Shown here: in pieces, positions 1 through 64,000 of the stretch
Layout: every line of letters begins with the position of its first letter
How positions within the stretch are numbered: the stretch's first letter is position 1
NCBI GenBank assembly: GCA_949289215.1
Contig: CASENC010000011.1
Coordinates: 1-64,000, forward strand
Length of the DNA stretch: 64,000 bases
From: an uncultured Bacteroidales bacterium
Lineage (GTDB): Bacteria; Bacteroidota; Bacteroidia; Bacteroidales; Muribaculaceae
Direction of reading: 5' to 3'
Translations under genes and position numbers: made by a program
Notes under the pieces: generated by a model
What the model was told of the DNA's origin: nothing
What the model saw: the letters and a program-made list of their open reading frames with translations, nothing else
The model's database searches: none

Positions 1-59
1 AACAGGCAAGGGAACACCCTCCGGAACCGTCTCTTTTTGACTGACGGGGGCTTGGTTTT

Positions 60-112
60 CAAAAAAAGTATCCGCAACGCCTGTTTATGGGCATTGCGGA
101 CATGAATTTTTT
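60..112. terminator. Bidirectional intrinsic terminator
   Basis: A hairpin at 71-100 has an 11-bp stem with one mismatch (TCCGCAACGCC against GGCATTGCGGA). A run of T follows it on the plus strand (106-112), and a run of A precedes it (61-67), giving a T run on the minus strand. It could therefore end transcripts from both sides. Confidence 0.65.
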
Positions 113-293
113 GCCTTAATGTTTTTTACCGGACACCAATACAAAAATTTCAACACCCCCCTATTTATTTGCCATGAAAATCGAAACATTGCACAAGAAA
201 GTTTTTATTCAAATAGAAATCGAAAAACACATTACTTTCAGAGAAGAATATACCACCCATAATAGAAATTGACAATTATTTATCAGTTAAAAT

Positions 294-324
294 TTTGTTT
301 TACCGAAATTTAATCGTAACTTAG
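294..324 (+). promoter_or_regulatory. Promoter of rubrerythrin
   Basis: TTTG at 294-297, a 19-base spacer, then TAACTTAG at 317-324. This fits the Bacteroidota pattern TTTG / TAnnTTTG with one mismatch in the -7 box. The start codon lies 37 bases further on. Confidence 0.5.
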
Positions 325-361
325 CATTTCATTAATTATTAATATTAAATCACTTACTATT

Positions 362-907
362 ATGGCAAAAGAATTGAAAGGAACCAAAACCGAAGCTAAC
401 TTGTGGACCGCATTCGCAGGTGAGTCGCAGGCTCGTAATAAATACACTTATTACGCCTCAAAGGCAAAAAAAGACGGATATGTGCAAATAGCAGCACTAT
501 TTGAAGAAACGGCTGCCAACGAAAAAGAACACGCAAAGATTTGGTTCAAGTTACTCAAAGGCGGAGAAATACCTTCCACTGCCGAAAATCTGCTTGATGC
601 TGCCGAAGGCGAAAACTACGAGTGGACCGATATGTATGCCAAGATGGCCAAAGAAGCCCGTGAAGAAGGGTTTAACGACATTGCCGCCCTGTTTGAAGGC
701 GTGGCAAAAATCGAAAAAGAACACGAAGAACGCTACCGCAAGCTGCTGAAGAATGTGGAAGAAGGCACTGTGTTCTCGAAAGATGGTGACACCATTTGGC
801 AATGCTCCAACTGCGGCCACATCGTAATAGGCAAGAAAGCCCCGATGCTGTGCCCGGTATGCAAGCACCCGCAAGCCTACTTCCAAATCAAGGCCGAAAA
901 CTATTAA
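362..907 (+). CDS. rbr: Rubrerythrin
   Basis: Cytoplasmic non-heme iron peroxidase that reduces hydrogen peroxide in anaerobes. Residues 1-140 form a ferritin-like four-helix domain with the paired E and ExxH iron ligands (for example GESQARNKY and [10 protein letters not shown], repeated as [10 protein letters not shown]). The C-terminus is a rubredoxin-type FeS4 domain with CSNCGH and CPVCKHP. The 181-residue length is near that of classical rubrerythrins. It has its own promoter and stands alone, which suits an oxidative-stress gene. No regulator site was recognised. Confidence 0.95.
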
Positions 908-911
908 TCAA

Positions 912-1066
912 TTGCGTAGAGGGTGTATTAAAATGCGATTCTCCCGTAGAGACGCGATTAATCGCGTCTCTACAACTATTACATTGTATAACATATTGTA
1001 AATCAATAGTTGCCATTATCGAGACGCGGCAACGCCATGTAATATCAATATCGGAATTATGATACC
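912..1066. repeat. Intergenic repeat, copy 1
   Basis: About 150 bases align with 58909-59062 over their whole length. Shared blocks include AAAATGCGATT, the palindrome ends GTAGAG and CTCTAC, ACAACTATTACATT, GTAAATCAAT, GTTGCC and TCGGAATTATG. This copy keeps the first palindrome (946-973) but the right half of the second one is lost. No reading frame is shared. Confidence 0.75.
946..973. repeat. Perfect 28-bp palindrome
   Basis: The left half GTAGAGACGCGATT is followed directly by its exact reverse complement. The identical 28 bases recur at 22615-22642. A version with a different centre is at 58938-58965 and a partial one at 17065-17088. RNA from either strand could form a 14-bp stem, less any loop. 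Confidence 0.9.
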
Positions 1067-1103
1067 CCCCCTACAATATCGCCCACAACGGGAAACAATC
1101 CGG

Positions 1104-1142
1104 GAGATAAAAATAAAGGCAGCCTGTCATCGACAGACTGCC
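1104..1142 (-). terminator. Terminator downstream of tRNA-Pro
   Basis: A hairpin at 1118-1142 (GGCAG...CTGCC outside, CTGTC...GACAG inside, loop ATC). The minus strand continues into TTTATTTTTAT at 1106-1117. It lies 12 bases past the 3' end of the tRNA gene. Confidence 0.7.
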
Positions 1143-1154
1143 TTGTTGCTTCAG

Positions 1155-1228
1155 TCGGGGTGAGAAGACTCGAACTTCCGGCCTCCACGTCCCGAACGTG
1201 GCGCGCTAACCAACTGTGCTACACCCCG
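1155..1228 (-). tRNA. tRNA-Pro (anticodon CGG)
   Basis: The minus strand folds as a 74-base cloverleaf. The acceptor stem is CGGGGTG with CACCCCG and the discriminator is A. The anticodon stem CCACG/CGTGG encloses the loop TTCGGGA, giving anticodon CGG for codon CCG. The T arm is GGAAG-TTCGAGT-CTTCT. G37 next to the anticodon is usual for proline tRNAs. The 3' CCA is not encoded. A terminator follows. Confidence 0.93.
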
Positions 1229-1399
1229 GACTTTTTTAGCGATGCAAAGATACACATTTTTTCTAAAACAGAACCTTAAATCTCCTATTTTTTTGCATTA
1301 TTTTTTACAAAGTGTGGCAATCGTGCTGTTTTTACACAGTTTTACGCTTGATTACCATCTAAAATTTGTAACTTGCACCTGAATTAAAACCATAACGTC

Positions 1400-2353
1400 A
1401 TGAGATATTTTAAATCGGTAACCGACATAGGCGACCTGCATGAAGCCGTGAGAGAAGCAATGGAAGTAAAAGCCAATCGCTTTGCCTATAAAGAACTGGG
1501 AAAGGACAAAACTTTGCTGATGATATTCTTCAACTCTTCGCTACGCACACGCCTCAGCACCCAAAAAGCCGCCATGAACCTGGGCATGAACGTGATAGTG
1601 CTCGATGTGAACCAAGGGGCATGGAAACTCGAAACCGAGCGCGGAGTGATAATGGACGGCGACAAGCCCGAGCACCTGCTCGAAGCCATTCCGGTGATGG
1701 GATGCTATTGCGACGTGATAGGTGTGCGCTCGTTTGCACGATTTGAAAACAAGCGTGACGATTACGAGGAAAAAATTTTCAACCAGTTTGTAAAATACTC
1801 AGGCCGTCCGGTATTTGCAATGGAAACAGCCACAGTGCATCCGTTGCAGAGTTTTGCCGACCTCATTACCATCGAGGAATACAAGACGGTGGAACGCCCT
1901 CGGGTGGTGCTTACATGGGCACCTCATCCCAAAGCCCTGCCACAGGCTGTGCCGAACTCGTTTGCACAGTGGATGAACGCAACCGATTATGACTTCGTGA
2001 TTACCCACCCTCACGGATATGAACTCTCGAAGGAATTTACAGGCAACGCCACCATCGAGTATGACCAGGACAAGGCTTTGCAAGGTGCCGACTTCGTATA
2101 TGCCAAAAACTGGTCGGCATTTGAAGACCCGAACTATGGCAAAGTGTTATCGACCGACCGCAGCTGGACCATTACCACCGAGAAAATGGCTCTCACCAAC
2201 AATGCCCGTTTCATGCACTGCCTGCCGGTGCGCCGTAACATGATTGTAAGCGACGATGTTATAGAAAGCGAGCGTTCGATTGTGATACCGGAAGCTGCCA
2301 ACCGTGAAATATCCGCACAGGTGGTACTGAAACGCATTCTTGAAGATTTATAA
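1400..2353 (+). CDS. argF': N-succinylornithine carbamoyltransferase
   Basis: Transfers the carbamoyl group to N-succinylornithine in the arginine pathway of Bacteroidota. The 317-residue length fits the family. The carbamoyl-phosphate loop SSLRTR is at 46-51 and HCLPVRR lies near the C-terminus. Residue 90 is Pro in DGDKPEHLL. In the Bacteroides fragilis enzyme Pro90 selects the succinylated substrate, whereas the related acetylornithine enzyme has Glu at this place. The substrate call rests on that residue. Succinylated rather than acetylated intermediates would be expected throughout the pathway. The secreted barrel gene follows 22 bases later. Confidence 0.92.
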   Translation: MRYFKSVTDIGDLHEAVREAMEVKANRFAYKELGKDKTLLMIFFNSSLRTRLSTQKAAMNLGMNVIVLDVNQGAWKLETERGVIMDGDKPEHLLEAIPVMGCYCDVIGVRSFARFENKRDDYEEKIFNQFVKYSGRPVFAMETATVHPLQSFADLITIEEYKTVERPRVVLTWAPHPKALPQAVPNSFAQWMNATDYDFVITHPHGYELSKEFTGNATIEYDQDKALQGADFVYAKNWSAFEDPNYGKVLSTDRSWTITTEKMALTNNARFMHCLPVRRNMIVSDDVIESERSIVIPEAANREISAQVVLKRILEDL

Positions 2354-2375
2354 AACCACTAATACACGGAAATTT

Positions 2376-3566
2376 ATGAAAAAAGCACTTATTATATTGT
2401 CGTTCTTGCTCTCAATGACAGCATATGCCGCCAGACAGAACGACACAGACGTAAAGATGTGGAACGAGGGAGACATCACCTGGGCCGACTTCAAGGGCGT
2501 ACCGCCGGCATCGGCCGATGCCCCGGTATCGGGGTTTGAATGCACCCTCGACGTAAAGCGTGAAGACCTGGGGCACGGACGCGAATACTTTGCCTATGCC
2601 TACATGGACAAACTGCACTCATACGTCACCGACACCGCCCTTGCAACCCCCGAACGCCTGCGCTACCACCAGTTGCAATTCGATGCACTTGAAGTGATAC
2701 GTCGCCGCCTGCAAAACGAGATTGGCATGGGGCTGACCGACGAACAAGTGCAGGAACGCACAGCCTATTACCGCACCGTATATATGGAACAACTTGCCGA
2801 AATCGACCGCGAAACAGCAAATGGCTCAGATGGCAAGAAAGTAGCCGAATGGGAATATTTCACCAATAAAAACCTTGAACAGACAGCCGTGGCCGAATTG
2901 CCGCAATCGGTGCCAAGCAATTGGGGGTATGGCGCACAAGTGGGTCTCGGAGGCATTTTCCCCACAGGTGACATCACCAACACGTTTCACGGTAATTTCA
3001 CATTCAACGCAGGCCTGATAGGTATTTACCGCCGCATACAACTGCAAGCCACCGTCACATATGGCCAACCGGGCTTCGAGAACCGTAATGTGTTTGGCAA
3101 ATTCGACACCGAAAGCGGCCGGCCGCTCGTCGATGTCCTTGACGACAACGCATCGTTCCTTGATATTTCAGTATCGCTCGGTTACAGCATAATACGCACC
3201 GACCGTATTGCCATAACACCTCATGCAGGGCTGTTTTGGGCAAAATACAAATGGAATGCGACCGACCTTGAATGGACTCAGAACCCCGATACAGGCGAAT
3301 ATGAAAGCCGCGTGACACATACCGAGACCCAAAAGTTCCACGATGTGAACTGGATGGCAGGCATCGACTTCGACATACGCCTGCACACGGCTCACAGCCG
3401 CGACAAATTTTGGTTTGGCCGCCGCGAGCAACTTGCCTCGTCGCTGCGCATCACACCATATGTTGCCCATGCCGTGTTCAATAAAGAGAACCCGGCAGTG
3501 AAAGGCTATTACGTGGGATTCACCGTATCATACTACGGCCTTGCACGCGCCCTTAAATTGCGTTGA
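2376..3566 (+). CDS. Secreted outer-membrane beta-barrel-like protein
   Basis: Function not recognised. I chose the ATG at 2376 (396 residues) because it gives a clear signal peptide (MKKALIILSFLLSMTAYA). An in-frame start at 2340 would overlap the upstream gene and add charged residues before the signal. The middle part has a WADFKG motif near the mature N-terminus and a helical stretch (RYHQLQFDALEVIRRRLQ) that recalls secreted DUF922-like proteins; that link is weak. From about residue 180 the sequence alternates polar and aromatic residues in strands (NWGYGAQVGLGG, YRRIQLQATVTYG, GYYVGFTVSYYG), as in outer-membrane barrels. It may be cotranscribed with argF', but a role in arginine metabolism is not implied. 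Confidence 0.65.
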   Translation: MKKALIILSFLLSMTAYAARQNDTDVKMWNEGDITWADFKGVPPASADAPVSGFECTLDVKREDLGHGREYFAYAYMDKLHSYVTDTALATPERLRYHQLQFDALEVIRRRLQNEIGMGLTDEQVQERTAYYRTVYMEQLAEIDRETANGSDGKKVAEWEYFTNKNLEQTAVAELPQSVPSNWGYGAQVGLGGIFPTGDITNTFHGNFTFNAGLIGIYRRIQLQATVTYGQPGFENRNVFGKFDTESGRPLVDVLDDNASFLDISVSLGYSIIRTDRIAITPHAGLFWAKYKWNATDLEWTQNPDTGEYESRVTHTETQKFHDVNWMAGIDFDIRLHTAHSRDKFWFGRREQLASSLRITPYVAHAVFNKENPAVKGYYVGFTVSYYGLARALKLR

Positions 3567-3591
3567 CACGTGAAGAAGGAGGGGGCTAACT

Positions 3592-4272
3592 CTACTCCTC
3601 GATAAGGAAGTATTTGCCGTTACGCAGGCAATCGCAAAACACTATTTTTGTATCGGGAACAGTACCCTGTCGCGTGGTTACGTCGGCAACACGGTTATGC
3701 CCCACTACTTGAGTATAACCGTGCAGGGGGTCGGTAAGTTCATCTATATCGGCCCACAATATGCCGCCCATGTCTCCCGGCCAACCGCCACGCCGGTAGC
3801 CAACGCGGTGAATGGCCTGCCGTTGCCGGTCGCTTAAAGGGTGGTTGAGCCGGTCGGCTATATTGCCATTCGGCTTGCCGCCAAAATCCTGCACAAACCA
3901 CTGTTGCGATATTCCGGCATGGGTGAATATCATGTGCCCGTCTTGGAACGCATACGTGAACAAATTGCGATTGTCGGAAAACAATCTCATGGCTCGGTGT
4001 GCAATTTGCCGGTTGTAACGAGTGCACATGGGTGCATCTTCCTCGAAATAATGCACATCGTGATTACCAAGCAGGAGCACCACATCATCGCCGCGTTCTT
4101 CTTTTAGGGCAATGATATGTTGCAAGTTTTCAATCAATTCGCTACTCGGGATATAATAATACGGGTCGAGATAATCACCCAAAAACACGATGCGTTTTCC
4201 GGGATGCTCTTTCACCACCACCTTCCAATAATCAAGGCCATGCACGTCGCCTATGGCGATTGTAGGTTTCAT
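3592..4272 (-). CDS. Calcineurin-like metallophosphoesterase
   Basis: A 226-residue metal-dependent phosphoesterase. The motifs stand in order: GDVHG at 8-12, GDYLDP near 32, GNHD near 70, and later histidines in FTHAG and VVGHNR. These are the standard two-metal ligands of the PPP-like and ApaH-like superfamily. The substrate cannot be read from the sequence. Its ATG overlaps the stop of the upstream cytidylyltransferase gene (ATGA at 4269-4272), so the two are probably translationally coupled. Confidence 0.88.
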   Translation of the reverse strand: MKPTIAIGDVHGLDYWKVVVKEHPGKRIVFLGDYLDPYYYIPSSELIENLQHIIALKEERGDDVVLLLGNHDVHYFEEDAPMCTRYNRQIAHRAMRLFSDNRNLFTYAFQDGHMIFTHAGISQQWFVQDFGGKPNGNIADRLNHPLSDRQRQAIHRVGYRRGGWPGDMGGILWADIDELTDPLHGYTQVVGHNRVADVTTRQGTVPDTKIVFCDCLRNGKYFLIEE

Positions 4273-4964
4273 TTTTGCTTCTCCTTCATCAAGGTTTCGG
4301 CAACAAGCCAGTCGAGAGGGGTGTCAAGGTCGATGGAACGGGCACGCTCCATCACATAGCAACGACGACGGCGAAATTCACCAAGCCTGTGGCAACGTAA
4401 CGATTTCACATTAATCACATATACGGCACCGTTATATTCCCACACCCGCGGGGCATCCTGCCGGCGAGTATAATGCCCGTCACCCTTGGATATTTGCAAA
4501 AAACCGTCACAGTCAACCTCATACGCGTTGTAATATGGATTAGTGGCAGCTTCCTTCACCGACACTACCATATCAATGTCGGGAGCATATATAGCCAAAG
4601 CTCCACGCACATCGCCGGCTGTGCGCAGCGGCGAAGTAGGTTGAAGCAACACCAGTGTATCGTATTCCTTACCCATACTGCGATAAAAATCAAGGGCATG
4701 GATAAGCACTTCATATGTTCCGCACGAATCGGTTGCAAGCTCGGCGGGACGCAGAAACGGCACGTCAATTCCTTCGGCCCGTGCCGCATCGGCAATCTTC
4801 GGGTCGTCGGTCGAAACACAAATGTCGGCAATGTCATCGGCCAATTGCTTGGCCACATCTAATGAATAAGCTATCAACGGCCTACCGACAAGCAGCTTTA
4901 TGTTTTTCCCGGGAATCCCCTTACTGCCACCCCGTGCAGGTATCACGTATAATATATTGCCCAT
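4269..4964 (-). CDS. Acylneuraminate cytidylyltransferase family protein
   Basis: Activates a nonulosonic or related acid sugar as its CMP derivative. The N-terminal nucleotide-binding motif IPARGGSKGIPGKN at 8-21 is diagnostic, followed by STDDPKIADAA, LLQPTSPLRT and YNGAVYVIN. At 231 residues it matches NeuA, PseF and LegF single-domain enzymes. Which sugar it uses is not clear, and no synthesis genes lie nearby. It is the first gene of a two-gene operon with the phosphoesterase. A -7 box TACTTTTG lies at 4980-4987 on the minus strand. Confidence 0.85.
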   Translation of the reverse strand: MGNILYVIPARGGSKGIPGKNIKLLVGRPLIAYSLDVAKQLADDIADICVSTDDPKIADAARAEGIDVPFLRPAELATDSCGTYEVLIHALDFYRSMGKEYDTLVLLQPTSPLRTAGDVRGALAIYAPDIDMVVSVKEAATNPYYNAYEVDCDGFLQISKGDGHYTRRQDAPRVWEYNGAVYVINVKSLRCHRLGEFRRRRCYVMERARSIDLDTPLDWLVAETLMKEKQK

Positions 4965-4979
4965 AACAAACGTTTTTTA

Positions 4980-4987
4980 CAAAAGTA
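4980..4987 (-). promoter_or_regulatory. -7 box of the cytidylyltransferase operon
   Basis: TACTTTTG on the minus strand matches TAnnTTTG exactly and lies 15 bases before the ATG at 4964. No good TTTG was found at the usual distance, so only the -7 half is supported. Confidence 0.4.
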
Positions 4988-5001
4988 ACTAAATTTTCGG
5001 T

Positions 5002-5469
5002 ATGGAAATAAACCAAGCAAGCGAAAAGTTCCGTGGGGATGAAATAGCCCCGATGCACACCGCCGAACATATACTTAACGGCACAATGGTACAGATGTTC
5101 GGCTGCCGCCGTGCACAATCGTCACACATCGAACGCAAAAAGTCGAAATGCGATTACGACCTGCCTCGACAACTCACACCCGAAGAAGTGCAAGCCGTGG
5201 AAAACAAAGTAAACGAAGTGATTTCGGCCGATATGCCTGTTACATTTGAATTTGCCGAAGTCGGCACTCTTGAAGAAGGACGTTTCGACCTTTCTCGCCT
5301 TCCCGACGATGCCACCCAAACGGTGCGAATTGTTCACATAGGCGATTATGACGAGTGCTTGTGCGTTGGCGCACACGTCGAACATACGGCACAAGTGGGG
5401 CATTTCCGCATCAGCAGCACCCGCTACGAAGGCGGCGTGCAACGCATCGTTTTCCGCCTCGACCGGTAA
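5002..5469 (+). CDS. Alanyl-tRNA editing (AlaX-like) protein
   Basis: A free-standing editing domain related to the second additional domain of alanyl- and threonyl-tRNA synthetases, which hydrolyses mischarged tRNA. Zinc ligands are visible as HTAEH (H19, H23) and CVGAH (C121, H125). The family pattern is HxxxH plus CxxxH. At 155 residues it is a short AlaX type without the synthetase. The substrate (Ser, Gly or other on tRNA-Ala or tRNA-Thr) cannot be decided. It is transcribed away from the cytidylyltransferase and converges on dciA with 5 bases between stops. Confidence 0.8.
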   Translation: MEINQASEKFRGDEIAPMHTAEHILNGTMVQMFGCRRAQSSHIERKKSKCDYDLPRQLTPEEVQAVENKVNEVISADMPVTFEFAEVGTLEEGRFDLSRLPDDATQTVRIVHIGDYDECLCVGAHVEHTAQVGHFRISSTRYEGGVQRIVFRLDR

Positions 5470-5474
5470 CCATC

Positions 5475-5765
5475 TTACCGTATCACTATGTCGCGTATTA
5501 CTTCGCTGCCGACGGCATCATTAAGGTGATTGATAAGGGTTGTGCGGTTCATCATCAGCTCGTTGCGCAACGGTGCCGATGATATGTGCAGATACAGCAC
5601 CCCGTTTTTTACCCACCGGCTTGTGGTATAGCGGTTTATCCCCTGCCCGACAATCTCGGGCCACAGGTACACAACTTTTTGTTCATCGAATTGGCGGTCT
5701 ATGTTATCCTCTTTCAACAGTTGGTTTATAATATCGCCAACAGTCATCGCCTCGGTGCGTTTCAT
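5475..5765 (-). CDS. dciA: DciA-like protein (DUF721)
   Basis: DUF721 proteins include DciA, which helps load the replicative helicase DnaB in bacteria that lack DnaC. I set the start at 5765 (96 residues, MKRTEAMTVGDII) because this ATG overlaps the recF stop as ATGA. A longer frame from 5813 would run into recF. The core shows KVVYLWPEIVGQGINRYTTSRWVKNGVLYLHISSAPLRNEL, shortened here as WPEIVG and LRNEL motifs. Coupling to recF fits a role in DNA replication. Confidence 0.8.
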   Translation of the reverse strand: MKRTEAMTVGDIINQLLKEDNIDRQFDEQKVVYLWPEIVGQGINRYTTSRWVKNGVLYLHISSAPLRNELMMNRTTLINHLNDAVGSEVIRDIVIR

Positions 5766-6874
5766 TGCCGTTCCTCCTCGATAAGCGTGAATATACCCTC
5801 TTTCACACTCCATGTGCGGTAATCCTTGCCCATGCGGCGTATTATATGGTCGAGGTGTGTGCGGTTGGTATCGGTTATGAAAATCTGCCCGAAGGTATCG
5901 CCGGCCACCACGCCTATAATGTTCTCCACGCGCCGTGCATCGAGCTTGTCGAATATGTCGTCGAGCAGCAACAACGGGGTCACACCGCCATTGGTGCGCT
6001 TCATGAAATCATACTGTGCCAGCCTCATCGCCACTGTATAAGTCTTGCACTGCCCTTGCGAGCCTATTTTGCGCATAGGGTGGCCGTCGAGCATCAGCTC
6101 CACGTCGTCGCGGTGCACGCCGGCCGAGGTGTATCCGAGCACAGCATCGCGGTCGCGGTTGCGGTCGAGCACCTCTTGCATTGCCATACCGCCGTTAAGG
6201 TGGCTGCGGTATGACAGCGAAACAGTCTCGGCACTGGCCGATATTTGCCGGTAATATTCAAGGAAAATAGGGGAAAATTCCTCTATCCAAGCCATGCGGG
6301 CACGGTGTATATAGGTTGCCGACACGCATAATTGCTGCTCGATGGTTTCAAACAGCAACGGGTCGCGCAAGCCGCGGCGCAGCATCACGTTGCGGTTCTC
6401 CACACCGCGGGCATACCTGATGAGGTGCGACATATACTCGCTGTCGCCCTGCGCAATGATTTGGTCAACGAAGCGGCGGCGCTCCTCTCCGGTGCCACGA
6501 ATCAGTTCCCAGTCGGCAGGCGATACCATCACAAGCGGCAGCAAGCCTATATGGCGGCTCAGTTTGTCATATTCCTTTCCACCGCGTTTCACCACCTTGC
6601 GGCGACCCGGCTTGTAGCCTATCGACACCGTTTCTTCCTGCTCGCGCCGCAAGTAACGCCCCTGCACCATCATCATGTCGGCACCATGCCGCAGCAGCGA
6701 CGAGTCGCCCTGCCCGGTATAGCTTTTACAAAAACTAAGGTAATATATGGCATCGAGCAAGTTGGTCTTGCCCATGCCGTTATCGCCTATGAAGCAATTC
6801 ACATTGTCCGAAAAATCGAGCGATGCCTCGGCAATGTTCTTGAAATTCAATATCGAGATGTCGCGCAGTGTCAT
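5762..6874 (-). CDS. recF: DNA replication and repair protein RecF
   Basis: An SMC-like ATPase that helps load RecA at gapped DNA. It starts MTLRDISILNFKNI, the usual RecF opening (here with NFKNI in place of NFRNY). Walker A is GDNGMGKTN at about 30-38, the signature region lies around SAGVHRDD, and Walker B is LLLLDDIFDKLD near 300. The 370-residue length is normal. It is followed by dciA with a 4-base overlap. An exact -7 box (6882-6889) lies only 7 bases before the ATG, so the mRNA may be almost leaderless. Confidence 0.95.
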   Translation of the reverse strand: MTLRDISILNFKNIAEASLDFSDNVNCFIGDNGMGKTNLLDAIYYLSFCKSYTGQGDSSLLRHGADMMMVQGRYLRREQEETVSIGYKPGRRKVVKRGGKEYDKLSRHIGLLPLVMVSPADWELIRGTGEERRRFVDQIIAQGDSEYMSHLIRYARGVENRNVMLRRGLRDPLLFETIEQQLCVSATYIHRARMAWIEEFSPIFLEYYRQISASAETVSLSYRSHLNGGMAMQEVLDRNRDRDAVLGYTSAGVHRDDVELMLDGHPMRKIGSQGQCKTYTVAMRLAQYDFMKRTNGGVTPLLLLDDIFDKLDARRVENIIGVVAGDTFGQIFITDTNRTHLDHIIRRMGKDYRTWSVKEGIFTLIEEERQ

Positions 6875-6881
6875 ATCACTG

Positions 6882-6889
6882 CAAAGTTA
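6882..6889 (-). promoter_or_regulatory. -7 box of recF
   Basis: TAACTTTG on the minus strand matches TAnnTTTG exactly. Only 7 bases separate it from the recF ATG. The upstream TTTG is not clear. Confidence 0.45.
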
Positions 6890-7060
6890 AGAAACACTTT
6901 CGACACTGCCGAAAAAAACGCCTATGCACAATTAGCTTTTTTTGAATACCCATACGGCAAAAAGATGAATATGTGTGTTAAATACACTAATTTGTATTAA
7001 AAAAAAACGATATAACGCAATAAGATATAAATTTGTAAGCACTTTTAATAATGGTAGCAT

Positions 7061-7564
7061 ATGAACAAAATTCTTAAATGGAAAGGTTTAAAATATTCAG
7101 GCATTATCGCATTATTGATAATGCTGTCGATTTGCCATTCATGCAAGGATGACGATGACAATACGAGGTGGAGCGGTATTTGCGGTTACTATAGCAATTA
7201 TACCGACGAGGACGATAGAAACCTTTTCGTAGAATACAACGGGCAAGAGGTTTTTGACAAGGAGGTTTATGTGGAGCTTCCGCCGTATAATGCTGACGGG
7301 TCTGTTCCTACTGGATATAACATAAATTTGATAAATGTTACAAGTATCAATAACTTAGTTTTCAGTAATGTAACGTCTCACGGCCTTGCGAATGATGGCG
7401 GTGCATATATTGGTGAATATATTGAGGAAGACACTGTCATAAATGGCACTGAAATAAAGTTCCATGCTGAAATAATCGACAATCCCGAAGGGGGTAAACT
7501 TGAAGTAGGGGGCAGGTCGCGCTCGACAATGCACCTCGATGTTACCGAGACTTCTGTCAAATGA
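7061..7564 (+). CDS. Small surface lipoprotein of unknown function
   Basis: A 167-residue protein with a hydrophobic signal ending in CHSCKDDDD. Cys followed by K and acidic residues matches the lipoprotein export signal that places Bacteroidota lipoproteins on the cell surface. The rest (GYYSNYTDEDDRNLFVEYNG, later VTSHGLANDGG) resembles single beta-sandwich lipoproteins of Bacteroidales, but I cannot name a family. It is divergent from recF and closed by a terminator at 7573-7617. Confidence 0.65.
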   Translation: MNKILKWKGLKYSGIIALLIMLSICHSCKDDDDNTRWSGICGYYSNYTDEDDRNLFVEYNGQEVFDKEVYVELPPYNADGSVPTGYNINLINVTSINNLVFSNVTSHGLANDGGAYIGEYIEEDTVINGTEIKFHAEIIDNPEGGKLEVGGRSRSTMHLDVTETSVK

Positions 7565-7572
7565 TAAATCAT

Positions 7573-7617
7573 AAAATGGCGGAGCGCCGTGCATAATTTG
7601 GGCGACCGCCATTTTTT
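7573..7617 (+). terminator. Intrinsic terminator after the small lipoprotein
   Basis: The stem AAAATGGCGG pairs with CCGCCATTTT, with an inner GCGCC/GGGCG-like stem, followed by T6. It lies 8 bases past the stop of the lipoprotein gene. Confidence 0.75.
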
Positions 7618-7631
7618 AATTGTTACTGCTA

Positions 7632-8615
7632 ATGAGAAAATTGTTATTGGCGGCGGTGATAGCCGTGGCGGGCGTGATGCTCACTTCGTGCTATTCCCGC
7701 ATTGATTTCGAGGGGCTTTTGCCCGAGCCGGTGCCGGTGATAAACGCCGTGGCTTCGCCGGGCAATGTGGTGAGGGCAAGCATTACTCGCACATATTCGG
7801 TGGAGGAGAACACCGACGATTTGTATATACGTGATGCCGACGTGACGCTTACGGTCAACGGCAAATACACCGAACAGATGACGATGGTGGAATTCGACAC
7901 CTTGATAAATTATGGCTGGGAGCCGTGGCACGTGGTGACGTATGTGTCCACCTACCGCCCACAGGTGGGCGACTGCATAGAGATTTCGGCCTCGACACCA
8001 TACGGCGAGGCGCATTGCAGCGACGAGGTTCCCGTGCCGGTGGCCATCCGAGGGGTGCAGACTACGCTTGAACAGGTTGACGGGTATGGTGGCGTTTATT
8101 CAAACGTATATGATGTCACTTATCACGTGAAGTTCAGCGACCCTGCCGGAGTGCCAAACTATTACCTTGTGAACGTGCAATCGAAGTATTATTTGTTTTC
8201 AGGTTCTGGGGGCGTTTATGTCGATTATATCGACCCGGTGTTTGAAATGCAAAACCAGGACATAACCGAAATAGGCAGCGAAAACTCCTTGCGCAACGGC
8301 TGGGGGTGGACTTTCAGCGACGAAACCATCGACGGACAGGATTATTCCCTTACGCTTAAAGAAACAGGTGTGACGCTTAGCGAAAACAGCACCGACCCGT
8401 GGCAGAGGCAACGCAGCGTGAGGCTGTACTCGCTCTCGGAAAGCTACTACAAGTATCTGCGCAGCGTCTTGAAAAGCAACCAGCGCGAAGAATCGTCGAT
8501 AGGCGACATAGGCATACTTGAGCCGGTGGTCATCTTCTCGAACGTGGAGGGTGGAACAGGCATACTGGGCGCAATGGGAATGACCGAAATGAGTTTTAAC
8601 ATCAAGTTGCCGTGA
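7632..8615 (+). CDS. DUF4249 family lipoprotein
   Basis: DUF4249 proteins are Bacteroidota lipoproteins encoded next to TonB-dependent receptors and thought to act with them in uptake at the outer membrane. The ATG at 7632 (327 residues) gives the signal MRKLLLAAVIAVAGVMLTSC with a good lipobox. Family traits follow: INAVASPGNVVRASITRTYSV, an immunoglobulin-like N-terminal part with DADVTLTVNG, and a C-terminal LYSLSESYYKYL region. The stop overlaps the receptor start. The substrate is unknown. Confidence 0.82.
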   Translation: MRKLLLAAVIAVAGVMLTSCYSRIDFEGLLPEPVPVINAVASPGNVVRASITRTYSVEENTDDLYIRDADVTLTVNGKYTEQMTMVEFDTLINYGWEPWHVVTYVSTYRPQVGDCIEISASTPYGEAHCSDEVPVPVAIRGVQTTLEQVDGYGGVYSNVYDVTYHVKFSDPAGVPNYYLVNVQSKYYLFSGSGGVYVDYIDPVFEMQNQDITEIGSENSLRNGWGWTFSDETIDGQDYSLTLKETGVTLSENSTDPWQRQRSVRLYSLSESYYKYLRSVLKSNQREESSIGDIGILEPVVIFSNVEGGTGILGAMGMTEMSFNIKLP

Positions 8616-10849
8616 TGGTTATGTATTGCAAGCATGTAATTTGTGCCGCCATTGCGGCTGCCACGGCGGCCTGTGCAGCGGCTCAGGGCAATGCCGTTGC
8701 CGCCGATTCCACCGATTTCCTTGGCAAGGGGGTACTGCTGCCCGAAGTGGAGAAGGTGGGCAACGCAAGCCGGCGTTCCAATTCCTCGTCGCTCGATGCC
8801 GGGGTGGTGAAGCTCGACAAGGAAAATTTGCTTAATCTGCCCACCATGACTGGCGAGCCCGACATAATCCGCGCCTTTGCCATGCAACCGGGCGTGTCGG
8901 AAGGTGTGGAAGGCTTTTCTGAGCTATATGTGCGCGGCGGGGGGAACGACCAGAACCTGATTTTGCTCAACGGCGTTCCGCTCTACCAAATCAGCCACTT
9001 GGGAGGGTTGTTCTCGTCGTTCAACGTCGAGGTGGTTGACAATGCCACCTTCTACAAACAGGCATTCCCGGCCACATATCGCGGGCGACTGTCGAGCGTG
9101 GTTGACATAACCACGCGCAAGCCCGATTTCCACGAATACCACGGTGCCGCCACGCTGGGGCTTACGGCAGGAATGTTACACCTCACCGGGCCGTTGTTCA
9201 ATGGGGGCAAAACGGCATTCGACGTGTCGGTGCGCCGCTCGTGGTTCGACGTGGTTTCGGCCCCGGCACTTGCCATACTGAATGCCGCCAAGAGCGGCGA
9301 CGACAAGAAGACCATTGCGCGGTATGCGTTTACCGACGTCAATGCCCGCATCGACCACCGCTTTGACCCGGCCAACACGCTCCAGGCCGATTTCTACTGG
9401 GGCAGCGACCTGCTGAAATTTGGCAGCAAGGAGTTCTCGCCCGGCGAGGAGGACAGCTATTTCGAGCAGAACACCGACAAGCTGCGGTGGGGCAACACCA
9501 TGGCCGCACTGTCGTGGCACCACACATATAACAGCTATATGAAATCGACCATCACAGCGGCGTTCACCCGTTACAAATCGACCTACGGCAAGGAGTCGAT
9601 TGACCAAACCGACGACGAGCGCGAGGAGGCCGAGCGCACCGACCGTAACCGCATCGACGACCTGTCGCTCTTTGCCCGGTGGCAATACAAGCGCAACAAC
9701 TATAATTTGCGTTTCGGCTCGTTCTACACGTGGCACAATTTCATGCCGTCGGCGGTGGAATACGAGTCAACCAAGTCGGAGGAGACTACCGCCCGAGAGT
9801 TCTCGGACTACCGCATTCATGCCAATGAAGTGGGTGCGTATGCCGACTTTGCTTGGGAACCAGCCCATTGGTTCGGGGTTGATGCTGGAATGCGCCTGGC
9901 CGCGTTTGACATCTATGACAAGTGGCACACGTCGGTTGAACCGCGCTTGCTGTTGCGCTTCGCTCCGGTAACCGGCTTCAGCATCAAGGCCAATTATGCA
10001 CGCATGGCGCAAGTGGTGCAGCAGGTGAGCGACAGCTACGTGAACCTGCCCACCGACAGCTGGATGCCCATAGGCCGAGGCGAGGACTTGCTGACGAGCG
10101 ACCAGGTGGGTGGCGGACTGTATTACGACACGCCTGGCGGCAACTATTCTGTTGCACTTGAAGGGTACTACAAGTGGCTCGATGGTGTGGCCGAGGTGAA
10201 CGAAGACTATTCCTATGGCTACGACAAGATGCAGAACATACTGTATGGCCGCGGCAACGCCTACGGTGGAGAAATCACCGTGTCGCGCAATGCCGGGCGA
10301 CTTACCGGCAGCGTGAGCTACGCGCTGATGTGGGCCAACCGCCAAATACCGGGTGTCAACGGTGGCAGATGGTATCCGGCAAAATTCGACAACCGCCACA
10401 AGGTGAACATAACACTCAATTACAAGCTAAGCGACCGCATAGAGTTTAACGCCTCGTGGGTGTTTGCCACGGGTAACCGCATGACCGTTCCGGCGGCGAT
10501 GTACCAGGGCATGCAAGATGCCTTTTTCCCGACCACAGAAGCCCCGGCACCCAATAGAGGTTCCTGGGACAACGGGCTGGGGCTTAACTATTACACCAAT
10601 CGCAACAACGTGCGGCTGCCAGCCTATCACAGACTCGACATTAGCGCGTCGTTCACCCGCAGGCTTTCGGGCGGACGCAAAGGGGTGTGGCGCGTGGGCT
10701 TGTACAATGCCTATTGCCACTTCAACCCCATCACCGTGCGCCGCCGCGAGTGGGTGAACTTCAACGGCAATCGCCCCTGGGACGTGTATTACGAGACGTT
10801 CTCCATCTTCCCCGTGATACCCAACGTGTCATACACTTATTACTTCTGA
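8615..10849 (+). CDS. TonB-dependent receptor, partner of DUF4249 protein
   Basis: An outer-membrane gated channel. Residues 1-25 are a signal peptide. A plug domain follows with GEPDIIRAFAMQPGVSEG, the SELYVRGGGNDQNLILLNGVPLY motif (plug hairpin) and FPATYRGRLSSVVDI. The rest is a 22-strand-type barrel ending in an aromatic residue (YTYYF). It lacks the N-terminal carboxypeptidase-regulatory-like domain seen in many such receptors, so at 744 residues it is short. The ATG at 8615 shares one base with the stop of the DUF4249 gene, so coupling is likely; a GTG at 8612 is also possible. Confidence 0.85.
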   Translation: MVMYCKHVICAAIAAATAACAAAQGNAVAADSTDFLGKGVLLPEVEKVGNASRRSNSSSLDAGVVKLDKENLLNLPTMTGEPDIIRAFAMQPGVSEGVEGFSELYVRGGGNDQNLILLNGVPLYQISHLGGLFSSFNVEVVDNATFYKQAFPATYRGRLSSVVDITTRKPDFHEYHGAATLGLTAGMLHLTGPLFNGGKTAFDVSVRRSWFDVVSAPALAILNAAKSGDDKKTIARYAFTDVNARIDHRFDPANTLQADFYWGSDLLKFGSKEFSPGEEDSYFEQNTDKLRWGNTMAALSWHHTYNSYMKSTITAAFTRYKSTYGKESIDQTDDEREEAERTDRNRIDDLSLFARWQYKRNNYNLRFGSFYTWHNFMPSAVEYESTKSEETTAREFSDYRIHANEVGAYADFAWEPAHWFGVDAGMRLAAFDIYDKWHTSVEPRLLLRFAPVTGFSIKANYARMAQVVQQVSDSYVNLPTDSWMPIGRGEDLLTSDQVGGGLYYDTPGGNYSVALEGYYKWLDGVAEVNEDYSYGYDKMQNILYGRGNAYGGEITVSRNAGRLTGSVSYALMWANRQIPGVNGGRWYPAKFDNRHKVNITLNYKLSDRIEFNASWVFATGNRMTVPAAMYQGMQDAFFPTTEAPAPNRGSWDNGLGLNYYTNRNNVRLPAYHRLDISASFTRRLSGGRKGVWRVGLYNAYCHFNPITVRRREWVNFNGNRPWDVYYETFSIFPVIPNVSYTYYF

Positions 10850-11007
10850 ACGCCACGACCGGGCATGATGCGGCGGGCGGCGGTGTAAATTTTATTAAAG
10901 TTTTCGTTAAGTCGCAGAATGTTTGTAATTTCGCATCATGCTTGGCACTGTGCGGCTTGTGCGTGTTGCCGGTTGTGCAAGTGGCTGGCGTTCAAAAACA
11001 TCGGATT

Positions 11008-12600
11008 ATGGTTTACAAATATGATTACCTCGTCATCGGCTCGGGTATTGCCGGGATGAGTTTTGCCCTGAAGGTGGCCGAAACAGGCCGGGTGGCACTG
11101 ATATGCAAGACTACCCTTGAAGAAGCCAACACTTTCCTTGCACAAGGGGGCGTGGCCTCGGTGACTAACACGCTGGTTGATAACTTCGAGAAGCACATCC
11201 GCGACACCATGATTGCGGGCGACTGGCTGAGTGACCCGGCGGCGGTGGAGAAGGTGGTGCGCGAGGCCCCGTCGCAAATCAAGCAGCTGATAAGCTGGGG
11301 CGTGGAGTTCGACAAGAACGAGAAGGGGGAATTCGACTTGCACCGCGAAGGGGGGCACTCGGAGTTCCGCATCTTGCACCACAAGGACAACACCGGCGCC
11401 GAGATACAAGATAGCTTGATACGCGCCTTGAAGTTCCACCCAAACATCGACGTATTTGAAAACCGTTTCGCAGTGGAGATTTGCACACAGCACCATCTGG
11501 GCAAGATTGTCACGCGCCGCACGCCCGACATCACTTGCTACGGTGCCTACATACTTAATTGCGCCACCGGCGAGGTCGATACTTTCCTCTCGAAGGTGAC
11601 GCTGATGGCTACCGGCGGCATAGGAGCGGTTTACCGCAACACCACCAATCCGCTCGTGGCCACCGGCGACGGCATAGCCATGGTGTATCGCGCAAAGGGC
11701 ACGGTGAAGGACATGGAGTTTGTGCAATTCCACCCCACCGCGCTTTACCATCCCGGCGACCGCCCGGCGTTCCTCATCACCGAGGCCATGCGCGGATATG
11801 GCGCAGTGCTGCGCACACGCGACGGCAAGGAGTTCATGCAGAAGTATGACCCGCGCTTGTCGCTCGCACCGCGCGACATAGTGGCCCGCGCCATCGACAA
11901 CGAGATGAAGACCCGTGGCGACGACTTCGTTTACCTTGACGTGACGCACAAGGACCCCGAGGAAACCAAGGAGCATTTCCCCAACATATACCAGAAGTGC
12001 CTGAGCCTGGGCATCGACATCACCAAGGACTACATTCCTGTGGCTCCGGCCGCCCACTACCTGTGCGGAGGCATAAAGGTGGATACCAACGCATGCTCGT
12101 CGATACAGCGTCTGTATGCCGTGGGCGAGTGCTCGTGCACGGGGCTGCACGGCGGCAACCGCCTTGCTTCGAACTCGCTCATCGAGGCCGTGGTGTATGC
12201 CGACGCGGCGGCCAAGCACAGCATGGCCAACATAGGCAACTATACCTACCGCGAAGATATTCCCGAGTGGGACAACCACGGCACGCAGCACCTTGAAGAG
12301 ATGGTGCTTATCACCCAGAGTGCCAAGGAGGTGGGCGAGATAATGAGCACCTACGTGGGCATCGTGCGCAGCGACTTGCGCCTGAAACGGGCATGGAACC
12401 GCCTCGACATACTTTACGAGGAGACCGAGGCCCTGTTCAAGACCAGCAAGGTGTCGCGCGACATTTGCGAGCTGCGCAACATCATCAACGTGGGCTACCT
12501 GATAATGCGACAGGCAATGGAGCGCAAGGAGTCGCGCGGCCTGCACTACACCATCGACTATCCGCCAGTTAAGCGTGACATAAAGGGATTTGAAGAATGA
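11008..12600 (+). CDS. nadB: L-aspartate oxidase
   Basis: Oxidises L-aspartate to iminoaspartate, the first step of de novo NAD synthesis. The ATG at 11008 gives MVYKYDYLVIGSGIAGMSFA, whose GSGIAG is the FAD-binding loop; an upstream in-frame extension has no such character. Other signatures are LAQGGVAS, FVQFHPTALYHPG and the C-terminal EClike segment GLHGGNRLASNSL. The 530-residue length matches the family. nadA and nadC are not in the window. A promoter-like TTTC-20-TAATTTCG ends at 10933. Confidence 0.95.
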   Translation: MVYKYDYLVIGSGIAGMSFALKVAETGRVALICKTTLEEANTFLAQGGVASVTNTLVDNFEKHIRDTMIAGDWLSDPAAVEKVVREAPSQIKQLISWGVEFDKNEKGEFDLHREGGHSEFRILHHKDNTGAEIQDSLIRALKFHPNIDVFENRFAVEICTQHHLGKIVTRRTPDITCYGAYILNCATGEVDTFLSKVTLMATGGIGAVYRNTTNPLVATGDGIAMVYRAKGTVKDMEFVQFHPTALYHPGDRPAFLITEAMRGYGAVLRTRDGKEFMQKYDPRLSLAPRDIVARAIDNEMKTRGDDFVYLDVTHKDPEETKEHFPNIYQKCLSLGIDITKDYIPVAPAAHYLCGGIKVDTNACSSIQRLYAVGECSCTGLHGGNRLASNSLIEAVVYADAAAKHSMANIGNYTYREDIPEWDNHGTQHLEEMVLITQSAKEVGEIMSTYVGIVRSDLRLKRAWNRLDILYEETEALFKTSKVSRDICELRNIINVGYLIMRQAMERKESRGLHYTIDYPPVKRDIKGFEE

Positions 12601-13112
12601 AATACCGCGACGAAATTGACAAATGCTACGGCGTGGCAGGGATGGCCTTGGGCCTGTCCCTGTTTAACGCCGAAGACAAGTTTACAGGCATAACGCTCGA
12701 CGGCGAAGACGGATTTGACTGCATAAGTTTCACACCCGAATATTATGTGTTCTATAACCCGTCGCTGCCTGCAAAAATGTCATGGCACAATATGCTCAAC
12801 AATTTCCACTTGTCGATGGCTCTTACCATGGCCGACGGCATTTGCCGCCACGTGGTTGGCGACCACAAGGAGATTGACCACCAACTCAAGCACCGCCTTT
12901 ACAAAATCTCGTGCGACGAAGGGAGAGAACTTTGCCAACTCGAAGCCGATGAAGTGCAAGAGGTGTTCAATGAATATTTTTCCTACTTGTCGCAAGTATT
13001 TAACAACAAAACGGTAAGGCGTGTCATAAAATCGATACGTGACGAACTTATCAATTCCCGTGCAATCGGCAGGCTTGAATTGCTCGATATGCTTGCACCA
13101 CTGCGCCATTGA
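12597..13112 (+). CDS. Unknown protein coupled to nadB
   Basis: A 171-residue soluble protein that I do not recognise. It has no signal peptide or membrane segment. Its ATG overlaps the nadB stop (ATGA), so it is probably made with NadB. Visible traits are a central FTPEYYVFYNPSLPAKMSW stretch (short, aromatic), a helical middle (NMLNNFHLSMALTMADGICR) and a mostly helical C-terminus. Four cysteines are scattered without a clear metal motif. A link to NAD synthesis is possible from position alone. Confidence 0.6.
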   Translation: MKYRDEIDKCYGVAGMALGLSLFNAEDKFTGITLDGEDGFDCISFTPEYYVFYNPSLPAKMSWHNMLNNFHLSMALTMADGICRHVVGDHKEIDHQLKHRLYKISCDEGRELCQLEADEVQEVFNEYFSYLSQVFNNKTVRRVIKSIRDELINSRAIGRLELLDMLAPLRH

Positions 13113-13127
13113 TCCCTTGCCATCCCT

Positions 13128-14372
13128 ATGAAGATAGCCCTCGTAAACCGTAGCGACTCCACCGGAGGAGCGGCAGTTGTCACCCACAGGCTCATGCAAG
13201 CCTTGCGAGCCGAAGGTGTGGATGCGCGTATGCTCGTGCTTGAGAAACTAACCGACGACCCATATGTGATTTCTTGCACCAACCCGTTAATCGACAAATA
13301 TAATTTCATATCGGAACGGTGGAATATATTCCTGCGCAACGGATTTTCCCGAAAAAATCTGTTCAAGGCCGATATCGCAAATCATGGGCGCAACATAGCA
13401 TCGCATAGATGGGTACGCGAAGCCGACGTGGTTATGCTCAACTGGATAAACCAGGGATTTTTGTCGCTTAAATCGATAGCCCGGCTGTGCGATACGGGAA
13501 AACCCGTAATCTGGACCATGCACGATATGTGGCCCATGACAGGCTTGTGCCATCATGCCCTGCATTGCGACGGCTACCGGCACGTGTGCCGCGGCTGCCA
13601 ATTCCTCGACAGCATAAAAGTGGACTTGTCAACATCGGTGCAATCACAGAAAAACAAGCTTTACACGCTGCACCCCGACATACGGTTTGTGGCCGTTAGC
13701 AACTGGCTTGCCAAGTGCGCCCGTGAAAGCCGCCTGCTGCATAATATGGCCGTAGAAGTGATACCAAATGCCATCGATGTGGAGCAGTTCAAGTGGGAAC
13801 GCCAGCATGGCGGCAGCCTTGGCATCGGCGAGGGCAAGACGGTTATCGTGATGGGTGCGGCGCGGCTCGACGACAGCATAAAGGGCTTCGACTTGCTTAT
13901 CGATGCCACCGGGCATTTGCGCAAAGCCTACCCTCAAATTGCCGACCGCCTGCACATTGTGCTCTTCGGCGATATTCGCGACCGCTCGCTGCTCGACCGG
14001 CTGGAGCTGCCTTATACCTACGTGGACACAATTAAAGGCATTGACAAACTGACGGACATATATACACAAGCCGACATTGTGCTTTCCACATCTCGTTTCG
14101 AGACATTGCCCGGAACGCTCATCGAAGGTATGGCTTGCGGCTGTACAGCCGTATCATTTGGCGCAGGAGGACAAAGCGACATCATCGACCACCTTGCCAC
14201 AGGTTACATAGCACCAGAAGTGGAACCCGAGGCAATAGCCGCAGGCATAGCATGGGCTGCCTCGGCCACCATCGACCGCAGCAACCAACACCGTGCCATG
14301 GCCGACAAATTTGCAGCCCCCACAGTAGCCCGCCGATACATAGAATTGTGTGAAAATCTTTTGAACAAATAA
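13128..14372 (+). CDS. Glycosyltransferase family 4
   Basis: A 414-residue GT-B glycosyltransferase. The N-terminus MKIALVNRSDSTGGAAVVTHRL is the usual acceptor-domain start with a glycine-rich loop. EVIPNAIDVEQF marks the domain junction near residue 210, and SRFETLPGTLIEGMACG near 325 carries the E-x7-E donor-binding motif. A cysteine cluster in the middle (LCHHALHCDGYRHVCRGCQF) is seen in some Bacteroidales members that act on capsule or O-antigen. It follows the nadB pair by 15 bases. Donor and acceptor are unknown. Confidence 0.85.
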   Translation: MKIALVNRSDSTGGAAVVTHRLMQALRAEGVDARMLVLEKLTDDPYVISCTNPLIDKYNFISERWNIFLRNGFSRKNLFKADIANHGRNIASHRWVREADVVMLNWINQGFLSLKSIARLCDTGKPVIWTMHDMWPMTGLCHHALHCDGYRHVCRGCQFLDSIKVDLSTSVQSQKNKLYTLHPDIRFVAVSNWLAKCARESRLLHNMAVEVIPNAIDVEQFKWERQHGGSLGIGEGKTVIVMGAARLDDSIKGFDLLIDATGHLRKAYPQIADRLHIVLFGDIRDRSLLDRLELPYTYVDTIKGIDKLTDIYTQADIVLSTSRFETLPGTLIEGMACGCTAVSFGAGGQSDIIDHLATGYIAPEVEPEAIAAGIAWAASATIDRSNQHRAMADKFAAPTVARRYIELCENLLNK

Positions 14373-14441
14373 CAAGTCATATTGCATCGTTACAATATTC
14401 ACATTTCAACTTTGATTCAAATTCATTAACAAATAAAAATT

Positions 14442-15221
14442 ATGCAGACAGTTTTGTTTCACGAAACAATTTTCGGTCCTATCCACAGCCGACGCTTGGG
14501 CACTTCGCTGGGCGTTAACTTGATGCCGCTCGACGGGAAGGTGTGTTCATTTGACTGCCTTTATTGCGAAGCCGGTTATAATGCGCAAGGACAAGGCACT
14601 ACCGGCATTCCTCGCCGCGAACAAGTGAAAAAGCAACTTTCGGCAAAATTAAAGCAATTGAAAGAAGAAGGGACAAATATCGATGTGATTACTTTCTCGG
14701 GCAACGGCGAACCCACATTGCACCCCGAATTTAAAGCCATCGTGCACGATGTGATTACACAACGCAACCATTATTTCCCCGATGCCAAAGTGTGCGTGCT
14801 GAGCAATGCCACCATGGCCGGTCGCCCGCATGTGGCCGAGGCTCTGCGCATGGTTGACCGCAACATCCTGAAGCTCGACAGTGCCATTTACGGCACGTTT
14901 AAGCGGCTAAACCGTCCGGTGTCGGCGAATGTATTACCCGAAGGGATAATCGACGACCTGAAGCAATTTGAAGGCCGGTGCATCGTGCAGACGATGATGG
15001 TACGTGGCGAGCATGACGGCGAAACCATCGACAACACCACCGACAAGGAGATAGAAGCCCTCATATCCGCCTATCTTGAAATACAGCCCCAGGAAGTGAT
15101 GTTATATACAATCGACCGTCAAACTCCCGAACAAAGTTTGCAGAAGATTTCGCCCGAAGAACTTGCAGCAATTGCCGCCCGCATCGAGGCTGCCGGTATC
15201 AAAGTTCAGGTAAATTCATAA
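14442..15221 (+). CDS. Radical SAM protein
   Basis: A 259-residue radical S-adenosylmethionine enzyme. The iron-sulfur ligands are C35, C39 and C42 in CSFDCLYCEAG, and the start VFGPIHSRRLG-like segment (IFGPIHSRRLGTSLGVN) is typical of a widespread anaerobe subfamily. TFSGNGEPTLHPEF is the usual glycine-rich and product-binding region. No substrate is known for this subfamily as far as I know. It stands alone. Confidence 0.82.
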   Translation: MQTVLFHETIFGPIHSRRLGTSLGVNLMPLDGKVCSFDCLYCEAGYNAQGQGTTGIPRREQVKKQLSAKLKQLKEEGTNIDVITFSGNGEPTLHPEFKAIVHDVITQRNHYFPDAKVCVLSNATMAGRPHVAEALRMVDRNILKLDSAIYGTFKRLNRPVSANVLPEGIIDDLKQFEGRCIVQTMMVRGEHDGETIDNTTDKEIEALISAYLEIQPQEVMLYTIDRQTPEQSLQKISPEELAAIAARIEAAGIKVQVNS

Positions 15222-15236
15222 ATATTCTTATAAAAG

Positions 15237-15268
15237 TGTGACAGTTAGCAACAAATTTAGTATGTTTG
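15237..15268 (+). promoter_or_regulatory. Promoter of the CNNM/CBS protein gene
   Basis: TGTG at 15237-15240, 20 bases, then TATGTTTG at 15261-15268, an exact -7 box. The ATG follows after 25 bases, which supports the start at 15294. Confidence 0.5.
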
Positions 15269-15293
15269 CACTCAGAACTGTTTGAGCTTATAT

Positions 15294-16631
15294 ATGGAAT
15301 TTCTAATTATTCTGTTTTTATTGTTACTGAACGGCATTTTTGCCATGTATGAAATAGCCTTAGTGTCATCGAGTAAAATACGCTTGGAAACACTGTCCGA
15401 AAAAGGAAGCAAAAAAGCCAAAAGAGTAATAAAGCAACGCGAAGAATCCGAAAAATTCTTATCTACAATACAGATTGGCATTACATTGATTGGTATCGTG
15501 TCGGGTGCGTATGGTGGTACGAGCATTGCCGACGACCTTGTGCCGTTATTTGAAATGATACCCGGCGTGAATGCCGTTTATGCAGGGCACTTGGCAATGG
15601 TGACAGTGGTTGTCGTAATTACCTACCTGTCGATTGTCATAGGTGAACTTGTGCCAAAGTCGATAGCGCTTTCCGACCCCGAGCGGTATGCGGCAAAGTT
15701 CAGCGGCTTGATGCAGATGATTTCGGTCATCGCTTACCCGTTTGTGTGCCTATTGAGCATTTCCACCAAGTTCCTGAACAAATTGATAGGCATGAAGCCC
15801 GAGGAGCGGCAGATGACGCAAGACGAGCTGAAGATGATACTCAACCAAAGTTCGGAACAGGGGGTAATAGACCAGGAGGAAAATGAAATGCTGCGCGACG
15901 TGTTCCGTTTTTCGGACAAACGGGCCAACGACCTGATGACACCACGTCGCGACATCATTGCCCTTCATATCACCGACACTCCCGAGGAGGTGCTTACTAC
16001 CATCAAAGAAGAACATTTCAGCAAATACCTGTTGGTTGACGAAGATCTTGACCAGATAATAGGCGTGGTTTCAGTCAAGGACATAATACTCATGATAGGC
16101 AGCGAGGAGCGCAAATTTGACTTGCGCAGCATAGCACAGCCCGCCCAACTGGTACCTGAAAGCCTTTCGGCAAAGAAGGTGCTTGAAGTATTCAAAAAGA
16201 CCAAAGACAAATTTGCCGTGGTAATCAATGAATTTGGCAACACCGAAGGTATAATCACACTGCACGACTTGTCGGAGAGCATATTCGGCGACATACTCGA
16301 AGAAAACGAAGAAGACGAGGAAGAAATCGTGGAACGCCAAGACGGCTCGTTGCTTGTGGATGGTTCAATGAATCTTGAAGACTTCATGGACACAATGGGT
16401 ATAACCGACTTCGACGACCTGAAAGAAGAGGATTTTACCACACTGAGCGGCATGGCAATGTTCCTAATTGGCGGTGTACCCAAAGCCGGCGACAAATTCA
16501 GCTATCAAAACCTTGATTTTGAAATCATGGACACCGACCGCGGACGCGTTGACAAATTGCTCGTAATCAAAAACAACAAAGACAGCGAAGAAAACACAAC
16601 CGACGAAAGCCGCTCGCAGGAAGAAGACTAA
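15294..16631 (+). CDS. CNNM/CorC-type membrane protein with CBS pair
   Basis: A 445-residue inner-membrane protein of the CNNM family (often named hemolysin or HlyC/CorC), linked to magnesium or other cation export. About residues 1-150 are the DUF21 transmembrane part (MEFLIILFLLLLNGIFAMYE, later ITYLSIVIGELVPKSIAL). A CBS pair follows (MTPRRDIIALHI, IIGVVSVKDIILMI, VVINEFGNTEGIITLHDL). The C-terminal 80 residues form a CorC/HlyC domain. I took the ATG at 15294, which begins directly with a membrane helix. Confidence 0.88.
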   Translation: MEFLIILFLLLLNGIFAMYEIALVSSSKIRLETLSEKGSKKAKRVIKQREESEKFLSTIQIGITLIGIVSGAYGGTSIADDLVPLFEMIPGVNAVYAGHLAMVTVVVVITYLSIVIGELVPKSIALSDPERYAAKFSGLMQMISVIAYPFVCLLSISTKFLNKLIGMKPEERQMTQDELKMILNQSSEQGVIDQEENEMLRDVFRFSDKRANDLMTPRRDIIALHITDTPEEVLTTIKEEHFSKYLLVDEDLDQIIGVVSVKDIILMIGSEERKFDLRSIAQPAQLVPESLSAKKVLEVFKKTKDKFAVVINEFGNTEGIITLHDLSESIFGDILEENEEDEEEIVERQDGSLLVDGSMNLEDFMDTMGITDFDDLKEEDFTTLSGMAMFLIGGVPKAGDKFSYQNLDFEIMDTDRGRVDKLLVIKNNKDSEENTTDESRSQEED

Positions 16632-16664
16632 TCCCGCCTCACAAAGCGGCATGCAGAAAAGTTG

Positions 16665-16696
16665 GGGTGTGTCAGAATTTACATTCTGACACACCC
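16665..16696. repeat. Short hairpin, minimal form of the next element
   Basis: GGGTGTGTCAGAAT and its exact reverse complement flank the loop TTAC. The arm sequence matches the ends of the larger element at 16739-17025 (TGTGTCAAAATG), so it looks like the two ends joined without the core. It may also stop transcription of the CNNM gene, though no long T run follows. Confidence 0.75.
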
Positions 16697-16738
16697 TCAA
16701 TCTTTATGATGTCTAATTTATGGGTACGATGTAGTCAA

Positions 16739-17025
16739 GGGGTGTGTCAAAATGTAAATTAAAGGAGGGGGGCGGCAAAGCCGTCCAATCTGCGTTAACC
16801 GGCGGCGCAGTAACCGCCGAGTGGCGGGTCGCAAGCCGTCGGCATGACTATACATCAACAAACTCGGCCTCAAAGAGGTCGAACATAGTGAGTTGTGATA
16901 CATTCGACCTCTTTTGAGGCCGTTCCAAATATGAAGGTTTCTTGCTCCGACGGTTCGGCTTTGCCTCACACATCGGTTACCTCAAATTGGGCGGCTTTGC
17001 CGCCTAATCTGCATTTTGACACATC
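16739..17025. repeat. Nested inverted-repeat element, about 287 bp
   Basis: The ends are inverted repeats: TGTGTCAAAATG at 16743-16754 and its complement at 17012-17023. Next inside, both arms carry GGCGGCAAAGCCG, itself a small hairpin, followed by TCCAAT or CCCAAT. The core has a long stem (GGCCTCAAAGAGGTCGAA at 16866-16883 with its near-complement ending at 16921). No protein is evident. It has the form of a miniature mobile element or a repeated structured RNA. Confidence 0.75.
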
Positions 17026-17064
17026 TTCTTGATAAATCAATTAATTTCCATGTGATACGGTTTC

Positions 17065-17088
17065 AGACGCGATGAATCGCGTCTCTAC
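17065..17088. repeat. Partial copy of the 28-bp palindrome
   Basis: AGACGCGAT, two spacer bases, then ATCGCGTCTCTAC. It matches the palindrome at 946-973 but has lost the left GTAG and gained a change in the centre. Confidence 0.75.
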
Positions 17089-17210
17089 ATTTACATTGGT
17101 TAGGAGACTTCTTGACTCTTGTACGTTAGTTCAGGGTGACACGCCGGCGAAGCCAGTAGAATAAGGCTGCACTTAAGTTTATCGGCGACTTTTTTGCGCA
17201 GACAATCGGG

Positions 17211-17254
17211 CACAAAAATGCGAAACGACTTGTTACACAAGTAAGCCGTTTCGC
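17211..17254 (-). terminator. Terminator of the secG operon
   Basis: A hairpin at 17220-17254 with outer stem GCGAAACG/CGTTTCGC and inner ACTTGT/ACAAGT. The minus strand then reads ATTTTTGTG (17211-17219). It lies 31 bases past the secG stop. Confidence 0.75.
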
Positions 17255-17284
17255 TATATGTGTTTTATGTATAGTTTGCCGTTG

Positions 17285-17635
17285 TTATTTTGCAGAATCT
17301 GCCTGAGTAGTGGTAGTGGTGGCAGCTGCTTCGGGAGTGGCAAACGGGGTGGCTTTCTGTTGAGGAGCTTCTTGTTCGGTGGTTACACGCGATTGGCGGC
17401 CTTGTACAAGGTTTTGCGGAGCCAGGAATGATGTAATGATGCTGAGCACGCATATTACAATAGCAAGTGTCCAAGTAGCTTTCTCCACAAAATCGGTGGT
17501 CTTGCGCACACCCATAATTTGATTGGAACTTGAGAAATTAGAAGCCAAACCTCCACCTTTTGATTTTTGGATTAACACCACTCCAATCAAAAGGAGAGAA
17601 GCCAATAAAATCAGGATAGTTAAAAAAGCGTACAT
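17285..17635 (-). CDS. secG: Preprotein translocase subunit SecG
   Basis: A small inner-membrane subunit of the SecYEG channel. Two membrane helices are visible, residues 3-22 (AFLTILILLASLLLIGVVLI) and about 53-70. Between them lies the family's QKSKGGGLASNFSSSN loop and a GVRKTTDFVEKATW segment. A Thr/Ala/Pro-rich tail makes it 116 residues, longer than the E. coli protein. It is the last gene of a five-gene operon. Confidence 0.93.
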   Translation of the reverse strand: MYAFLTILILLASLLLIGVVLIQKSKGGGLASNFSSSNQIMGVRKTTDFVEKATWTLAIVICVLSIITSFLAPQNLVQGRQSRVTTEQEAPQQKATPFATPEAAATTTTTQADSAK

Positions 17636-17638
17636 AAT

Positions 17639-18364
17639 TTATCTTTTGTTTATTTCGTCGTTAAGTATAAGTTTCTGTAGGAAACGGATTTGGTCTGCAA
17701 AGTAAATACTTTTTTCCGGAAATTTCAAACTTATGTTTTTAATAATTTCCAAAGCCTTAGTGTATTTGCCTTGTTTTATGAATATTTTGGCAAGGCTCTC
17801 GCTCAACATCGAGTCATCGGCGGCCTCGGGTTCCTTTACAAGTTCTTCAGGCTCCACTTTAGGTTGCTCTTGTGGAACTTGAGGCTTGGCTTGGGCCAAA
17901 ATGTTGTCGAAAGCCTCTGCCGCCTTTGCCAACGGGTCATTGCTGTCGGTTGCCACACCTTCCTGCTCAAGCACTTGTGAATAATCGGGTGGAACAGGAT
18001 TAAATATCAGCCGGTCAAGCAATTCCAATTCTTTGTCATCATTGCCTCCGTAACGGTCAAGGAACGATGTTATAGTTGTGTCGGTATCGGGTGTCGGAGC
18101 TTCTTCCTGCGGTGGATAAAATCCATTGAAACGTCCGGCATCATCACCGACAAGGTCATGTAATATGGTACGGTCGGGGAAAGCCAATGCAAGTGAGCGC
18201 AACACCTCTTCTTTTACATCCTTGTCGAGTTTACCTTTATTCTGCTGCAAATACAATATCGCAGGGACAACGAAATAAGGATATTCGTTGCGCACGGCAT
18301 CAAGAGTGTCACTGTCGATAGTGCCACTGTCCACCATGTTGCGTATGTCTTCTACCGTAGCCAT
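17639..18364 (-). CDS. Unknown helical protein between lptE and secG
   Basis: A 241-residue cytoplasmic protein without a known name. The N-terminal half is helical (DAVRNEYPYFVVPAILYLQQ). A Pro/Glu-rich linker spans about 140-180. The C-terminus (SLAKIFIKQGKYTKALEIIK) has the spacing of a single tetratricopeptide repeat. It sits 3 bases before secG, and its ATG follows the lptE stop at once, so translation is probably coupled. Its place between envelope genes hints at an envelope role, as an inference only. Confidence 0.65.
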   Translation of the reverse strand: MATVEDIRNMVDSGTIDSDTLDAVRNEYPYFVVPAILYLQQNKGKLDKDVKEEVLRSLALAFPDRTILHDLVGDDAGRFNGFYPPQEEAPTPDTDTTITSFLDRYGGNDDKELELLDRLIFNPVPPDYSQVLEQEGVATDSNDPLAKAAEAFDNILAQAKPQVPQEQPKVEPEELVKEPEAADDSMLSESLAKIFIKQGKYTKALEIIKNISLKFPEKSIYFADQIRFLQKLILNDEINKR

Positions 18365-18874
18365 TTACCAGTTTCCGAAAGTAGCATTGAATATAAGGTC
18401 GCACAATTCGTCGCAAATCTCATCACATAACGAGTCTTGCACGTCGATAAGCAACTGGTCGCTTGTAAAGTCGCGATATGCCGAGAATGTCTGGTCAAGG
18501 TCCATATCGGGATTTATGGTGTTTATGTACCTTACCCGCACGGTAATCGTCAGTCGCGTTTGCGAGGCATAGGCATCTTCGGTTACGGCTTGTGGAGAAA
18601 GTGCGTATCCGGTGATTTCACCTTCTATTCGCAAGTCGGTATTGCTTGAATCCACGATGCTCAGGCGTGTTTGCCGTGTTATAAGGTCTTGCAGCTTGTT
18701 TTCAAACATCTGCTGCAACGGTGCATAAACCAGTGCGGCACGAATAGGGAAGTTCGACACCGAGATTGTCTTATAGATGCTATAATCGAGTATAGCACCG
18801 TTAAAGGTGTAACTTATGGAACAAGCCTGCGACACCAAGGCCAAGGTCAATATTAGAAATATGCGCTTTATCAT
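18365..18874 (-). CDS. lptE: LptE-like lipoprotein
   Basis: The outer-membrane lipoprotein partner of LptD in lipopolysaccharide delivery. The signal MIKRIFLILTLALVSQAC ends in a lipobox cysteine. The mature part shows the short Bacteroidota LptE pattern: YTFNGAILDYSIYKTISVSNFPIRA, PLQQMFENKLQDLI and DLRIEGEITGYALSPQAV. The 169-residue length fits. It lies directly between the sigma-54 activator and the unknown gene. Confidence 0.85.
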   Translation of the reverse strand: MIKRIFLILTLALVSQACSISYTFNGAILDYSIYKTISVSNFPIRAALVYAPLQQMFENKLQDLITRQTRLSIVDSSNTDLRIEGEITGYALSPQAVTEDAYASQTRLTITVRVRYINTINPDMDLDQTFSAYRDFTSDQLLIDVQDSLCDEICDELCDLIFNATFGNW

Positions 18875-18876
18875 TG

Positions 18877-20157
18877 TTATTCGAGCCCGTATTCTTTGAT
18901 TTTGCGATATAGAGTGCGTTCCGATATGTTCAACTCCTCGGCAGTCTTTTTACGACGCCCACAGTTGCGTTCAAGCGATTTCTTTATGGTTTCACGTTCG
19001 GTGGCCTCAAGAGTACGAGCCGAGTCGCTGTTGTCGGCAGCCGGCCCGGGTTTGACAGTTTCGGCGTGTATGAAATCGTCATCGGTGATGCCGTCTTCTA
19101 TTTCCATCACATCTTTCACTGTCGAAGTGGGCTTGTAACAGCCTGTTCCCGAATATCTCACGAGCGAATGTGTGTGGTTTTCTTGTTGGGGAATGCAATT
19201 GTTTTTCGACATGGCATCGATGCGGACGTGCAATTCCTCTATTTCGTGCTGCATTTTAAATATGAGCTTGAATAGCATTTCGCGCTCACGTGTGTAGCTG
19301 AATTCGGCAGCCGAGGCCACTGCCGGCTTATATTCGGTGCTGTATTGGGGCAGATATTTTTTTATATTCTCGGAATCGACGGTGTTTCCGGCCTCAAAAA
19401 GAGATACCTGCTCTATCACGTTCTTCAGTTGGCGCACGTTTCCCGGCCAACGGTAGTTCATTATGGCTTCTCGGGCCGAATCATCAAATTGCACCGACGG
19501 GGTGCCATATTTTTCGGCAAAATCGTTGGAAAATTTGCGCACGAGCATCAGCACGTCTTTACCGCGTTCGCGTAACGGCGGGATATTGATTTGCACAGTC
19601 GAGAGGCGGTAATACAAGTCTTCGCGGAACTTGCCTTCGCTCACGGCCTGAAGCATATTCTTGTTGGTTGCAGCCACGACACGTATGTTGGTCTTTTGCA
19701 CTTCCGATGAACCAACTTTGATGTATTCGCCCGATTCGAGCACGCGAAGCAACCGCGCTTGCGTCGTCAGTGGCAACTCGGCTACTTCGTCAAGAAAAAT
19801 GGTACCGCCATCGGCCTCTTCAAAATATCCTTTGCGTGACGATATGGCACCGGTGAAAGCACCTTTCTCATGTCCAAACAGCTCGGAATCGATGGTACCT
19901 TCGGGTATAGCACCGCAGTTCACGGCGATATACTTATTGTGCTTGCGTGAACTGAAGTCGTGTATGATATTCGGGAAGAATTCTTTTCCGCTGCCGCTTT
20001 CGCCTATGATAAGTACCGACAGGTCGATTGGAGCCACTTGCATGGCACGGCGTATAGCCCCGATGAGCGATGGAGCATTGCCGATAATCGAGTAGCGTTG
20101 TTTCACGCGCAATATCTCGGGAGAGATATTGGCTGATATATTGTTATCGTTGTTCAT
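18877..20157 (-). CDS. Sigma-54-dependent transcription activator
   Basis: A 426-residue AAA+ activator of RpoN promoters. Walker A is GESGSGKE at 52-59, the sigma-54 contact loop is GAFTGA at 99-104, Walker B is GGTIFLDEV, and the C-terminal Fis-type helix-turn-helix is TAEELNISERTLYRKIKEYG. Only about 25 residues precede the AAA+ domain, so it has no receiver, PAS or GAF sensing domain. Control may come from another protein. Its start overlaps the stop of the acyltransferase gene (ATGA), tying it to an envelope operon. Whether it regulates that operon is unknown. Confidence 0.93.
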   Translation of the reverse strand: MNNDNNISANISPEILRVKQRYSIIGNAPSLIGAIRRAMQVAPIDLSVLIIGESGSGKEFFPNIIHDFSSRKHNKYIAVNCGAIPEGTIDSELFGHEKGAFTGAISSRKGYFEEADGGTIFLDEVAELPLTTQARLLRVLESGEYIKVGSSEVQKTNIRVVAATNKNMLQAVSEGKFREDLYYRLSTVQINIPPLRERGKDVLMLVRKFSNDFAEKYGTPSVQFDDSAREAIMNYRWPGNVRQLKNVIEQVSLFEAGNTVDSENIKKYLPQYSTEYKPAVASAAEFSYTREREMLFKLIFKMQHEIEELHVRIDAMSKNNCIPQQENHTHSLVRYSGTGCYKPTSTVKDVMEIEDGITDDDFIHAETVKPGPAADNSDSARTLEATERETIKKSLERNCGRRKKTAEELNISERTLYRKIKEYGLE

Positions 20158-20996
20158 TTAAACCTCCTCAACGAATATGTTTGTTGTTTCAAAAATTCTC
20201 CCAACTGGTCGATATCATCGTATTTCGCCAAAGTTTCGGGCATAATCATGTCACCCACCGAGATGTGGAATGTCGCGCCTTTTTTATTGAAAACTTCGGC
20301 AGGCAACCTGAGTGTGCGCAACTGCCAGCTCACAAGCCCAAGGAAATTAAACCATGCGCTGTTGCCGCCGTGGAAGAAAATCGGCACCACCGGTACGCCC
20401 AGCATCTTGATGATGCGTATTACTGATGGCTGCCATTGGCGGTCTTCAAGCCACAAATGGCGGTTTAATTTCGATACGGCTCCGGCAGGGAAAAATCCCA
20501 ATGGTTCACCACGTTTCACTTGCATGATGGCTTCACGAATGCCATGCTTTGATACCGCTTGCTTAGCCGGGTCGGACGATGCCAATGCATCCACTGCTAT
20601 AAAATTGGGACGCATTGCGCCTATGTGGTTGAGTATCATGTTTACCATGACCTTGAACTTCGGTCGGCGCGAAGCAATCATATTGATGAGAATAATTCCA
20701 TCGAGCGCACCATAGGCATGGTTTGACACGGTGATGAATGCGCCTTGAGGCAGCCGGTCGAGCTCCTGCTCATTATCAATTCGCAATTTTATGTCGAGCT
20801 CGTGCAGCAGCCGTGTGGTAAATTCCACTCCGGGAGTATCGCAATTACGGGCGTGTATGTCGTTTACTTTATCTATCGATAAAATATGAAACAATCGGTC
20901 AACCAATTTCTTGCGGCCTTTGAAGAATGGAGCCATCCGGCATATCTCATCATAGTCAAGCACCATCGGTTTTACCGGTGTCGAGGTATCTTCCAT
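20154..20996 (-). CDS. PlsC-like lysophospholipid acyltransferase
   Basis: A 280-residue acyltransferase of the glycerol-phosphate acyltransferase superfamily. The catalytic His/Asp motif is SNHAYGALDG, with H and D six residues apart rather than the five of E. coli PlsC, a form common in Bacteroidota and in hemolysin-like acyltransferases. FFPAGAVSK stands for the usual EG(T/S)-type acceptor site. The likely substrate is a lysophospholipid or an ornithine/glycine lipid precursor. It is first in the operon with lptE and secG. An exact -7 box is at 21032-21039. Confidence 0.82.
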   Translation of the reverse strand: MEDTSTPVKPMVLDYDEICRMAPFFKGRKKLVDRLFHILSIDKVNDIHARNCDTPGVEFTTRLLHELDIKLRIDNEQELDRLPQGAFITVSNHAYGALDGIILINMIASRRPKFKVMVNMILNHIGAMRPNFIAVDALASSDPAKQAVSKHGIREAIMQVKRGEPLGFFPAGAVSKLNRHLWLEDRQWQPSVIRIIKMLGVPVVPIFFHGGNSAWFNFLGLVSWQLRTLRLPAEVFNKKGATFHISVGDMIMPETLAKYDDIDQLGEFLKQQTYSLRRFK

Positions 20997-21031
20997 ATCG
21001 TAAATGTGTAATTAAGCGTGTGTCACACTTG

Positions 21032-21039
21032 CAAAAGTA
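21032..21039 (-). promoter_or_regulatory. -7 box of the plsC-like/lptE/secG operon
   Basis: TACTTTTG on the minus strand, an exact TAnnTTTG match, 35 bases before the first ATG. No clear TTTG upstream. Confidence 0.4.
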
Positions 21040-21080
21040 AGAAAAAATCTGCAATTAGCAGGCAATGGTAACAATATGTT

Positions 21081-22007
21081 TTACAGGTTTGCATTGCGGC
21101 GCAAACCGTCGAGGCGAGTGCGGCGCACGGCACTGTGGGCAAACAAGTGGCGAAACTGCGAGGGTGTCATTTCCGCCATGTCGCATCGAGTGAGCGACAG
21201 TAATTCTTCCGAAGGTGAGAAATCGGGAACCGTCGTCGGCAGTACATTACTGTTATGAGGGCACACAAGTTGGCAAGTGTCGCAGCCATATACCCTGTTG
21301 CCGACAACCTTTGATACCCACTCGGGTAATTCCCCGCGGCGTTCTATGAGTTGGCACGAAAGGCACTGCCTTGCATCGAGAGCTATACCATTGTGCAAGG
21401 CTCCTCCCGGGCAGGAGATTTCACATCGGCGGCAATTCCCGCATGATACCCTGCAAGGTTCATCAGGTTCCAGTTCAAGCGTGGTCACAAGTTCTCCAAG
21501 GAAGAAAAACGACCCTCGCCCCGGAAGTATCAAAGTATTGTTTCGGCCTACGAAGCCTATTCCGGCACGTTGTGCCCAATACCGTTCACGTATAGGGGCT
21601 GTATCGACACACGGCCGTGACGCACACCCTGTTTCGTTTTCGACAAAGGCTGCGAGGCGGAACAATCGTTCTTTCACAACCTCGTGATAATCACGCCCGT
21701 AGGCATAAAGCGCAAATTGCGGAGCATCGGCAGGTTGTCGGCGTGGCGGCAGGTAATTGATTGCGACGCTGATTACTGTTTTTGCCCCTTCGAGCAGCAG
21801 GCGCGGGTCGTTGCGCACGTCACGGTATCGGGTGGCATAATCCATGCAGTCGTTATGCCCGGCTGCAATCCAGTTGTCGTATGCTTCTACAGCCCACTGC
21901 TCAACCGGTTCGGCACGGGCAAATCCACAGGCATCAAAACCAAGCGACAATGCCATGCTGCGCACGGCTTCGCGCACGTCAAGGTTCCCTGAGCGGCAAA
22001 AATCCAT
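21081..22007 (-). CDS. queG: Epoxyqueuosine reductase
   Basis: Converts epoxyqueuosine to queuosine in tRNA, using a cobalamin and two [4Fe-4S] clusters. The cobalamin-binding half has TRYRDVRNDPRLLLEGAKTVIS and PIRERYWAQRAGIGFVGRNN. Cluster ligands are CGNCRRCEISCP and CDTCQLVCPHN. At 308 residues it lacks the C-terminal HEAT-like part of E. coli QueG, which is usual for short forms. Its start overlaps the upstream deacetylase gene by 29 bases. Confidence 0.93.
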   Translation of the reverse strand: MDFCRSGNLDVREAVRSMALSLGFDACGFARAEPVEQWAVEAYDNWIAAGHNDCMDYATRYRDVRNDPRLLLEGAKTVISVAINYLPPRRQPADAPQFALYAYGRDYHEVVKERLFRLAAFVENETGCASRPCVDTAPIRERYWAQRAGIGFVGRNNTLILPGRGSFFFLGELVTTLELEPDEPCRVSCGNCRRCEISCPGGALHNGIALDARQCLSCQLIERRGELPEWVSKVVGNRVYGCDTCQLVCPHNSNVLPTTVPDFSPSEELLSLTRCDMAEMTPSQFRHLFAHSAVRRTRLDGLRRNANL

Positions 22008-22596
22008 ATCCCTGTTCCATAAGCCACTCTATCGACCGAGGCAAGGCATATTTCATGTTGGCCTCGGCCTTTAGCGAGTCGTGGAATACTATTATCGAGC
22101 CGTTACGCGCATATCGTTTCACATTGTGGAACACTTGCTCGCCGGTGAGCTTGCGGTTGTAATCGCGCGTAACAAGGTCATACATAACTATATTGTAATG
22201 ATTTTTCAGCAACCTCGCCGTTCCCCATCGCATAATGCCATGTGGCGGGCGGAACAATGTGGAGCCTATAAGTTCCTCGGCTTCTTTCACGTTGCGCAGA
22301 TAGGTGCGTGTCGATACCATGGAACTTTGCACGTGGCTCATGGTGTGGTTGCCCACGCTGTGTCCGCGTCGGCGTAATTCGGCAAACAGTTCGGGATTTC
22401 TCAACACATTCTCGCCGACGCAGAAAAATGTAGCTTTAATGCCGTAATGGTCGAGCGTGTCGAGTACCCACGGGGTAACTTCGGGGATAGGCCCGTCGTC
22501 AAATGTGAGGTAAACCACCTTCTTGCGACGGTTGAGTCTCCACAACGCCTCGGGGAAAAGCATCCGGTACAGTAATGGCGGCTGTTCTATGAGCAT
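21979..22596 (-). CDS. Polysaccharide deacetylase family protein
   Basis: A 205-residue NodB-type carbohydrate esterase. Motif 1 TFDDGP at 31-36 gives the catalytic and metal Asp, motif 2 HTMSH gives the two metal His, and motif 3 is RPPHG. No signal peptide is evident, although MLIEQPPLLYRMLFPEAL could be a weak membrane contact. A likely substrate is an N-acetylated sugar of peptidoglycan or surface glycan. It overlaps queG. A -7-like TATATTTA lies at 22606-22613, next to the 28-bp palindrome. Confidence 0.88.
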   Translation of the reverse strand: MLIEQPPLLYRMLFPEALWRLNRRKKVVYLTFDDGPIPEVTPWVLDTLDHYGIKATFFCVGENVLRNPELFAELRRRGHSVGNHTMSHVQSSMVSTRTYLRNVKEAEELIGSTLFRPPHGIMRWGTARLLKNHYNIVMYDLVTRDYNRKLTGEQVFHNVKRYARNGSIIVFHDSLKAEANMKYALPRSIEWLMEQGYGFLPLREP

Positions 22597-22614
22597 GGTT
22601 TGGATTAAATATAT

Positions 22615-22642
22615 GTAGAGACGCGATTAATCGCGTCTCTAC
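22615..22642. repeat. Perfect 28-bp palindrome, second identical copy
   Basis: Identical to 946-973. It fills most of the 63-base gap between the DUF2723 gene and the deacetylase gene, which run in the same direction. In RNA it would form a stem able to pause or protect the transcript. Confidence 0.9.
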
Positions 22643-22659
22643 TGGAATGAATTGTTATT

Positions 22660-25600
22660 TTATTTCTGTTGCCCGCGCTGGCGGAATTGTATTTGGCGGT
22701 TGAAATTAACGCCGCGTGCTTCAAGCTCATGAACCATATTTTCGGTCTGTTCCTCGCTTGCAATTATGCCATACAGGTCAAGCAAATCCATCAAGTAATG
22801 CTGGTCAATGTATTGGTCGTTGTATGACAAGCGAAGATAATCACTTGCATCGAGCGACTGGCAGAACGCCACATATTGGGCATACAAGTCAATCTCTTTC
22901 CCAAGGATATCAAGAGCCTTCTGTGTGTCGGCTTCGCTTTTACATTCCTCACCTATGATGGCGTAGGCCTGTGCAATGCGCTGCCCTATTTGTATCGAAT
23001 ACCCACACGAGGCCTCAGGCAGTTTCTCATTCATGAGGTCGAGCACTTCACGAGCCTTGTCATATTTATTTTCGCTGATAAGGGCTGCGGCAAGGTCGGT
23101 AATGGTGGAACGTGTGGTTGTCACCATCCGGCGCACAGTTTCATCAAGGTACAAGTGCCCGTCTTGGTCTTGGTCGAGCCCACCCCAACGGAACTTGGTG
23201 GTCACAATGTCATACATCTTTTCGGTGTTAGGCTGAATAACGCCGCCACGCACGTTACCGCGTATGGGTACAAGCTGATAAGCCATACCGGTACATTGCA
23301 TATACTTTTGCAAACCCAGGTAATAACTTTCGGGCACGGTCATTGCGAAGTAAACCGGGCGTTTCCAACCCTCGGTGATGCTTGAATTAATTATATCCAA
23401 ACTCATTACCTTGCTCGACGACATGGCCATTTCACGCGCGGTATATTGGTCGGCAAGCATATTGCAATCGATATATTCCTCGATTGCAGCAGCATACTGC
23501 GGTTCTACGATACCGGCATCGACAACGGCTTGTGAATCAACCGGTATATACATAACCGGGTATTTTATTTCGGGCAATTTCCATTCATTGTTTTTGCAGG
23601 CAGCCGAATAGTATTGTTCCAATGACACGCTTACGGGTACCGGAATGGTATCGGGATATATGAAATACCCGTATTGCCGTTCGTTATAGGCATACGTGGT
23701 GCCATCTGCCATCATCGGCAGCGGAGCCGATTCGTAAGCCGGACGGCGCATTTGGTTGATATACCAGTCGGTGCTAAGGTAGCTGAGGTTAACCACACGC
23801 ACGTCGGTGCGGAATCCCTCCACTTCCTGGCAGTACCACAACGGGAAGGTATCGTTGTCGCCATTGGTGAAGATAATACCATTCTCGTCCACGCTCGACA
23901 GGTAATTCATGCCAAAGTCGCGGGCGGCATAACGCCCCGAGCGGTCATGGTCGTCCCACGTCTGGCTTACCATTTGCAACGGAACGGCCAATCCTACCAC
24001 ACAGGCCACGGCAGCCACGGCAAGGCTCTTGCGGCTCGTGAAATCTTCTTCGGCGGCATCTTGCTCCTGTTTAGGCTGCTTCTTGGCCTTGCTTAACAAG
24101 TACATTACAGCTTTCCACAAACCGGCAACACCCATGCCCACCCAGATGGCAAAGGCATAGAACGAACCGGCAAAGGCGTAATCACGTTCACGCGGCTGGT
24201 TGGGCGTTTGGTTCAGGTATATTACAATAGCTATGCCCGTCATGAAGAAGAGGAAGAAAATCACCCAAAACTGCTCTATGCCGCGCTTGTCGGTGAACGC
24301 CTGCCACAACAGCCCGAATATGCCCAGCAGCAATGGCAGCATGAAGAACACGTTGTGCCCCTTGTTGCCGGTTGTGAGGTCGGCAGGCAGCAACGACTGG
24401 TCGCCCAGGCGTGGATTATCGATGAACGGAATGCCGCTCACCCAGTTGCCGTGAGTGATTTCACCCTGTCCTTGTATGTCGTTTTGGCGACCCACGAAAT
24501 TCCACATGAAGTAACGCCAATACATATAGTTAAGCTGGTAATCAATGAAGAACCGCAAGTTTTCGAGCATTGTGGGTTTGGTGCGCATCTCGGTCTTTAT
24601 GGGAGTTCCGTTCCGGTCGATTTGCGTTGTTGCAGTCACTTGTTTACCCTTCATGCCTATCCAGTCGCGGTATTGTGCTGCATGAGCCGGGCTGTAAATG
24701 CGCGGGAACAGCATCTTCATTTCGGGAGCATATTCATAAGTCTCGGAATACCCTATTGCCTTGTAGCGGTCGGGCTGGTCGGGCGAAGTCTTCACCTCCT
24801 TGGCATACAGCGTCTTGCCCTGATGCGAAACCGGGCTCATGGTGCCGTTTGCCTGTTCTTGATACACGATGGGTGCATTTAGCGTCTGCCCGTAAAACAA
24901 CGGGCGGTCGCCATATTGTTCGCGGTTGAGGTAACTACCCAGGGCAAACACGTTGTCGGGCGAATTCTGGTCCATCGGGGTCTGAGCCGATGAACGTATG
25001 AGAATGAGCGCATAAGACGAGTAACCAATGAAAATCACCAATATGCTAAGCACCGTTATCGAGAAAATACGCACCGGTATGCGGCGGCAAAGCTTGAACA
25101 GGTAATACAGCAATGCTGCCACAAGCAAAATGGGGAGCAGCCAACCGTCGCCAATGAATAACATTCCCGACAGGAATACGCTCAGGAAGAACGACCACTT
25201 GATGGCGGTGGCGTTGCGCTGCTTGTATAGCTCGTAAAGGCTCCATACAAACACGGCGACAACTACAATTGCATAAATCAGCACGCCGCTGTTAAACGAC
25301 ATTCCGAGCACGTTCACACTGAACAGTTCGGCATACTGGGCTGTCTCGATAAAGCCCGGAACCAACCCGTAAAGTATCAGCACGATTATGCCAAACGACA
25401 CCAACAAGGCCAACAACGACCCCTTGACCGATGTATTCTTGAATTTCTTGTAGTAGAATACAAGCACGATGGCGGGGATGCACAGCAAGTTGAGCAAGTG
25501 CACGGCTATCGAAACGCCTATCACATAGGCTATAAGTACAAGGTAACGGTCGCTGTGAGGCTCATCGGCACGGTTTTCCCATTTCAGGATAAGCCAAAAG

Positions 25601-26073
25601 ACGAGTGCCGTGCAGAACGATGAAAAAGCATATACTTCACCTTCGACGGCCGAGAACCAAAATGTGTCGCTCCAAGTGTAAACAAGCGAACCGGCAATGC
25701 CGCTGCCAAAGATCAGCAACATCTGCACAAGCGACATTCCTGTGGCATCGTCTTTAACCACAAGCCTTCTCACGAGGTGAGTTATGGTCCAAAACAGCAA
25801 CAATATGGTAGCCGCACTAAGCAATGCCGACATCGAATTGACGCACATCGCAACGGTCGATGGGTCGCTGCTGAAATTGATGGCAAAACGTGCCGCCAAC
25901 ATGAAGATGGGGTTGCCCGGCGGGTGCCCTACTTCAAGCTTGTAACCTTGTGAAATAAATTCACCGCAATCCCAAAAACTTGCGGTAGGCTCGATGGTTA
26001 TCAAGTATGTGACTGCCGCCACGGCAAACATAAGCCACCCGAGCGCATTGTTGAGAATGTTGTATCTTTTCAT
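22660..26073 (-). CDS. DUF2723 polytopic membrane protein
   Basis: A 1137-residue inner-membrane protein with about a dozen or more helices in two blocks (residues 10-360 and about 570-700), then a soluble tail. The opening ITIEPTASFWDCGEFI followed by LEVGHPPGNPIFML is the DUF2723 signature. The eukaryotic relative TMEM260 is a protein O-mannosyltransferase, and Bacteroidota are known for periplasmic protein O-glycosylation, so a glycosyltransferase role is plausible. The Asp/Glu pair in WDCGEF is the expected catalytic region. The C-terminus has helical repeats (YDKAREVLDLMNEKLPEA). An exact -7 box lies at 26109-26116. Confidence 0.85.
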   Translation of the reverse strand: MKRYNILNNALGWLMFAVAAVTYLITIEPTASFWDCGEFISQGYKLEVGHPPGNPIFMLAARFAINFSSDPSTVAMCVNSMSALLSAATILLLFWTITHLVRRLVVKDDATGMSLVQMLLIFGSGIAGSLVYTWSDTFWFSAVEGEVYAFSSFCTALVFWLILKWENRADEPHSDRYLVLIAYVIGVSIAVHLLNLLCIPAIVLVFYYKKFKNTSVKGSLLALLVSFGIIVLILYGLVPGFIETAQYAELFSVNVLGMSFNSGVLIYAIVVVAVFVWSLYELYKQRNATAIKWSFFLSVFLSGMLFIGDGWLLPILLVAALLYYLFKLCRRIPVRIFSITVLSILVIFIGYSSYALILIRSSAQTPMDQNSPDNVFALGSYLNREQYGDRPLFYGQTLNAPIVYQEQANGTMSPVSHQGKTLYAKEVKTSPDQPDRYKAIGYSETYEYAPEMKMLFPRIYSPAHAAQYRDWIGMKGKQVTATTQIDRNGTPIKTEMRTKPTMLENLRFFIDYQLNYMYWRYFMWNFVGRQNDIQGQGEITHGNWVSGIPFIDNPRLGDQSLLPADLTTGNKGHNVFFMLPLLLGIFGLLWQAFTDKRGIEQFWVIFFLFFMTGIAIVIYLNQTPNQPRERDYAFAGSFYAFAIWVGMGVAGLWKAVMYLLSKAKKQPKQEQDAAEEDFTSRKSLAVAAVACVVGLAVPLQMVSQTWDDHDRSGRYAARDFGMNYLSSVDENGIIFTNGDNDTFPLWYCQEVEGFRTDVRVVNLSYLSTDWYINQMRRPAYESAPLPMMADGTTYAYNERQYGYFIYPDTIPVPVSVSLEQYYSAACKNNEWKLPEIKYPVMYIPVDSQAVVDAGIVEPQYAAAIEEYIDCNMLADQYTAREMAMSSSKVMSLDIINSSITEGWKRPVYFAMTVPESYYLGLQKYMQCTGMAYQLVPIRGNVRGGVIQPNTEKMYDIVTTKFRWGGLDQDQDGHLYLDETVRRMVTTTRSTITDLAAALISENKYDKAREVLDLMNEKLPEASCGYSIQIGQRIAQAYAIIGEECKSEADTQKALDILGKEIDLYAQYVAFCQSLDASDYLRLSYNDQYIDQHYLMDLLDLYGIIASEEQTENMVHELEARGVNFNRQIQFRQRGQQK

Positions 26074-26108
26074 TCGCTATGTGTGTATGCGTATAAAATT
26101 CCAAGGTG

Positions 26109-26116
26109 CAAATATA
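26109..26116 (-). promoter_or_regulatory. -7 box of the DUF2723 gene
   Basis: TATATTTG on the minus strand, an exact match, 35 bases before the ATG at 26073. Confidence 0.4.
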
Positions 26117-26299
26117 CGGCATAATGCTCGCACCGCGAGCAACTTTGCCGATATTTTATGTTTTTTTCATACGAACAGCGTCACAATATCAATTACTTGG
26201 GGATTTTATGTTTCAGCCATAACGGCGGCTGCCGGTTAAAATTTAAGTGAATTATAAATCCACACGACAACTGTAAACGGTTTGTCCGAATTTAATTTG

Positions 26300-26307
26300 T
26301 ATTTTTG
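26300..26307 (+). promoter_or_regulatory. -7 box of the acyltransferase gene
   Basis: TATTTTTG, an exact TAnnTTTG match, 23 bases before the ATG at 26331. No TTTG at the normal spacing. Confidence 0.4.
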
Positions 26308-26330
26308 CATAGGAAACATATCACTTATAT

Positions 26331-27335
26331 ATGGTTGGCACAGAAAGGAAATCGAATATCGAATTGTTGCGGATTGTGTCGATGCTTGCAATTGTGATGT
26401 TGCACATCGGGGCGGCATCGGTGGGGCTGCCTGAGCCGAAAGGCAACTTGCAGGCTGTTACCGGTCGCGACGTGTGGGTACTCACGGTTGAGGCCTTGTC
26501 GATTATCGGTGTCAATTGTTTTGCCTTGATTTCGGGCTATTTCGGCATAAAAGCCCGTTGGAGTTCTTTCGTGCGGCTGACGCTGCTATGCGTGGTGTAT
26601 GCCGTGGGCATTTACACACTGCTTGCCGTGTCGGGGCTTGTGCCTTGGTCGTGGGGCGAATGGATTGAATCGTGGATGGTGTATTCTCACACCGACTTGT
26701 GGTATGTTCCGGCCTACTTGGGGCTGTTCCTGTTGAGTCCGTTTCTCAACAGTGTGGATTTCAACAAGTGGATATTGGCAGGTTTCATAGCTTTCAACGT
26801 GTGGTGCGGTTGGTTGTGGCATGGGAATTTCAATCCCACCGGCTACACGGTGGTGCAACTTGTTATGATGTACCTGATAGGGCGTTACATAAGCAACCAT
26901 GTCAATGTCGAGGCTGGCGGGCACAGGCTGCGTTATGCCTCGCTTGCGGCATATTTGGTGTGCACCGCGCTGATTGTGGTAATGGCGCTTTTTGCCGACA
27001 GCCTGTTCACTTATGCCTACAATTCGCCTTTGGTGCTAGTGTCGTCGGTTGCGCTGTTCTTGTTTTTCGCTTCGCTCGATTTCAGTTCAAAATTTGTCAA
27101 CCGCCTTGCCGCATCGGCTTTTGTCGTGTATCTTGTCCATAAAAATCCGTATATTTTCGGCGGGCTGTTGAAGCCTTTTTCGCGCCATGTGTGGGAAAAT
27201 ACGGGCTTGGCCGAATACACGTTGTTTTTTGTTGCATTCACCATTGCCATATACTTTGTGATTTTCTTTATCGACAGTGTGAGGGCGGCATTGTTCTCTA
27301 TCATCGGTGCGGCTTTCAAGAAAACTCGGGCATGA
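26331..27335 (+). CDS. Membrane acyltransferase (acyltransferase 3 family)
   Basis: A 334-residue inner-membrane protein with about ten helices. It starts RKSNIELLRIVSMLAIVMLHIG, the usual family opening with the catalytic His in helix 1. A FSLWYVP-like segment (HTDLWYVPAYLGLFLLSPFLN) is also typical. Such proteins O-acetylate exported glycans. No glycan cluster lies nearby, so the acceptor is unknown. It stands as a single gene before lemA. Confidence 0.85.
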   Translation: MVGTERKSNIELLRIVSMLAIVMLHIGAASVGLPEPKGNLQAVTGRDVWVLTVEALSIIGVNCFALISGYFGIKARWSSFVRLTLLCVVYAVGIYTLLAVSGLVPWSWGEWIESWMVYSHTDLWYVPAYLGLFLLSPFLNSVDFNKWILAGFIAFNVWCGWLWHGNFNPTGYTVVQLVMMYLIGRYISNHVNVEAGGHRLRYASLAAYLVCTALIVVMALFADSLFTYAYNSPLVLVSSVALFLFFASLDFSSKFVNRLAASAFVVYLVHKNPYIFGGLLKPFSRHVWENTGLAEYTLFFVAFTIAIYFVIFFIDSVRAALFSIIGAAFKKTRA

Positions 27336-27378
27336 TATTTGTTTGTTTTGTCATTAACATTTTTAACTAATATAATTT

Positions 27379-27972
27379 ATGAAAAAAGGATGCTTGATTG
27401 CTGTTATAGCAGTTGTGGTTGTGGTAGTCCTTGTCGGCGTTTGGGCCGTAGGGTCGCGCAACTCGTTTGTAACCAAGGAAGAAGGTGTGGCAAGCGCATG
27501 GTCGCAGGTTGAAAACGTTTACCAACGCCGTGCCGACCTTATCCCCAATCTTGTGGAAACTGTGAAAGGCTATGCCACACATGAGCAAACCACGCTCGAA
27601 GGTGTGGTGAATGCGCGTGCCAAGGCAACGCAAATCACTGTTGACCCCGATAAAATAGATGCCGCGAGTCTGCGCCGCTACCAAGAGGCACAAGGTGAAC
27701 TGGGCGCGGCACTTGGCCGACTGCTTGCCGTGTCGGAAAATTACCCCGACTTGAAAGCCAACGAAAATTTCTTGCAACTTCAAGCCCAACTCGAAGGCAC
27801 AGAAAACCGTATCGCCGTGGAGCGTAAGAAATTCAACGAGGTGGTGCGCGAATATAATGTATCGGTTCGCCGGTTCCCGGGCAACATAGTAGCATCGATG
27901 TTCGGTTTTGAGACAAAGCCATATTTCGAGGCCGACGAAAGTGCGCACCAAGCCCCCAAGGTGGAATTTTAA
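27379..27972 (+). CDS. lemA: LemA family protein
   Basis: A 197-residue membrane-anchored helical protein. One N-terminal helix (LIAVIAVVVVVVLVGVWAVG) is followed by the LemA core: SAWSQVENVYQRRADLIPNLVETVKGYA, EGVVNARAKA, ENFLQLQAQLEGTENRIAVERKKFNE and YNVSVRRFPGNIVASMFGF. The role is unclear. The order lemA followed by TPM-domain genes is a common conserved cluster. Confidence 0.93.
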   Translation: MKKGCLIAVIAVVVVVVLVGVWAVGSRNSFVTKEEGVASAWSQVENVYQRRADLIPNLVETVKGYATHEQTTLEGVVNARAKATQITVDPDKIDAASLRRYQEAQGELGAALGRLLAVSENYPDLKANENFLQLQAQLEGTENRIAVERKKFNEVVREYNVSVRRFPGNIVASMFGFETKPYFEADESAHQAPKVEF

Positions 27973-27978
27973 CGCGCT

Positions 27979-28422
27979 ATGGCACTCAGTGATTTTATCC
28001 CCCAAGAGGGGCAAAAGCGTGTGGTAGAAGCCATTGAAGCCGCCGAAAAACGCACATCGGGCGAGATACGCGTGCACATCGAGCCTCGTTGCAAGGCGGG
28101 TGACCCGTATCGTCGTGCAGTCGAGGTGTTCAATGAACTGAAAATGTATGAAACCGGGCAGCGTAACGCCGTGCTCGTGTATGTTGCCTACAGGTCGCAC
28201 GTGTTTGCCATAATTGGCGACTGCGGTATAAACGAGCGTGTGGGCAGCGGCTTTTGGAACGAAGAAATAGAAACGCTTGCCCGTTACTTGCGTCAGGGTG
28301 ATCCTGTGGGCGGGTTGTGTGAAGTTATAGGGCAGATAGGCGACAACCTGTCGGCTTATTTCCCTTGGACCGAAGACGACGTAAATGAACAAAGTGATGA
28401 AATTTCTTATAAGGAAAATTAA
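27979..28422 (+). CDS. TPM domain protein, soluble
   Basis: A 147-residue TPM (TLP18.3/Psb32/MOLO-1) domain without signal peptide or anchor. It shows VVEAIEAAEKRTSGEIRVHIE, then NAVLVYVAYRSHVFAIIGDCGIN and the C-terminal NLSAYFPW. Its 3' end overlaps the next gene by 38 bases in another frame, so the two are tightly coupled. It is the second gene of the lemA cluster. Confidence 0.85.
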   Translation: MALSDFIPQEGQKRVVEAIEAAEKRTSGEIRVHIEPRCKAGDPYRRAVEVFNELKMYETGQRNAVLVYVAYRSHVFAIIGDCGINERVGSGFWNEEIETLARYLRQGDPVGGLCEVIGQIGDNLSAYFPWTEDDVNEQSDEISYKEN

Positions 28423-29218
28423 GCCTGCATTTGTGCTTCTGGCGGTAATCCTGTTGTCGGCAACGGCAGCGGTGGTGGCTCAAGTGCCTGCAAGACCCGA
28501 TCCGCCTCGCCTTGTGAACGATTTTGCGGGAATATTGTCGCCGCAGCAAGTCAAGTGGCTCGAAGACTCGCTTGTGCATTTCGACCGACGCACGAGCAAC
28601 CAGGTGGTAATTGTCACACTCGACGACCTTGGAGGCATGGACCCGGCCGAAATGGCCTATGAAATAGGCGAACAGTGGCAAGTGGGCAGTGCCGAAGACA
28701 ATAACGGTGTGGTGATACTTGTAAAGCCCAAGAAAGGAGCATCGCGCGGACAGGCATTCATTGCCACCGGGTACGGGCTTGAAGGTGCATTGCCCGATGC
28801 CACTTGCAAAATGATTGTGGAGCGTGAAATGATACCGCACTTCAAGCAAAACGATTATTTTGGCGGTATTCGTGCAGCTGTGGGCGTTATATGCCCCATT
28901 GCCGCAGGCGAGTACAGCAAGGAACGTTATGAGGAAGATTCGGGCATAGGCCCCATGGGGGGCATATTCATGCTGCTGGGAGCTTTTGCAATGTTTTTTA
29001 TTATAATGATGTTGGCTCGCAGGTCGGGAGGCAACAATCATAACGGAAACTCCGGAACATTCGGCTCCGGCGGTATCTTCCTTGGCGGACTGCCATTTGG
29101 AGGCATGGGCGGCGGACACAACCGTGGAGGTGGTTTCGATAGTGGCTTTGGTGGCGGAGGCTTCGGCGGTTTCGGAGGCGGCAGCTTTGGCGGCGGCGGT
29201 GCCGGTGGCTCCTGGTAA
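28385..29218 (+). CDS. TPM domain membrane protein with Gly-rich tail
   Basis: A 277-residue protein like YgcG. The signal is at residues 7-32. The TPM domain follows (LVNDFAGILSPQQVKWLEDSL, SNQVVIVTLDDLGGMDPAEMA, GVVILVKPKKG, IATGYGLEGALPD). A membrane helix lies near 200-215 (FMLLGAFAMFFIIMMLARR). The last 60 residues are almost all Gly, Phe and Ser (GGGFGGFGGG), ending in GGSW. Together with LemA it probably forms an envelope module of unknown purpose. Confidence 0.88.
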   Translation: MNKVMKFLIRKIKPAFVLLAVILLSATAAVVAQVPARPDPPRLVNDFAGILSPQQVKWLEDSLVHFDRRTSNQVVIVTLDDLGGMDPAEMAYEIGEQWQVGSAEDNNGVVILVKPKKGASRGQAFIATGYGLEGALPDATCKMIVEREMIPHFKQNDYFGGIRAAVGVICPIAAGEYSKERYEEDSGIGPMGGIFMLLGAFAMFFIIMMLARRSGGNNHNGNSGTFGSGGIFLGGLPFGGMGGGHNRGGGFDSGFGGGGFGGFGGGSFGGGGAGGSW

Positions 29219-29292
29219 TCAGGCCGTTTATTGCGCAACACACAAAAAAACATTATCACGACATAGGTATCTGTGAACGACAGAGTTTGCTT

Positions 29293-29329
29293 AACGAGAC
29301 GCGGCGTGTTGCCGCGCCTCGTTGTTTTT
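29293..29329 (+). terminator. Terminator of the lemA cluster
   Basis: The stem AACGAGACGCGGC pairs with GCCGCGCCTCGTT around the loop GTGTT, followed by GTTTTT. The arm CGAGACGCGGC also occurs in the intergenic repeat near 1020, so this terminator may derive from that repeat family. Confidence 0.85.
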
Positions 29330-29351
29330 ACATGAATTTCGGCAAAAAATA

Positions 29352-29382
29352 TTGGCAAGACGGGTGTTTTTTAGTAATATTG
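29352..29382 (+). promoter_or_regulatory. Promoter of the PH-like membrane protein gene
   Basis: TTG at 29352-29354, 20 bases, TAATATTG at 29375-29382 (one mismatch to TAnnTTTG). The ATG at 29410 follows after 27 bases, which favours that start. Confidence 0.45.
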
Positions 29383-29409
29383 GGGCAGTTTTTTGAATTC
29401 CGTAATGTC

Positions 29410-29904
29410 ATGAAAAATTTTAATGTGCGGTGGAGCAAATCGGTGCGTCTGATAAGCGCGATTACGGCCATACTATTGGTCGGGGCTTGCTTGATAGCGA
29501 TTTCCGAAGGTAACGAATGGTGGAATTATATGCTTGTCGCAGTCATAGCATTGTCTGTCATATATGCCGCTGCCATGTCGCCACTAATGATTACCTTGCA
29601 TGACGACCGAATTGTGATACATAAAATCATAGGCCGCAAAACCATATTATTCGAGAAGATAGCAGAACTTGTGCCTTATAAGGCCAACGCAAGTCACACT
29701 GTGCGCCTATTGGGCAGCGGAGGTTTCCTTGGCTACACCGGATTGTTTTACGACAGGCAAATAGGGCGTTACACTTCATATGTAGGTTCGTATGACAAAG
29801 ACCAACTGGTGCTGATATGCACCGGTGGAGGAATGAAGTACCTTATATCATGTGAAAACGCTCAAGAATTAATATCGACTTACAATAACCATGTTTCCAA
29901 ATAA
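29410..29904 (+). CDS. Small membrane protein with bacterial PH-like domain
   Basis: 164 residues. Two N-terminal helices (about 13-31 and 38-57) are followed by a soluble beta-rich part (LMITLHDDRIVIHKIIGRKTILFEKIAELVPY) that has the look of bacterial PH domains. The family call is tentative. I took the ATG at 29410; a longer frame from 29287 would start before the promoter. An unknown secreted protein gene follows by 15 bases. Confidence 0.65.
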   Translation: MKNFNVRWSKSVRLISAITAILLVGACLIAISEGNEWWNYMLVAVIALSVIYAAAMSPLMITLHDDRIVIHKIIGRKTILFEKIAELVPYKANASHTVRLLGSGGFLGYTGLFYDRQIGRYTSYVGSYDKDQLVLICTGGGMKYLISCENAQELISTYNNHVSK

Positions 29905-29919
29905 AAGAGAGGAACCATT

Positions 29920-30687
29920 ATGAAACGCATATTTTACATATTTTTAATGCTATGGTGTGCGTCGATGCAATGTGCATACGCGCAAGGAATGTATGACGAA
30001 ACAGTACGTGAAGGTCCGTTTGTGGAAAACGACACCACTTTCATCCGCAAAGTGTATCACACAGGCCCGAAAACATATGATAATTACGTTGACAAATTAT
30101 ATATCGAAACAAATCGGGAATCGGAAGTGTATAACAGGATTGTATATCCTGCCTATGACCCGCATTATGATATGGACCAGATTTTATTGTTTGTAAAAAA
30201 GATATGCCAACAATGCACCTTGATCGAAGATACGTATTGCAAGCCCAACGGGTGCTATCTGCCATTATACAAGTATCACGGCAAATATTATCTTTACTGC
30301 CCCAGTGAAGGCGGATTGACAAACTGGAGGCAAATCTTCTGCCCGTTCCTTCTTTGCCGGTATATCGGCGGGATGCAACCTTACGGCATAACCCGATTGG
30401 TGCAAACTTCGGCGACATCGTGGCACCTGAATTGTGACGACGGTTTTGACAATGCCGATTTAAAAAGGACTCCCGAAAGCCTGGATATTTACGAAATAGG
30501 CAACGGAGTTCAGGTGTGGAAATACAAAACCGAAAGCGACAGGCCGTCTTACGGGCTATATGTCAATACGAATAATGCCACCGACTTCGACATGATTGTG
30601 TGGGCGACCCACGAGTGCCAACCTGAGTTTGAAGGATTTGAGGAAATAGATTACGAGGGTATAATACGCAACCGGCGGCTGTTTTAG
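29920..30687 (+). CDS. Secreted protein of unknown function
   Basis: A 255-residue protein with a signal peptide ([23 protein letters not shown]). The mature part is polar and rich in Tyr and Asp, with paired cysteines ([21 protein letters not shown]) that could form disulfides in the periplasm or outside. I recognise no family. It is the second gene behind the PH-like protein and is followed by the promoter-bearing repeat. Confidence 0.6.
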
Positions 30688-30700
30688 GCTGTTATTTATT

Positions 30701-30886
30701 CGCTCGCCTTGCACTATCTTTCAATAAAATAGGCTGCGGCTCGGCTATGCAAAAAATCAGCAAGCTGTTTTTTTGTCATTGCGCTCGCCTTGCACTATCT
30801 TTCAATAAAATAGGCTGCGGCTTGGCTATGCAAAAAAATCAGCAAGCTGTTTTTTTTGTCATTGCGCTCGCCTTGCACTATCTTTG
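30701..30886 (+). repeat. Tandem promoter-bearing repeat before panB
   Basis: Units start CGCTCGCCTTGCACTATCTT at 30701, 30782 and 30865, so periods of 81 and 83 bases; the third is cut short. Between these blocks each unit reads through AGGCTGCGGCT/TTGGCTATGC, CAGCAAGCTG and a T run into TTTG. The same unit recurs at 59068-59172. Inner copies have TATCTTTC, while the last copy before a gene has TATCTTTG, a perfect -7 box. Confidence 0.9.
30855..30886 (+). promoter_or_regulatory. Promoter of panB
   Basis: TTTG at 30855-30858, a 20-base spacer, TATCTTTG at 30879-30886. It lies in the repeat. The panB ATG follows after 28 bases. Confidence 0.75.
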
Positions 30887-30914
30887 CAGCAATTTTCATA
30901 AAACATTTATAATC

Positions 30915-31736
30915 ATGTCAACTTATACAGCTGAAGACAAGCGTAAAGTTACCACTCACCGCCTTATTGAAATGAAACAGCGCGGTGAGAAGATTTCAAT
31001 GCTTACCGCATACGATTATTCGATGGCCAAACTTATCGATGAGGCCGGAATGGATGTAATCCTCGTTGGCGACTCGGCATCGAATGTGATGGCAGGAAAT
31101 GTAACAACTTTGCCGATGACGCTCGACCAGATGATTTACCACGGTAAGTCGGTTATGAAAGCGGTTAACCGTGCACTTGTGGTGGTGGATATGCCTTTCG
31201 GAACTTATCAGGGCAACCCGTTGGAAGCGTTTTCGTCGGCAGTGCGCATAATGAAGGAAACCCATGCCGACTGTGTGAAACTGGAGGGTGGTGCCGAGAT
31301 ACGTGAATCAATCGAGAAAATCTTGTGCGCCGGTATTCCGGTAATGGGACACCTGGGGCTTACTCCACAATCAATCAACAAGTTCGGCACTTATGCCGTG
31401 AGAGCCAAGGAGAAAGCCGAAGCCGAAAAGCTCATCAACGATGCCCATATGTTGCAGGAAATAGGCTGTTTCGCACTTGTGCTTGAGAAAATTCCGGCAG
31501 CACTTGCCAAGCAGGTAGCCGACGAACTCACCATACCGGTAATAGGCATCGGTGCAGGTGGGGGCGTTGACGGCCAAGTGCTTGTGATGCACGATATGCT
31601 AGGTATCAATATGGGCTTCTCGCCGCGCTTCTTGCGCCGTTACGCCTCGATTGGTTCCACAATTATCGAAGCCGTGGGCAATTACATCAACGATGTGAAG
31701 AGCGGAGACTTCCCCAACGAGAAAGAACAGTATTGA
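30915..31736 (+). CDS. panB: 3-methyl-2-oxobutanoate hydroxymethyltransferase
   Basis: Makes ketopantoate from 2-oxoisovalerate and methylene-tetrahydrofolate, the first committed step to pantothenate and CoA. I took the ATG at 30915 (273 residues). The longer in-frame version would read through the upstream promoter repeat. Motifs: [30 protein letters not shown] (metal Asp), [28 protein letters not shown] and IGIGAG. The length is usual. Confidence 0.95.
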
Positions 31737-31814
31737 CAAATACCTCCCCCTCACATGGGAGCCGAAATAAGCAGGTAATCACTTCAGGTGTGCATCTACC
31801 TACTTTTATACTAA

Positions 31815-31858
31815 ATGGGTCATTAGATCTGCCGTATAGGCAGTTCATAATGACCCAT
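31815..31858. terminator. Inverted repeat between convergent panB and the island
   Basis: ATGGGTCATTA pairs with TAATGACCCAT, with an inner CTGCC/GGCAG stem. It lies between panB and the last gene of the minus-strand island. There is no strong T run on either side, so terminator function is inferred from position. Confidence 0.5.
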
Positions 31859-31900
31859 CAATAAATAAAAATATTTCGTGATAAACAACAGATTCTCGGG

Positions 31901-32269
31901 CTAAACAGGTTCTATATCCGTTATTTCAGGAGCTACCTGCAACAATGGCTTGCCATCGATTACAAGGTTCTCCACAAGAGACATAGGGCTCTCATATACT
32001 TTCTTTCTTAAAGAAAATTTCTCATCGGTCAAGACACCTTCCCCGTCATTTAAAAGATAGTATTTTTCACCTTTGTAAGTAAATTCAACATCATAACCCA
32101 TCACGACATAATCGTAAAGCAAGACACCTTCCCCTTTCGTAGGGTAACCATAATAGGTTTCTCCAAACATTTTTTTGTTAGGAGGATAGCGTCGATTGAA
32201 AGGGAATCCCATTAAGTCATACCCGATATAATTCCTCGGGTCATTTTTTTGCGTTATTTCAGTTTCCAT
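31901..32269 (-). CDS. Small acidic protein, possible immunity protein
   Basis: 122 residues, no signal, no known family name. It shows DVEFTYKGEKYYLLNDGEGVLTDEKFSLRKKVYES, a small beta-rich acidic fold as often seen in immunity proteins. It is the last gene of the cluster and overlaps the HxH-domain gene by 11 bases. Toxin then immunity is the usual order, so immunity is an inference from order and size. Confidence 0.5.
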   Translation of the reverse strand: METEITQKNDPRNYIGYDLMGFPFNRRYPPNKKMFGETYYGYPTKGEGVLLYDYVVMGYDVEFTYKGEKYYLLNDGEGVLTDEKFSLRKKVYESPMSLVENLVIDGKPLLQVAPEITDIEPV

Positions 32270-32660
32270 AATTTCTAACTTTGTCTAATAATGATTGTTT
32301 ATATGGATCCAATGGATGTGCCTCATTACGAAGTTTACCATTTGCTCCGATTATTTGTTTAGGCCTACCGTTTGCCCACGAATGGTAATGGACACCTAAA
32401 TTATCATGATCGGCAGTGTGTATTTCCCATTCTTTTTTCCCATCAAGACCATATTTTGCAATCCCTTTTACATCCGAGCCATCTTTTTCAAAAATAGCAT
32501 AGATTCGATTGGGTGTGCGACTTTCTTCTGGAAGCTTATTTGGGGTTTTAATATTTTTTAGTTGTATGATTTGAATATCACCAACAACTCCTATCGTTTT
32601 CCAATTTCTACCGATATCACTTTCAGTGCTTCCATTAGCATGAGAACCGTTTGCGCCCAT
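32259..32660 (-). CDS. HxH toxin-like domain, probably the C-terminal part of the DUF4417 gene
   Basis: 133 codons from an ATG inside the DUF4417 frame. The segment SRTPNRIYAIFEKDG, then GIAKYGLDGKKEWEIHT and DHDNLGVHYHSW, resembles C-terminal domains of polymorphic toxins, with closely spaced His as possible catalytic or metal residues. It lies +1 to the DUF4417 frame. Removing one A from the run of six at 32669-32674 would join the two as ...NLKIFGMGANGS.... It is therefore probably a broken or phase-variable part of a protein of about 380 residues. Independent translation from 32660 is possible. Confidence 0.5.
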   Translation of the reverse strand: MGANGSHANGSTESDIGRNWKTIGVVGDIQIIQLKNIKTPNKLPEESRTPNRIYAIFEKDGSDVKGIAKYGLDGKKEWEIHTADHDNLGVHYHSWANGRPKQIIGANGKLRNEAHPLDPYKQSLLDKVRNYGN

Positions 32661-33375
32661 TCCGAAGATTTTTTAGATTAATATTCTCATAATAAACACT
32701 AATTGCTTCATTTTCTCCTGCCATTTTGTCTCCATATCTAATGATAAGGTTAGGTTCCAATTGTTTTATCGCGACCTCATATCCTTTTCTCCATAAATAC
32801 GTCGCCGCATGATTGCCTTTTATTCCCGTACAGTTTATCGCAATTACCGAATGTTTCGGCATACCTAGAAAAGAATATTCGTAGCTATTCGGCGTTGACC
32901 ATGTTACATTAGGGATTATTGTAATACCTTGGAATTGGAAATATGCTGTAAGTGCTTTATTCCACCAAGAATTACTATAACAAATGAATGGATTCATTCC
33001 GATTTTTTGAGAGAAATCAGGGCCAATTACACAAGAAAACTTACGTAATGGTTCAACATACCTTTTGGGATTATGAAGGATGCGTGCGAAATTGGCATCT
33101 GGTTCATAAAAAACAACAATGACATCTTTATTTCGACTATTTAATGCTTTGCTAAACGGTATAGCTATATCGGGCAAATCAATTGCATCAACTCTATTAA
33201 CCAGTGATACAGGAATTTGTCCTGGGATAAAATCTATGCAAGCCAAAATACCCAACTTGTTTAACATCAAATCTCCCATACTCTTACTCGATTTTCTACA
33301 CCTTGTTTTAGGATGAGATTTTGGTGATAGAGAATCTCCATTGCAAAAGATTTTATTTAAATTACTTTCTATCAT
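32635..33375 (-). CDS. DUF4417 domain protein (probably frameshifted at its 3' end)
   Basis: 246 residues. The pattern IPFSKALNSRNKDVIVVFYEPDANFARILHNPKRYVEPLRKF, then VIGPDFSQKIGMN and GITIIPNVTW, is the DUF4417 family, found in phages, plasmids and genomic islands. Function unknown. The domain ends near residue 230, and the last dozen residues (NLRNGRKRFSC) follow a run of six A. With five A the frame would continue into the HxH domain. The base composition is clearly AT-rich compared with flanking core genes, which suggests transfer. Confidence 0.7.
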   Translation of the reverse strand: MIESNLNKIFCNGDSLSPKSHPKTRCRKSSKSMGDLMLNKLGILACIDFIPGQIPVSLVNRVDAIDLPDIAIPFSKALNSRNKDVIVVFYEPDANFARILHNPKRYVEPLRKFSCVIGPDFSQKIGMNPFICYSNSWWNKALTAYFQFQGITIIPNVTWSTPNSYEYSFLGMPKHSVIAINCTGIKGNHAATYLWRKGYEVAIKQLEPNLIIRYGDKMAGENEAISVYYENINLKNLRNGRKRFSC

Positions 33376-33431
33376 GTTTTAATTTGTTATGATATTTAAT
33401 AATAATCCTTGCAAAAAATTGGGCATAGCTA

Positions 33432-33462
33432 TTGTGTATTACGAAAAACATCCGTAACTTTA
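33432..33462 (+). promoter_or_regulatory. Promoter of a candidate small RNA
   Basis: TTG at 33432-33434, 20 bases, TAACTTTA at 33455-33462 (seven of eight). The same TAACTTTA box is used with TTTG-20 before the YfhO gene. It faces away from both neighbouring genes. Confidence 0.4.
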
Positions 33463-33468
33463 CAATTG

Positions 33469-33562
33469 AATACAGTCATTTGCCTTGTTTCCTGCAAGGA
33501 ATAATGAACTCACATAGTGTCTCGTTCTCCGCCAAGAATGAGGCACTTTTATTTTTATTCTT
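33469..33562 (+). ncRNA. Candidate small RNA in the accessory island
   Basis: About 90 bases between the promoter at 33432-33462 and a terminator whose hairpin spans 33517-33545 (GTGTCTCGTTCT with AGAATGAGGCAC, two wobble pairs) followed by TTTTATTTTTATTCTTTT. A second hairpin CCTTG/CAAGG lies at 33483-33499. There is no convincing reading frame, and no other plus-strand gene here needs that terminator. The 3' end overlaps the end of the ATPase gene by a few bases in antisense. Expression is a prediction. Confidence 0.35.
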
Positions 33563-34901
33563 TTACATCTGTCACCTCCTTTTCCTTCATAAAAATTAGC
33601 GATTTATACCTGTCAAAGTCTGTATCAAAGTCTATATCAGGCTCATTCGGATCTATAGTAGTAAACTTTCCGTCAATATATGCTTTACGAAGTTTGATGT
33701 TTTTATGAATCCTCCTTACTGTTTCAGGATCTATGTGCGTTTGACCAATATTGTCTTTTGACACAATATTTATGGCATCTCTTCTCATTCTTGGATAGTC
33801 AAGAAAACCAAGTGACTGAGTGGCAAAAATAAGTTGGGAGCGTTTTGAAAATTTCAAGAAAAAGTCAAACAGAAGATGCTGAGTCTTCGCTTGCATACCT
33901 GATCCAAATTCATCCAATGCGACTAACCTGCCCTTTTGTACTGCTTTATAAAATAGTACAAGATGCCGAATAAAGCTTCTCGTTCCTTCAGACTGCAAGT
34001 CATCTTCCAATGCGAACACACCCTTTTCTGTTTTATGAATATAATGGCTCGTCAGCTTAGTGAATGTCTGCATTTTTTCTATCATCTCACGGTCTGCATT
34101 TGACGGTTTCATTTGAAGTAATATTTGACGTGCCTCCTCGGGAATTTGTTTTACTTCTTTTTCCACCTTAATATCTACTATATTAGAGTGAAAGGTACGA
34201 ATTAAATCGACTAACAAAAGTTTCAAATTTGGGTGTTCCATCAAAGCCTTTGCTACTTCTTGATCTCCGTCTTGAACATAATATAATTTAAAGAACTCAT
34301 ATTTGAAATAATTACGTACTTCTGTCAACTCTGCACATGAAATATTCTTTGAGGCATAAGCCGATAAAACAGATATATTTCCTGTGGTGGACTCTTCTAT
34401 AGTCTTCCTTTCTTTTGCAGACAAAGACACCCATGTGCCAAATCTTACCACATTGACACTTTTTTCCTCATTAAATTTTCTGGTATATACAATTCTGCTA
34501 TTATTTCCGTTATGGTAAACACGAAGTTCCTCCATATCAACCCTCTTAGGAGAAATCTCAAGATAATAGTGATACCTCGTGTCACCAATAAAGAAATACA
34601 AATCAAATGTCGTGTTTTTTTCCTTATATGAAGGATCTAGCGCAAAACGCATATAAGTAAAACGAGCATCAACCTCTGTAGGTATGGTTACTACGACGTT
34701 TCTTAAAAAATCCAAGGCATATAAGATGTTTGTCTTTCCACTTCCATTTGCGCCATAAAGGATAAGAGACTTAAGCAATCGTATATTTCCTATTTGTACA
34801 ACCCAATCTTCTCCATACTGCTTTTCCTTAGAGGCTTCAAAAGAAACCTCCAAGGGTTCCCTAATGGAGAAGAAATTGGATATGGTGATTTTTTGTACCA
34901 T
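33555..34901 (-). CDS. AAA family ATPase (ABC/OLD-like)
   Basis: A 448-residue soluble ATPase of the type found in defence islands (RloA, AbiEii-like and OLD-like AAA proteins). It starts VQKITISNFFSIREPLEVSFEA, has Walker A GANGSGKT at 49-56, the late LVALDEFGSGMQ as Walker B with signature-like region, and SQLIFATQSLGFLD as the sensor or H-loop region. No C-terminal TOPRIM domain is apparent. No RloB partner is visible. It has its own good promoter (34920-34950). A role in phage defence is inferred from family and context. Confidence 0.8.
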   Translation of the reverse strand: MVQKITISNFFSIREPLEVSFEASKEKQYGEDWVVQIGNIRLLKSLILYGANGSGKTNILYALDFLRNVVVTIPTEVDARFTYMRFALDPSYKEKNTTFDLYFFIGDTRYHYYLEISPKRVDMEELRVYHNGNNSRIVYTRKFNEEKSVNVVRFGTWVSLSAKERKTIEESTTGNISVLSAYASKNISCAELTEVRNYFKYEFFKLYYVQDGDQEVAKALMEHPNLKLLLVDLIRTFHSNIVDIKVEKEVKQIPEEARQILLQMKPSNADREMIEKMQTFTKLTSHYIHKTEKGVFALEDDLQSEGTRSFIRHLVLFYKAVQKGRLVALDEFGSGMQAKTQHLLFDFFLKFSKRSQLIFATQSLGFLDYPRMRRDAINIVSKDNIGQTHIDPETVRRIHKNIKLRKAYIDGKFTTIDPNEPDIDFDTDFDRYKSLIFMKEKEVTDVKE

Positions 34902-34919
34902 TTATATTTAATTTTGGTG

Positions 34920-34950
34920 CAAAAATAAAATCTATTTTCCTATTCACAAA
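34920..34950 (-). promoter_or_regulatory. Promoter of the AAA ATPase
   Basis: On the minus strand TTTG (34947-34950), 19 bases, TATTTTTG (34920-34927), both exact. The ATG follows after 18 bases. Confidence 0.65.
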
Positions 34951-35202
34951 ATACTTTCTGTATGAAATGTACAAAAAACGCATTTTAAAATATTATTATA
35001 ATACTTCAAATAGTGTTTCATGTATCATTCCTATCATAGTGGCAATAGATTATATTCAAGAATGACTATGGAATCCGAACAGCTTTTCCTTATAAATTTT
35101 TGTTCATGCGTTCTTCGTTCTTACAATATAAAATATATCCGTAGTTTCTATGTAGCAAAAGCCAAACTCGGGGGGGCTAAACCACAACACACATGGTGGC
35201 GG

Positions 35203-35234
35203 TTTGCGCAATTGTTCATTTGTTTGTAACTTTA
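35203..35234 (+). promoter_or_regulatory. Promoter of the YfhO-like gene
   Basis: TTTG at 35203-35206, 20 bases, TAACTTTA at 35227-35234. The ATG is 28 bases further. Confidence 0.55.
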
Positions 35235-35262
35235 CCGCGCATATTTATTTTGGAATAGTTTC

Positions 35263-37785
35263 ATGGAAAAAGGTAACGAAGCACCGGCCGCAGGAGGCTT
35301 GGTGGCGTGGCTGAAAAGGTCGCAAGCTATATTTATTGTTATTGCCATAGTCGTGATGGCGGCAATTTCATTGTGCTATTTTTATCCCGACGCATTTGAG
35401 GGAAATGTGCTGCGCCAGCATGATATTGCTCAAGGGGTGGCAAACGGGCAGGAGGCAAAGATGTTTACTGCCGAAACCGGCGAGAAGACGTGGTGGACCA
35501 ATTCTCTTTTTTCGGGAATGCCCATGTTCCAGATTGCACCGTCATATGGCAGCAGTGCATTGTTGTCATGGATTAACGACGTGTATGGGTTGTGGCTGCC
35601 GGCTCCGGCCAACTTCTTGTTTATGATGATGGTGGGTTTCTTCATCTTGATGCTTGCCTGCCGCGCAAGGTGGCACATAGCCCTTATAGGAGCCGTTGCA
35701 TATGCTTTTTCCACTTATTTTATAATAATCATCGGTGCAGGGCATATATGGAAGTTTTGGACACTCACTTATGTTCCACCCACTATTGCGGGGATTATCT
35801 TGTGTTACCGCGGTCGGTATTTGGCCGGAGGGGCTGTTGCAGCACTGTTTGCCGCGATGCAAATTTCATCAAACCATCCGCAGATGTCCTATTACTTCTT
35901 GTTCCTCATTGCAGCCATGGCCATAGGTTACCTGGTAAAAGCTTGCCGTGAAAAGCAGGTAAAGCAGTGGGGCATTGCCACAGGCACGCTTGCCGTGGCT
36001 GCGGTGCTGGCCGTACTGGCCAATTCGCCTAACCTGTATAATACTTATCAATATAGCAAGGAGACAATGCGTGGCGGACACTCCGAACTTGCCACGGCCA
36101 CGCCGAATACCACCAAGGGAGGGCTTGACCGTGATTATATAACGGCTTGGAGTTACGGCAAATCGGAAACTTTCACGCTGCTTATTCCCAATGTGGACGG
36201 CGGTGCTACGCTGAAACCTGTGGACGGCGGAAACAAGATGCTTACGCTTGCCGATACCGATGAGGCCAAACGCCTGTTTAACGATGGCAAGATTTCGGCA
36301 CAGGATTACCAATACCTGTCGCAGTTCCCGCAATACTTCGGCGACCAGCCCATGACCAACGGGCCTGTATATGTGGGCGCGCTGATTTTTGCTCTGTTCG
36401 TTGTGGGATGCATCATCATCAAGGGGCCTGTGAAGTGGGCAATACTTATTGCCACACTGCTCACTGTGATGCTTTCATGGGGGCATAACATGATGTGGCT
36501 CACCGACTGGTTTATCGATTACTTCCCCATGTACAATAAGTTCCGCACCGTGTCGAGCATACTCGTTGTGGCAGAGTTCACTATTCCGCTCATGGCCATG
36601 CTTGCATTGCAGAAGATATTGTTTGACAAGGATTTGAAACCTTGGCAACGGACGGCAACATACGCCACGTTTGGCGCGTGCGCCTTTATTTGCCTCGTAG
36701 TATATTGGTTCCCGGGTATTTTCAACTTATATTCCGAGCAGGAACAAGGACTGCTTGCACAGGGTTTTGCGCAACAGTTGCCCACGCTGTTTGCCGCAAT
36801 CGAAGAGGTGCGCTCGTCCATGATATCGGCCGACGCCATTCGCAGTTTCATAATAATCGCACTTGGTGCGGGAGTGATATTTGTGATGCAGGCAGGGAAA
36901 ATAAAGCCCGGTGTTGCAGCAGCCCTTATAGGCGTGGTGGTGCTCATCGACCTATACACGGTGAATAAGCGTTACCTGAGCAGTGAATCGTTTACCAAGC
37001 CTGTGGTAAACGACCAAGAGCAATTCTTTGCCAAGCGACCTGTCGATGAGCAGATATTGCAAGACACAGCCATGAATTACCGTGTGCTCGATGTTCCGCT
37101 GTTTGAAGATGCCATGCCATCGTATTACCATAAGTCGGTGGGAGGTTACCATGCCGCCAAGTTGACGCGCTACCAAGACCTGATGAGCTGCCAAATGGAC
37201 TTCCGCAACAATCGTGTCAATTTCGATGTTTTGAATATGCTTAACACCAAGTATATAATCACGAGCGACACCGAGGCTTCGTTTAATCCCGAGGCATTGG
37301 GCAATGCTTGGTTTGTCGATAGTGTGTATTATGTTTCAACCCCTCGTGAGGAGATGAATTTCCTTGACAATTTCAATCCGGCAACCGGGGCTGTGGCCGA
37401 CCGCAGGTTTGAGGCGGTTCTCGGCTCGACAGTTCCTGCCAAAATGCCGGGTGACACTATATTCGAGACTGCTTATGCGCCCAACAGGCTCACCTATCAT
37501 GCCAATAGCCAAAACGGCGGATTGGCTGTATTCTCGGAGGTATATTTCCCGTGGGGGTGGGAAGCGACCATCGACGGCGAACCGGCCGAGATAGGGCGTG
37601 TGAACTACGTGTTGCGTGCGTTGCACATTCCGGCAGGCAGCCATACCATCGATTTCAGTTTTGAGCCTCAATCGGTTACGGTGACCGAGACGCTTGCCTA
37701 TATTTCCATAATTCTTATTTATGTGGCTGTGGTTGCGGCTGTCGCCACGGGAATCTTAAAATACCGCAAGCAATGGGCAAATTGA
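35263..37785 (+). CDS. YfhO-like polytopic membrane protein
   Basis: An 840-residue inner-membrane protein of the YfhO family, which belongs to the GT-C-like membrane glycosyltransferases. After an N-terminal helix there is the typical loop with HDIAQG and SLFSGMPMFQI, then many helices up to about residue 560, and a periplasmic beta-rich tail with LNTKYIIT and SEVYFPWGWEATIDG. Conserved acidic residues in the first loop are the expected catalytic part. The lipid-linked sugar donor is unknown. The next gene overlaps by 13 bases. Confidence 0.82.
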   Translation: MEKGNEAPAAGGLVAWLKRSQAIFIVIAIVVMAAISLCYFYPDAFEGNVLRQHDIAQGVANGQEAKMFTAETGEKTWWTNSLFSGMPMFQIAPSYGSSALLSWINDVYGLWLPAPANFLFMMMVGFFILMLACRARWHIALIGAVAYAFSTYFIIIIGAGHIWKFWTLTYVPPTIAGIILCYRGRYLAGGAVAALFAAMQISSNHPQMSYYFLFLIAAMAIGYLVKACREKQVKQWGIATGTLAVAAVLAVLANSPNLYNTYQYSKETMRGGHSELATATPNTTKGGLDRDYITAWSYGKSETFTLLIPNVDGGATLKPVDGGNKMLTLADTDEAKRLFNDGKISAQDYQYLSQFPQYFGDQPMTNGPVYVGALIFALFVVGCIIIKGPVKWAILIATLLTVMLSWGHNMMWLTDWFIDYFPMYNKFRTVSSILVVAEFTIPLMAMLALQKILFDKDLKPWQRTATYATFGACAFICLVVYWFPGIFNLYSEQEQGLLAQGFAQQLPTLFAAIEEVRSSMISADAIRSFIIIALGAGVIFVMQAGKIKPGVAAALIGVVVLIDLYTVNKRYLSSESFTKPVVNDQEQFFAKRPVDEQILQDTAMNYRVLDVPLFEDAMPSYYHKSVGGYHAAKLTRYQDLMSCQMDFRNNRVNFDVLNMLNTKYIITSDTEASFNPEALGNAWFVDSVYYVSTPREEMNFLDNFNPATGAVADRRFEAVLGSTVPAKMPGDTIFETAYAPNRLTYHANSQNGGLAVFSEVYFPWGWEATIDGEPAEIGRVNYVLRALHIPAGSHTIDFSFEPQSVTVTETLAYISIILIYVAVVAAVATGILKYRKQWAN

Positions 37786-38495
37786 AACACATAGGTTCGG
37801 CTCTGTCGCGCTACCAAACCGGCAAGGGCTTTGGCGTACATTCGCCATTTGCATTCGGGTTCATTACCGACGTGCTTGACGAAAAATACGGGTATTACAG
37901 CTATGAACGGTTGCAACAGATGCGGTTATCGGTGGTGGAGCGCACGCGTGTGCTGCAAGGTTACAAGCCGCGTGTGATTTCGATAAGCGAGGCCGCTGCG
38001 CTGTTCCGTGTTGCCAATCATTATAATCCTGCACTGTTTTTATCGATAGGCAGCAGCTATGGTGTGGCTGTTGCGAGCCTGCTCATGGTGTCGAGCCGAA
38101 GCAGTGCAGTGGTTTACGACCCTGCCGTTACCGACAATGCGGCTGCCTGTGAAGTGCTTGACGAATACAAGGGTCGCATAATCGACCATGCCGGGTTGCA
38201 AGCTGCCGTTGCCGATTATGAAAAACGGCTCGGAGGCGATGATTGCCGTTTTGTAGTGATAAACAACATTGCCGATGATGATGCGAACGCTGCCGCGGGT
38301 TTGATAGATGCGTTGGTGGCGGAAACCGGCGTGGTGGTGTTACGCAATATCGATTCGTCGCGTTGTATGTCATCGTTGTGGAAACGGTGCAGAGAGGCAA
38401 TGACGTATGGCATGACTTTCACCAACGAGAAGATGGCAGTAATAGTTATTAATCCCAAGCTACCCCGCCAGGATTTCGCCATTTGGCTGTCATAG
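37773..38495 (+). CDS. SAM-methyltransferase-like protein
   Basis: 240 residues. The opening KGFGVHSPFAFGFITDVLDEK is typical of a Bacteroidota group annotated as class I SAM-dependent methyltransferases. A Rossmann-like core is visible (LFLSIGSSYGVAVASLLM, SAVVYDPAV, CRFVVINNIADD). The SAM loop here is SIGSSYG rather than the usual E/DxGxGxG, so activity is uncertain. Its start lies within the YfhO-like gene, so the two are coupled. Confidence 0.65.
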   Translation: MGKLKHIGSALSRYQTGKGFGVHSPFAFGFITDVLDEKYGYYSYERLQQMRLSVVERTRVLQGYKPRVISISEAAALFRVANHYNPALFLSIGSSYGVAVASLLMVSSRSSAVVYDPAVTDNAAACEVLDEYKGRIIDHAGLQAAVADYEKRLGGDDCRFVVINNIADDDANAAAGLIDALVAETGVVVLRNIDSSRCMSSLWKRCREAMTYGMTFTNEKMAVIVINPKLPRQDFAIWLS

Positions 38496-38586
38496 AAGAT
38501 AATCGATAAAAAATCTGTCTTTTTATATTTCTTGTCTGAAAATTACGGCTAACTTTGCGCCTGGTTTTTAGAAAGATTGTTTTTTT

Positions 38587-38952
38587 ATGGTTATTCAATG
38601 CGCAATCATCTTCGGGTGCCTTGCACTCGGAGAACTTGTAGTGTGGCTCACAGGCATAAAATTGCCTTCGAGCATGATAGGAATGTTGTTGCTTACGGCC
38701 TTGTTGCACTTTCGCGTAATTCGCCTTGAACAGGTTGAGGGCATGGCCAATTTCCTGGTTAAAAATCTTGGATTCTTTTTTGTTCCGGCGGCGGTGTCGC
38801 TCATGCTGTTTTTCGACATCATTCGTGCCCAGTGGATTCCCATTTTGCTGGCTTCGGCACTAAGCACCATGCTTGTGATAGTTGTCACCGGCTGGGTTCA
38901 CCAACTTATGCGTAAGCTCGTGGGAGGGGGCAACCATGGAATATCTAAATAA
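38587..38952 (+). CDS. lrgA: LrgA/CidA family protein
   Basis: A 121-residue holin-like inner-membrane protein with four helices (GCLALGELVVWLTG, SSMIGMLLLTALLHF, FLVKNLGFFFVPAAVSLMLFF, ALSTMLVIVVTGWVHQL). LrgA/CidA proteins work with LrgB/CidB in murein hydrolase control or in transport of small acids such as pyruvate. LPSSMIGM is the family motif. The lrgB start overlaps it by 17 bases. A -7 box TAACTTTG lies at about 38549. Confidence 0.88.
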   Translation: MVIQCAIIFGCLALGELVVWLTGIKLPSSMIGMLLLTALLHFRVIRLEQVEGMANFLVKNLGFFFVPAAVSLMLFFDIIRAQWIPILLASALSTMLVIVVTGWVHQLMRKLVGGGNHGISK

Positions 38953-39631
38953 TATGTATTTCTTGCTGGCATTGACATTCATTGTATATGCCGCAAGCCA
39001 GATTTTGCAGTTACGCACCGGGTGGACTATTCTCAATCCAATACTTGTGTCGGCCGTGGTGCTTATTGCTTTCCTTAAAATCACAGGCGTGAGCATCGAA
39101 ACTTATAACGAGGGTGGCCGCCTGATAGAATTTTGGTTGAAACCTGCCGTTGTCGCACTTGGTGTTCCGCTATACAAGGAATTGTCGGCTATCCGCAAGC
39201 AATTATTGCCGTTGCTCATGTCGGAACTTGCCGGTTGCGTGGTGGGCATTATTTCGGTAGTGCTTGTGGCGAGGTTGCTTGGTGCCACGCAAGATGTGGT
39301 GCTGTCGCTCGCGGCCAAGTCGGTTACCACACCTATTGCCATGGAAGTGACTCGTGCAGTGGGGGGCATACCGTCGCTTACAGCCGCGGTAGTGATATGC
39401 GTAGGCATATTCGGCGGAATGACGGGATTCCGCGTGATGAAGCTCACACACATCGGTTCGCCCATAGCTCAAGGATTGTCGATGGGTACGGCAGCCCATG
39501 CCATGGGTACGTCAAGAGCCATGGACGTGAGCGGCAAGTATGGTGCGTTTGCGAGCCTTGGGCTTACCATCAATGGCATATTCACCGCGTTATTGACGCC
39601 GACAATTCTTGATTTGATGGGTATGCTTTAA
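38936..39631 (+). CDS. lrgB: LrgB family protein
   Basis: A 231-residue membrane partner of LrgA. I took the ATG at 38936, preceded by GGGAGGGGG and giving MEYLNNMYFLLALTF. Signatures: FWLKPAVVALGVPLYKE, KSVTTPIAMEV and GTAAHAMGTSRAME-like (HAMGTSRAMDV). Six to seven helices. The stop converges on polA with 3 bases between. Confidence 0.9.
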   Translation: MEYLNNMYFLLALTFIVYAASQILQLRTGWTILNPILVSAVVLIAFLKITGVSIETYNEGGRLIEFWLKPAVVALGVPLYKELSAIRKQLLPLLMSELAGCVVGIISVVLVARLLGATQDVVLSLAAKSVTTPIAMEVTRAVGGIPSLTAAVVICVGIFGGMTGFRVMKLTHIGSPIAQGLSMGTAAHAMGTSRAMDVSGKYGAFASLGLTINGIFTALLTPTILDLMGML

Positions 39632-39634
39632 TTC

Positions 39635-42403
39635 TTAATGCGCATCGAGCCAATTGTCGGCAACACCGCACGAGGCCGTGAGGGGAACTCGTCCACGGTA
39701 AGCATTCTCCATTTCGGCCTTGACTATTTCACGCACACGGTCGATTTCTTCGGGTACTACGTCAAAGTTCAATTCATCATGCACCTGCATTATCATCTTT
39801 GACTGCAAGCCTTCTTGCTTAAAGCGCCGGTATATGCGTATCATGGCAATCTTGATGATATCGGCAGCAGTGCCTTGTATGGGAGCATTAATGGCGTTCC
39901 GTTCCGAAAAACTGCGTAAATTACCGTTACGCGAGTTGATGTCGGGCAATACCCTGCGGCGGCCGTAAAGCGTCGATACATACCCTTTGTCGTGGGCATG
40001 GGCAATGCTTTCGTCGATATAACGGCGCACTCCGGGGAACGTGGCAAAATAGCCATCGATGAGCATTGTGGCCTCGGCCCGTGGAATTTCGAGCCGTTCA
40101 GACAATCCGAACGCCGAAATACCATAAAGGATGCCGAAATTGGCCGTTTTAGCTTTACGTCGTTGATCGGGCGTTACCTTTTCTATCGGCTCATGATATA
40201 TTTTTGCTGCCGTGAGGGCATGAATATCTTCACCGGCAAGAAAGGCGTTGACCATGGTCTCATCACCGCTCATGTCGGCCACAAGTCGCAATTCGATTTG
40301 TGAATAATCGGCCGAAAAAAACAAGTTGCCGCGAGCAGGGATGAAAGCCTTGCGTATCTCACGCCCCTCCTCATTCCTAACCGGAATATTCTGTATGTTT
40401 GGATTTGCCGACGACAACCGTCCTGTTGCAGTAACCGTCTGATTATACGTGGTGTGTATCCGGCCTGTCACAGGATTGATAAGCAGCGGCAACGCATTGA
40501 CATAAGTCGAAAGTAACTTGCGGATACCGCGCAATTCAAGTATTTTTCCCACTATCGGGTGCCGGTCTTTCAATTTAGCCAACACCTCTTCGGTCGTCGA
40601 ATACTGTCCTTTGCGCGTTTTCTTGGCCTTAGGGTCAAGCCCGAGTTGGCCGAATATCACTTCTCCCACCTGGGCAGGCGAACTCGTATTGAATGGCACA
40701 CCGGCAAGTTTCACACACTCGGCTTCAAGTATATCCATCTTCTGCGTAAGTTCCCGTGAATACTCGTTAAGAGCCTTCACGTCAATTCTCACACCTGCCA
40801 TCTCCATGCTTGCAAGCACCTCGATAAGCGGGAACTCGATGTCGCACAACAATCGCTGCATCTCCATCTGTTCAATTCTTGCTTGCAGCAAGGGTTTAAG
40901 GCGCAAAGCATAGTCGGCGTGCTCGCACACATATCCGCAAAGCTCCGACGGCGTGAGCTGCGACACTTCACGATAATTTTTTCCCTTAGGTCCGGTCAAC
41001 GACTCAAGCGGCGTGGCTTCCACGCCAAGCATTGTTTCGGCAAGCCGGGCAATGGAATGATTGGCAACCTCGGGTTGAAGCAAGTAATGCGCCACCGATG
41101 TATCATAATATTTTCCCGATGGCAATTCCACTCCCAAGCCATGCAACATTATGATGTCGCGCTTCACATCGCCGCTAACCACAGTTGCGCATTTGCCCGA
41201 TATTTCATTCAACATTGCAGCAACAGCCGCGACATTATCACTTTTTACCGGAATATAAATTGCTTTACCTTCATCATATGCGACCGATATTCCAAGCAAC
41301 CGCGAACGCATAGGTTCGTCACCCGACATGATTGTGGCAAATCCTATTTCGCCACCGGCAGGCACCATTGCCGCCACAGTTGCGACATCATCGGCAACGC
41401 GGTAATCGGTGGCAACAAGTTGCGGGAGTGCTGTGTCATCGTCATCAAACAGCGACCGCTGTGCCGATTGCGGCTTCACCGTTGCTGCCACAGGTTGGCT
41501 GTTAACCGCTGCAGCGACTGTCGCATCTTTTCCCAATATTCGGGAAATCAAAGTCTTAAATTCAAGCTTTTCAAACACCGCTTTCAGCGCAGCTGCATCA
41601 ATCGTGCTGCGGCGCAATTGTTCCTCGTCAAAATCTACAGGCACATCGGTCTTGATTGTCGCAAGGAATTTCGAGAATCGTATCTGCTCGGCATTGGCCT
41701 CAACCTTGGTTTTCAACGCACCTTTCAAGGCCGAAGTATTTTCAAGCAATCCCTCGACCGACCCGAATTGCTTTATAAGTTTTATGGCAGTCACCTGCCC
41801 TACCCCCGGGCAACCCGGAATATTGTCCACCTTGTCGCCCATCAGCGCAAGAATATCTATTACCTGCTCGGGACGTTCTATTTCATACTTGGCACAAACC
41901 TCCTTCACGCCGCGCACTTCAAAATCGCTCCCACGCCATCCCGGTTTGAAAATAAACGTGTTCTCGCCAACCAGCTGCCCATAATCTTTGTCGGGAGTCA
42001 TCATAAATGTCGTAAACCCGTTGGCCGAAGCCTTCCGCGCAAGAGTACCTATAACGTCGTCGGCTTCATACCCCTGCACTTCGATTACCGGAATGCGGTA
42101 AGCCTGCAATATCTCCTTGATATAGGGCACGGCAATTTTTATATCCTCAGGAGTAGCCTCCCGCTCGGCCTTATAGGCTTCATAGGCTTCGTGACGGAAA
42201 GTAGGACCCGGAGGGTCGAAACACACGGCTATGTGAGTTGGATTTTCCTTTGTCAGCACCTCTTGCAGGGTGTTGACAAATCCGAAAATGGCCGAAGTGT
42301 TCATGCCGTTTGAAGCGATGCGCGGCGACTGCGCCAGTGCGTAGTAAGCCCTGAAAATCAAGGCGTATGCGTCGAGCAGGAAAAGACGTTTTTGTTCCAT
42401 CAT
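39635..42403 (-). CDS. polA: DNA polymerase I, proofreading residues lost
   Basis: Repair and Okazaki-fragment polymerase, 922 residues from the ATG at 42403 (MMEQKRLFLLDAYALIF). The 5' nuclease domain is intact (GYEADDVIGTLA, TPDKDYGQLV, LMGDKVDNIPG). The polymerase domain is intact (DYSQIELR, RRKAKTANFGILYG, QVHDELNFDV). The middle 3'-5' exonuclease fold is present but motif I reads FATIMSG where E. coli has FDTETDS, motif II DVKRD for NLKYD, and motif III YVCEHAD for YAAEDAD. Three of the metal-binding acids (D355, E357, D501 in E. coli) are replaced, so proofreading is probably absent. Confidence 0.95.
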   Translation of the reverse strand: MMEQKRLFLLDAYALIFRAYYALAQSPRIASNGMNTSAIFGFVNTLQEVLTKENPTHIAVCFDPPGPTFRHEAYEAYKAEREATPEDIKIAVPYIKEILQAYRIPVIEVQGYEADDVIGTLARKASANGFTTFMMTPDKDYGQLVGENTFIFKPGWRGSDFEVRGVKEVCAKYEIERPEQVIDILALMGDKVDNIPGCPGVGQVTAIKLIKQFGSVEGLLENTSALKGALKTKVEANAEQIRFSKFLATIKTDVPVDFDEEQLRRSTIDAAALKAVFEKLEFKTLISRILGKDATVAAAVNSQPVAATVKPQSAQRSLFDDDDTALPQLVATDYRVADDVATVAAMVPAGGEIGFATIMSGDEPMRSRLLGISVAYDEGKAIYIPVKSDNVAAVAAMLNEISGKCATVVSGDVKRDIIMLHGLGVELPSGKYYDTSVAHYLLQPEVANHSIARLAETMLGVEATPLESLTGPKGKNYREVSQLTPSELCGYVCEHADYALRLKPLLQARIEQMEMQRLLCDIEFPLIEVLASMEMAGVRIDVKALNEYSRELTQKMDILEAECVKLAGVPFNTSSPAQVGEVIFGQLGLDPKAKKTRKGQYSTTEEVLAKLKDRHPIVGKILELRGIRKLLSTYVNALPLLINPVTGRIHTTYNQTVTATGRLSSANPNIQNIPVRNEEGREIRKAFIPARGNLFFSADYSQIELRLVADMSGDETMVNAFLAGEDIHALTAAKIYHEPIEKVTPDQRRKAKTANFGILYGISAFGLSERLEIPRAEATMLIDGYFATFPGVRRYIDESIAHAHDKGYVSTLYGRRRVLPDINSRNGNLRSFSERNAINAPIQGTAADIIKIAMIRIYRRFKQEGLQSKMIMQVHDELNFDVVPEEIDRVREIVKAEMENAYRGRVPLTASCGVADNWLDAH

Positions 42404-42558
42404 GCTATGCGGTGTTACAGTTTCAAGCCATAAAATTAACACATTTCTCCCACACCGCCGTCAATTGCCCCCGTTTTTTCTTGATTATAAGTGTGAGACT
42501 TAACACAACCATTAATTTCTTTTATTGAATTATTATACATTTACTAAAAAGTGTTGCT

Positions 42559-42566
42559 TATTTTTG
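42559..42566 (+). promoter_or_regulatory. -7 box of the LytTR/MATE operon
   Basis: TATTTTTG, exact, 25 bases before the ATG at 42592. Confidence 0.4.
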
Positions 42567-42591
42567 TGCCTTGAATTAAGACACGATTATC

Positions 42592-43500
42592 ATGACAGTT
42601 TTCAGAGAACGCTTTTGCGCATTGCGCAGGGAATTCAAGTCTCGCAGCGGATACGCGCTGATTTCGGCAATTACCGTAACCATAATTCTGCTGCTTGTGA
42701 GATATTCCGACATGCCTGAAGCCAATAAAAATGTAACACTCCCGGTCATTGCCTTTTATGCCATTGCCGCCATCATCGCACATATTATTACCGACGCAGT
42801 CGGTTACATTGCCACAGGATTGAAGATGCAACGCATCATCTACTGGCAGGGTACTTTAAACTTAATTCTTGCCACTGCCGCCATGGGAACCATGTTTTAT
42901 TACATCGACATGACTACCCCCGGCCACACTTTCATATTCAGCGAAACTGCCGAACCGGAACCCTGGCAGGCCGTGGCCTGCAACTGCCTGCTCGCCGGCA
43001 TTGCCACAACCATAACCACGGCATTTGCCCGAGGCAGCGTGCGCAGACAAAAGTCATTGAACATAAAACGTGAATGTGAGGAAATCAACGCCTGCATAGA
43101 ACAACGCAACGCCGCAAAAGCCGCTACAATGCAAGGCCCGATAATAATGAATCAAATAGTAACATTCCATACCGATGGCGACAAGCAGTTGGAAATTGCC
43201 GCATGCGACATGATTTATGCCCACAGACGTGACAACAAGCATACAATCGTTGCATACCGTTTTGGTGCAAAAACGTGCCGGACCGCACTCAACGACAGTA
43301 TAACCGGCATAATGCAGGCTTTCGCCGATTACGGCCAAATAATGCGTTGCCACGGTGACTACATAGTCAACATAGAACGTATCTCTCACGCTGAGCCAGA
43401 CAATGACGGATATGAGCTATACCTGCTTGGTACAAAACACACTGTACCCGTAACCGAGAAATACCGCAATGAAATATACAATGCACTGACCGACGAATGA
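42592..43500 (+). CDS. Membrane-bound LytTR transcription regulator
   Basis: 302 residues. Four membrane helices fill about residues 20-150 (ALISAITVTIILLLV, VIAFYAIAAIIAHIIT, TLNLILATAAMGTMFYY, CLLAGIATTITTAFA). The last 100 residues are a LytTR DNA-binding domain (DMIYAHRRDNKHTIVAY, CHGDYIVNIERI, LLGTKHTVPVTEKYR). It is a one-protein regulator that could sense the membrane. The stop overlaps the MATE start (ATGA), so it probably controls its own operon with the exporter. Confidence 0.82.
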   Translation: MTVFRERFCALRREFKSRSGYALISAITVTIILLLVRYSDMPEANKNVTLPVIAFYAIAAIIAHIITDAVGYIATGLKMQRIIYWQGTLNLILATAAMGTMFYYIDMTTPGHTFIFSETAEPEPWQAVACNCLLAGIATTITTAFARGSVRRQKSLNIKRECEEINACIEQRNAAKAATMQGPIIMNQIVTFHTDGDKQLEIAACDMIYAHRRDNKHTIVAYRFGAKTCRTALNDSITGIMQAFADYGQIMRCHGDYIVNIERISHAEPDNDGYELYLLGTKHTVPVTEKYRNEIYNALTDE

Positions 43501-44807
43501 ACCGACGCATACTTGCCATAGCACTGCCTTCCATTGTCACCAACATCACCGTGCCGCTGCTGGGGCTTATCGACATCACCATAGCAGGCCACTTGGGGCG
43601 CACCGAATACATCGGGGCTATTGCCGTGGGAGCCATGATGTTCAACCTTATTTACTGGAACTTCGGTTTCCTGCGGATGGGCACGGCAGGCATGACGGCA
43701 CAAGCCTTCGGACGCGGAGACCACAAAGGCGCGGCACACGTGCTACTTAGGGCTGTATCGCTGGCCGCGGCCATTGCCGCCGCAATACTGGTGCTGCAAG
43801 TGCCACTGCAATGGCTGCTGCTTGGCATGATTGACCCGTCGCTCGAAGTCACCGACCTTGCCAGGCAATATTTTTACGTATGCGTGTGGGGAGCACCGGC
43901 AATGCTAATCGACATGGCTATAAAGGGATGGTTCATAGGTATGCAAGATTCCCGCACCCCCATGTTCATGGCAATAGGAATCAACGTGGCCAACCTTGTC
44001 ATAAGCCTCACTGCCGTGTTTCTGTTCGACATGGGGTTCCGGGGAATCCCGGTTGGAACGGTCGCAGCCGAATATGCAGGCATGGCCTACGGTATTGCAG
44101 TCATAGTGCGCCGCCACAGGCATCTGCTGCGCCACCTCAATCTGCGCCACACATTCGCAACAGGGGAGATGCGCCGTTTCTTCGGCATCAACTCCGACAT
44201 ATTCCTGCGCAGTGCCTGCCTTATGGCAGTAAACTTGTTTTTCGTGTCGGTGGGAGCCCGCAGCGGCGATATCACACTTGCAGTCAACGCGCTTATCATG
44301 CAGCTGTTCACGTTATACTCCTACTTCATGGACGGATTCGCCTTCTCGGGCGAGGCATTGGCCGGACGATATGCCGGGGCGCACGACCGCACTAACCTAT
44401 ACAGTTGCATACGCCACATCTTCGGCTGGGGAACCGGAGTGGCAGCCTTGTTCACCATGGCCTATACATTAGGTGCGGAATTCATCTTCGGCCTCATCAC
44501 CGACAATGACGCCGTGGTGGCAGCCGCGCTGCAATACCACTGGTGGTGCGTGGTCATCCCTGTGGCCGGCATGGCAGGATTCGTGTGGGATGGCGTGTAC
44601 ATAGGCCTGACCGCCACACGCGAAATGCTCATGACGATATTGCTGTCGTGCCTCACATTTTTCGCCCTGTATTTCGCCATGCCGCCCGGCATGGGCAACG
44701 ACCGCCTGTGGCTGGCATTCGTTGCCTACCTTGCCATGCGCGGCATCAGCCAAACAGCAGTGTTCCGCTACCGCCTGTTAACCCGCATCAAGCAATGGAA
44801 AATGTGA
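43497..44807 (+). CDS. MATE family efflux transporter
   Basis: A 436-residue inner-membrane exporter driven by a cation gradient. Twelve helices in two halves. Family traits are IALPSIVTNITVPLLGLIDITIAGHLG at the start and FGFLRMGTAGMTAQAFGRGD in the first half. Substrates could be drugs or metabolites. Coupled to the membrane LytTR regulator. Confidence 0.92.
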   Translation: MNRRILAIALPSIVTNITVPLLGLIDITIAGHLGRTEYIGAIAVGAMMFNLIYWNFGFLRMGTAGMTAQAFGRGDHKGAAHVLLRAVSLAAAIAAAILVLQVPLQWLLLGMIDPSLEVTDLARQYFYVCVWGAPAMLIDMAIKGWFIGMQDSRTPMFMAIGINVANLVISLTAVFLFDMGFRGIPVGTVAAEYAGMAYGIAVIVRRHRHLLRHLNLRHTFATGEMRRFFGINSDIFLRSACLMAVNLFFVSVGARSGDITLAVNALIMQLFTLYSYFMDGFAFSGEALAGRYAGAHDRTNLYSCIRHIFGWGTGVAALFTMAYTLGAEFIFGLITDNDAVVAAALQYHWWCVVIPVAGMAGFVWDGVYIGLTATREMLMTILLSCLTFFALYFAMPPGMGNDRLWLAFVAYLAMRGISQTAVFRYRLLTRIKQWKM

Positions 44808-44846
44808 TTTTTGCCACAAAAACTGCATTTTTTATTACAAAACGGC

Positions 44847-44854
44847 TATATTTG
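44847..44854 (+). promoter_or_regulatory. -7 box of the small lipoprotein gene
   Basis: TATATTTG, exact. It lies 31 bases before the GTG start at 44886 and after any upstream in-frame start, which is why the GTG was chosen. Confidence 0.45.
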
Positions 44855-44885
44855 CACTATTGTTAAATTTCAATTGGTTACGACT

Positions 44886-45257
44886 GTGGTAAAATTCAAG
44901 ACATATATATTTTTCTCCATCCTTGCAGTATTAGCTGCCATCAATACATCGTGCGTAGAAGAGGTGCATATCTACCAAGACCCGCTATGGGGCAGCTGGA
45001 TACTCACTTATGACGATTACGGCCCTGTAGATCCATACTATGCCGAGATTTTCTACTTCGGCTCGGACGGTTACGGTACACTGAACTGGGTGGACGAATG
45101 GGGGCGCGAATACGTCGATGACTTCCAATGGTCGGCAAACAGCAGGAGTATCGATATTTTCTATTTCAACGGTAATTACGAGTACTATGACTACTACTTC
45201 CGCAACGGCAACCTTGTGCTCGATGACGGATATTACCGTGAATACAGGCGTTATTGA
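44886..45257 (+). CDS. Small lipoprotein, GTG start
   Basis: 123 residues from a GTG: VVKFKTYIFFSILAVLAAINTSC, a signal with lipobox-like end, followed by VEEVHIYQDPLWGSWILTYDD. The mature part is rich in Tyr and Asp (FNGNYEYYDYYFRNG) with a lipocalin-like short-strand pattern seen in small Bacteroidales lipoproteins. No family is certain. Earlier in-frame start codons would precede or overlap the -7 box. It converges on the asparaginase gene. Confidence 0.65.
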   Translation: MVKFKTYIFFSILAVLAAINTSCVEEVHIYQDPLWGSWILTYDDYGPVDPYYAEIFYFGSDGYGTLNWVDEWGREYVDDFQWSANSRSIDIFYFNGNYEYYDYYFRNGNLVLDDGYYREYRRY

Positions 45258-45267
45258 GCGTCGGCCA

Positions 45268-46305
45268 TTATAGCGACACCTCGCCGCAAAGCGAATAACA
45301 CAGATACTTTTTCACATTTTCGGGCGGTAACCCCATACCGAAGAGGTACATCATCTTGGTAATGGCAGCCTCGCTGGTGATGTCATGCCCACTCACCACA
45401 CCGGCTAACGAAAGGCGGTTACCTGTATCATAGAGCGATGCCCTCACTCCGCCGTTTACGCACTGTGTCACGCTCATAATCACTATTCCCCGCTCAACAG
45501 CCTTGCGGATAGTATCGATAAACCAAGCATCATCGGGTGCATTGCCGGCACCGTAGGTGCGCAGCACCACTCCTTTCACATCGGGCGTGGCGAGCATATA
45601 GCGCAGGGTACTCTCTTTCATTCCGGGGTACAAGTCGATGAAAATGACATTGGTATCCATGTTGTAGCGCACTTTCATGGGTCGCCGCGACGGCACCCGG
45701 TAAAGAGCTTCCTCGTTAAAATGTATCCCAAGTCCTATTTTTGCCAACGGCGGGTAATTGTTGCTCTTAAAAGCGTTGAAATTGTCGGCACTCATCTTTG
45801 TGCTGCGGTTGCCGCGCCACAAGTAATTTTCAAACAGTATGGCAACTTCCCTTACCATAGGCTCACCCTCCTTGTCACGGGCGGCAGCCACCTGCAATGC
45901 AGTGATAAGGTTCTCTTCGCCATCGGTGCGCACTTCACCTATAGGCAACTGCGATCCGGTGATAATAACCGGTTTATGCAAGTTTTCGAGCATAAAACTA
46001 AGAGCCGACGCCGTGAATGCCATGGTATCGGTGCCATGCAATACCACAAACCCATCAAAATCATCATAGTTTTTCTCGATGGCCGAGGCGAGTTCCCGCC
46101 AATGCGATGGTGACATATTCGCGCTGTCGATTGGCGGATTAAATTGTGTATTGGCAATATCATAATCAAGCATCTTCACCTTTGGAACATTGTCGATAAG
46201 ATGCGTGAAATCAAACGGTTGCAATACGTGTGTTTCGGGGTTCTCAATCATGCCGATGGTTCCACCGGTATAAATAATCAATATTTTAGGCTTTTTCCCG
46301 TCCAT
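45268..46305 (-). CDS. ansA: Type I L-asparaginase
   Basis: Hydrolyses asparagine to aspartate and ammonia in the cytoplasm. I took the ATG at 46305 (345 residues, MDGKKPKILIIYTGGTIGM). Catalytic Thr residues are in TGGTIG (N-terminal) and HGTDTM. No signal peptide, which fits the cytosolic type I enzyme. A -7 box TACATTTG lies at 46324-46331 on the minus strand. Confidence 0.93.
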   Translation of the reverse strand: MDGKKPKILIIYTGGTIGMIENPETHVLQPFDFTHLIDNVPKVKMLDYDIANTQFNPPIDSANMSPSHWRELASAIEKNYDDFDGFVVLHGTDTMAFTASALSFMLENLHKPVIITGSQLPIGEVRTDGEENLITALQVAAARDKEGEPMVREVAILFENYLWRGNRSTKMSADNFNAFKSNNYPPLAKIGLGIHFNEEALYRVPSRRPMKVRYNMDTNVIFIDLYPGMKESTLRYMLATPDVKGVVLRTYGAGNAPDDAWFIDTIRKAVERGIVIMSVTQCVNGGVRASLYDTGNRLSLAGVVSGHDITSEAAITKMMYLFGMGLPPENVKKYLCYSLCGEVSL

Positions 46306-46323
46306 CTGAATTACTTGTTTATG

Positions 46324-46331
46324 CAAATGTA
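46324..46331 (-). promoter_or_regulatory. -7 box of ansA
   Basis: TACATTTG on the minus strand, exact TAnnTTTG, 18 bases before the chosen ATG. Confidence 0.4.
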
Positions 46332-46368
46332 ATTAGAAATTAGGAATTAAGAATGAGAAATTAGACAT

Positions 46369-46421
46369 GAAAAATGAAAAATTGGTCTAATCAGGCCAAT
46401 TAGAGACCCCATTAGACCAAT
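46369..46421 (-). terminator. Terminator of the C10 peptidase gene
   Basis: ATTGGTCTAAT (46381-46391) pairs with ATTAGACCAAT (46411-46421). The minus strand continues TTTTTCATTTTTCAT. It lies 23 bases past the stop. Confidence 0.8.
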
Positions 46422-46444
46422 TCACAACTCAGAAATTCCTGTTC

Positions 46445-49400
46445 CTAATTCTTAACCACCTTTACCGTTTCGATGCCGGCAGCGGTAATGATGCTCACAA
46501 AGTAGGTTCCGGCTGTCAGGCCGCCCATGTCGATTTGCATCACAGTAGAGCCGTCGCCATCATATGCAGCCACGCGCGTACCCGATATGCCATATACCAC
46601 AATACGCTCAATGGCGGCTGCCGCGGCAATATTAAGCATTTGGTCAACAGGATTGGGATAAACTCCCCAAATGGCTGAAGCTCCATCTATACCCACGGTC
46701 TCAGGTACAGTATATTCCACATAAGGCAATATCAAAGCATCATCATAGGGCGAAAAATATATACTGTAAACCTTGCCTGGAACACCTTCGGGGAACGAGC
46801 CGCTGAAAGTGACTGTTTCAGACTGCTTCCCAATTGGGATCGACACGACCTGTTCATCAAAGTTGCCGTTCACCATCTTACCAGTCTCGCCATCGAAAAT
46901 GAGCACTTTCATTGTACCTTCGTAGTCAATCTGAGATTCTGCGTAATTTTCAAAGACGACCGACAACGTAAGGTTTTCGGGGTTGCCGTCAACAACACGA
47001 CCGTCAATCACACCGAGTAACGGATTTTCTATGGTGTAATCAATGCTTGCAAGCGCTTTCGATTTATACGCCTCATACAATCTTATTTGGTATCTGCCAC
47101 CAACAACCCATTCCGAGAAAGTTCCACTGAAAATGACAGTTTCAGACTTTCCACCTGCAGGTATCTCCAATGTTACAGGAGGGTTGAAAACGGTAATAAG
47201 GGCTCCACTCTCGGCATCATGTATTTGAATTCTTACCAAGTTTTTATATGCCACCCACTTGGCTTTGTTTTCAAACACAGCAGCCACAACAATATGGTCT
47301 GGGTTATCATCAATGAGTTCCATCTCACCCACTATGGCAATCTCGGGCTTTTCAATCGTATATTCGATACTGCCGAGCATGGCTTCAGACACATCGTCAC
47401 ACAAGCGTATTTGGTAAGTGCAGCCCGGTGCACCCTCGGAGAACGAGCCACTGAACGTGACAACTTGTGACTGTCCTTCGGCAGAGATTGACAATTCTTG
47501 AGTATCAAGCGTCTTAACAAATGCGTATCCGCCATCATTGCCATCGGGTTCATAAATTTTCGCACTTATAGCTCCCGTGTAGCTCATTACACCCGGGTTC
47601 TTAAATGAGGCCGTCAGAGTGAGGTTTGCAGGATCTTCATTGGTAATTTCCACATTACCGGCAATTACCGGCACAGGCTGCTTTATTTCATATAGGAAAG
47701 GACCCAAATCATGCGAATTGCTGTATATGTTAATATAATATGTTCCCGGAGCTAAATCGGACATTGCCCCTTGAAGCGTCACAGAACCCGAACCACCGGC
47801 AGCTATTTCCATCTGCCCGGCATCAAGCATCTTGATATACTGAGTCGATGTTGCTTCATCTGAAACAGGTCCGAACACCAAGGCACCCACAGTTCCTGCA
47901 TAATCGGTCGATGAAGTGTTATTAAAATTCATGTTTATCGTAAAATTATCCGGTGCATCATCGGCTATTTCATAATTTGCGATCTCAATGTCGGGATTAT
48001 TGACATTGATGGGCGTATATGCCGGTTCAAAGGCGTTTAAGTTGGTGTCATACAACGTCATGTAATAAGTTTCCCCATCACGGATAAAATCAATTATTGG
48101 CTGATAGAGCAATAAAGTCTTGGTTTCACCGGGAGCAACCGATACGAATGAAGACGGATAATAAAAATTCGCACTGCCATCATTTACAGGATATACTATA
48201 TTACCATTGCCGTCCATAAGCACCAGGCACACGTTGCTGTTGTAATATTCCGTTCCGGTGTTGGTCAGGTTCACAAGGATAGTGGCATATTCATTGTTAT
48301 TAAACTCATCATTGGAATACACAAGAATGTCACTTTTGATTATATTACTCAATGCATTGGCTTGCGTGGCAAGTGTCACCTCATCACCTGTTACGGTTAT
48401 ATCTACATACCCCGAACCAATCTTGCGCGCGGCTATGCGCGTGGGAGACTCGTCACCTTCGGCAATGTAACACGGGTATGCTCGGTAATGCCCGTCAGCA
48501 TAATCTCCCATAGTGATGTTACCCACAATCATCGACAAAGACCATCCATAATTGCTTGGAACACCACCTGCTATTTCAGAAGTATAAACATTGACAATCT
48601 CCCCGTCATCGTCTTCAACATACACACCAACAGATCCATTAAAGGTCTGTGGACTACGATTATAACAACGTTGAAAAACGAAACCTGTCATGTCGGCCTT
48701 AGATACCGTAGTAGTCCCGTAGTTCACAAAATATTCCCCGTTTTCATTAGCCACGGCAAACAAGAGTTGGTCGATATAAAACAAGGTCTCAGGCTCATAT
48801 TCCACGCCATCTTCCGGAATATGAAGATTGAACATGGCATCCTGGTCGTAGGCAAAACCGCTGTCAGAGCCCGCGCCGGCACCTTGTCCTTCATATGGGT
48901 TAAGTGTGGCTATTTGATAATATCCGTCCGACAGTCCGCCCCAGCCCCAGTTGACATGGAAGTATCCATCGGTATTGTAACCGTCAAGCACAAAAGCATG
49001 GCCTCCGCTTGTCGATTGAGCCGAATAATATATCGGCCGACGAGCGTCTATTTCGGCTTTCAACATACCAAGCCATTCGTTGTAGGAATAGTAGTCGCGA
49101 CTCTTAAGTATGACATCGGATGCATAACCGAAGTATTCGACAAGTGCTGTCAGCACGTCCCTTGAAAACGCTCCGCTACCACCATTAGCCGAAATATCAT
49201 AATTCATATCGACCGACACACCGCAATGGTACATAAGCGTGGCTACGGCATCGTTCTCGGCCTCGCTGTTGGAGCCGTCATAAATGTCGGCCATGTTGTC
49301 CCAGTCATAAGTGGTTGAGCCGAAGTCGGCACTCAGCGTCTGCCCATTCCACTCATAAGAGTGGCTGCCGGTACCCTGCTTGGGCCACTCATAGTAATTT

Positions 49401-49957
49401 ATCACTTGCGCCATTGCCGTGGCCACGCAACCTGTCACCACGCGTTCATTTTGTTTGATCGGACACAAATTGTTATAAGGTTCATATTGGTTCCACCGGG
49501 TGGTGATGAGCGGCCCGGCGTTGCTCTCGAAAGTGGGAGCCGGTGCCGAAGTTATGCCGTGTGTTGTCATATACTCGATTTGCCGAGCATACTCGCCAAG
49601 CCACCACTTAAGGTTATCGGGTATTTTGTCGTAACTGAATGAACCGCTGTCGGTATAGCCGAGTACAGGATTGGCCACCGCATCGTCGCCCGCCACAACG
49701 ACAAATCCGTTGTCACGGTCACGATTAATAACGTATAGCAGGTTGTCGGCCGAACTGTTGGAAGATGTGGCCGTATATGCCACCGTCATAGGAGCCGGCT
49801 TGGCATTATTGCCAATGATTTTCGGAACGAAACTCCGTATGTCCGAAAAATTGCGGGCTATTGCCACTGCCTGTTGTGGGTTTATGGGGTCGGCATTTGC
49901 AAACGGTGCCGACAAGGCTGCAAATACTGCCGCCAATAGCTGGTAATAATGTTTCAT
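46445..49957 (-). CDS. C10 family cysteine peptidase with type IX secretion tail
   Basis: A large secreted protease of 1170 residues. Signal 1-22, an inhibitory propeptide (about 23-130, PQQAVAIARNF and NGFVVVAGDD), then a streptopain-like domain with catalytic C177 in VVTGCVATAMAQ and H320 in SGGHAFVLDGY, and NWGWGG after it. From about 680 to 1080 there are four related repeats of about 100 residues (each with NPxxLTL, VTFSGSF and YxIxLY-like strands). The last 80 residues (YPNPVDQMLNI, LTAGTYFVSI, KVVKN) are a type IX sorting domain, so it is probably exported and attached outside. Role: degradation of host or dietary protein, by family. Confidence 0.9.
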   Translation of the reverse strand: MKHYYQLLAAVFAALSAPFANADPINPQQAVAIARNFSDIRSFVPKIIGNNAKPAPMTVAYTATSSNSSADNLLYVINRDRDNGFVVVAGDDAVANPVLGYTDSGSFSYDKIPDNLKWWLGEYARQIEYMTTHGITSAPAPTFESNAGPLITTRWNQYEPYNNLCPIKQNERVVTGCVATAMAQVINYYEWPKQGTGSHSYEWNGQTLSADFGSTTYDWDNMADIYDGSNSEAENDAVATLMYHCGVSVDMNYDISANGGSGAFSRDVLTALVEYFGYASDVILKSRDYYSYNEWLGMLKAEIDARRPIYYSAQSTSGGHAFVLDGYNTDGYFHVNWGWGGLSDGYYQIATLNPYEGQGAGAGSDSGFAYDQDAMFNLHIPEDGVEYEPETLFYIDQLLFAVANENGEYFVNYGTTTVSKADMTGFVFQRCYNRSPQTFNGSVGVYVEDDDGEIVNVYTSEIAGGVPSNYGWSLSMIVGNITMGDYADGHYRAYPCYIAEGDESPTRIAARKIGSGYVDITVTGDEVTLATQANALSNIIKSDILVYSNDEFNNNEYATILVNLTNTGTEYYNSNVCLVLMDGNGNIVYPVNDGSANFYYPSSFVSVAPGETKTLLLYQPIIDFIRDGETYYMTLYDTNLNAFEPAYTPINVNNPDIEIANYEIADDAPDNFTINMNFNNTSSTDYAGTVGALVFGPVSDEATSTQYIKMLDAGQMEIAAGGSGSVTLQGAMSDLAPGTYYINIYSNSHDLGPFLYEIKQPVPVIAGNVEITNEDPANLTLTASFKNPGVMSYTGAISAKIYEPDGNDGGYAFVKTLDTQELSISAEGQSQVVTFSGSFSEGAPGCTYQIRLCDDVSEAMLGSIEYTIEKPEIAIVGEMELIDDNPDHIVVAAVFENKAKWVAYKNLVRIQIHDAESGALITVFNPPVTLEIPAGGKSETVIFSGTFSEWVVGGRYQIRLYEAYKSKALASIDYTIENPLLGVIDGRVVDGNPENLTLSVVFENYAESQIDYEGTMKVLIFDGETGKMVNGNFDEQVVSIPIGKQSETVTFSGSFPEGVPGKVYSIYFSPYDDALILPYVEYTVPETVGIDGASAIWGVYPNPVDQMLNIAAAAAIERIVVYGISGTRVAAYDGDGSTVMQIDMGGLTAGTYFVSIITAAGIETVKVVKN

Positions 49958-50084
49958 AATTTAACAGATGAATAATGATATTATTGCAAATTTAATCATT
50001 TTTACCACTTCCCACATAAAAAAGCAATTAATTGTCAATGACACAATAAAAAAATTAGGGATTTATACGCATTAATACCTAAAT

Positions 50085-50092
50085 TAACTTTG
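50085..50092 (+). promoter_or_regulatory. -7 box directly before a terminator
   Basis: TAACTTTG, exact. The terminator hairpin begins 4 bases later, so any transcript would be about 40-45 bases. Confidence 0.35.
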
Positions 50093-50096
50093 ACGT

Positions 50097-50138
50097 AAAC
50101 CGCTCAGAACGAAAGTTTTTGGGCGGTTTTTATTTTTT
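50097..50138 (+). terminator. Intrinsic terminator
   Basis: AAACCGC pairs with GCGGTTT around a 19-base loop, followed by TTTTATTTTTT. No gene ends just before it on the plus strand. Confidence 0.6.
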
Positions 50139-50152
50139 GTATATTTGCAAAA

Positions 50153-50355
50153 TAAAGGCTGGGAAATACTCTTGAAAAGGGAACTTTCAATCAAATTTCA
50201 GGCACTCTAAATGCCTCTTAAATACGATAAGTATGAATAAGATAGATTATGTACATCTTGAGTTCATATACTCTCGTTTAGAACGCAACGCTCACGGGAA
50301 GTGGGAATTTGTTGCGTATTATAAAGTTGTTTAGTTCCTAATTCCCCAGCCTTTT
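50153..50355. repeat. MITE-like segment with inverted ends
   Basis: The left end AAAGGCTGGGAAAT and the right end ATTCCCCAGCCTTTT are inverted repeats with one indel. The 200 bases between hold only a 33-codon frame. It could be a miniature element or the edge of the transposon; no target duplication was confirmed. Confidence 0.35.
50233..50334 (+). CDS. Possible 33-residue peptide
   Basis: ATG to TAG frame reading MNKIDYVHLEFIYSRLER and on to a Val-Val end. It lies 85 bases behind an exact -7 box (50140-50147). There is no clear ribosome site and no known family. It lies within the segment with inverted ends. Confidence 0.25.
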   Translation: MNKIDYVHLEFIYSRLERNAHGKWEFVAYYKVV

Positions 50356-50444
50356 CTTCTTATATCTGCCACCGCCAGCGAAGTGTTTTCCCCAAGATTT
50401 TTCTCACCAAAGTTAATATACCCAAATACACAAATGTTTGGTAT

Positions 50445-51359
50445 ATGGATTTTGTTAAATTGACTTCGCTTTTCAGTCTTACGCAAGCCTTCCCAACAGA
50501 GGATAGTTGCTTGACATATCTTGAGCAGCACTTCTGGAAAGATGGCGTCATTTCTCCCTTTGACCCAACTTCTAAGGTATATAACTATGGAAACCATAAG
50601 TACCGCTGTAAGAATACGGGCAAGAATTTCACTGTAAGGACAAATACACTATTTCATGGTTCAAAAATTTCTTTGCGAAAATGGTTTATGGCTATATGGT
50701 TAATAGCAAACTACAAGAAAGGCATATCTTCTTGTCAGTTGGCAAAGGAAATAGAAGTAAGGCAGGCTACTGCGTGGCATATGCTTCACCGTATTCGTGA
50801 ATGCTTCTTTTGTGAGAATGATTATAAACTTGACGGAGAAGTGGAACTTGACGAAACATTCGTTGGAGGAAAGAATAAAAACCGTCATCATAACAAGAAA
50901 GTAAAGCATTCCCAAGGCAGAAGTTTCAAAGATAAGACACCCGTATTGGGTATGTTACAAAGAGGTGGCAAGGTTGTTTGCCGTGTGGTTAAAAGCACTT
51001 CCAAGAAACATCTAACCGCTCCGATACTTAGAACGGTTAAACGCACCGCAAAGTTATATACTGACGAATGGTGTGGCTATGATACAGTCGGCAAAATATA
51101 CGAAAGAAAGATTGTGGACCACGGCAAAGGACAATATGTCTGCGGTAACGCTTATACGAATACCATAGAAGGATTTTGGAGCGGACTTAAACGTGGTATT
51201 ATAGGTATTTACCACAAAGTCAGCCGAAAACACCTTTGTAGGTATGTTAATGAGTTCGTTTTTCGTTATAATACCAAGAAAATTAGCGGCGTTGAGCGAT
51301 TTAATTTGTTACTTTGCAATATAAATTATCGTACCACTTACCAAGATTTGATAAAATGA
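50445..51359 (+). CDS. IS1595 family transposase
   Basis: 304 residues. An N-terminal zinc-ribbon-like part (FRCKNTGKNFTVRTNTLFHGSKISLRKWF, here with YRCKNTG) and helix-turn-helix (SSCQLAKEIEVRQATAWHML) are followed by the ISXO2-type DDE domain: ELDETFVGG, YTDEWCGY and NTIEGFWSGLKRGI. All catalytic acids seem present, so it may be active. Clear terminal inverted repeats were not found by eye. A 56-codon gene overlaps its stop. Confidence 0.9.
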   Translation: MDFVKLTSLFSLTQAFPTEDSCLTYLEQHFWKDGVISPFDPTSKVYNYGNHKYRCKNTGKNFTVRTNTLFHGSKISLRKWFMAIWLIANYKKGISSCQLAKEIEVRQATAWHMLHRIRECFFCENDYKLDGEVELDETFVGGKNKNRHHNKKVKHSQGRSFKDKTPVLGMLQRGGKVVCRVVKSTSKKHLTAPILRTVKRTAKLYTDEWCGYDTVGKIYERKIVDHGKGQYVCGNAYTNTIEGFWSGLKRGIIGIYHKVSRKHLCRYVNEFVFRYNTKKISGVERFNLLLCNINYRTTYQDLIK

Positions 51360-51526
51360 GCAAGAAGAAACAAGATTTATCGGTTGAAGAAATGGAAAAA
51401 GCATTAGAAATCAAGATAACTCCAAGAGAACAAAAGGAGTTACAAAAGATGTCTTGGGAAGATATGATAAGTAAGGCTATGAAATTTAATCCCAATAGTA
51501 AGCCTAAAAAGAAAGGCAAGAAATAA
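51356..51526 (+). CDS. Small lysine-rich protein behind the transposase
   Basis: 56 residues: MSKKKQDLSVEEMEKALEI..., ending in KPKKKGKK. Its ATG overlaps the transposase stop (ATGA), so it is probably translated with it and may be a passenger of the element. Helical and highly charged. No family known to me. Confidence 0.5.
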   Translation: MSKKKQDLSVEEMEKALEIKITPREQKELQKMSWEDMISKAMKFNPNSKPKKKGKK

Positions 51527-51540
51527 ATCCTGCCCAGTTT

Positions 51541-51660
51541 TCAATCTTCTTCTGAATAAACATATCCTTGCAATTCGACATTAAACGTCTTCGCAAGTAT
51601 ATAGTTTAAGAAGTTAAGATTTTCAGCGTCAAGCTGACTTTGAAGTTCACTTGTTTTCAT
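51541..51660 (-). CDS. Possible 39-residue peptide
   Basis: MKTSELQSQLDAENLNFLNY and on to YSEED. It has an exact -7 box TACTTTTG about 45 bases upstream on the minus strand. Acidic and helical. I chose the inner ATG at 51660, since upstream frame codons pass through the promoter. No family. Confidence 0.4.
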   Translation of the reverse strand: MKTSELQSQLDAENLNFLNYILAKTFNVELQGYVYSEED

Positions 51661-51841
51661 ATTTCTGTGCTTTAAGTTATACCTAAAATTTGCCGATACA
51701 AAAGTACAAAAGAAATATGGAAACGAAAAAATGGGAGCAATCCGTGAGGACACTCCCATTTTCAATATTCCCAAGTAAAACAAGACGCTTTTGTGCCTTT
51801 GTTAAATTATCATATTTCTTACCTTACTACGGATATTCATC

Positions 51842-52327
51842 TTACTGTTGCAATACAAATTCAAGTTTCGCTCCTTTGTCACCATTTGCAGGATATGATA
51901 TGCGGCAATATTTATTGCCCTTCTGATACCGGCTGTAACGAAACGTATGTATGTATTCTCTATATTGTCCGTTATCAAGAAACTTGTAACCAAGATTGCG
52001 AAGATTTGTTTCAAGTTTTCCAGCATTACCATTATAGATAAATGTAATGATAGAAATGCGTTTATCTGCCTTGCTCATGGCTTCTACAGTACACATAATA
52101 GGTACTTGCGGCTCAACTCCATTCGATGCTGTAATCCTTAAATCTGGGTCAATCCCAAGCATTTCCTCAACTGGTTCTATAATCATTCCTCCATCTGAAA
52201 GAATTTTAGGTGATTTTCCCATACTATTGGCTGTAAGCAAATCATCCCCTAATTTCACGACGTTTTGGGAAAACACAACAACGCTCACACAGAAGATGAG
52301 CGACAATGTAACAAATACTCTTTTCAT
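51842..52327 (-). CDS. Secreted protein of unknown function behind a structured leader
   Basis: 161 residues from the ATG at 52327, with signal peptide MKRVFVTLSLIFCVSVVVFSQ. The mature part is small and beta-rich (DKRISIITFIYNGNAGKLETNL) and ends in LEFVLQQ. No family is recognised. The best -7 box on this strand (52581-52588) lies about 250 bases upstream, so the mRNA would carry the long structured leader at 52400-52542. Confidence 0.6.
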   Translation of the reverse strand: MKRVFVTLSLIFCVSVVVFSQNVVKLGDDLLTANSMGKSPKILSDGGMIIEPVEEMLGIDPDLRITASNGVEPQVPIMCTVEAMSKADKRISIITFIYNGNAGKLETNLRNLGYKFLDNGQYREYIHTFRYSRYQKGNKYCRISYPANGDKGAKLEFVLQQ

Positions 52328-52399
52328 AATGGCGAATTTTACAAGAGTTCTCCGCAGGCAACCAATCGAAGAGTTTAACAATGTTATTGGTTATAGAAA

Positions 52400-52542
52400 G
52401 TGGGCTACCTTCCATGCACTCTTGTAGGCATCGCCAAACGCCTGGATATACGCACGGATAGGCAGCCCACGTATATGAGCTGTCTCCGTGCCTCGCATAT
52501 CCTTTTGGTGAGATTTGGCGATTTCACAAGAAGTGAGGCACT
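52400..52542 (-). ncRNA. Long structured 5' leader RNA candidate
   Basis: An interrupted stem runs over about 120 bases: CACT/AGTG (52417, 52532), CTTGT/ACAAG (52421, 52526), ATCGCCAAA/TTTGGCGAT (52430, 52514), GGATAT/ATATCC (52444, 52497) and GCACGGA/TCCGTGC (52452, 52485). The apical loop contains AGCCCAC (52464-52470), complementary to GTGGGCT (52400-52406) outside the stem, so a pseudoknot can form. A -7 box upstream on the minus strand would place it in the mRNA leader of the secreted protein. Function unknown. Confidence 0.5.
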
Positions 52543-52580
52543 TTCTCTGTTATTTTCAAACTTTGTCCCGAAAGACAGTG

Positions 52581-52588
52581 CAAAGTTA
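52581..52588 (-). promoter_or_regulatory. -7 box before the structured leader
   Basis: TAACTTTG on the minus strand, exact. No clear TTTG at the right spacing. Confidence 0.35.
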
Positions 52589-52660
52589 CAAAAATTATGT
52601 GAATGTTCTTATGTGACAAGTAGATTTTGTATATTTGCAATACCTTAAAAATATGGTTAT

Positions 52661-53209
52661 ATGAGCAATGTGGAAGTAATACAATTAGTAACTGGAATTG
52701 GACAAATTATAGCTGTTGCTATAATCCCTATAATCGTTTGGTTTATAGGGATTAAATATCAAAATAGAAAGGCTAAAAAAGATGCACAAATGAGCCTTTT
52801 TTTAACTCTAATGGCTAACAGGAAGTCTAATCCAATAACAAAAGAATGGGTTGACGCTCTTAATACTATTGATGTAGTGTTTCAGGATAACAATGGCGTT
52901 AGACACGCTTGGAGAGAGTATCTTGATAGTCTGAATGAAAAATCGCCGCATTTTCAGAATAACAATGCCTTTCTTCTTGATTTGTTGTCTGAGATGGCAA
53001 TGTCTCTTGGCTATAAAAATCTAAAGCAGACCGAAATAGACCGTTTTTATTCTCCAAAGTATTTTGGTTCACAAATGAGTCGTCAAGAAATAATGTTTCA
53101 AGAGTATTTGCGCGTATTGATGCATTCAAGGAATTTCTCTGAAGGTTTTTCTGAGGAAGAATATCAATCGCACTATAATAATCTGATAGAAAAAGATAAG
53201 AATACTTAA
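52661..53209 (+). CDS. DUF6680-like membrane-anchored protein
   Basis: 182 residues. One membrane helix (about 8-30, LVTGIGQIIAVAIIPIIVWFIG) followed by a cytoplasmic part with FLTLMANRKSNPITKEWVDALNTIDVVFQDNNGVRHAWREYLDSL (shown in part), a pattern that I link to DUF6680. Such proteins often occur in mobile or defence-rich regions. Function unknown. The -7 box TATATTTG is at 52630-52637, 23 bases upstream. Confidence 0.6.
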   Translation: MSNVEVIQLVTGIGQIIAVAIIPIIVWFIGIKYQNRKAKKDAQMSLFLTLMANRKSNPITKEWVDALNTIDVVFQDNNGVRHAWREYLDSLNEKSPHFQNNNAFLLDLLSEMAMSLGYKNLKQTEIDRFYSPKYFGSQMSRQEIMFQEYLRVLMHSRNFSEGFSEEEYQSHYNNLIEKDKNT

Positions 53210-53258
53210 ACTTCATATTGACTTTATTTTCTTCTTATATAACTGAATATGGAAGTTT

Positions 53259-53528
53259 TTATCTCAATGATGATAATCTCAATATTTCATCTTTTCGGTT
53301 ATCTTCTTCCGTAGGGCGGTATATTTTCTGAAGAATTATGGGAATACATGCTTGACAATCCGAAGGAGCGAATTTCTCAAGATACTCTTTTAATTCATCT
53401 TCTTTGATTGAAAATTTCTCCGCATTTTCCCTTACCTTGTATATTGGGGTAATTGCTTCTTCATTGACCGTGATTATTTCCGAAACACGGAACATTTCTT
53501 GAATACGTTTTGCTAATTTGGAGTTCAT
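53259..53528 (-). CDS. Small unknown protein
   Basis: 89 residues: MNSKLAKRIQEMFRVSEIIT, then FSIKEDELKEYLEKFAPSDCQACIPIIL. Soluble, charged and AT-rich in codon use like the rest of this island. No family recognised. It converges on the DUF6680-like gene. Confidence 0.5.
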   Translation of the reverse strand: MNSKLAKRIQEMFRVSEIITVNEEAITPIYKVRENAEKFSIKEDELKEYLEKFAPSDCQACIPIILQKIYRPTEEDNRKDEILRLSSLR

Positions 53529-53636
53529 ATTTACAAAGTTTATAGTCTATGAATAATTAAACTTTGTAAATGAATAACTACGCATTTATACTACTTTGTT
53601 AGCAAAAACATGGTTAGGTACTAATGCGTATAATTC

Positions 53637-53676
53637 CCAAAAATTATTGCTGCCTTCAACGCAGGCAGCAATAATT
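53637..53676 (-). terminator. Terminator of the M28/S9 peptidase operon
   Basis: AATTATTGCTGCC pairs with GGCAGCAATAATT around a 9-base loop. The minus strand continues TTTTTGGG. It lies 30 bases past the S9 stop. Confidence 0.8.
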
Positions 53677-53706
53677 ATGAATAAAATGCGGTGTGTCAAT
53701 TTCTAT

Positions 53707-55836
53707 TTACCGGTCAGGAGCCGAATACTTCTCACCCATGTTGTAGAGGATGAAACTATAGATGTCGGTGTATTCGTCGATGACTTTCGCAATGGGCTTG
53801 CCGCCACCGTGGCCGGCCTTGCTATCGATGCGAATAAGGTGCGGCTTGTCGCCGATATTCGAAGCTTGCAACGTGGCTGCATACTTGAACGAGTGTGCCG
53901 GTACCACACGGTCATCGTGGTCGGCGGTGGTGACAAGTATTGCAGGATATTCGGTACCGTCATTTTTAATGGTGTGCAACGGCGAGTAGCCACGCAGGTA
54001 TTCAAACATCTCGGGGCTGTCGTCACTGCGTCCGTAATCTCCAGCCCAGTTCCAACCGATAGTGAAACTGTGGTAACGTAGCATATCCATCACACCCACT
54101 TGCGGCACAGCAGCGGCAAACAGGTCGGGACGTTGGTTGACAACCGCACCAACGAGCAGGCCGCCGTTGGATGCTCCGTTACAAGCAAGTTTTTCGGGGC
54201 AAGTGTAGCCTTCCTTAATAAGGTACTCGGCTGCCGCGATGAAATCGTCAAACACATTCTGCTTGTTCATCTTAGTACCTGCCTGATGCCATTCTTCGCC
54301 ATATTCCGAACCTCCACGCAAGTTAACCGAAGCGAATATGCCGCCATTCTCGATAAACGGCAGGTTACGCGGGTTGAAACTCGGCGTGAGGCTTATTGCG
54401 AAACCGCCATACCCGTATAGCAACGTCGGAGTCTTGCCATTCCGTTCAAGCCCCTTCTTGTGGGTGAGGAACATACAGATGATTGTTCCGTCCTTGCTCG
54501 GGAACTCCACTTGCTCGGTCACATACTCGTCGAGGTCGATATCGAGCGACGGACGCCAATACTCCTTCGACGTATTTGTCGCCTTGTCGTAAGCATAGAT
54601 TACACCGGGCATGGTGAACGATGATATGGCATACATCACCTCATCGTGCTTGGCACTTGCATCTATCGAAACCGACCCTATTGCGGGCAACTCTATTTCG
54701 TTGAGCATCTTGCCGTCACAGTCATAGACGTATGCACGGTTATAGGCATCCTTCTCGTATTCCACAATCAGGTTGTCCTTGCCCGACTGAGCCACGCCCA
54801 CGAGCATCTCGTCCTTCTCGGGCAATATGGTCTTTGTGGGTTTCAAAGTGCGCAAATCATATGCCATGAGCTTGCCCATGGCGGCATCTTTGTTGGTATA
54901 TACATATATCAGGCCACGTGCGGTATCAACACCCACCACGCTGCACTGGCAGTCCATCCCGTCCACTACCGTGCGGTACTTTGCCCCAGGCTGTTTCGAG
55001 TCTTTCATCACGATATTCGTATTCTGCCCGTCGGAAGGGTAAATGAATACGTAACGGTCACCTTCGACCTGTGCCGAGTAAAACATAAGCGGCTCGTTGC
55101 CCTGGTATTCCACGCGGTCGGCCGATTGCGGAGTGCCGAGCTTGTGGTAAAACACCTTGTGGTATTCGTTCTTGGTGGAATAAGCCTTGTCGGCATCCTC
55201 GGGCGCGTCGTAACCGCTATAGAAGAAACCGTCGCCAAGCCACTCGACCGAAGTGAATTTTGCCCACACTATGTGGTCGTCGAGCAGCGAACCGTCGGCA
55301 AGGTTCATCACGTAAATCTCGTTCCAGTCGCTGCCGCTGCGCGAAATTGTGTAAGCCATATACTTGCCGTCGGGGTTGAAACTTATGCCGGCAAGAGCCA
55401 CCGTACCATCATCGCTCAGCTTGTTAGGGTCGAGCACAAGGCGCGGCTCCCCCATGAGCGAGTCTTGCACATACAGCACACTTTGGTTTTGCAACCCGGT
55501 ATTACGGAACGAGTAATACTTGCCATTGCGCTTGAACGGAATGCCCATCTTCTCGTAATTGAACAGTTGCGACATACGCTCCTTCAATGCACCTCGAAAT
55601 GGAATACGCTCCAAGTAGGCATTAGTGACAGCATTCTCGGCCTTGACCCATGCCTCGGTGGCAGCCGAAGTGTCGTTTTCGAGCCAACGGTAAGGATCGG
55701 CGACACGAGTACCGAAGTATTCATCGACAACAGTCGTATCCTTCATTGTCTCGGGATAATCGATTTTGCCCGAACCGCCGGTGCAGCTCGCAGCCAAAAC
55801 AACAGAACCCATTGCAATATAAACGATTGGTTTCAT
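53707..55836 (-). CDS. Prolyl oligopeptidase family serine peptidase
   Basis: 709 residues, family S9A. A lipoprotein-type signal (MKPIVYIAMGSVVLAASC) places it in the periplasm or outer membrane. Residues 80-450 form the beta-propeller. The catalytic domain has S556 in GASNGG, D642 in DHDDRVVP and H676 in AGHGG. It cleaves after proline in short peptides. It follows the M28-type gene by 23 bases, and both would act on peptides outside the cytoplasm. Confidence 0.93.
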   Translation of the reverse strand: MKPIVYIAMGSVVLAASCTGGSGKIDYPETMKDTTVVDEYFGTRVADPYRWLENDTSAATEAWVKAENAVTNAYLERIPFRGALKERMSQLFNYEKMGIPFKRNGKYYSFRNTGLQNQSVLYVQDSLMGEPRLVLDPNKLSDDGTVALAGISFNPDGKYMAYTISRSGSDWNEIYVMNLADGSLLDDHIVWAKFTSVEWLGDGFFYSGYDAPEDADKAYSTKNEYHKVFYHKLGTPQSADRVEYQGNEPLMFYSAQVEGDRYVFIYPSDGQNTNIVMKDSKQPGAKYRTVVDGMDCQCSVVGVDTARGLIYVYTNKDAAMGKLMAYDLRTLKPTKTILPEKDEMLVGVAQSGKDNLIVEYEKDAYNRAYVYDCDGKMLNEIELPAIGSVSIDASAKHDEVMYAISSFTMPGVIYAYDKATNTSKEYWRPSLDIDLDEYVTEQVEFPSKDGTIICMFLTHKKGLERNGKTPTLLYGYGGFAISLTPSFNPRNLPFIENGGIFASVNLRGGSEYGEEWHQAGTKMNKQNVFDDFIAAAEYLIKEGYTCPEKLACNGASNGGLLVGAVVNQRPDLFAAAVPQVGVMDMLRYHSFTIGWNWAGDYGRSDDSPEMFEYLRGYSPLHTIKNDGTEYPAILVTTADHDDRVVPAHSFKYAATLQASNIGDKPHLIRIDSKAGHGGGKPIAKVIDEYTDIYSFILYNMGEKYSAPDR

Positions 55837-55859
55837 ATAAAAAGTTATTTTTGTAACAT

Positions 55860-56840
55860 TTAGTAATTATAAATCACATTAAGCACCGTCTGCCCCACGG
55901 CTTTAAGCGTTGCAGGATCGATAATGTCGAGAGTATCGCCGGTGGTGTGCCACTGCTTGAAAAAGCCGGTGCCGCCGTCACCGCTTTGGTCTATGATGTC
56001 GATACACGGAATGCCTGCGCGGTTGACAAATATGTGGTCGTCAGTTATAGCGCCACCCGAATCATCGACAAAATAATCGCCATATCCGGCAGCTTGCGCC
56101 ACACGCCACACCTCATCGACAAATCCCCGGGCATAATACGTGGAAAAATATTCACGGGCAAACACTGCACCACCGGCACCCACCATGTCGAGCAATATAC
56201 CATACATGGGCCTGTAACCGGGTTTGTGCGGATTGGCTGCCCAATATTGCGTGCCAAGAGCCCAAGTATCGTCGTTGCCTGCACCCGAATCACCCCAGTC
56301 CTCGGCATCGGTCAACAGTATGTCAACGCCGATTTTCGGAGCATTTACCGACAGTTGGCGAGCCACTTCAAGCAGCACCGCCACACCACTCGCACCGTCG
56401 TTGGCACCCGGTACCGGCTCGCGGCGGCGGGCAGGGTCGGGATCGTTGTCGGCCCACGGGCGACAATCCCAGTGGGCAAGCAGCAACAACCGTTTCGACG
56501 CATCGGGATTATATTCGCCTATTATATTACGGCATTTGATTTCAGAGCCATCGAATGTTGTCAAGGTCATGCGCTGTTCGGTAACTGCCGCGCCATAGGA
56601 ACGCAACCGCCCGGCAAGGTAATCGCCGCAACGGCGATGAGCCTCACTTCCAGGCACACGCGGTCCGAAGGCACATTGCTCCACCACCCGTGCGTAAGCC
56701 GAGTCGGCATCAAATTCCACTTCGGGCACTGCGGCTTTTGCCTCCACGGCAGCCGCTTGCGTCTCAACACCCTGCTTCGTTCTCGAAGAACATCCCGCAA
56801 GTGCCATGACAGCCATTATCAAAAAACAGAAATATTTCAT
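55860..56840 (-). CDS. M28 family lipoprotein (glutaminyl cyclase-like)
   Basis: 326 residues. Lipobox signal MKYFCFLIMAVMALAGC. The M28-type core has LLLLAHWDCRPWAD (metal His and Asp), GANDGASGVAVLLEVARQL (metal Asp and base region), LLTDAEDWGDSG and later DDHIFVNRAGIPCIDII. In Bacteroidota such proteins are often glutaminyl-peptide cyclotransferases rather than aminopeptidases. The sequence DAEDWG suggests the cyclase type. It is first in an operon with the S9 peptidase and has a strong promoter. Confidence 0.85.
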   Translation of the reverse strand: MKYFCFLIMAVMALAGCSSRTKQGVETQAAAVEAKAAVPEVEFDADSAYARVVEQCAFGPRVPGSEAHRRCGDYLAGRLRSYGAAVTEQRMTLTTFDGSEIKCRNIIGEYNPDASKRLLLLAHWDCRPWADNDPDPARRREPVPGANDGASGVAVLLEVARQLSVNAPKIGVDILLTDAEDWGDSGAGNDDTWALGTQYWAANPHKPGYRPMYGILLDMVGAGGAVFAREYFSTYYARGFVDEVWRVAQAAGYGDYFVDDSGGAITDDHIFVNRAGIPCIDIIDQSGDGGTGFFKQWHTTGDTLDIIDPATLKAVGQTVLNVIYNY

Positions 56841-56859
56841 TGTTTATTACTTTTAACGC

Positions 56860-56891
56860 CAAAATTAATTATTTCCTGTTCAATTGCCAAA
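56860..56891 (-). promoter_or_regulatory. Promoter of the M28/S9 operon
   Basis: On the minus strand TTTG (56888-56891), 20 bases, TAATTTTG (56860-56867), both exact. The ATG is 19 bases further. Confidence 0.7.
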
Positions 56892-56947
56892 TGTATGTTT
56901 CCACACATTAATTCCTTTTGGTTATATAAACTAACCTCGGCGCAGGG

Positions 56948-56955
56948 TAACTTTG
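56948..56955 (+). promoter_or_regulatory. -7 box before the capsid-like gene pair
   Basis: TAACTTTG, exact, 28 bases before the ATG at 56984. No clear TTTG at the usual distance. Confidence 0.4.
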
Positions 56956-56983
56956 CATCGTGAACTTTTAAACGACATATATC

Positions 56984-57457
56984 ATGGAAAACATCGAAGA
57001 GAAAAACGACGAGACCCGGTTGTCCGATAACCGGGAAAACAATTCTTCGGGCGAAGAACCGCTACAGGCCGACCTTGCAGCACTGTTTGCCCGATGGGCA
57101 GACAATCCGCTTGTAGCTATTGCACTGAAAGACTCGCGGCTGTGCCGCTTCATTGGCGACTTGCTTGCCGGTGACACTGCCGACTGCGCCGCACACCGCA
57201 ATTTCCCGCAAGAGCCACCCGAAATGCCAAAAGATGTAGCCACTCGCTTCAACATGGACCAAGCGGCAGCACGACGAGTAGCCGACTACGGGCGCACTGT
57301 AATGGCAGGCGACTGGAACGACAAAGCCGTGAAAATTTTACTGAAAGCCGCCAATCACGACACCGATGTGCAAAATGCCGATGCTGCCGGTTATCTGCGT
57401 GGCCGCAATGCGGCAATTGAAGCCAAACGCCGCAACAAAATTCCGCAATTTTCTTAA
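56984..57457 (+). CDS. Small protein before the capsid-like gene
   Basis: 157 residues, soluble and acidic at the N-terminus, no family known to me. The middle reads ALFARWADNPLVAIALKDSRL and the C-terminus DAAGYLRGRNAAIEAKRRNK, a basic helical end. It is 19 bases before the capsid-like gene. In phages small genes before the capsid gene can encode scaffold or packaging proteins; that role is only suggested by order. Confidence 0.55.
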   Translation: MENIEEKNDETRLSDNRENNSSGEEPLQADLAALFARWADNPLVAIALKDSRLCRFIGDLLAGDTADCAAHRNFPQEPPEMPKDVATRFNMDQAAARRVADYGRTVMAGDWNDKAVKILLKAANHDTDVQNADAAGYLRGRNAAIEAKRRNKIPQFS

Positions 57458-57476
57458 CCAAATACACAAAAAACGC

Positions 57477-58886
57477 ATGAAAAACAACATCAATCCTGCC
57501 GCAATACAAAGTTTGTGGCAAACCATCAAAGAGAACCGCGGCACCGTTATTATGCTGCTACTGATCGCCGCAGCCGTAATAGTGTTGCTGACGGGGTGCG
57601 ATGCCAACGCGGGAAGTACAATGGCACTTGCAACGGTGATTGCCGGAACCGACGGCGGAAGCCATGTAGTTGACGGCCCGGTAACCACCGACACCGTACG
57701 CCAATCGGGCAGCGAATTGCTGCTCAATGAGATCGACCGCCGCATAGTGAAAATACGCCCCATGGCCACCCCTATCGACCAAATTTCAAGGTATGCACGG
57801 CCTCGGCACTCCAAAAGCATGATTGTGGATTACTACACGGTCGATACTAAGCCCACCACATGCCGCCTGGCCACGGCATATTCCCCGTCGAAAGAGGGTA
57901 CCGAGGCACAACGTGTCACCATAAAAACCGACAACGACGATATGCTTGCCGTAAGCGACACCCTGATGCTGCCCGAAGTGCCTGGTTTCGAGGCCGACGG
58001 CTCTACACAATCGAGCAAAAGCCTTGTGCTGTATGTCGTGGCCAAAGACGACACCGGCGTTACCGTAATGGCCATAAACGGCTCGAAATTAGGCTCTACC
58101 ACCGACTGTGTGCCTGCATTGCCGCTTAACACGCCTATTGTGAGAATGGGTCGCGCGGCTGCCGAACTTGATGTGCAAACGCCGCAATTCGAGTCGTTGC
58201 CGCAAAAGGCCCAGAACTATTGCCAAATCTTCAAAATGCAGGTGGAGCAAAGCACCTTGATGAAAATCGCCGACAAGGAGGTGGAATGGACGCTGAGCGA
58301 CCAGGAAGAAGCCGCAATATATGACATGAGGCTCGGCATGGAAAAAAGTTTCCTATTCGGCACCAAGAAACAAATTTACGACTACCGCAAGAAAGAAAAC
58401 GTGATGCTTACCGAGGGGATATGGCACCAGGCCGGTAAAGACTTCAGCTACGACCCCGACACTTTCGACCAAGACACCCTGATAAGCCTCATGCGCACGG
58501 CTTTCACCGGCAATGCAGGCTCCAAGCGCAAGGTGCTGGTGGGCGGCTCGGCACTTATCGAAACCATTAACAAGCTCGACTACACCAAGGTCGTCAATGC
58601 CCGCGACACCGTCACGCGCTGGGGTATCGACTTCACCGAGATATGCAGCAAGTTCGGGCGGCTTTATGTGCTGCTCTCCGAGGTATTTGACGAATGTGGA
58701 ATGGACACCGCCGGAATGATTATCGACCCGGCATATTTGCAAAAATACTGCCACTTGCCATTCGACACCAAAGCCCTCGACTTGAAGAGTGCCGGCGTGC
58801 GCAACACCGACGCAACGGTGCTCACCGAAGCCAGCTGCCTGGTGCTGCGTTACCCCAAGGCCCACGTCCGCATCACCCCCGAATAA
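57477..58886 (+). CDS. Phage major capsid-like protein (DUF5309) with membrane or lipoprotein N-terminus
   Basis: 469 residues. From about residue 80 it follows the DUF5309 (SU10-like capsid) pattern of Bacteroidales prophages: LLNEIDRRIVKIRPMATPIDQISRYA, SKSMIVDYYTVDTKPT, ELDVQTPQFESLPQKAQN, EEAAIYDMRLGMEKSFLFG and TGNAGSKRKVLVGGSALIE. Unlike a normal capsid it begins with a hydrophobic helix (TVIMLLLIAAAVIVLLTGC) that ends in a lipobox-like cysteine. No terminase, portal, protease or tail genes lie nearby, and base composition matches core genes. It may be a prophage remnant or a host-adapted capsid-fold protein. Confidence 0.75.
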   Translation: MKNNINPAAIQSLWQTIKENRGTVIMLLLIAAAVIVLLTGCDANAGSTMALATVIAGTDGGSHVVDGPVTTDTVRQSGSELLLNEIDRRIVKIRPMATPIDQISRYARPRHSKSMIVDYYTVDTKPTTCRLATAYSPSKEGTEAQRVTIKTDNDDMLAVSDTLMLPEVPGFEADGSTQSSKSLVLYVVAKDDTGVTVMAINGSKLGSTTDCVPALPLNTPIVRMGRAAAELDVQTPQFESLPQKAQNYCQIFKMQVEQSTLMKIADKEVEWTLSDQEEAAIYDMRLGMEKSFLFGTKKQIYDYRKKENVMLTEGIWHQAGKDFSYDPDTFDQDTLISLMRTAFTGNAGSKRKVLVGGSALIETINKLDYTKVVNARDTVTRWGIDFTEICSKFGRLYVLLSEVFDECGMDTAGMIIDPAYLQKYCHLPFDTKALDLKSAGVRNTDATVLTEASCLVLRYPKAHVRITPE

Positions 58887-58937
58887 AAAACGCAAGACAG
58901 GGGTGGTGAAGGTATATCAAAATGCGATTTAGCCACC

Positions 58938-58965
58938 GTAGAGGCGCAAAATTTTGCGCCTCTAC
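58938..58965. repeat. 28-bp palindrome, variant centre
   Basis: The ends GTAGAG/CTCTAC are the same as at 946-973, but the centre is GCGCAAAATTTTGCGC instead of ACGCGATTAATCGCGT. It is still perfectly self-complementary, so both halves changed together. Confidence 0.9.
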
Positions 58966-59012
58966 AACTATTACATTATATAAAACACTGTAAATCAATC
59001 GTTGCCGTCAAC

Positions 59013-59034
59013 GAGACGATGTGCACATCGTCTC
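59013..59034. repeat. 22-bp palindrome
   Basis: GAGACGATGTG followed by its exact reverse complement. The matching place in copy 1 (near 1020) has only the left part. Confidence 0.85.
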
Positions 59035-59067
59035 TATTACTTCAATGTCGGAATTATGGTACATCTA

Positions 59068-59172
59068 CGCTCGCCTTGCACTATCTTTCAATAACATAGG
59101 CTGCGGCTTGGCTATGCAAAAAAATCAGCAAGCTGTTTTTTTTGTCATTGCGCTCGCCTTGCACTATCTTTG
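59068..59172 (+). repeat. Promoter-bearing repeat before the DUF4954 gene
   Basis: One full 83-base unit plus a second start block (59151-59172), nearly identical to 30782-30886. The first block has TATCTTTC and the last has TATCTTTG. Confidence 0.9.
59141..59172 (+). promoter_or_regulatory. Promoter of the DUF4954 gene
   Basis: TTTG at 59141-59144, 20 bases, TATCTTTG at 59165-59172, the same arrangement as the panB promoter. Confidence 0.75.
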
Positions 59173-59225
59173 TCCGCAGGAACTGAAAAAGTATGAATTG
59201 TTGTTAGTCTATATGTAAATCTCAA

Positions 59226-61217
59226 ATGGAAAAGAACTTCAGGAAACTTTCGGCACAGGAAACAGCCCGGCTGCAATCACAGGGTTGCCGTGCCGAGGAT
59301 TGGCAGACGATAGAGATAACCGACGCAACCGACCTTGCTCAAGTGGAAAACGTGTATTTCTCGGGCCGGGTGCGGCTGGGAGTGCTTGACGAATATTTCG
59401 ACCTGCCTGGCGGGCTGCGGCGACGCAGCGGTGTGCGCAATGCCACGCTGCACAATGTGGAAGTGGGCGACAACTGCCTCATCGAAAACATTCGCGGGCA
59501 CATAGCCAATTACCGCATAGGCAGCAACACGCGCATAGGCAACATAGGGCTGCTGGCCGTGGATGGGCGCAGCAACTTCGGCAACGGCATCGACGTGGCC
59601 GTGCTCAACGAGACGGGTGGCCGCGAGGTGATGATGCACGACTGCCTGTCGGCACACCAGGCATATTTCATGGCTCTGTACCGCCACCGCCCACAACTGA
59701 TAAGTAACATGAGGGAGATAATAACCCGGTATTCCGACGGGGTGAGCAGCGATTGCGGCACGGTAGGCTCGCACGTGGTGATCGCCGACTGCGGCGAGCT
59801 GCGCAACCTGCGCATAGGCGACTACAGCTCGATTGAGGGTGCCGGCAAACTGGTAAACGGCAGCATCAACAGCGTGCGGGAGGCACCCGTAAACATAGGT
59901 CGTGGGGTGATTTGCGAGGATTTCATAATATCGAGCGGCTCGACGGTGACCGACGGCGCCATGCTGTCGCGCTGCTTCGTGGGGCAGGCCTGCACCATAG
60001 GGCACGGCTACTCGGCCAGCGAGTCGCTATTCTTCGGCAACTGCCAGGAAGAGAACGGCGAGGCCTGCGCCGTGTTTGCCGGCCCCTTCACCGTCACCCA
60101 CCACAAATCTACGCTGCTCATAGCCAGCCAGTTCTCGTTCATGAACGCCGGGTCGGGGTCGAACCAAAGCAACCATATGTACAAGCTCGGCCCCATCCAC
60201 CAGGGGGCGATGGAACGCGGGGCAAAAACATCGTCCAATTCCTACATACTGTGGCCTGCCCGCATAGGTGCGTTCTCGCTGGTGATGGGCCGGCACACCG
60301 ACCACCCCGACACGAGCGACCTGCCATTCTCCTACCTCATCGAGCACGAGAACATGACCTACCTGTACCCGGCCATCAACCTGCGCAGCGTGGGAACCAT
60401 ACGCGACGCGCGCAAATGGCCCATGCGCGACCGCCGCACCGACCCACACCGGCTTGACCAGATAAATTACAACTTGCTCAGCCCCTACACCATACAGAAG
60501 ATGATAAACGGCTGCCGCATACTGAAGGACCTGCAACGGCTGGCCGGCGAGACATCGGTGGTGTATTCCTACCAGAGCACACGCATCAAAAACAGTTCGC
60601 TCACCCGCGGACTGGAACTCTATGACATGGCCATCAACAAGTTTCTGGGAAATTCAATAATAAAGAGGCTCGAAGGACTTGTGCCGACGTGCGACGAAGA
60701 GATACGCCGCCGATTGAAGCCCGAGACACCGACCGGCATGGGTGACTGGTGCGACCTGTCGGGACTTATCGCCCCCAAAAGCGAGGTACTGCGCCTCATC
60801 GACGACATAGAACAAGGCCGCATCGACTGTGTGGATGCCATACATGACCGCTTTGCCGAGATGCACCAAAATTACTACCTGTATGAATGGACTTGGGCTT
60901 ACGACAAAATCCTGTGGTATTACGGGCTGAAACCCGAAGCTATAACCGCCGACGACGTAATCGACATTGTGGAACGCTGGAAAAAGGCCGTGGTGGGCAT
61001 CGACAACCTTGTTTACAACGATGCAAAAAAGGAATTCTCGCTGTCGTCGATGACCGGCTTCGGGGTTGACGGCGACCGCACCCAGCAAATCGAGGACTTC
61101 GAGCAAGTGCGCGGCGTGTTTGAGCGCGACCCGTCGGTGCAGTCAATCCTTGACCATATACGCGTGAAGACCGCCCTCGGCGACAGCATCATAGCCGCCA
61201 TGCGTCAAGCCCGGTGA
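59226..61217 (+). CDS. DUF4954 family left-handed beta-helix protein
   Basis: 663 residues. From about 60 to 330 there are hexapeptide-like turns (NVEVGDNCLIENI, IGSNTRIGNIGLL, IGDYSSIEGAGKL, VGQACTIGHGYSA), the fold of acyl- and nucleotidyl-sugar transferases. SNHMYKLGPIHQGAMERGAK and GRHTDHPDTSDLPFSYL are DUF4954 traits. The C-terminal 250 residues are helical. A sugar-nucleotide or acyl transferase role is suggested by fold only. Cytoplasmic. It has the repeat-borne promoter. Confidence 0.82.
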   Translation: MEKNFRKLSAQETARLQSQGCRAEDWQTIEITDATDLAQVENVYFSGRVRLGVLDEYFDLPGGLRRRSGVRNATLHNVEVGDNCLIENIRGHIANYRIGSNTRIGNIGLLAVDGRSNFGNGIDVAVLNETGGREVMMHDCLSAHQAYFMALYRHRPQLISNMREIITRYSDGVSSDCGTVGSHVVIADCGELRNLRIGDYSSIEGAGKLVNGSINSVREAPVNIGRGVICEDFIISSGSTVTDGAMLSRCFVGQACTIGHGYSASESLFFGNCQEENGEACAVFAGPFTVTHHKSTLLIASQFSFMNAGSGSNQSNHMYKLGPIHQGAMERGAKTSSNSYILWPARIGAFSLVMGRHTDHPDTSDLPFSYLIEHENMTYLYPAINLRSVGTIRDARKWPMRDRRTDPHRLDQINYNLLSPYTIQKMINGCRILKDLQRLAGETSVVYSYQSTRIKNSSLTRGLELYDMAINKFLGNSIIKRLEGLVPTCDEEIRRRLKPETPTGMGDWCDLSGLIAPKSEVLRLIDDIEQGRIDCVDAIHDRFAEMHQNYYLYEWTWAYDKILWYYGLKPEAITADDVIDIVERWKKAVVGIDNLVYNDAKKEFSLSSMTGFGVDGDRTQQIEDFEQVRGVFERDPSVQSILDHIRVKTALGDSIIAAMRQAR

Positions 61218-61238
61218 AACCATAAAGGAACTCAGAAT

Positions 61239-61276
61239 AATGTGGCGTGCCGTTTTTGCTTTCGGCACACCACATT
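61239..61276. terminator. Terminator between convergent genes
   Basis: AATGTGGCGTGCCG pairs with CGGCACACCACATT (one mismatch) around TTTTTGCTTT. It lies between the DUF4954 stop and the HigA-like stop. Confidence 0.65.
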
Positions 61277-61287
61277 ATGCCATTTTC

Positions 61288-61653
61288 TCACACACCAAGC
61301 ACAATGGCCGGGTCGATATTAAGACGTTTACTTATGATTCTGACTTGCTTCAGTGTAGGTTCTTTTCTGCTCGAAAGATATTCACAAATGCGAGATGCAT
61401 TTATACCAAGTAACTTTGAAAGGGCAGCTTGAGTCAATCCCATTTCATACATACGCAATTTTATAGTTTCAACAAGTGTCGGAGTACCTATAGGATAATG
61501 TTCTTCATCATAATCTGCCACCAAATTACCAAGAAGAGTAAGTTCTACCATTTGAGGGTCGTCCGCAGGTGTATCTTCAGGAATATTTAACATTAGTTCT
61601 TCCACGCGTTTTAATGCTACCTGATACTGAGTTTCATTTTCAATCTTGGTCAT
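61288..61653 (-). CDS. HigA-like antitoxin or regulator, no toxin partner
   Basis: 121 residues from the ATG at 61653. The C-terminal half is an XRE helix-turn-helix (MGLTQAALSKLLGINASRICEYLSSRKEPTLK, shown in part as LTQAALSKLLG and RICEYLS). The N-terminal half has VADYDEEHYPIGTPTLVE, as in HigA antitoxins of Bacteroidota. A HigB toxin gene would be expected just upstream, but the 110 bases to the divergent rnz gene hold none. It is an orphan antitoxin or a stand-alone regulator. Confidence 0.75.
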   Translation of the reverse strand: MTKIENETQYQVALKRVEELMLNIPEDTPADDPQMVELTLLGNLVADYDEEHYPIGTPTLVETIKLRMYEMGLTQAALSKLLGINASRICEYLSSRKEPTLKQVRIISKRLNIDPAIVLGV

Positions 61654-61712
61654 AGCATAGTATCTTATATGGTTGCACAATCTATTTTATCATATTCATA
61701 TCCCTGAAAATT

Positions 61713-61744
61713 GTTGGCTTATTGGCAAAAGTTACCTAATTTTG
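61713..61744 (+). promoter_or_regulatory. Promoter of rnz
   Basis: GTTG at 61713-61716, 20 bases, TAATTTTG (exact) at 61737-61744. The ATG is 19 bases further. Confidence 0.6.
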
Positions 61745-61763
61745 CCACAAACAGCCGACAAGT

Positions 61764-62699
61764 ATGCCATCGAAATTTGAACTTAACATATTGGGGTGCG
61801 GGAGTGCCACGGCATCGCTGCGGCACTTCCCGTCGTGCCAGGTGCTGAATATCCGCGACAACCTGTTTATGATTGATTGCGGCGAAGGTGCGCAGCTGCA
61901 ATTGCGCAAAATGTCGCTCAAGTATGCCCGGCTGGGGCACATATTCATAAGCCACCTGCATGGCGACCACTGCTTCGGCCTGCCGGGACTTGTTTCCACC
62001 ATGGCACTGTTAGGGAAAACAGGGGAAATCACCATACATACATTCGATGAAGGCCGGCAAATCTTCGGCGAGATACTTGGCTTCTTTTGCCGCGAACTGC
62101 CATTCAACGTGCGTTTCAACGTAATCTCCCCCACCGACCGGCAAACAATATATGAAGACGATGCCATAACCGTGCAGTCGTTCCCGCTTTTTCACCGGGT
62201 GCCCACGGTGGGTTTCCTGTTTGCCGAAAAACCGAAACCGAGACACATACGCGGCGACATGGCAAAATACCACGGTGTGCCCCACTACATGATGAACGAC
62301 TTGCGCATGGGAGCCGACTTCACTGCAGCCGACGGCACGATAATACCCAACGAGGCACTGACCACTGCAGCCGACCCGTGTGTGAGTTACGCTTACTGTT
62401 CCGACACGGTCCGCTCGCGGCACGTGGCCGAAGATGTCGCGGGTGTAGATTGGCTCTACCATGAGGCCACCTACGACGCATCGCTATCCCAAAAAGCCCG
62501 CGCACGCGGCCACAGCACATGTGCCGATGCCGCCCGCATAGCACTGGAAGCCGGAGCGAAACACCTCATACTGGGGCATTTCTCAAAACGCTACATCGAC
62601 ACCGCTCCACTGGTCGCCGAAGCACGTACCATATTCCCCTCGACCATTGCCGCCGAGGAATGTCTCACCATCGACCTCACCACTCCGCCGCGGCTATAG
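61764..62699 (+). CDS. rnz: Ribonuclease Z
   Basis: A 311-residue metallo-beta-lactamase-fold endonuclease that trims the 3' ends of tRNA precursors. The zinc motif is HLHGDHCFGLPG, with other ligands in DCGEGAQ, YCSDT and LGHFSKRY. tRNA genes here lack encoded CCA, as shown by the tRNA-Pro in this window, which fits the need for this enzyme. Confidence 0.95.
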   Translation: MPSKFELNILGCGSATASLRHFPSCQVLNIRDNLFMIDCGEGAQLQLRKMSLKYARLGHIFISHLHGDHCFGLPGLVSTMALLGKTGEITIHTFDEGRQIFGEILGFFCRELPFNVRFNVISPTDRQTIYEDDAITVQSFPLFHRVPTVGFLFAEKPKPRHIRGDMAKYHGVPHYMMNDLRMGADFTAADGTIIPNEALTTAADPCVSYAYCSDTVRSRHVAEDVAGVDWLYHEATYDASLSQKARARGHSTCADAARIALEAGAKHLILGHFSKRYIDTAPLVAEARTIFPSTIAAEECLTIDLTTPPRL

Positions 62700-62702
62700 C
62701 CG

Positions 62703-62855
62703 TCAATTCTTGTTAAGGATTACCAATGCCCCTATCACACCCGGTATCCAACCACAGCATGTGAGGATAAAAACTATCAACATGGAACCGCAACCGCGGT
62801 CATACACGGCAAGCGGCGGGAAAATAATGGAAAGCAATACTCTGAATATCGACAT
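62703..62855 (-). CDS. Pmp3/YqaE family small membrane protein
   Basis: 50 residues from the ATG at 62855: IIFPPLAVYDRGCGSMLIVFILTCC and on to GWIPGVIGALVIL. Two membrane helices with the PPLAV and GCG motifs and the GxIPGxIxA turn of the family. Linked to membrane potential or salt stress in other organisms. A longer frame from 62969 would overlap the GT2 gene and was not chosen. Confidence 0.85.
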   Translation of the reverse strand: MSIFRVLLSIIFPPLAVYDRGCGSMLIVFILTCCGWIPGVIGALVILNKN

Positions 62856-62872
62856 AGTACTACAACGTTTTT

Positions 62873-63679
62873 TTAAGCCGGAACATAATTTTTCTTGATA
62901 TACTTCACCCCCTGCATCACATGGCCGAGCATAGTGAAGAACTTCAACGGATTGCGGCACGAACGCCATGCCAGCCTAACGTAGCGCAGCGGTGCCGAGC
63001 CGTCCTTATAGGCAAGATGTATGTAAGCGGCAATTGCCATTACGCGCCGCGGGTCGCCATCACATTGCCCGGTTGCTGCCGGATGGTCGTGCCGCACAAT
63101 GGCGTAAGGGAAATAAAACCAATTCAACCCTTTTTCAAGCGCATCGAGCATAAACACGTTCTCCTCGCCCGAATCAAGCACCGGCGCATTGGCTCCAAAC
63201 AACCGGTTGAACCACACCTTGCCCTGTACCGACTTGCGGCGGAAGGCAATCTCGATGCTCGACAGAAAATATCCTTTGGGGCGTTGCCGCATATCAAACG
63301 AATATGACGGGTAATCCTTAGGGGCCACACGGGATTCATACTTAAACGAAGCGATGTCGAGCGTCGGGTGCGACTCAAACACTTCCACAATATGCGCTAC
63401 ATGATTTGGGATATATTCCAAATCATCATCGGCAATAAGGCAAACGTCGCCCGAAGCATGACTCATGGCATTATTCCGGTTTCCCGACAAGCCTTTACCC
63501 ACGGTTGTCACCACTTTCACATCATCGCGCTGCAATACCGGCGGCAATTGCCCTGCAACAAAATCGTCGCTTTGCTGCCACGATACAAGATATGATATGT
63601 TGTGCATCGGCGGCATAAGCACATCGGCCACGCCGGCAATGCGGTCGTTATACGTGCAAATTAAAATTTCAAGCGTCAT
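62873..63679 (-). CDS. Glycosyltransferase family 2
   Basis: 268 residues. GT-A opening LEILICTYNDRI, the DxD-type ADDDLEY at about 83-89, and a GLSGNRNNAMSHASGD segment before it. The C-terminus is amphipathic rather than clearly membrane-spanning. Donor and acceptor unknown. The Pmp3-like gene follows by 17 bases. Promoter at 63704-63733. Confidence 0.85.
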   Translation of the reverse strand: MTLEILICTYNDRIAGVADVLMPPMHNISYLVSWQQSDDFVAGQLPPVLQRDDVKVVTTVGKGLSGNRNNAMSHASGDVCLIADDDLEYIPNHVAHIVEVFESHPTLDIASFKYESRVAPKDYPSYSFDMRQRPKGYFLSSIEIAFRRKSVQGKVWFNRLFGANAPVLDSGEENVFMLDALEKGLNWFYFPYAIVRHDHPAATGQCDGDPRRVMAIAAYIHLAYKDGSAPLRYVRLAWRSCRNPLKFFTMLGHVMQGVKYIKKNYVPA

Positions 63680-63703
63680 TTATATTCCTCCCCGGAAAAT
63701 ATA

Positions 63704-63733
63704 CAAAGTTAACTATTATTCCTCCAATACCAA
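63704..63733 (-). promoter_or_regulatory. Promoter of the GT2 gene
   Basis: On the minus strand TTG (63731-63733), 19 bases, TAACTTTG (63704-63711, exact). The ATG is 24 bases further. Confidence 0.55.
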
Positions 63734-63749
63734 GGCTGCACATGAAAAT

Positions 63750-64000
63750 TCATCTTGACGGCAGCAATTGTGCCATCAAACTTGCCACCGCCGATGAAAA
63801 TTCATCAAGGGTTTGGTGGCGACATTCGGCCAGACGGGCATAAATCTCACCGACAGGCAACCGTGACTCATCGGTTTCGACAAGCAAGCGGTCGGCCGGA
63901 GTAATATTCACGGCATCGGGGTTAAACCGTTCCCCGTAAGAAATGAAAAAACCCGCATCGAGCAATCGGCGTGCCACGCGGGCATTACCCCGGAAGCCAT
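63750..64000 (-). CDS. TatD family metal-dependent hydrolase, 5' part missing
   Basis: Only the C-terminal 83 codons are inside the window; the gene continues past 64000. The readable frame is GFRGNARVARRLLDAGFFIS, then YGERFNPDAV and PADRLLVETDES, where the Asp in ETDES is the last metal ligand of TatD-like deoxyribonuclease/amidohydrolase proteins. A GTG at 63977 is only an internal codon. It is followed by the GT2 promoter region. Confidence 0.8.
   Translation of the reverse strand, partial: GFRGNARVARRLLDAGFFISYGERFNPDAVNITPADRLLVETDESRLPVGEIYARLAECRHQTLDEFSSAVASLMAQLLPSR

What the first reader, a model, noticed from the sequence alone, without database searches (positions are those of the whole stretch)
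56948..58886. Isolated phage capsid-like gene with a membrane or lipoprotein N-terminus
The 469-residue protein has DUF5309 capsid motifs over most of its length but starts with a hydrophobic helix and LLTGC, a lipobox-like end. Only one small gene (56984-57457) accompanies it. No terminase, portal, protease or tail gene is visible up to the next core genes, and its codon use is not foreign. A capsid fold tied to a membrane could be a decayed prophage or a host-adapted shell or surface protein.
Basis: partly seen in the sequence, partly recalled or inferred. Interest (0 to 1): 0.75.

Follow-up and report, generated by a model that had tools for sequence, protein, structure and literature searches.

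The report
Scattered gene-transfer particle in gut bacteria
The lone virus-shell gene in this gut bacterium is one piece of a set of six old virus genes, scattered over the chromosome, kept in almost a whole bacterial family and partly switched by one shared signal, which looks like a kit for building particles that carry DNA between cells.

Summary
The capsid gene is real: an SU10/HK97-type major capsid protein (MCP) behind a reduced scaffold-like gene, alone among host genes. It is neither a decayed prophage nor, probably, a stand-alone shell. The same genome carries a P22-like portal, a large terminase with its ATPase and nuclease motifs, a tail-nozzle protein, a head-tail adaptor and a TerS-like gene at four other chromosomal places. 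Each of the six is found in 79-82 of 89 genomes of the family (Muribaculaceae), in 4 of 59 other Bacteroidales genomes (one a phage), and the MCP in six further families of a wider sample. Gene trees partly follow rpoB, tested carriers form one rpoB clade, and dN/dS is 0.05-0.28 where measurable. In the window's genus the unlinked units share an unusual promoter box; a model trained on two of them picks the MCP promoter as top site of the 64 kb. Related Bacteroides phages (MCP about 40% identical) carry the genes in one cluster. Best reading: an ancient, dispersed, podovirus-like gene transfer agent, the first in Bacteroidota as far as I could search. Particle production and DNA transfer are untested. 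The N-terminal helix is inherited from the phage; the lipobox-like end is lineage-restricted.

The parts
56916..56955 (+). Shared promoter: box 1 TTTTGGTT (56916-56923), then the Bacteroidetes -7-type box TAACTTTG (56948-56955)
   Evidence: Model trained only on nozzle and adaptor promoters of the genus scores 56948 highest of all positions of the 64 kb on both strands (19.3); 0 of 300 control models do so; a model from the two own-genome sites alone does not
56984..57457 (+). Scaffold-like gene, 157 aa, reduced; keeps the GYLRGRN motif region of phage scaffold-position proteins
   Evidence: phrog_22323 E 2.8e-5 over aa 104-150; longer forms of 246-279 aa in phages and sister families; function inferred from gene position
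57477..58886 (+). Major capsid protein, HK97 fold, 469 aa
57537..57593 (+). N-terminal hydrophobic helix of the MCP (aa 21-39)
   Evidence: Predicted helix H21-39; hydrophobic stretch in 97 of 114 host MCPs and 71 of 79 from viral contigs
57588..57599 (+). Lipobox-like LTGC (aa 38-41)
   Evidence: Lenient pattern met in 66 of 114 host MCPs and 0 of 79 from viral contigs; lipidation not tested

Best explanation
The gene is the capsid subunit of a domesticated, chromosomally scattered, short-tailed (podovirus-like) DNA-packaging particle, most likely a gene transfer agent (GTA). Shown here: in the window's own genome, genes for capsid plus scaffold-like protein, portal, large terminase, nozzle plus adaptor, and a TerS-like protein lie on five different contigs. 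They are inherited vertically in large part, under purifying selection, and in the window's genus five transcription units share a special promoter. Inferred: a host regulator acting on that box switches on the units together; MCP assembles on the scaffold-like protein around the portal; the terminase fills the shell with chromosomal DNA by a headful-type, non-specific mechanism, because no single DNA segment holds the particle's own genes; adaptor and nozzle close the vertex; cells lyse (holin or endolysin genes sit beside the capsid genes in two sister-family genomes, and a muramidase gene lies beside the nozzle gene in genus g22); and the particles inject DNA into related cells.
For: Distribution in 148 relatives: MCP 86, portal 86, TerL 85, nozzle 86, adaptor 83, TerS-like 84; within the 89 genomes of the family 82, 82, 81, 82, 79 and 80. 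These include genomes with only a phage-type copy: MCP G037 and G074; portal G035, G037, G074; TerL G008, G035, G037, G074. Own genome: MCP C11:57477, portal C27:20495, TerL C46:8878, nozzle C49:205046, adaptor C49:212222, TerS-like C14:79283. G063: MCP, adaptor and portal at 0.18 Mb, nozzle and TerL at 2.73 Mb, TerS-like at 2.83 Mb of one contig. TerL: 33 of the 34 host sequences examined keep all five motif regions; the 34th (G082) is cut by a stop before the last. dN/dS 0.05-0.28 in the 24 of 34 comparisons without saturated dS. Trees: 10-11 of 21 rpoB splits shared, null maximum 2-3; carriers against non-carriers UFBoot 100 in the printed rpoB Newick. Promoter. Nozzle fold: the first 25 Foldseek hits are chains of short-tailed-phage tail complexes. 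Lysis genes. Precedent: a podovirus-like GTA with two separated operons in Faecalibacterium (PMC12946183, section 9 read).
Against: No particle, packaged DNA or transfer was observed. Lysis and receptor-binding genes were not located in the window's own genome. Some genomes lack or break parts: stops inside TerL in 6 genomes, MCP in 2, portal in 1; G088 lacks all six genes, G009, G033 and G053 five, G075 four, G045 three. rpoB and gene distances correlate only moderately (r 0.41-0.64), so transfer or rate variation is not excluded. The box model built in genus g1 finds units of the set as top hit in only 7 of 54 loci of other genera, sister families and phages, and the TerS-like gene lacks the box. 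The portal of the family is shortened (about 425-525 aa against about 650 in phages), so its competence is not certain.
Confidence: 0.75

Rival explanations
1. A domesticated phage particle with another use: it packages little or no DNA for transfer and instead kills rivals, carries a cargo or forms a shell.
Against: The terminase, useless for an empty shell or tailocin, keeps its ATPase and nuclease motifs and dN/dS of 0.06-0.14 in the 6 of 8 pairs that could be measured; portal, adaptor and nozzle form a DNA conduit. No recurring cargo-like neighbour of the MCP was seen in the 40 loci plus window (10 of the 40 are phage-type).
Confidence: 0.12
2. Anti-phage interference: retained, shortened phage structural proteins poison the assembly of related invading phages.
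For: Related phage copies occur in some of the same genomes (G008:C56, G035:C69, G060:C15); portal and scaffold-like proteins are shortened.
Against: It would not need a terminase with intact motifs, nozzle and adaptor together, nor joint regulation; sister families keep long portals.
Confidence: 0.06
3. Remnants of old or repeated prophages without function.
For: Phage origin is clear; a few genomes have stops or missing genes.
Against: 79-82 of 89 genomes keep each gene; low dN/dS; tree congruence above chance; shared promoters in the genus; carriers form one rpoB clade.
Confidence: 0.03
4. A dispersed satellite: the proteins work only when a helper phage supplies the missing functions, and then move mainly helper or satellite DNA.
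For: Lysis and receptor genes were not found in the window's own genome; related temperate phages exist.
Against: No mobile unit holds the genes together in the own genome; only 7 of the 86 genomes with an MCP have a second MCP match.
Confidence: 0.04

Closest known systems
Gene transfer agents (RcGTA, BaGTA, FpGTA)
   Same: Phage-derived head, portal, terminase and tail genes fixed in chromosomes, inherited vertically, not forming a mobile unit. FpGTA is also podovirus-like and split in two operons about 125 kb apart (PMC12946183, section 9 read).
   Different: Unrelated phage source (SU10_MCP and P22-like portal phages of Bacteroidales), other phylum, five separate places in this genome, single-gene units joined by a shared promoter box. 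RcGTA and BaGTA details are recalled except where PMC7947584 passages were seen.
Bacteroides phages BF1-TP2, BS-TP4, BKO1-TP3 and IMG/VR relatives
   Same: Homologous MCP (39-40% identity); portal, TerL, scaffold-position gene, adaptor and TerS-like gene in BF1-TP2 and BS-TP4; nozzle in IMG/VR relatives.
   Different: Genes in one phage genome, with longer portal and scaffold, a rhomboid-like gene and a giant polyvalent protein; the host sets are a separate clade (trees rooted on the phages).
Encapsulins
   Same: HK97 fold; highest structural Z (14.8).
   Different: Encapsulins (recalled) act without portal, terminase and tail, with cargo genes nearby; here packaging genes are co-conserved.
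Tail nozzles of T7 (gp12), P22 (gp10), SU10 and crAss001
   Same: Foldseek E down to 3.7e-16, probability 1.00, for the phage member of the 820-910-aa family.
   Different: Low TM-scores (0.20-0.44 of the query) and large rmsd; no PDB sequence match; host members were not modelled.

Membership tests
Gene transfer agent | Phage-type capsid, portal, terminase and tail genes in the host chromosome | tested here: met
Gene transfer agent | Vertical inheritance and purifying selection | tested here: met
   congruence is partial (10-11 of 21 splits)
Gene transfer agent | Not a self-mobile unit (no integrase or replication genes with the set; genes unlinked) | tested here: met
   Five contigs in the own genome; neighbours in the fetched stretches look like ordinary host genes, judged by eye from translations; the whole genome was not read
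Gene transfer agent | Active terminase motifs | tested here: met
   33 of 34 host TerLs examined have all five motif regions, one is cut
Gene transfer agent | Particles are made and released by lysis | not testable with these tools
   Lysis-type genes seen in two sister-family genomes and in genus g22, not in the own genome
Gene transfer agent | Packages and transfers random host DNA | not testable with these tools
   Needs wet work
SU10_MCP family (PF17236) | Profile match above the curated cut-off | tested here: met
   174.1 bits against 24.1
HK97-fold capsids | HK97 fold | tested here: met
Encapsulin | Stand-alone shell with cargo gene or cargo-loading peptide | tested here: inconclusive
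   No recurring cargo-like neighbour in the loci; packaging genes co-conserved; loading peptides not searched
Prophage | Contiguous set of phage genes at the capsid gene | tested here: not met
   No portal, TerL, adaptor, nozzle or TerS-like gene in the 64 kb; partners on other contigs
Bacterial lipoprotein | Signal peptide with lipobox Cys, lipidated | tested here: inconclusive
   LTGC present; pattern in 66 of 114 host MCPs and 0 of 79 from viral contigs; lipidation untested

The most novel reading that the evidence does not exclude
The first gene transfer agent of the phylum Bacteroidota: a podovirus-like particle whose genes were captured once by the ancestor of Muribaculaceae and several sister families, dispersed over the chromosome in some lineages, and kept together only by selection and (in the window's genus and a few others) a dedicated promoter box, so that a dominant family of the animal gut carries its own DNA-transfer machine that prophage finders may miss. 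A further reading, not excluded: the source phages build their heads on the membrane (MCP with an N-terminal membrane helix) and mature them with the rhomboid-type protease encoded beside the terminase.
Probability: 0.65. Interest if true: 0.93.

Novelty: new variant of a known kind. Interest (0 to 1): 0.88.

Why it matters
Muribaculaceae are among the commonest gut bacteria of rodents and ruminants (recalled). [quoted passage not shown] It makes testable predictions: which genes, which promoters, which mutants.

Tried and rejected
Decayed prophage, stand-alone shell and surface lipoprotein were tested and ranked down (see rivals). Lipoprotein reading: the Cys is lineage-restricted. Profile searches of the nozzle, adaptor and TerS-like families against PDB sequences gave nothing significant, and TerL of the own genome had no PDB match at E 0.01; the nozzle needed a fold comparison. 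A viral-contig scan with the host nozzle alignment could not be run and one with a host nozzle protein found nothing; a phage nozzle as query found 26 loci.

Limits of the promoter test. The box was first seen by eye on all units, so training and test are not fully blind. The nine-site model misses 2 of 18 held-out units: portal of G000 and TerL of G002. 7 of the 18 test loci are under 5 kb. In G004 the portal and TerL sites lie inside the longest ORF, before a later start codon, and the scaffold start was not located. A model from the two G000 sites alone does not rank the MCP promoter first. Outside the genus the top hit lies before a unit of the set in 7 of 54 loci only.

Other limits. dS is saturated in 10 of 34 comparisons and above 1 in others. 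VIA-align lists many encapsulins and phage capsids at similar Z, so the fold alone does not decide function. The script prints a support of 51 for the carrier clade after re-rooting; in its printed Newick the split of 21 non-carriers from 15 carriers has 100, and I use that. Counts contain near-duplicates (the same genome can appear through two routes; some viral contigs are copies, and L151-L154 and L157 are host-type).

Literature: no paper was listed for gene transfer agent with Muribaculaceae or Barnesiella. With Bacteroidales, Bacteroidota, or Bacteroidetes plus terminase and portal, and in the 10 of 255 papers shown, no title or shown start of abstract reports a Bacteroidota GTA. Only the open PMC subset was searched. 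Seen: PMC12946183 (outline with abstract, passages, section 9), PMC7947584 (passages), PMC10197239 and PMC10892684 (passages). A passage of PMC10197239 says that VirSorter2 and VIBRANT found no prophage in Muribaculum intestinale; whether that species carries the set was not tested.

Full report
What is in the window. The ORF at 57477-58886 (+) encodes 469 residues and matches PF17236 SU10_MCP at E 6.1e-51 (174.1 bits, cut-off 24.1) and phrog_26635 at 9.1e-94 over nearly its full length. The best solved relative by sequence is the Vibrio phage VP1 capsid 9in6 (E 1e-7; 3.2e-13 with a profile). The 157-aa gene in front (56984-57457) matches only part of phrog_22323, the family of the protein that stands before the capsid gene in the related phages. 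Profiles for portal, terminase, adaptor, nozzle, TerS-like protein and muramidase find nothing else in the 64 kb, and codon use is ordinary (rank 36 of 47 from the most atypical).

Not alone and not decayed. A search of 148 relatives found the MCP in 86: 82 of the 89 genomes of the family and 4 of 59 from other families. Two of the 82 (G037, G074) have only a distant, phage-type copy, so 80 of 89 hold the host type. Comparing 40 loci (10 of them phage-type) plus the window showed the MCP among ordinary host genes, in many loci with an adaptor gene and a shortened P22-like portal gene behind it. In the window's genome the portal is elsewhere: it is in 86 of 148 genomes (82 of 89 of the family), here at C27:20495-21850. 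The large terminase is in 85 of 148 (81 of 89), here C46:8878-10677. A protein of about 820 aa is in 86 of 148 (82 of 89), here C49:205046-207511. The adaptor is in 83 of 148 (79 of 89), here C49:212222-212746. A TerS-like protein of about 150 aa is in 84 of 148 (80 of 89), here C14:79283-79660. A few of these genomes have only a phage-type portal (G035, G037, G074) or TerL (G008, G035, G037, G074). The four positive genomes outside the family are the same in all six searches: G109, G115, G147 (host type) and G107 (phage type, one contig). Absences cluster: G088 lacks all six, G009, G033 and G053 five of six (three of these four are of genus g26); G075 lacks four and G045 three. The first four are 62-91% complete.

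Linkage. In the own genome the set lies on five contigs of 25-252 kb. In G063, one contig of 3.31 Mb carries MCP, adaptor and portal near 0.18 Mb, nozzle and TerL near 2.73 Mb and the TerS-like gene at 2.83 Mb. In single-contig G377 (3.08 Mb) MCP, TerL and portal are at 1.395, 1.427 and 1.149 Mb; in G344 (3.44 Mb) at 2.726, 2.759 and 2.773 Mb. In G030 all lie within about 10 kb (L045). IMG/VR contig L152 shows nozzle, TerL, MCP, adaptor and portal in 9 kb.

Identity of the parts. Portal: PF16510 P22_portal, E 3.3e-13 for G015 and 4.2e-12 for the own genome. TerL: phrog_2 terminase large subunit, 1.3e-16 for G030. Of 34 host TerLs examined, 33 keep the Walker A, Walker B and three nuclease regions with their charged residues (G011 and G052 vary inside Walker A); G082 is cut by a stop before the last. 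The motif names are recalled. The 820-aa protein: phrog_32516, no function listed. The phage member, modelled with pLDDT 79.8, has chains of short-tailed-phage tail complexes as its first 25 Foldseek hits (SU10, cyanophage A4, crAss001, T7, P22 and others; E 3.7e-16 to 5.3e-9, probability 1.00, but TM-scores of only 0.20-0.44 of the query). Adaptor: clusters with phage proteins of phrog_22135, named from its position. TerS-like: phrog_27246, named from its position near TerL in the phages; this name is the weakest.

Origin. The nearest GenBank phages are Bacteroides phages BF1-TP2, BS-TP4 and BKO1-TP3 (MCP 39-40% identical); the first two, read here, have portal, TerL, scaffold-position gene, MCP and adaptor in one cluster. 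Of the 80 viral-contig loci, 40 hold MCP, TerL, adaptor and portal, and 4 hold a nozzle match as well, two of them weak. With the phages as root, trees of MCP, portal and TerL all place G109, G115 and G147 together outside the family. An order-wide search of 393 genomes found the MCP at E <= 1e-20 in 33: host type in families f1, f22, f28, f60, f68, f88 and f109, more distant copies in f20, f23 and as second copies in two f22 genomes; the list of genomes without a match was cut, so how many members of those families lack it is not known. TerL and portal were found in 29 of 29 of the chosen set, which includes one distant-type genome (G396); the portal hit of G351 is a 120-residue piece. In an rpoB tree of 36 genomes the split between 15 carriers (families f1, f22, f28, f60, f68, f109; no rpoB was found for f88) and 21 others has UFBoot 100 in the Newick. 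This argues for one capture. Against simple vertical descent alone: rpoB shares only 10-11 of 21 splits with each gene tree (null maximum 2-3 in 1000 shuffles), and distances correlate at 0.41-0.64.

Selection. Nei-Gojobori dN/dS in unsaturated pairs: MCP 0.050-0.156 (6 of 8 pairs), portal 0.083-0.139 (5 of 8), TerL 0.063-0.140 (6 of 8), adaptor 0.062-0.195 (4 of 4), nozzle 0.070-0.276 (3 of 6). Stops inside matches occur in 6 genomes for TerL, 2 for MCP and 1 for the portal: local decay exists.

A shared switch. In genus g1 the upstream regions of the scaffold/MCP, portal, TerL, nozzle and adaptor units carry a TTTTTGRTTG-like box 1 at a near-fixed distance (its start about 31-34 nt before TAnnTTTG, the Bacteroidetes -7-type box), mostly 15-40 nt before the start codon. 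A weight matrix trained on nine nozzle and adaptor sites only has its best hit in the whole 64 kb window, both strands, at 56948, the promoter of the capsid unit. Over six genomes and three held-out units the top hit of the locus is at the expected place in 16 of 18 cases (scaffold/MCP 6 of 6, TerL 5 of 6, portal 5 of 6); 9 of the 11 test loci longer than 12 kb succeed. None of 300 control models from other promoters of the same loci picks the site, and 2 of 56 control promoters have a box-1-like start. In genera g22, g18 and g23 seven loci again have their top hit before a unit of the set, with a variant box (TTTTTAAGG-like), out of 54 loci scanned; the other 47, among them the sister-family and phage loci, do not. 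The two TerS-like loci scanned (G000, G006) show no hit.

Lysis and fibres. In G344 and G115 (sister families) the capsid locus also has a fibre-like gene (related between them, no database name) and an endolysin (phrog_894, E 2.5e-23 and 9.3e-23), and in G344 a holin (PF05105, E 9.8e-8). In genus g22 a muramidase (PF11860, E about 8e-61) lies directly before the nozzle gene, in G068 behind the shared box. In the window's own genome these functions were not located.

The N-terminus. A hydrophobic stretch is present in 97 of 114 host MCPs and 71 of 79 from viral contigs; a lenient lipobox pattern in 66 of 114 and 0 of 79. So the helix came with the phage and was lost in part of the family, and the Cys arose later in some lineages. 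The phages encode a rhomboid-family protein beside TerL (PF01694 above cut-off in 3 of 4 tested), which suggests membrane-bound assembly and rhomboid maturation; this is inference.

Conclusion. A terminase with intact motifs, a portal, adaptor and nozzle have no obvious use except to move DNA through a portal vertex; genes scattered over a chromosome cannot travel together in one capsid; selection, and in this genus joint regulation, keep them. This is what a gene transfer agent looks like. Particle formation, DNA content and transfer remain to be shown. The precedent of FpGTA, podovirus-like and split over two operons about 125 kb apart, is from PMC12946183 (section 9).

Noticed in passing
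L053:4388-4912, L052:5194-5679, L231:12112-12579, L232:11957-12475: Related phages carry a small rhomboid-family gene between the TerS-like gene and TerL, and an MCP with an N-terminal hydrophobic helix rich in small residues; a rhomboid maturation protease is possible.
   Followed up: partly
L152:39-8985 (also L151, L153, L154): IMG/VR contigs that hold host-type MCPs and, in L152, the compact cluster; they may be chromosomal pieces filed as viruses. L154 carries its capsid, adaptor and portal genes twice in inverted order, perhaps an assembly artefact.
   Followed up: partly
window 58938-59034: Two perfect palindromes behind the capsid gene (gtagaggcgcaaaattttgcgcctctac and gagacgatgtgcacatcgtctc). 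A sequence like the first occurs near L263:15900 in another part of the genome, so they may be REP-like repeats.
   Followed up: no
L051, L052, L053 (G060:C15, G035:C69, G008:C56); G222:C32; G318:C10 and C77: Phage-type second copies of parts of the set (MCP about 40% identical) in genomes that also carry the host-type MCP: apparent prophages or phage contigs of the source lineage.
   Followed up: partly
L264:7070-8746: A 558-aa ORF of unknown origin directly before TerL in the window's genome, with no called gene at the same place in sister genome G006 (L266): possibly a recent insertion beside the shared promoter.
   Followed up: no
L231:7-3987, L232:18-7217, L051:9-2705: The phages encode a giant polyvalent protein (LPD38 PF18857 in L051; about 3,600 aa by the annotated gene span in BF1-TP2), of which no trace was looked for in the host sets.
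   Followed up: no
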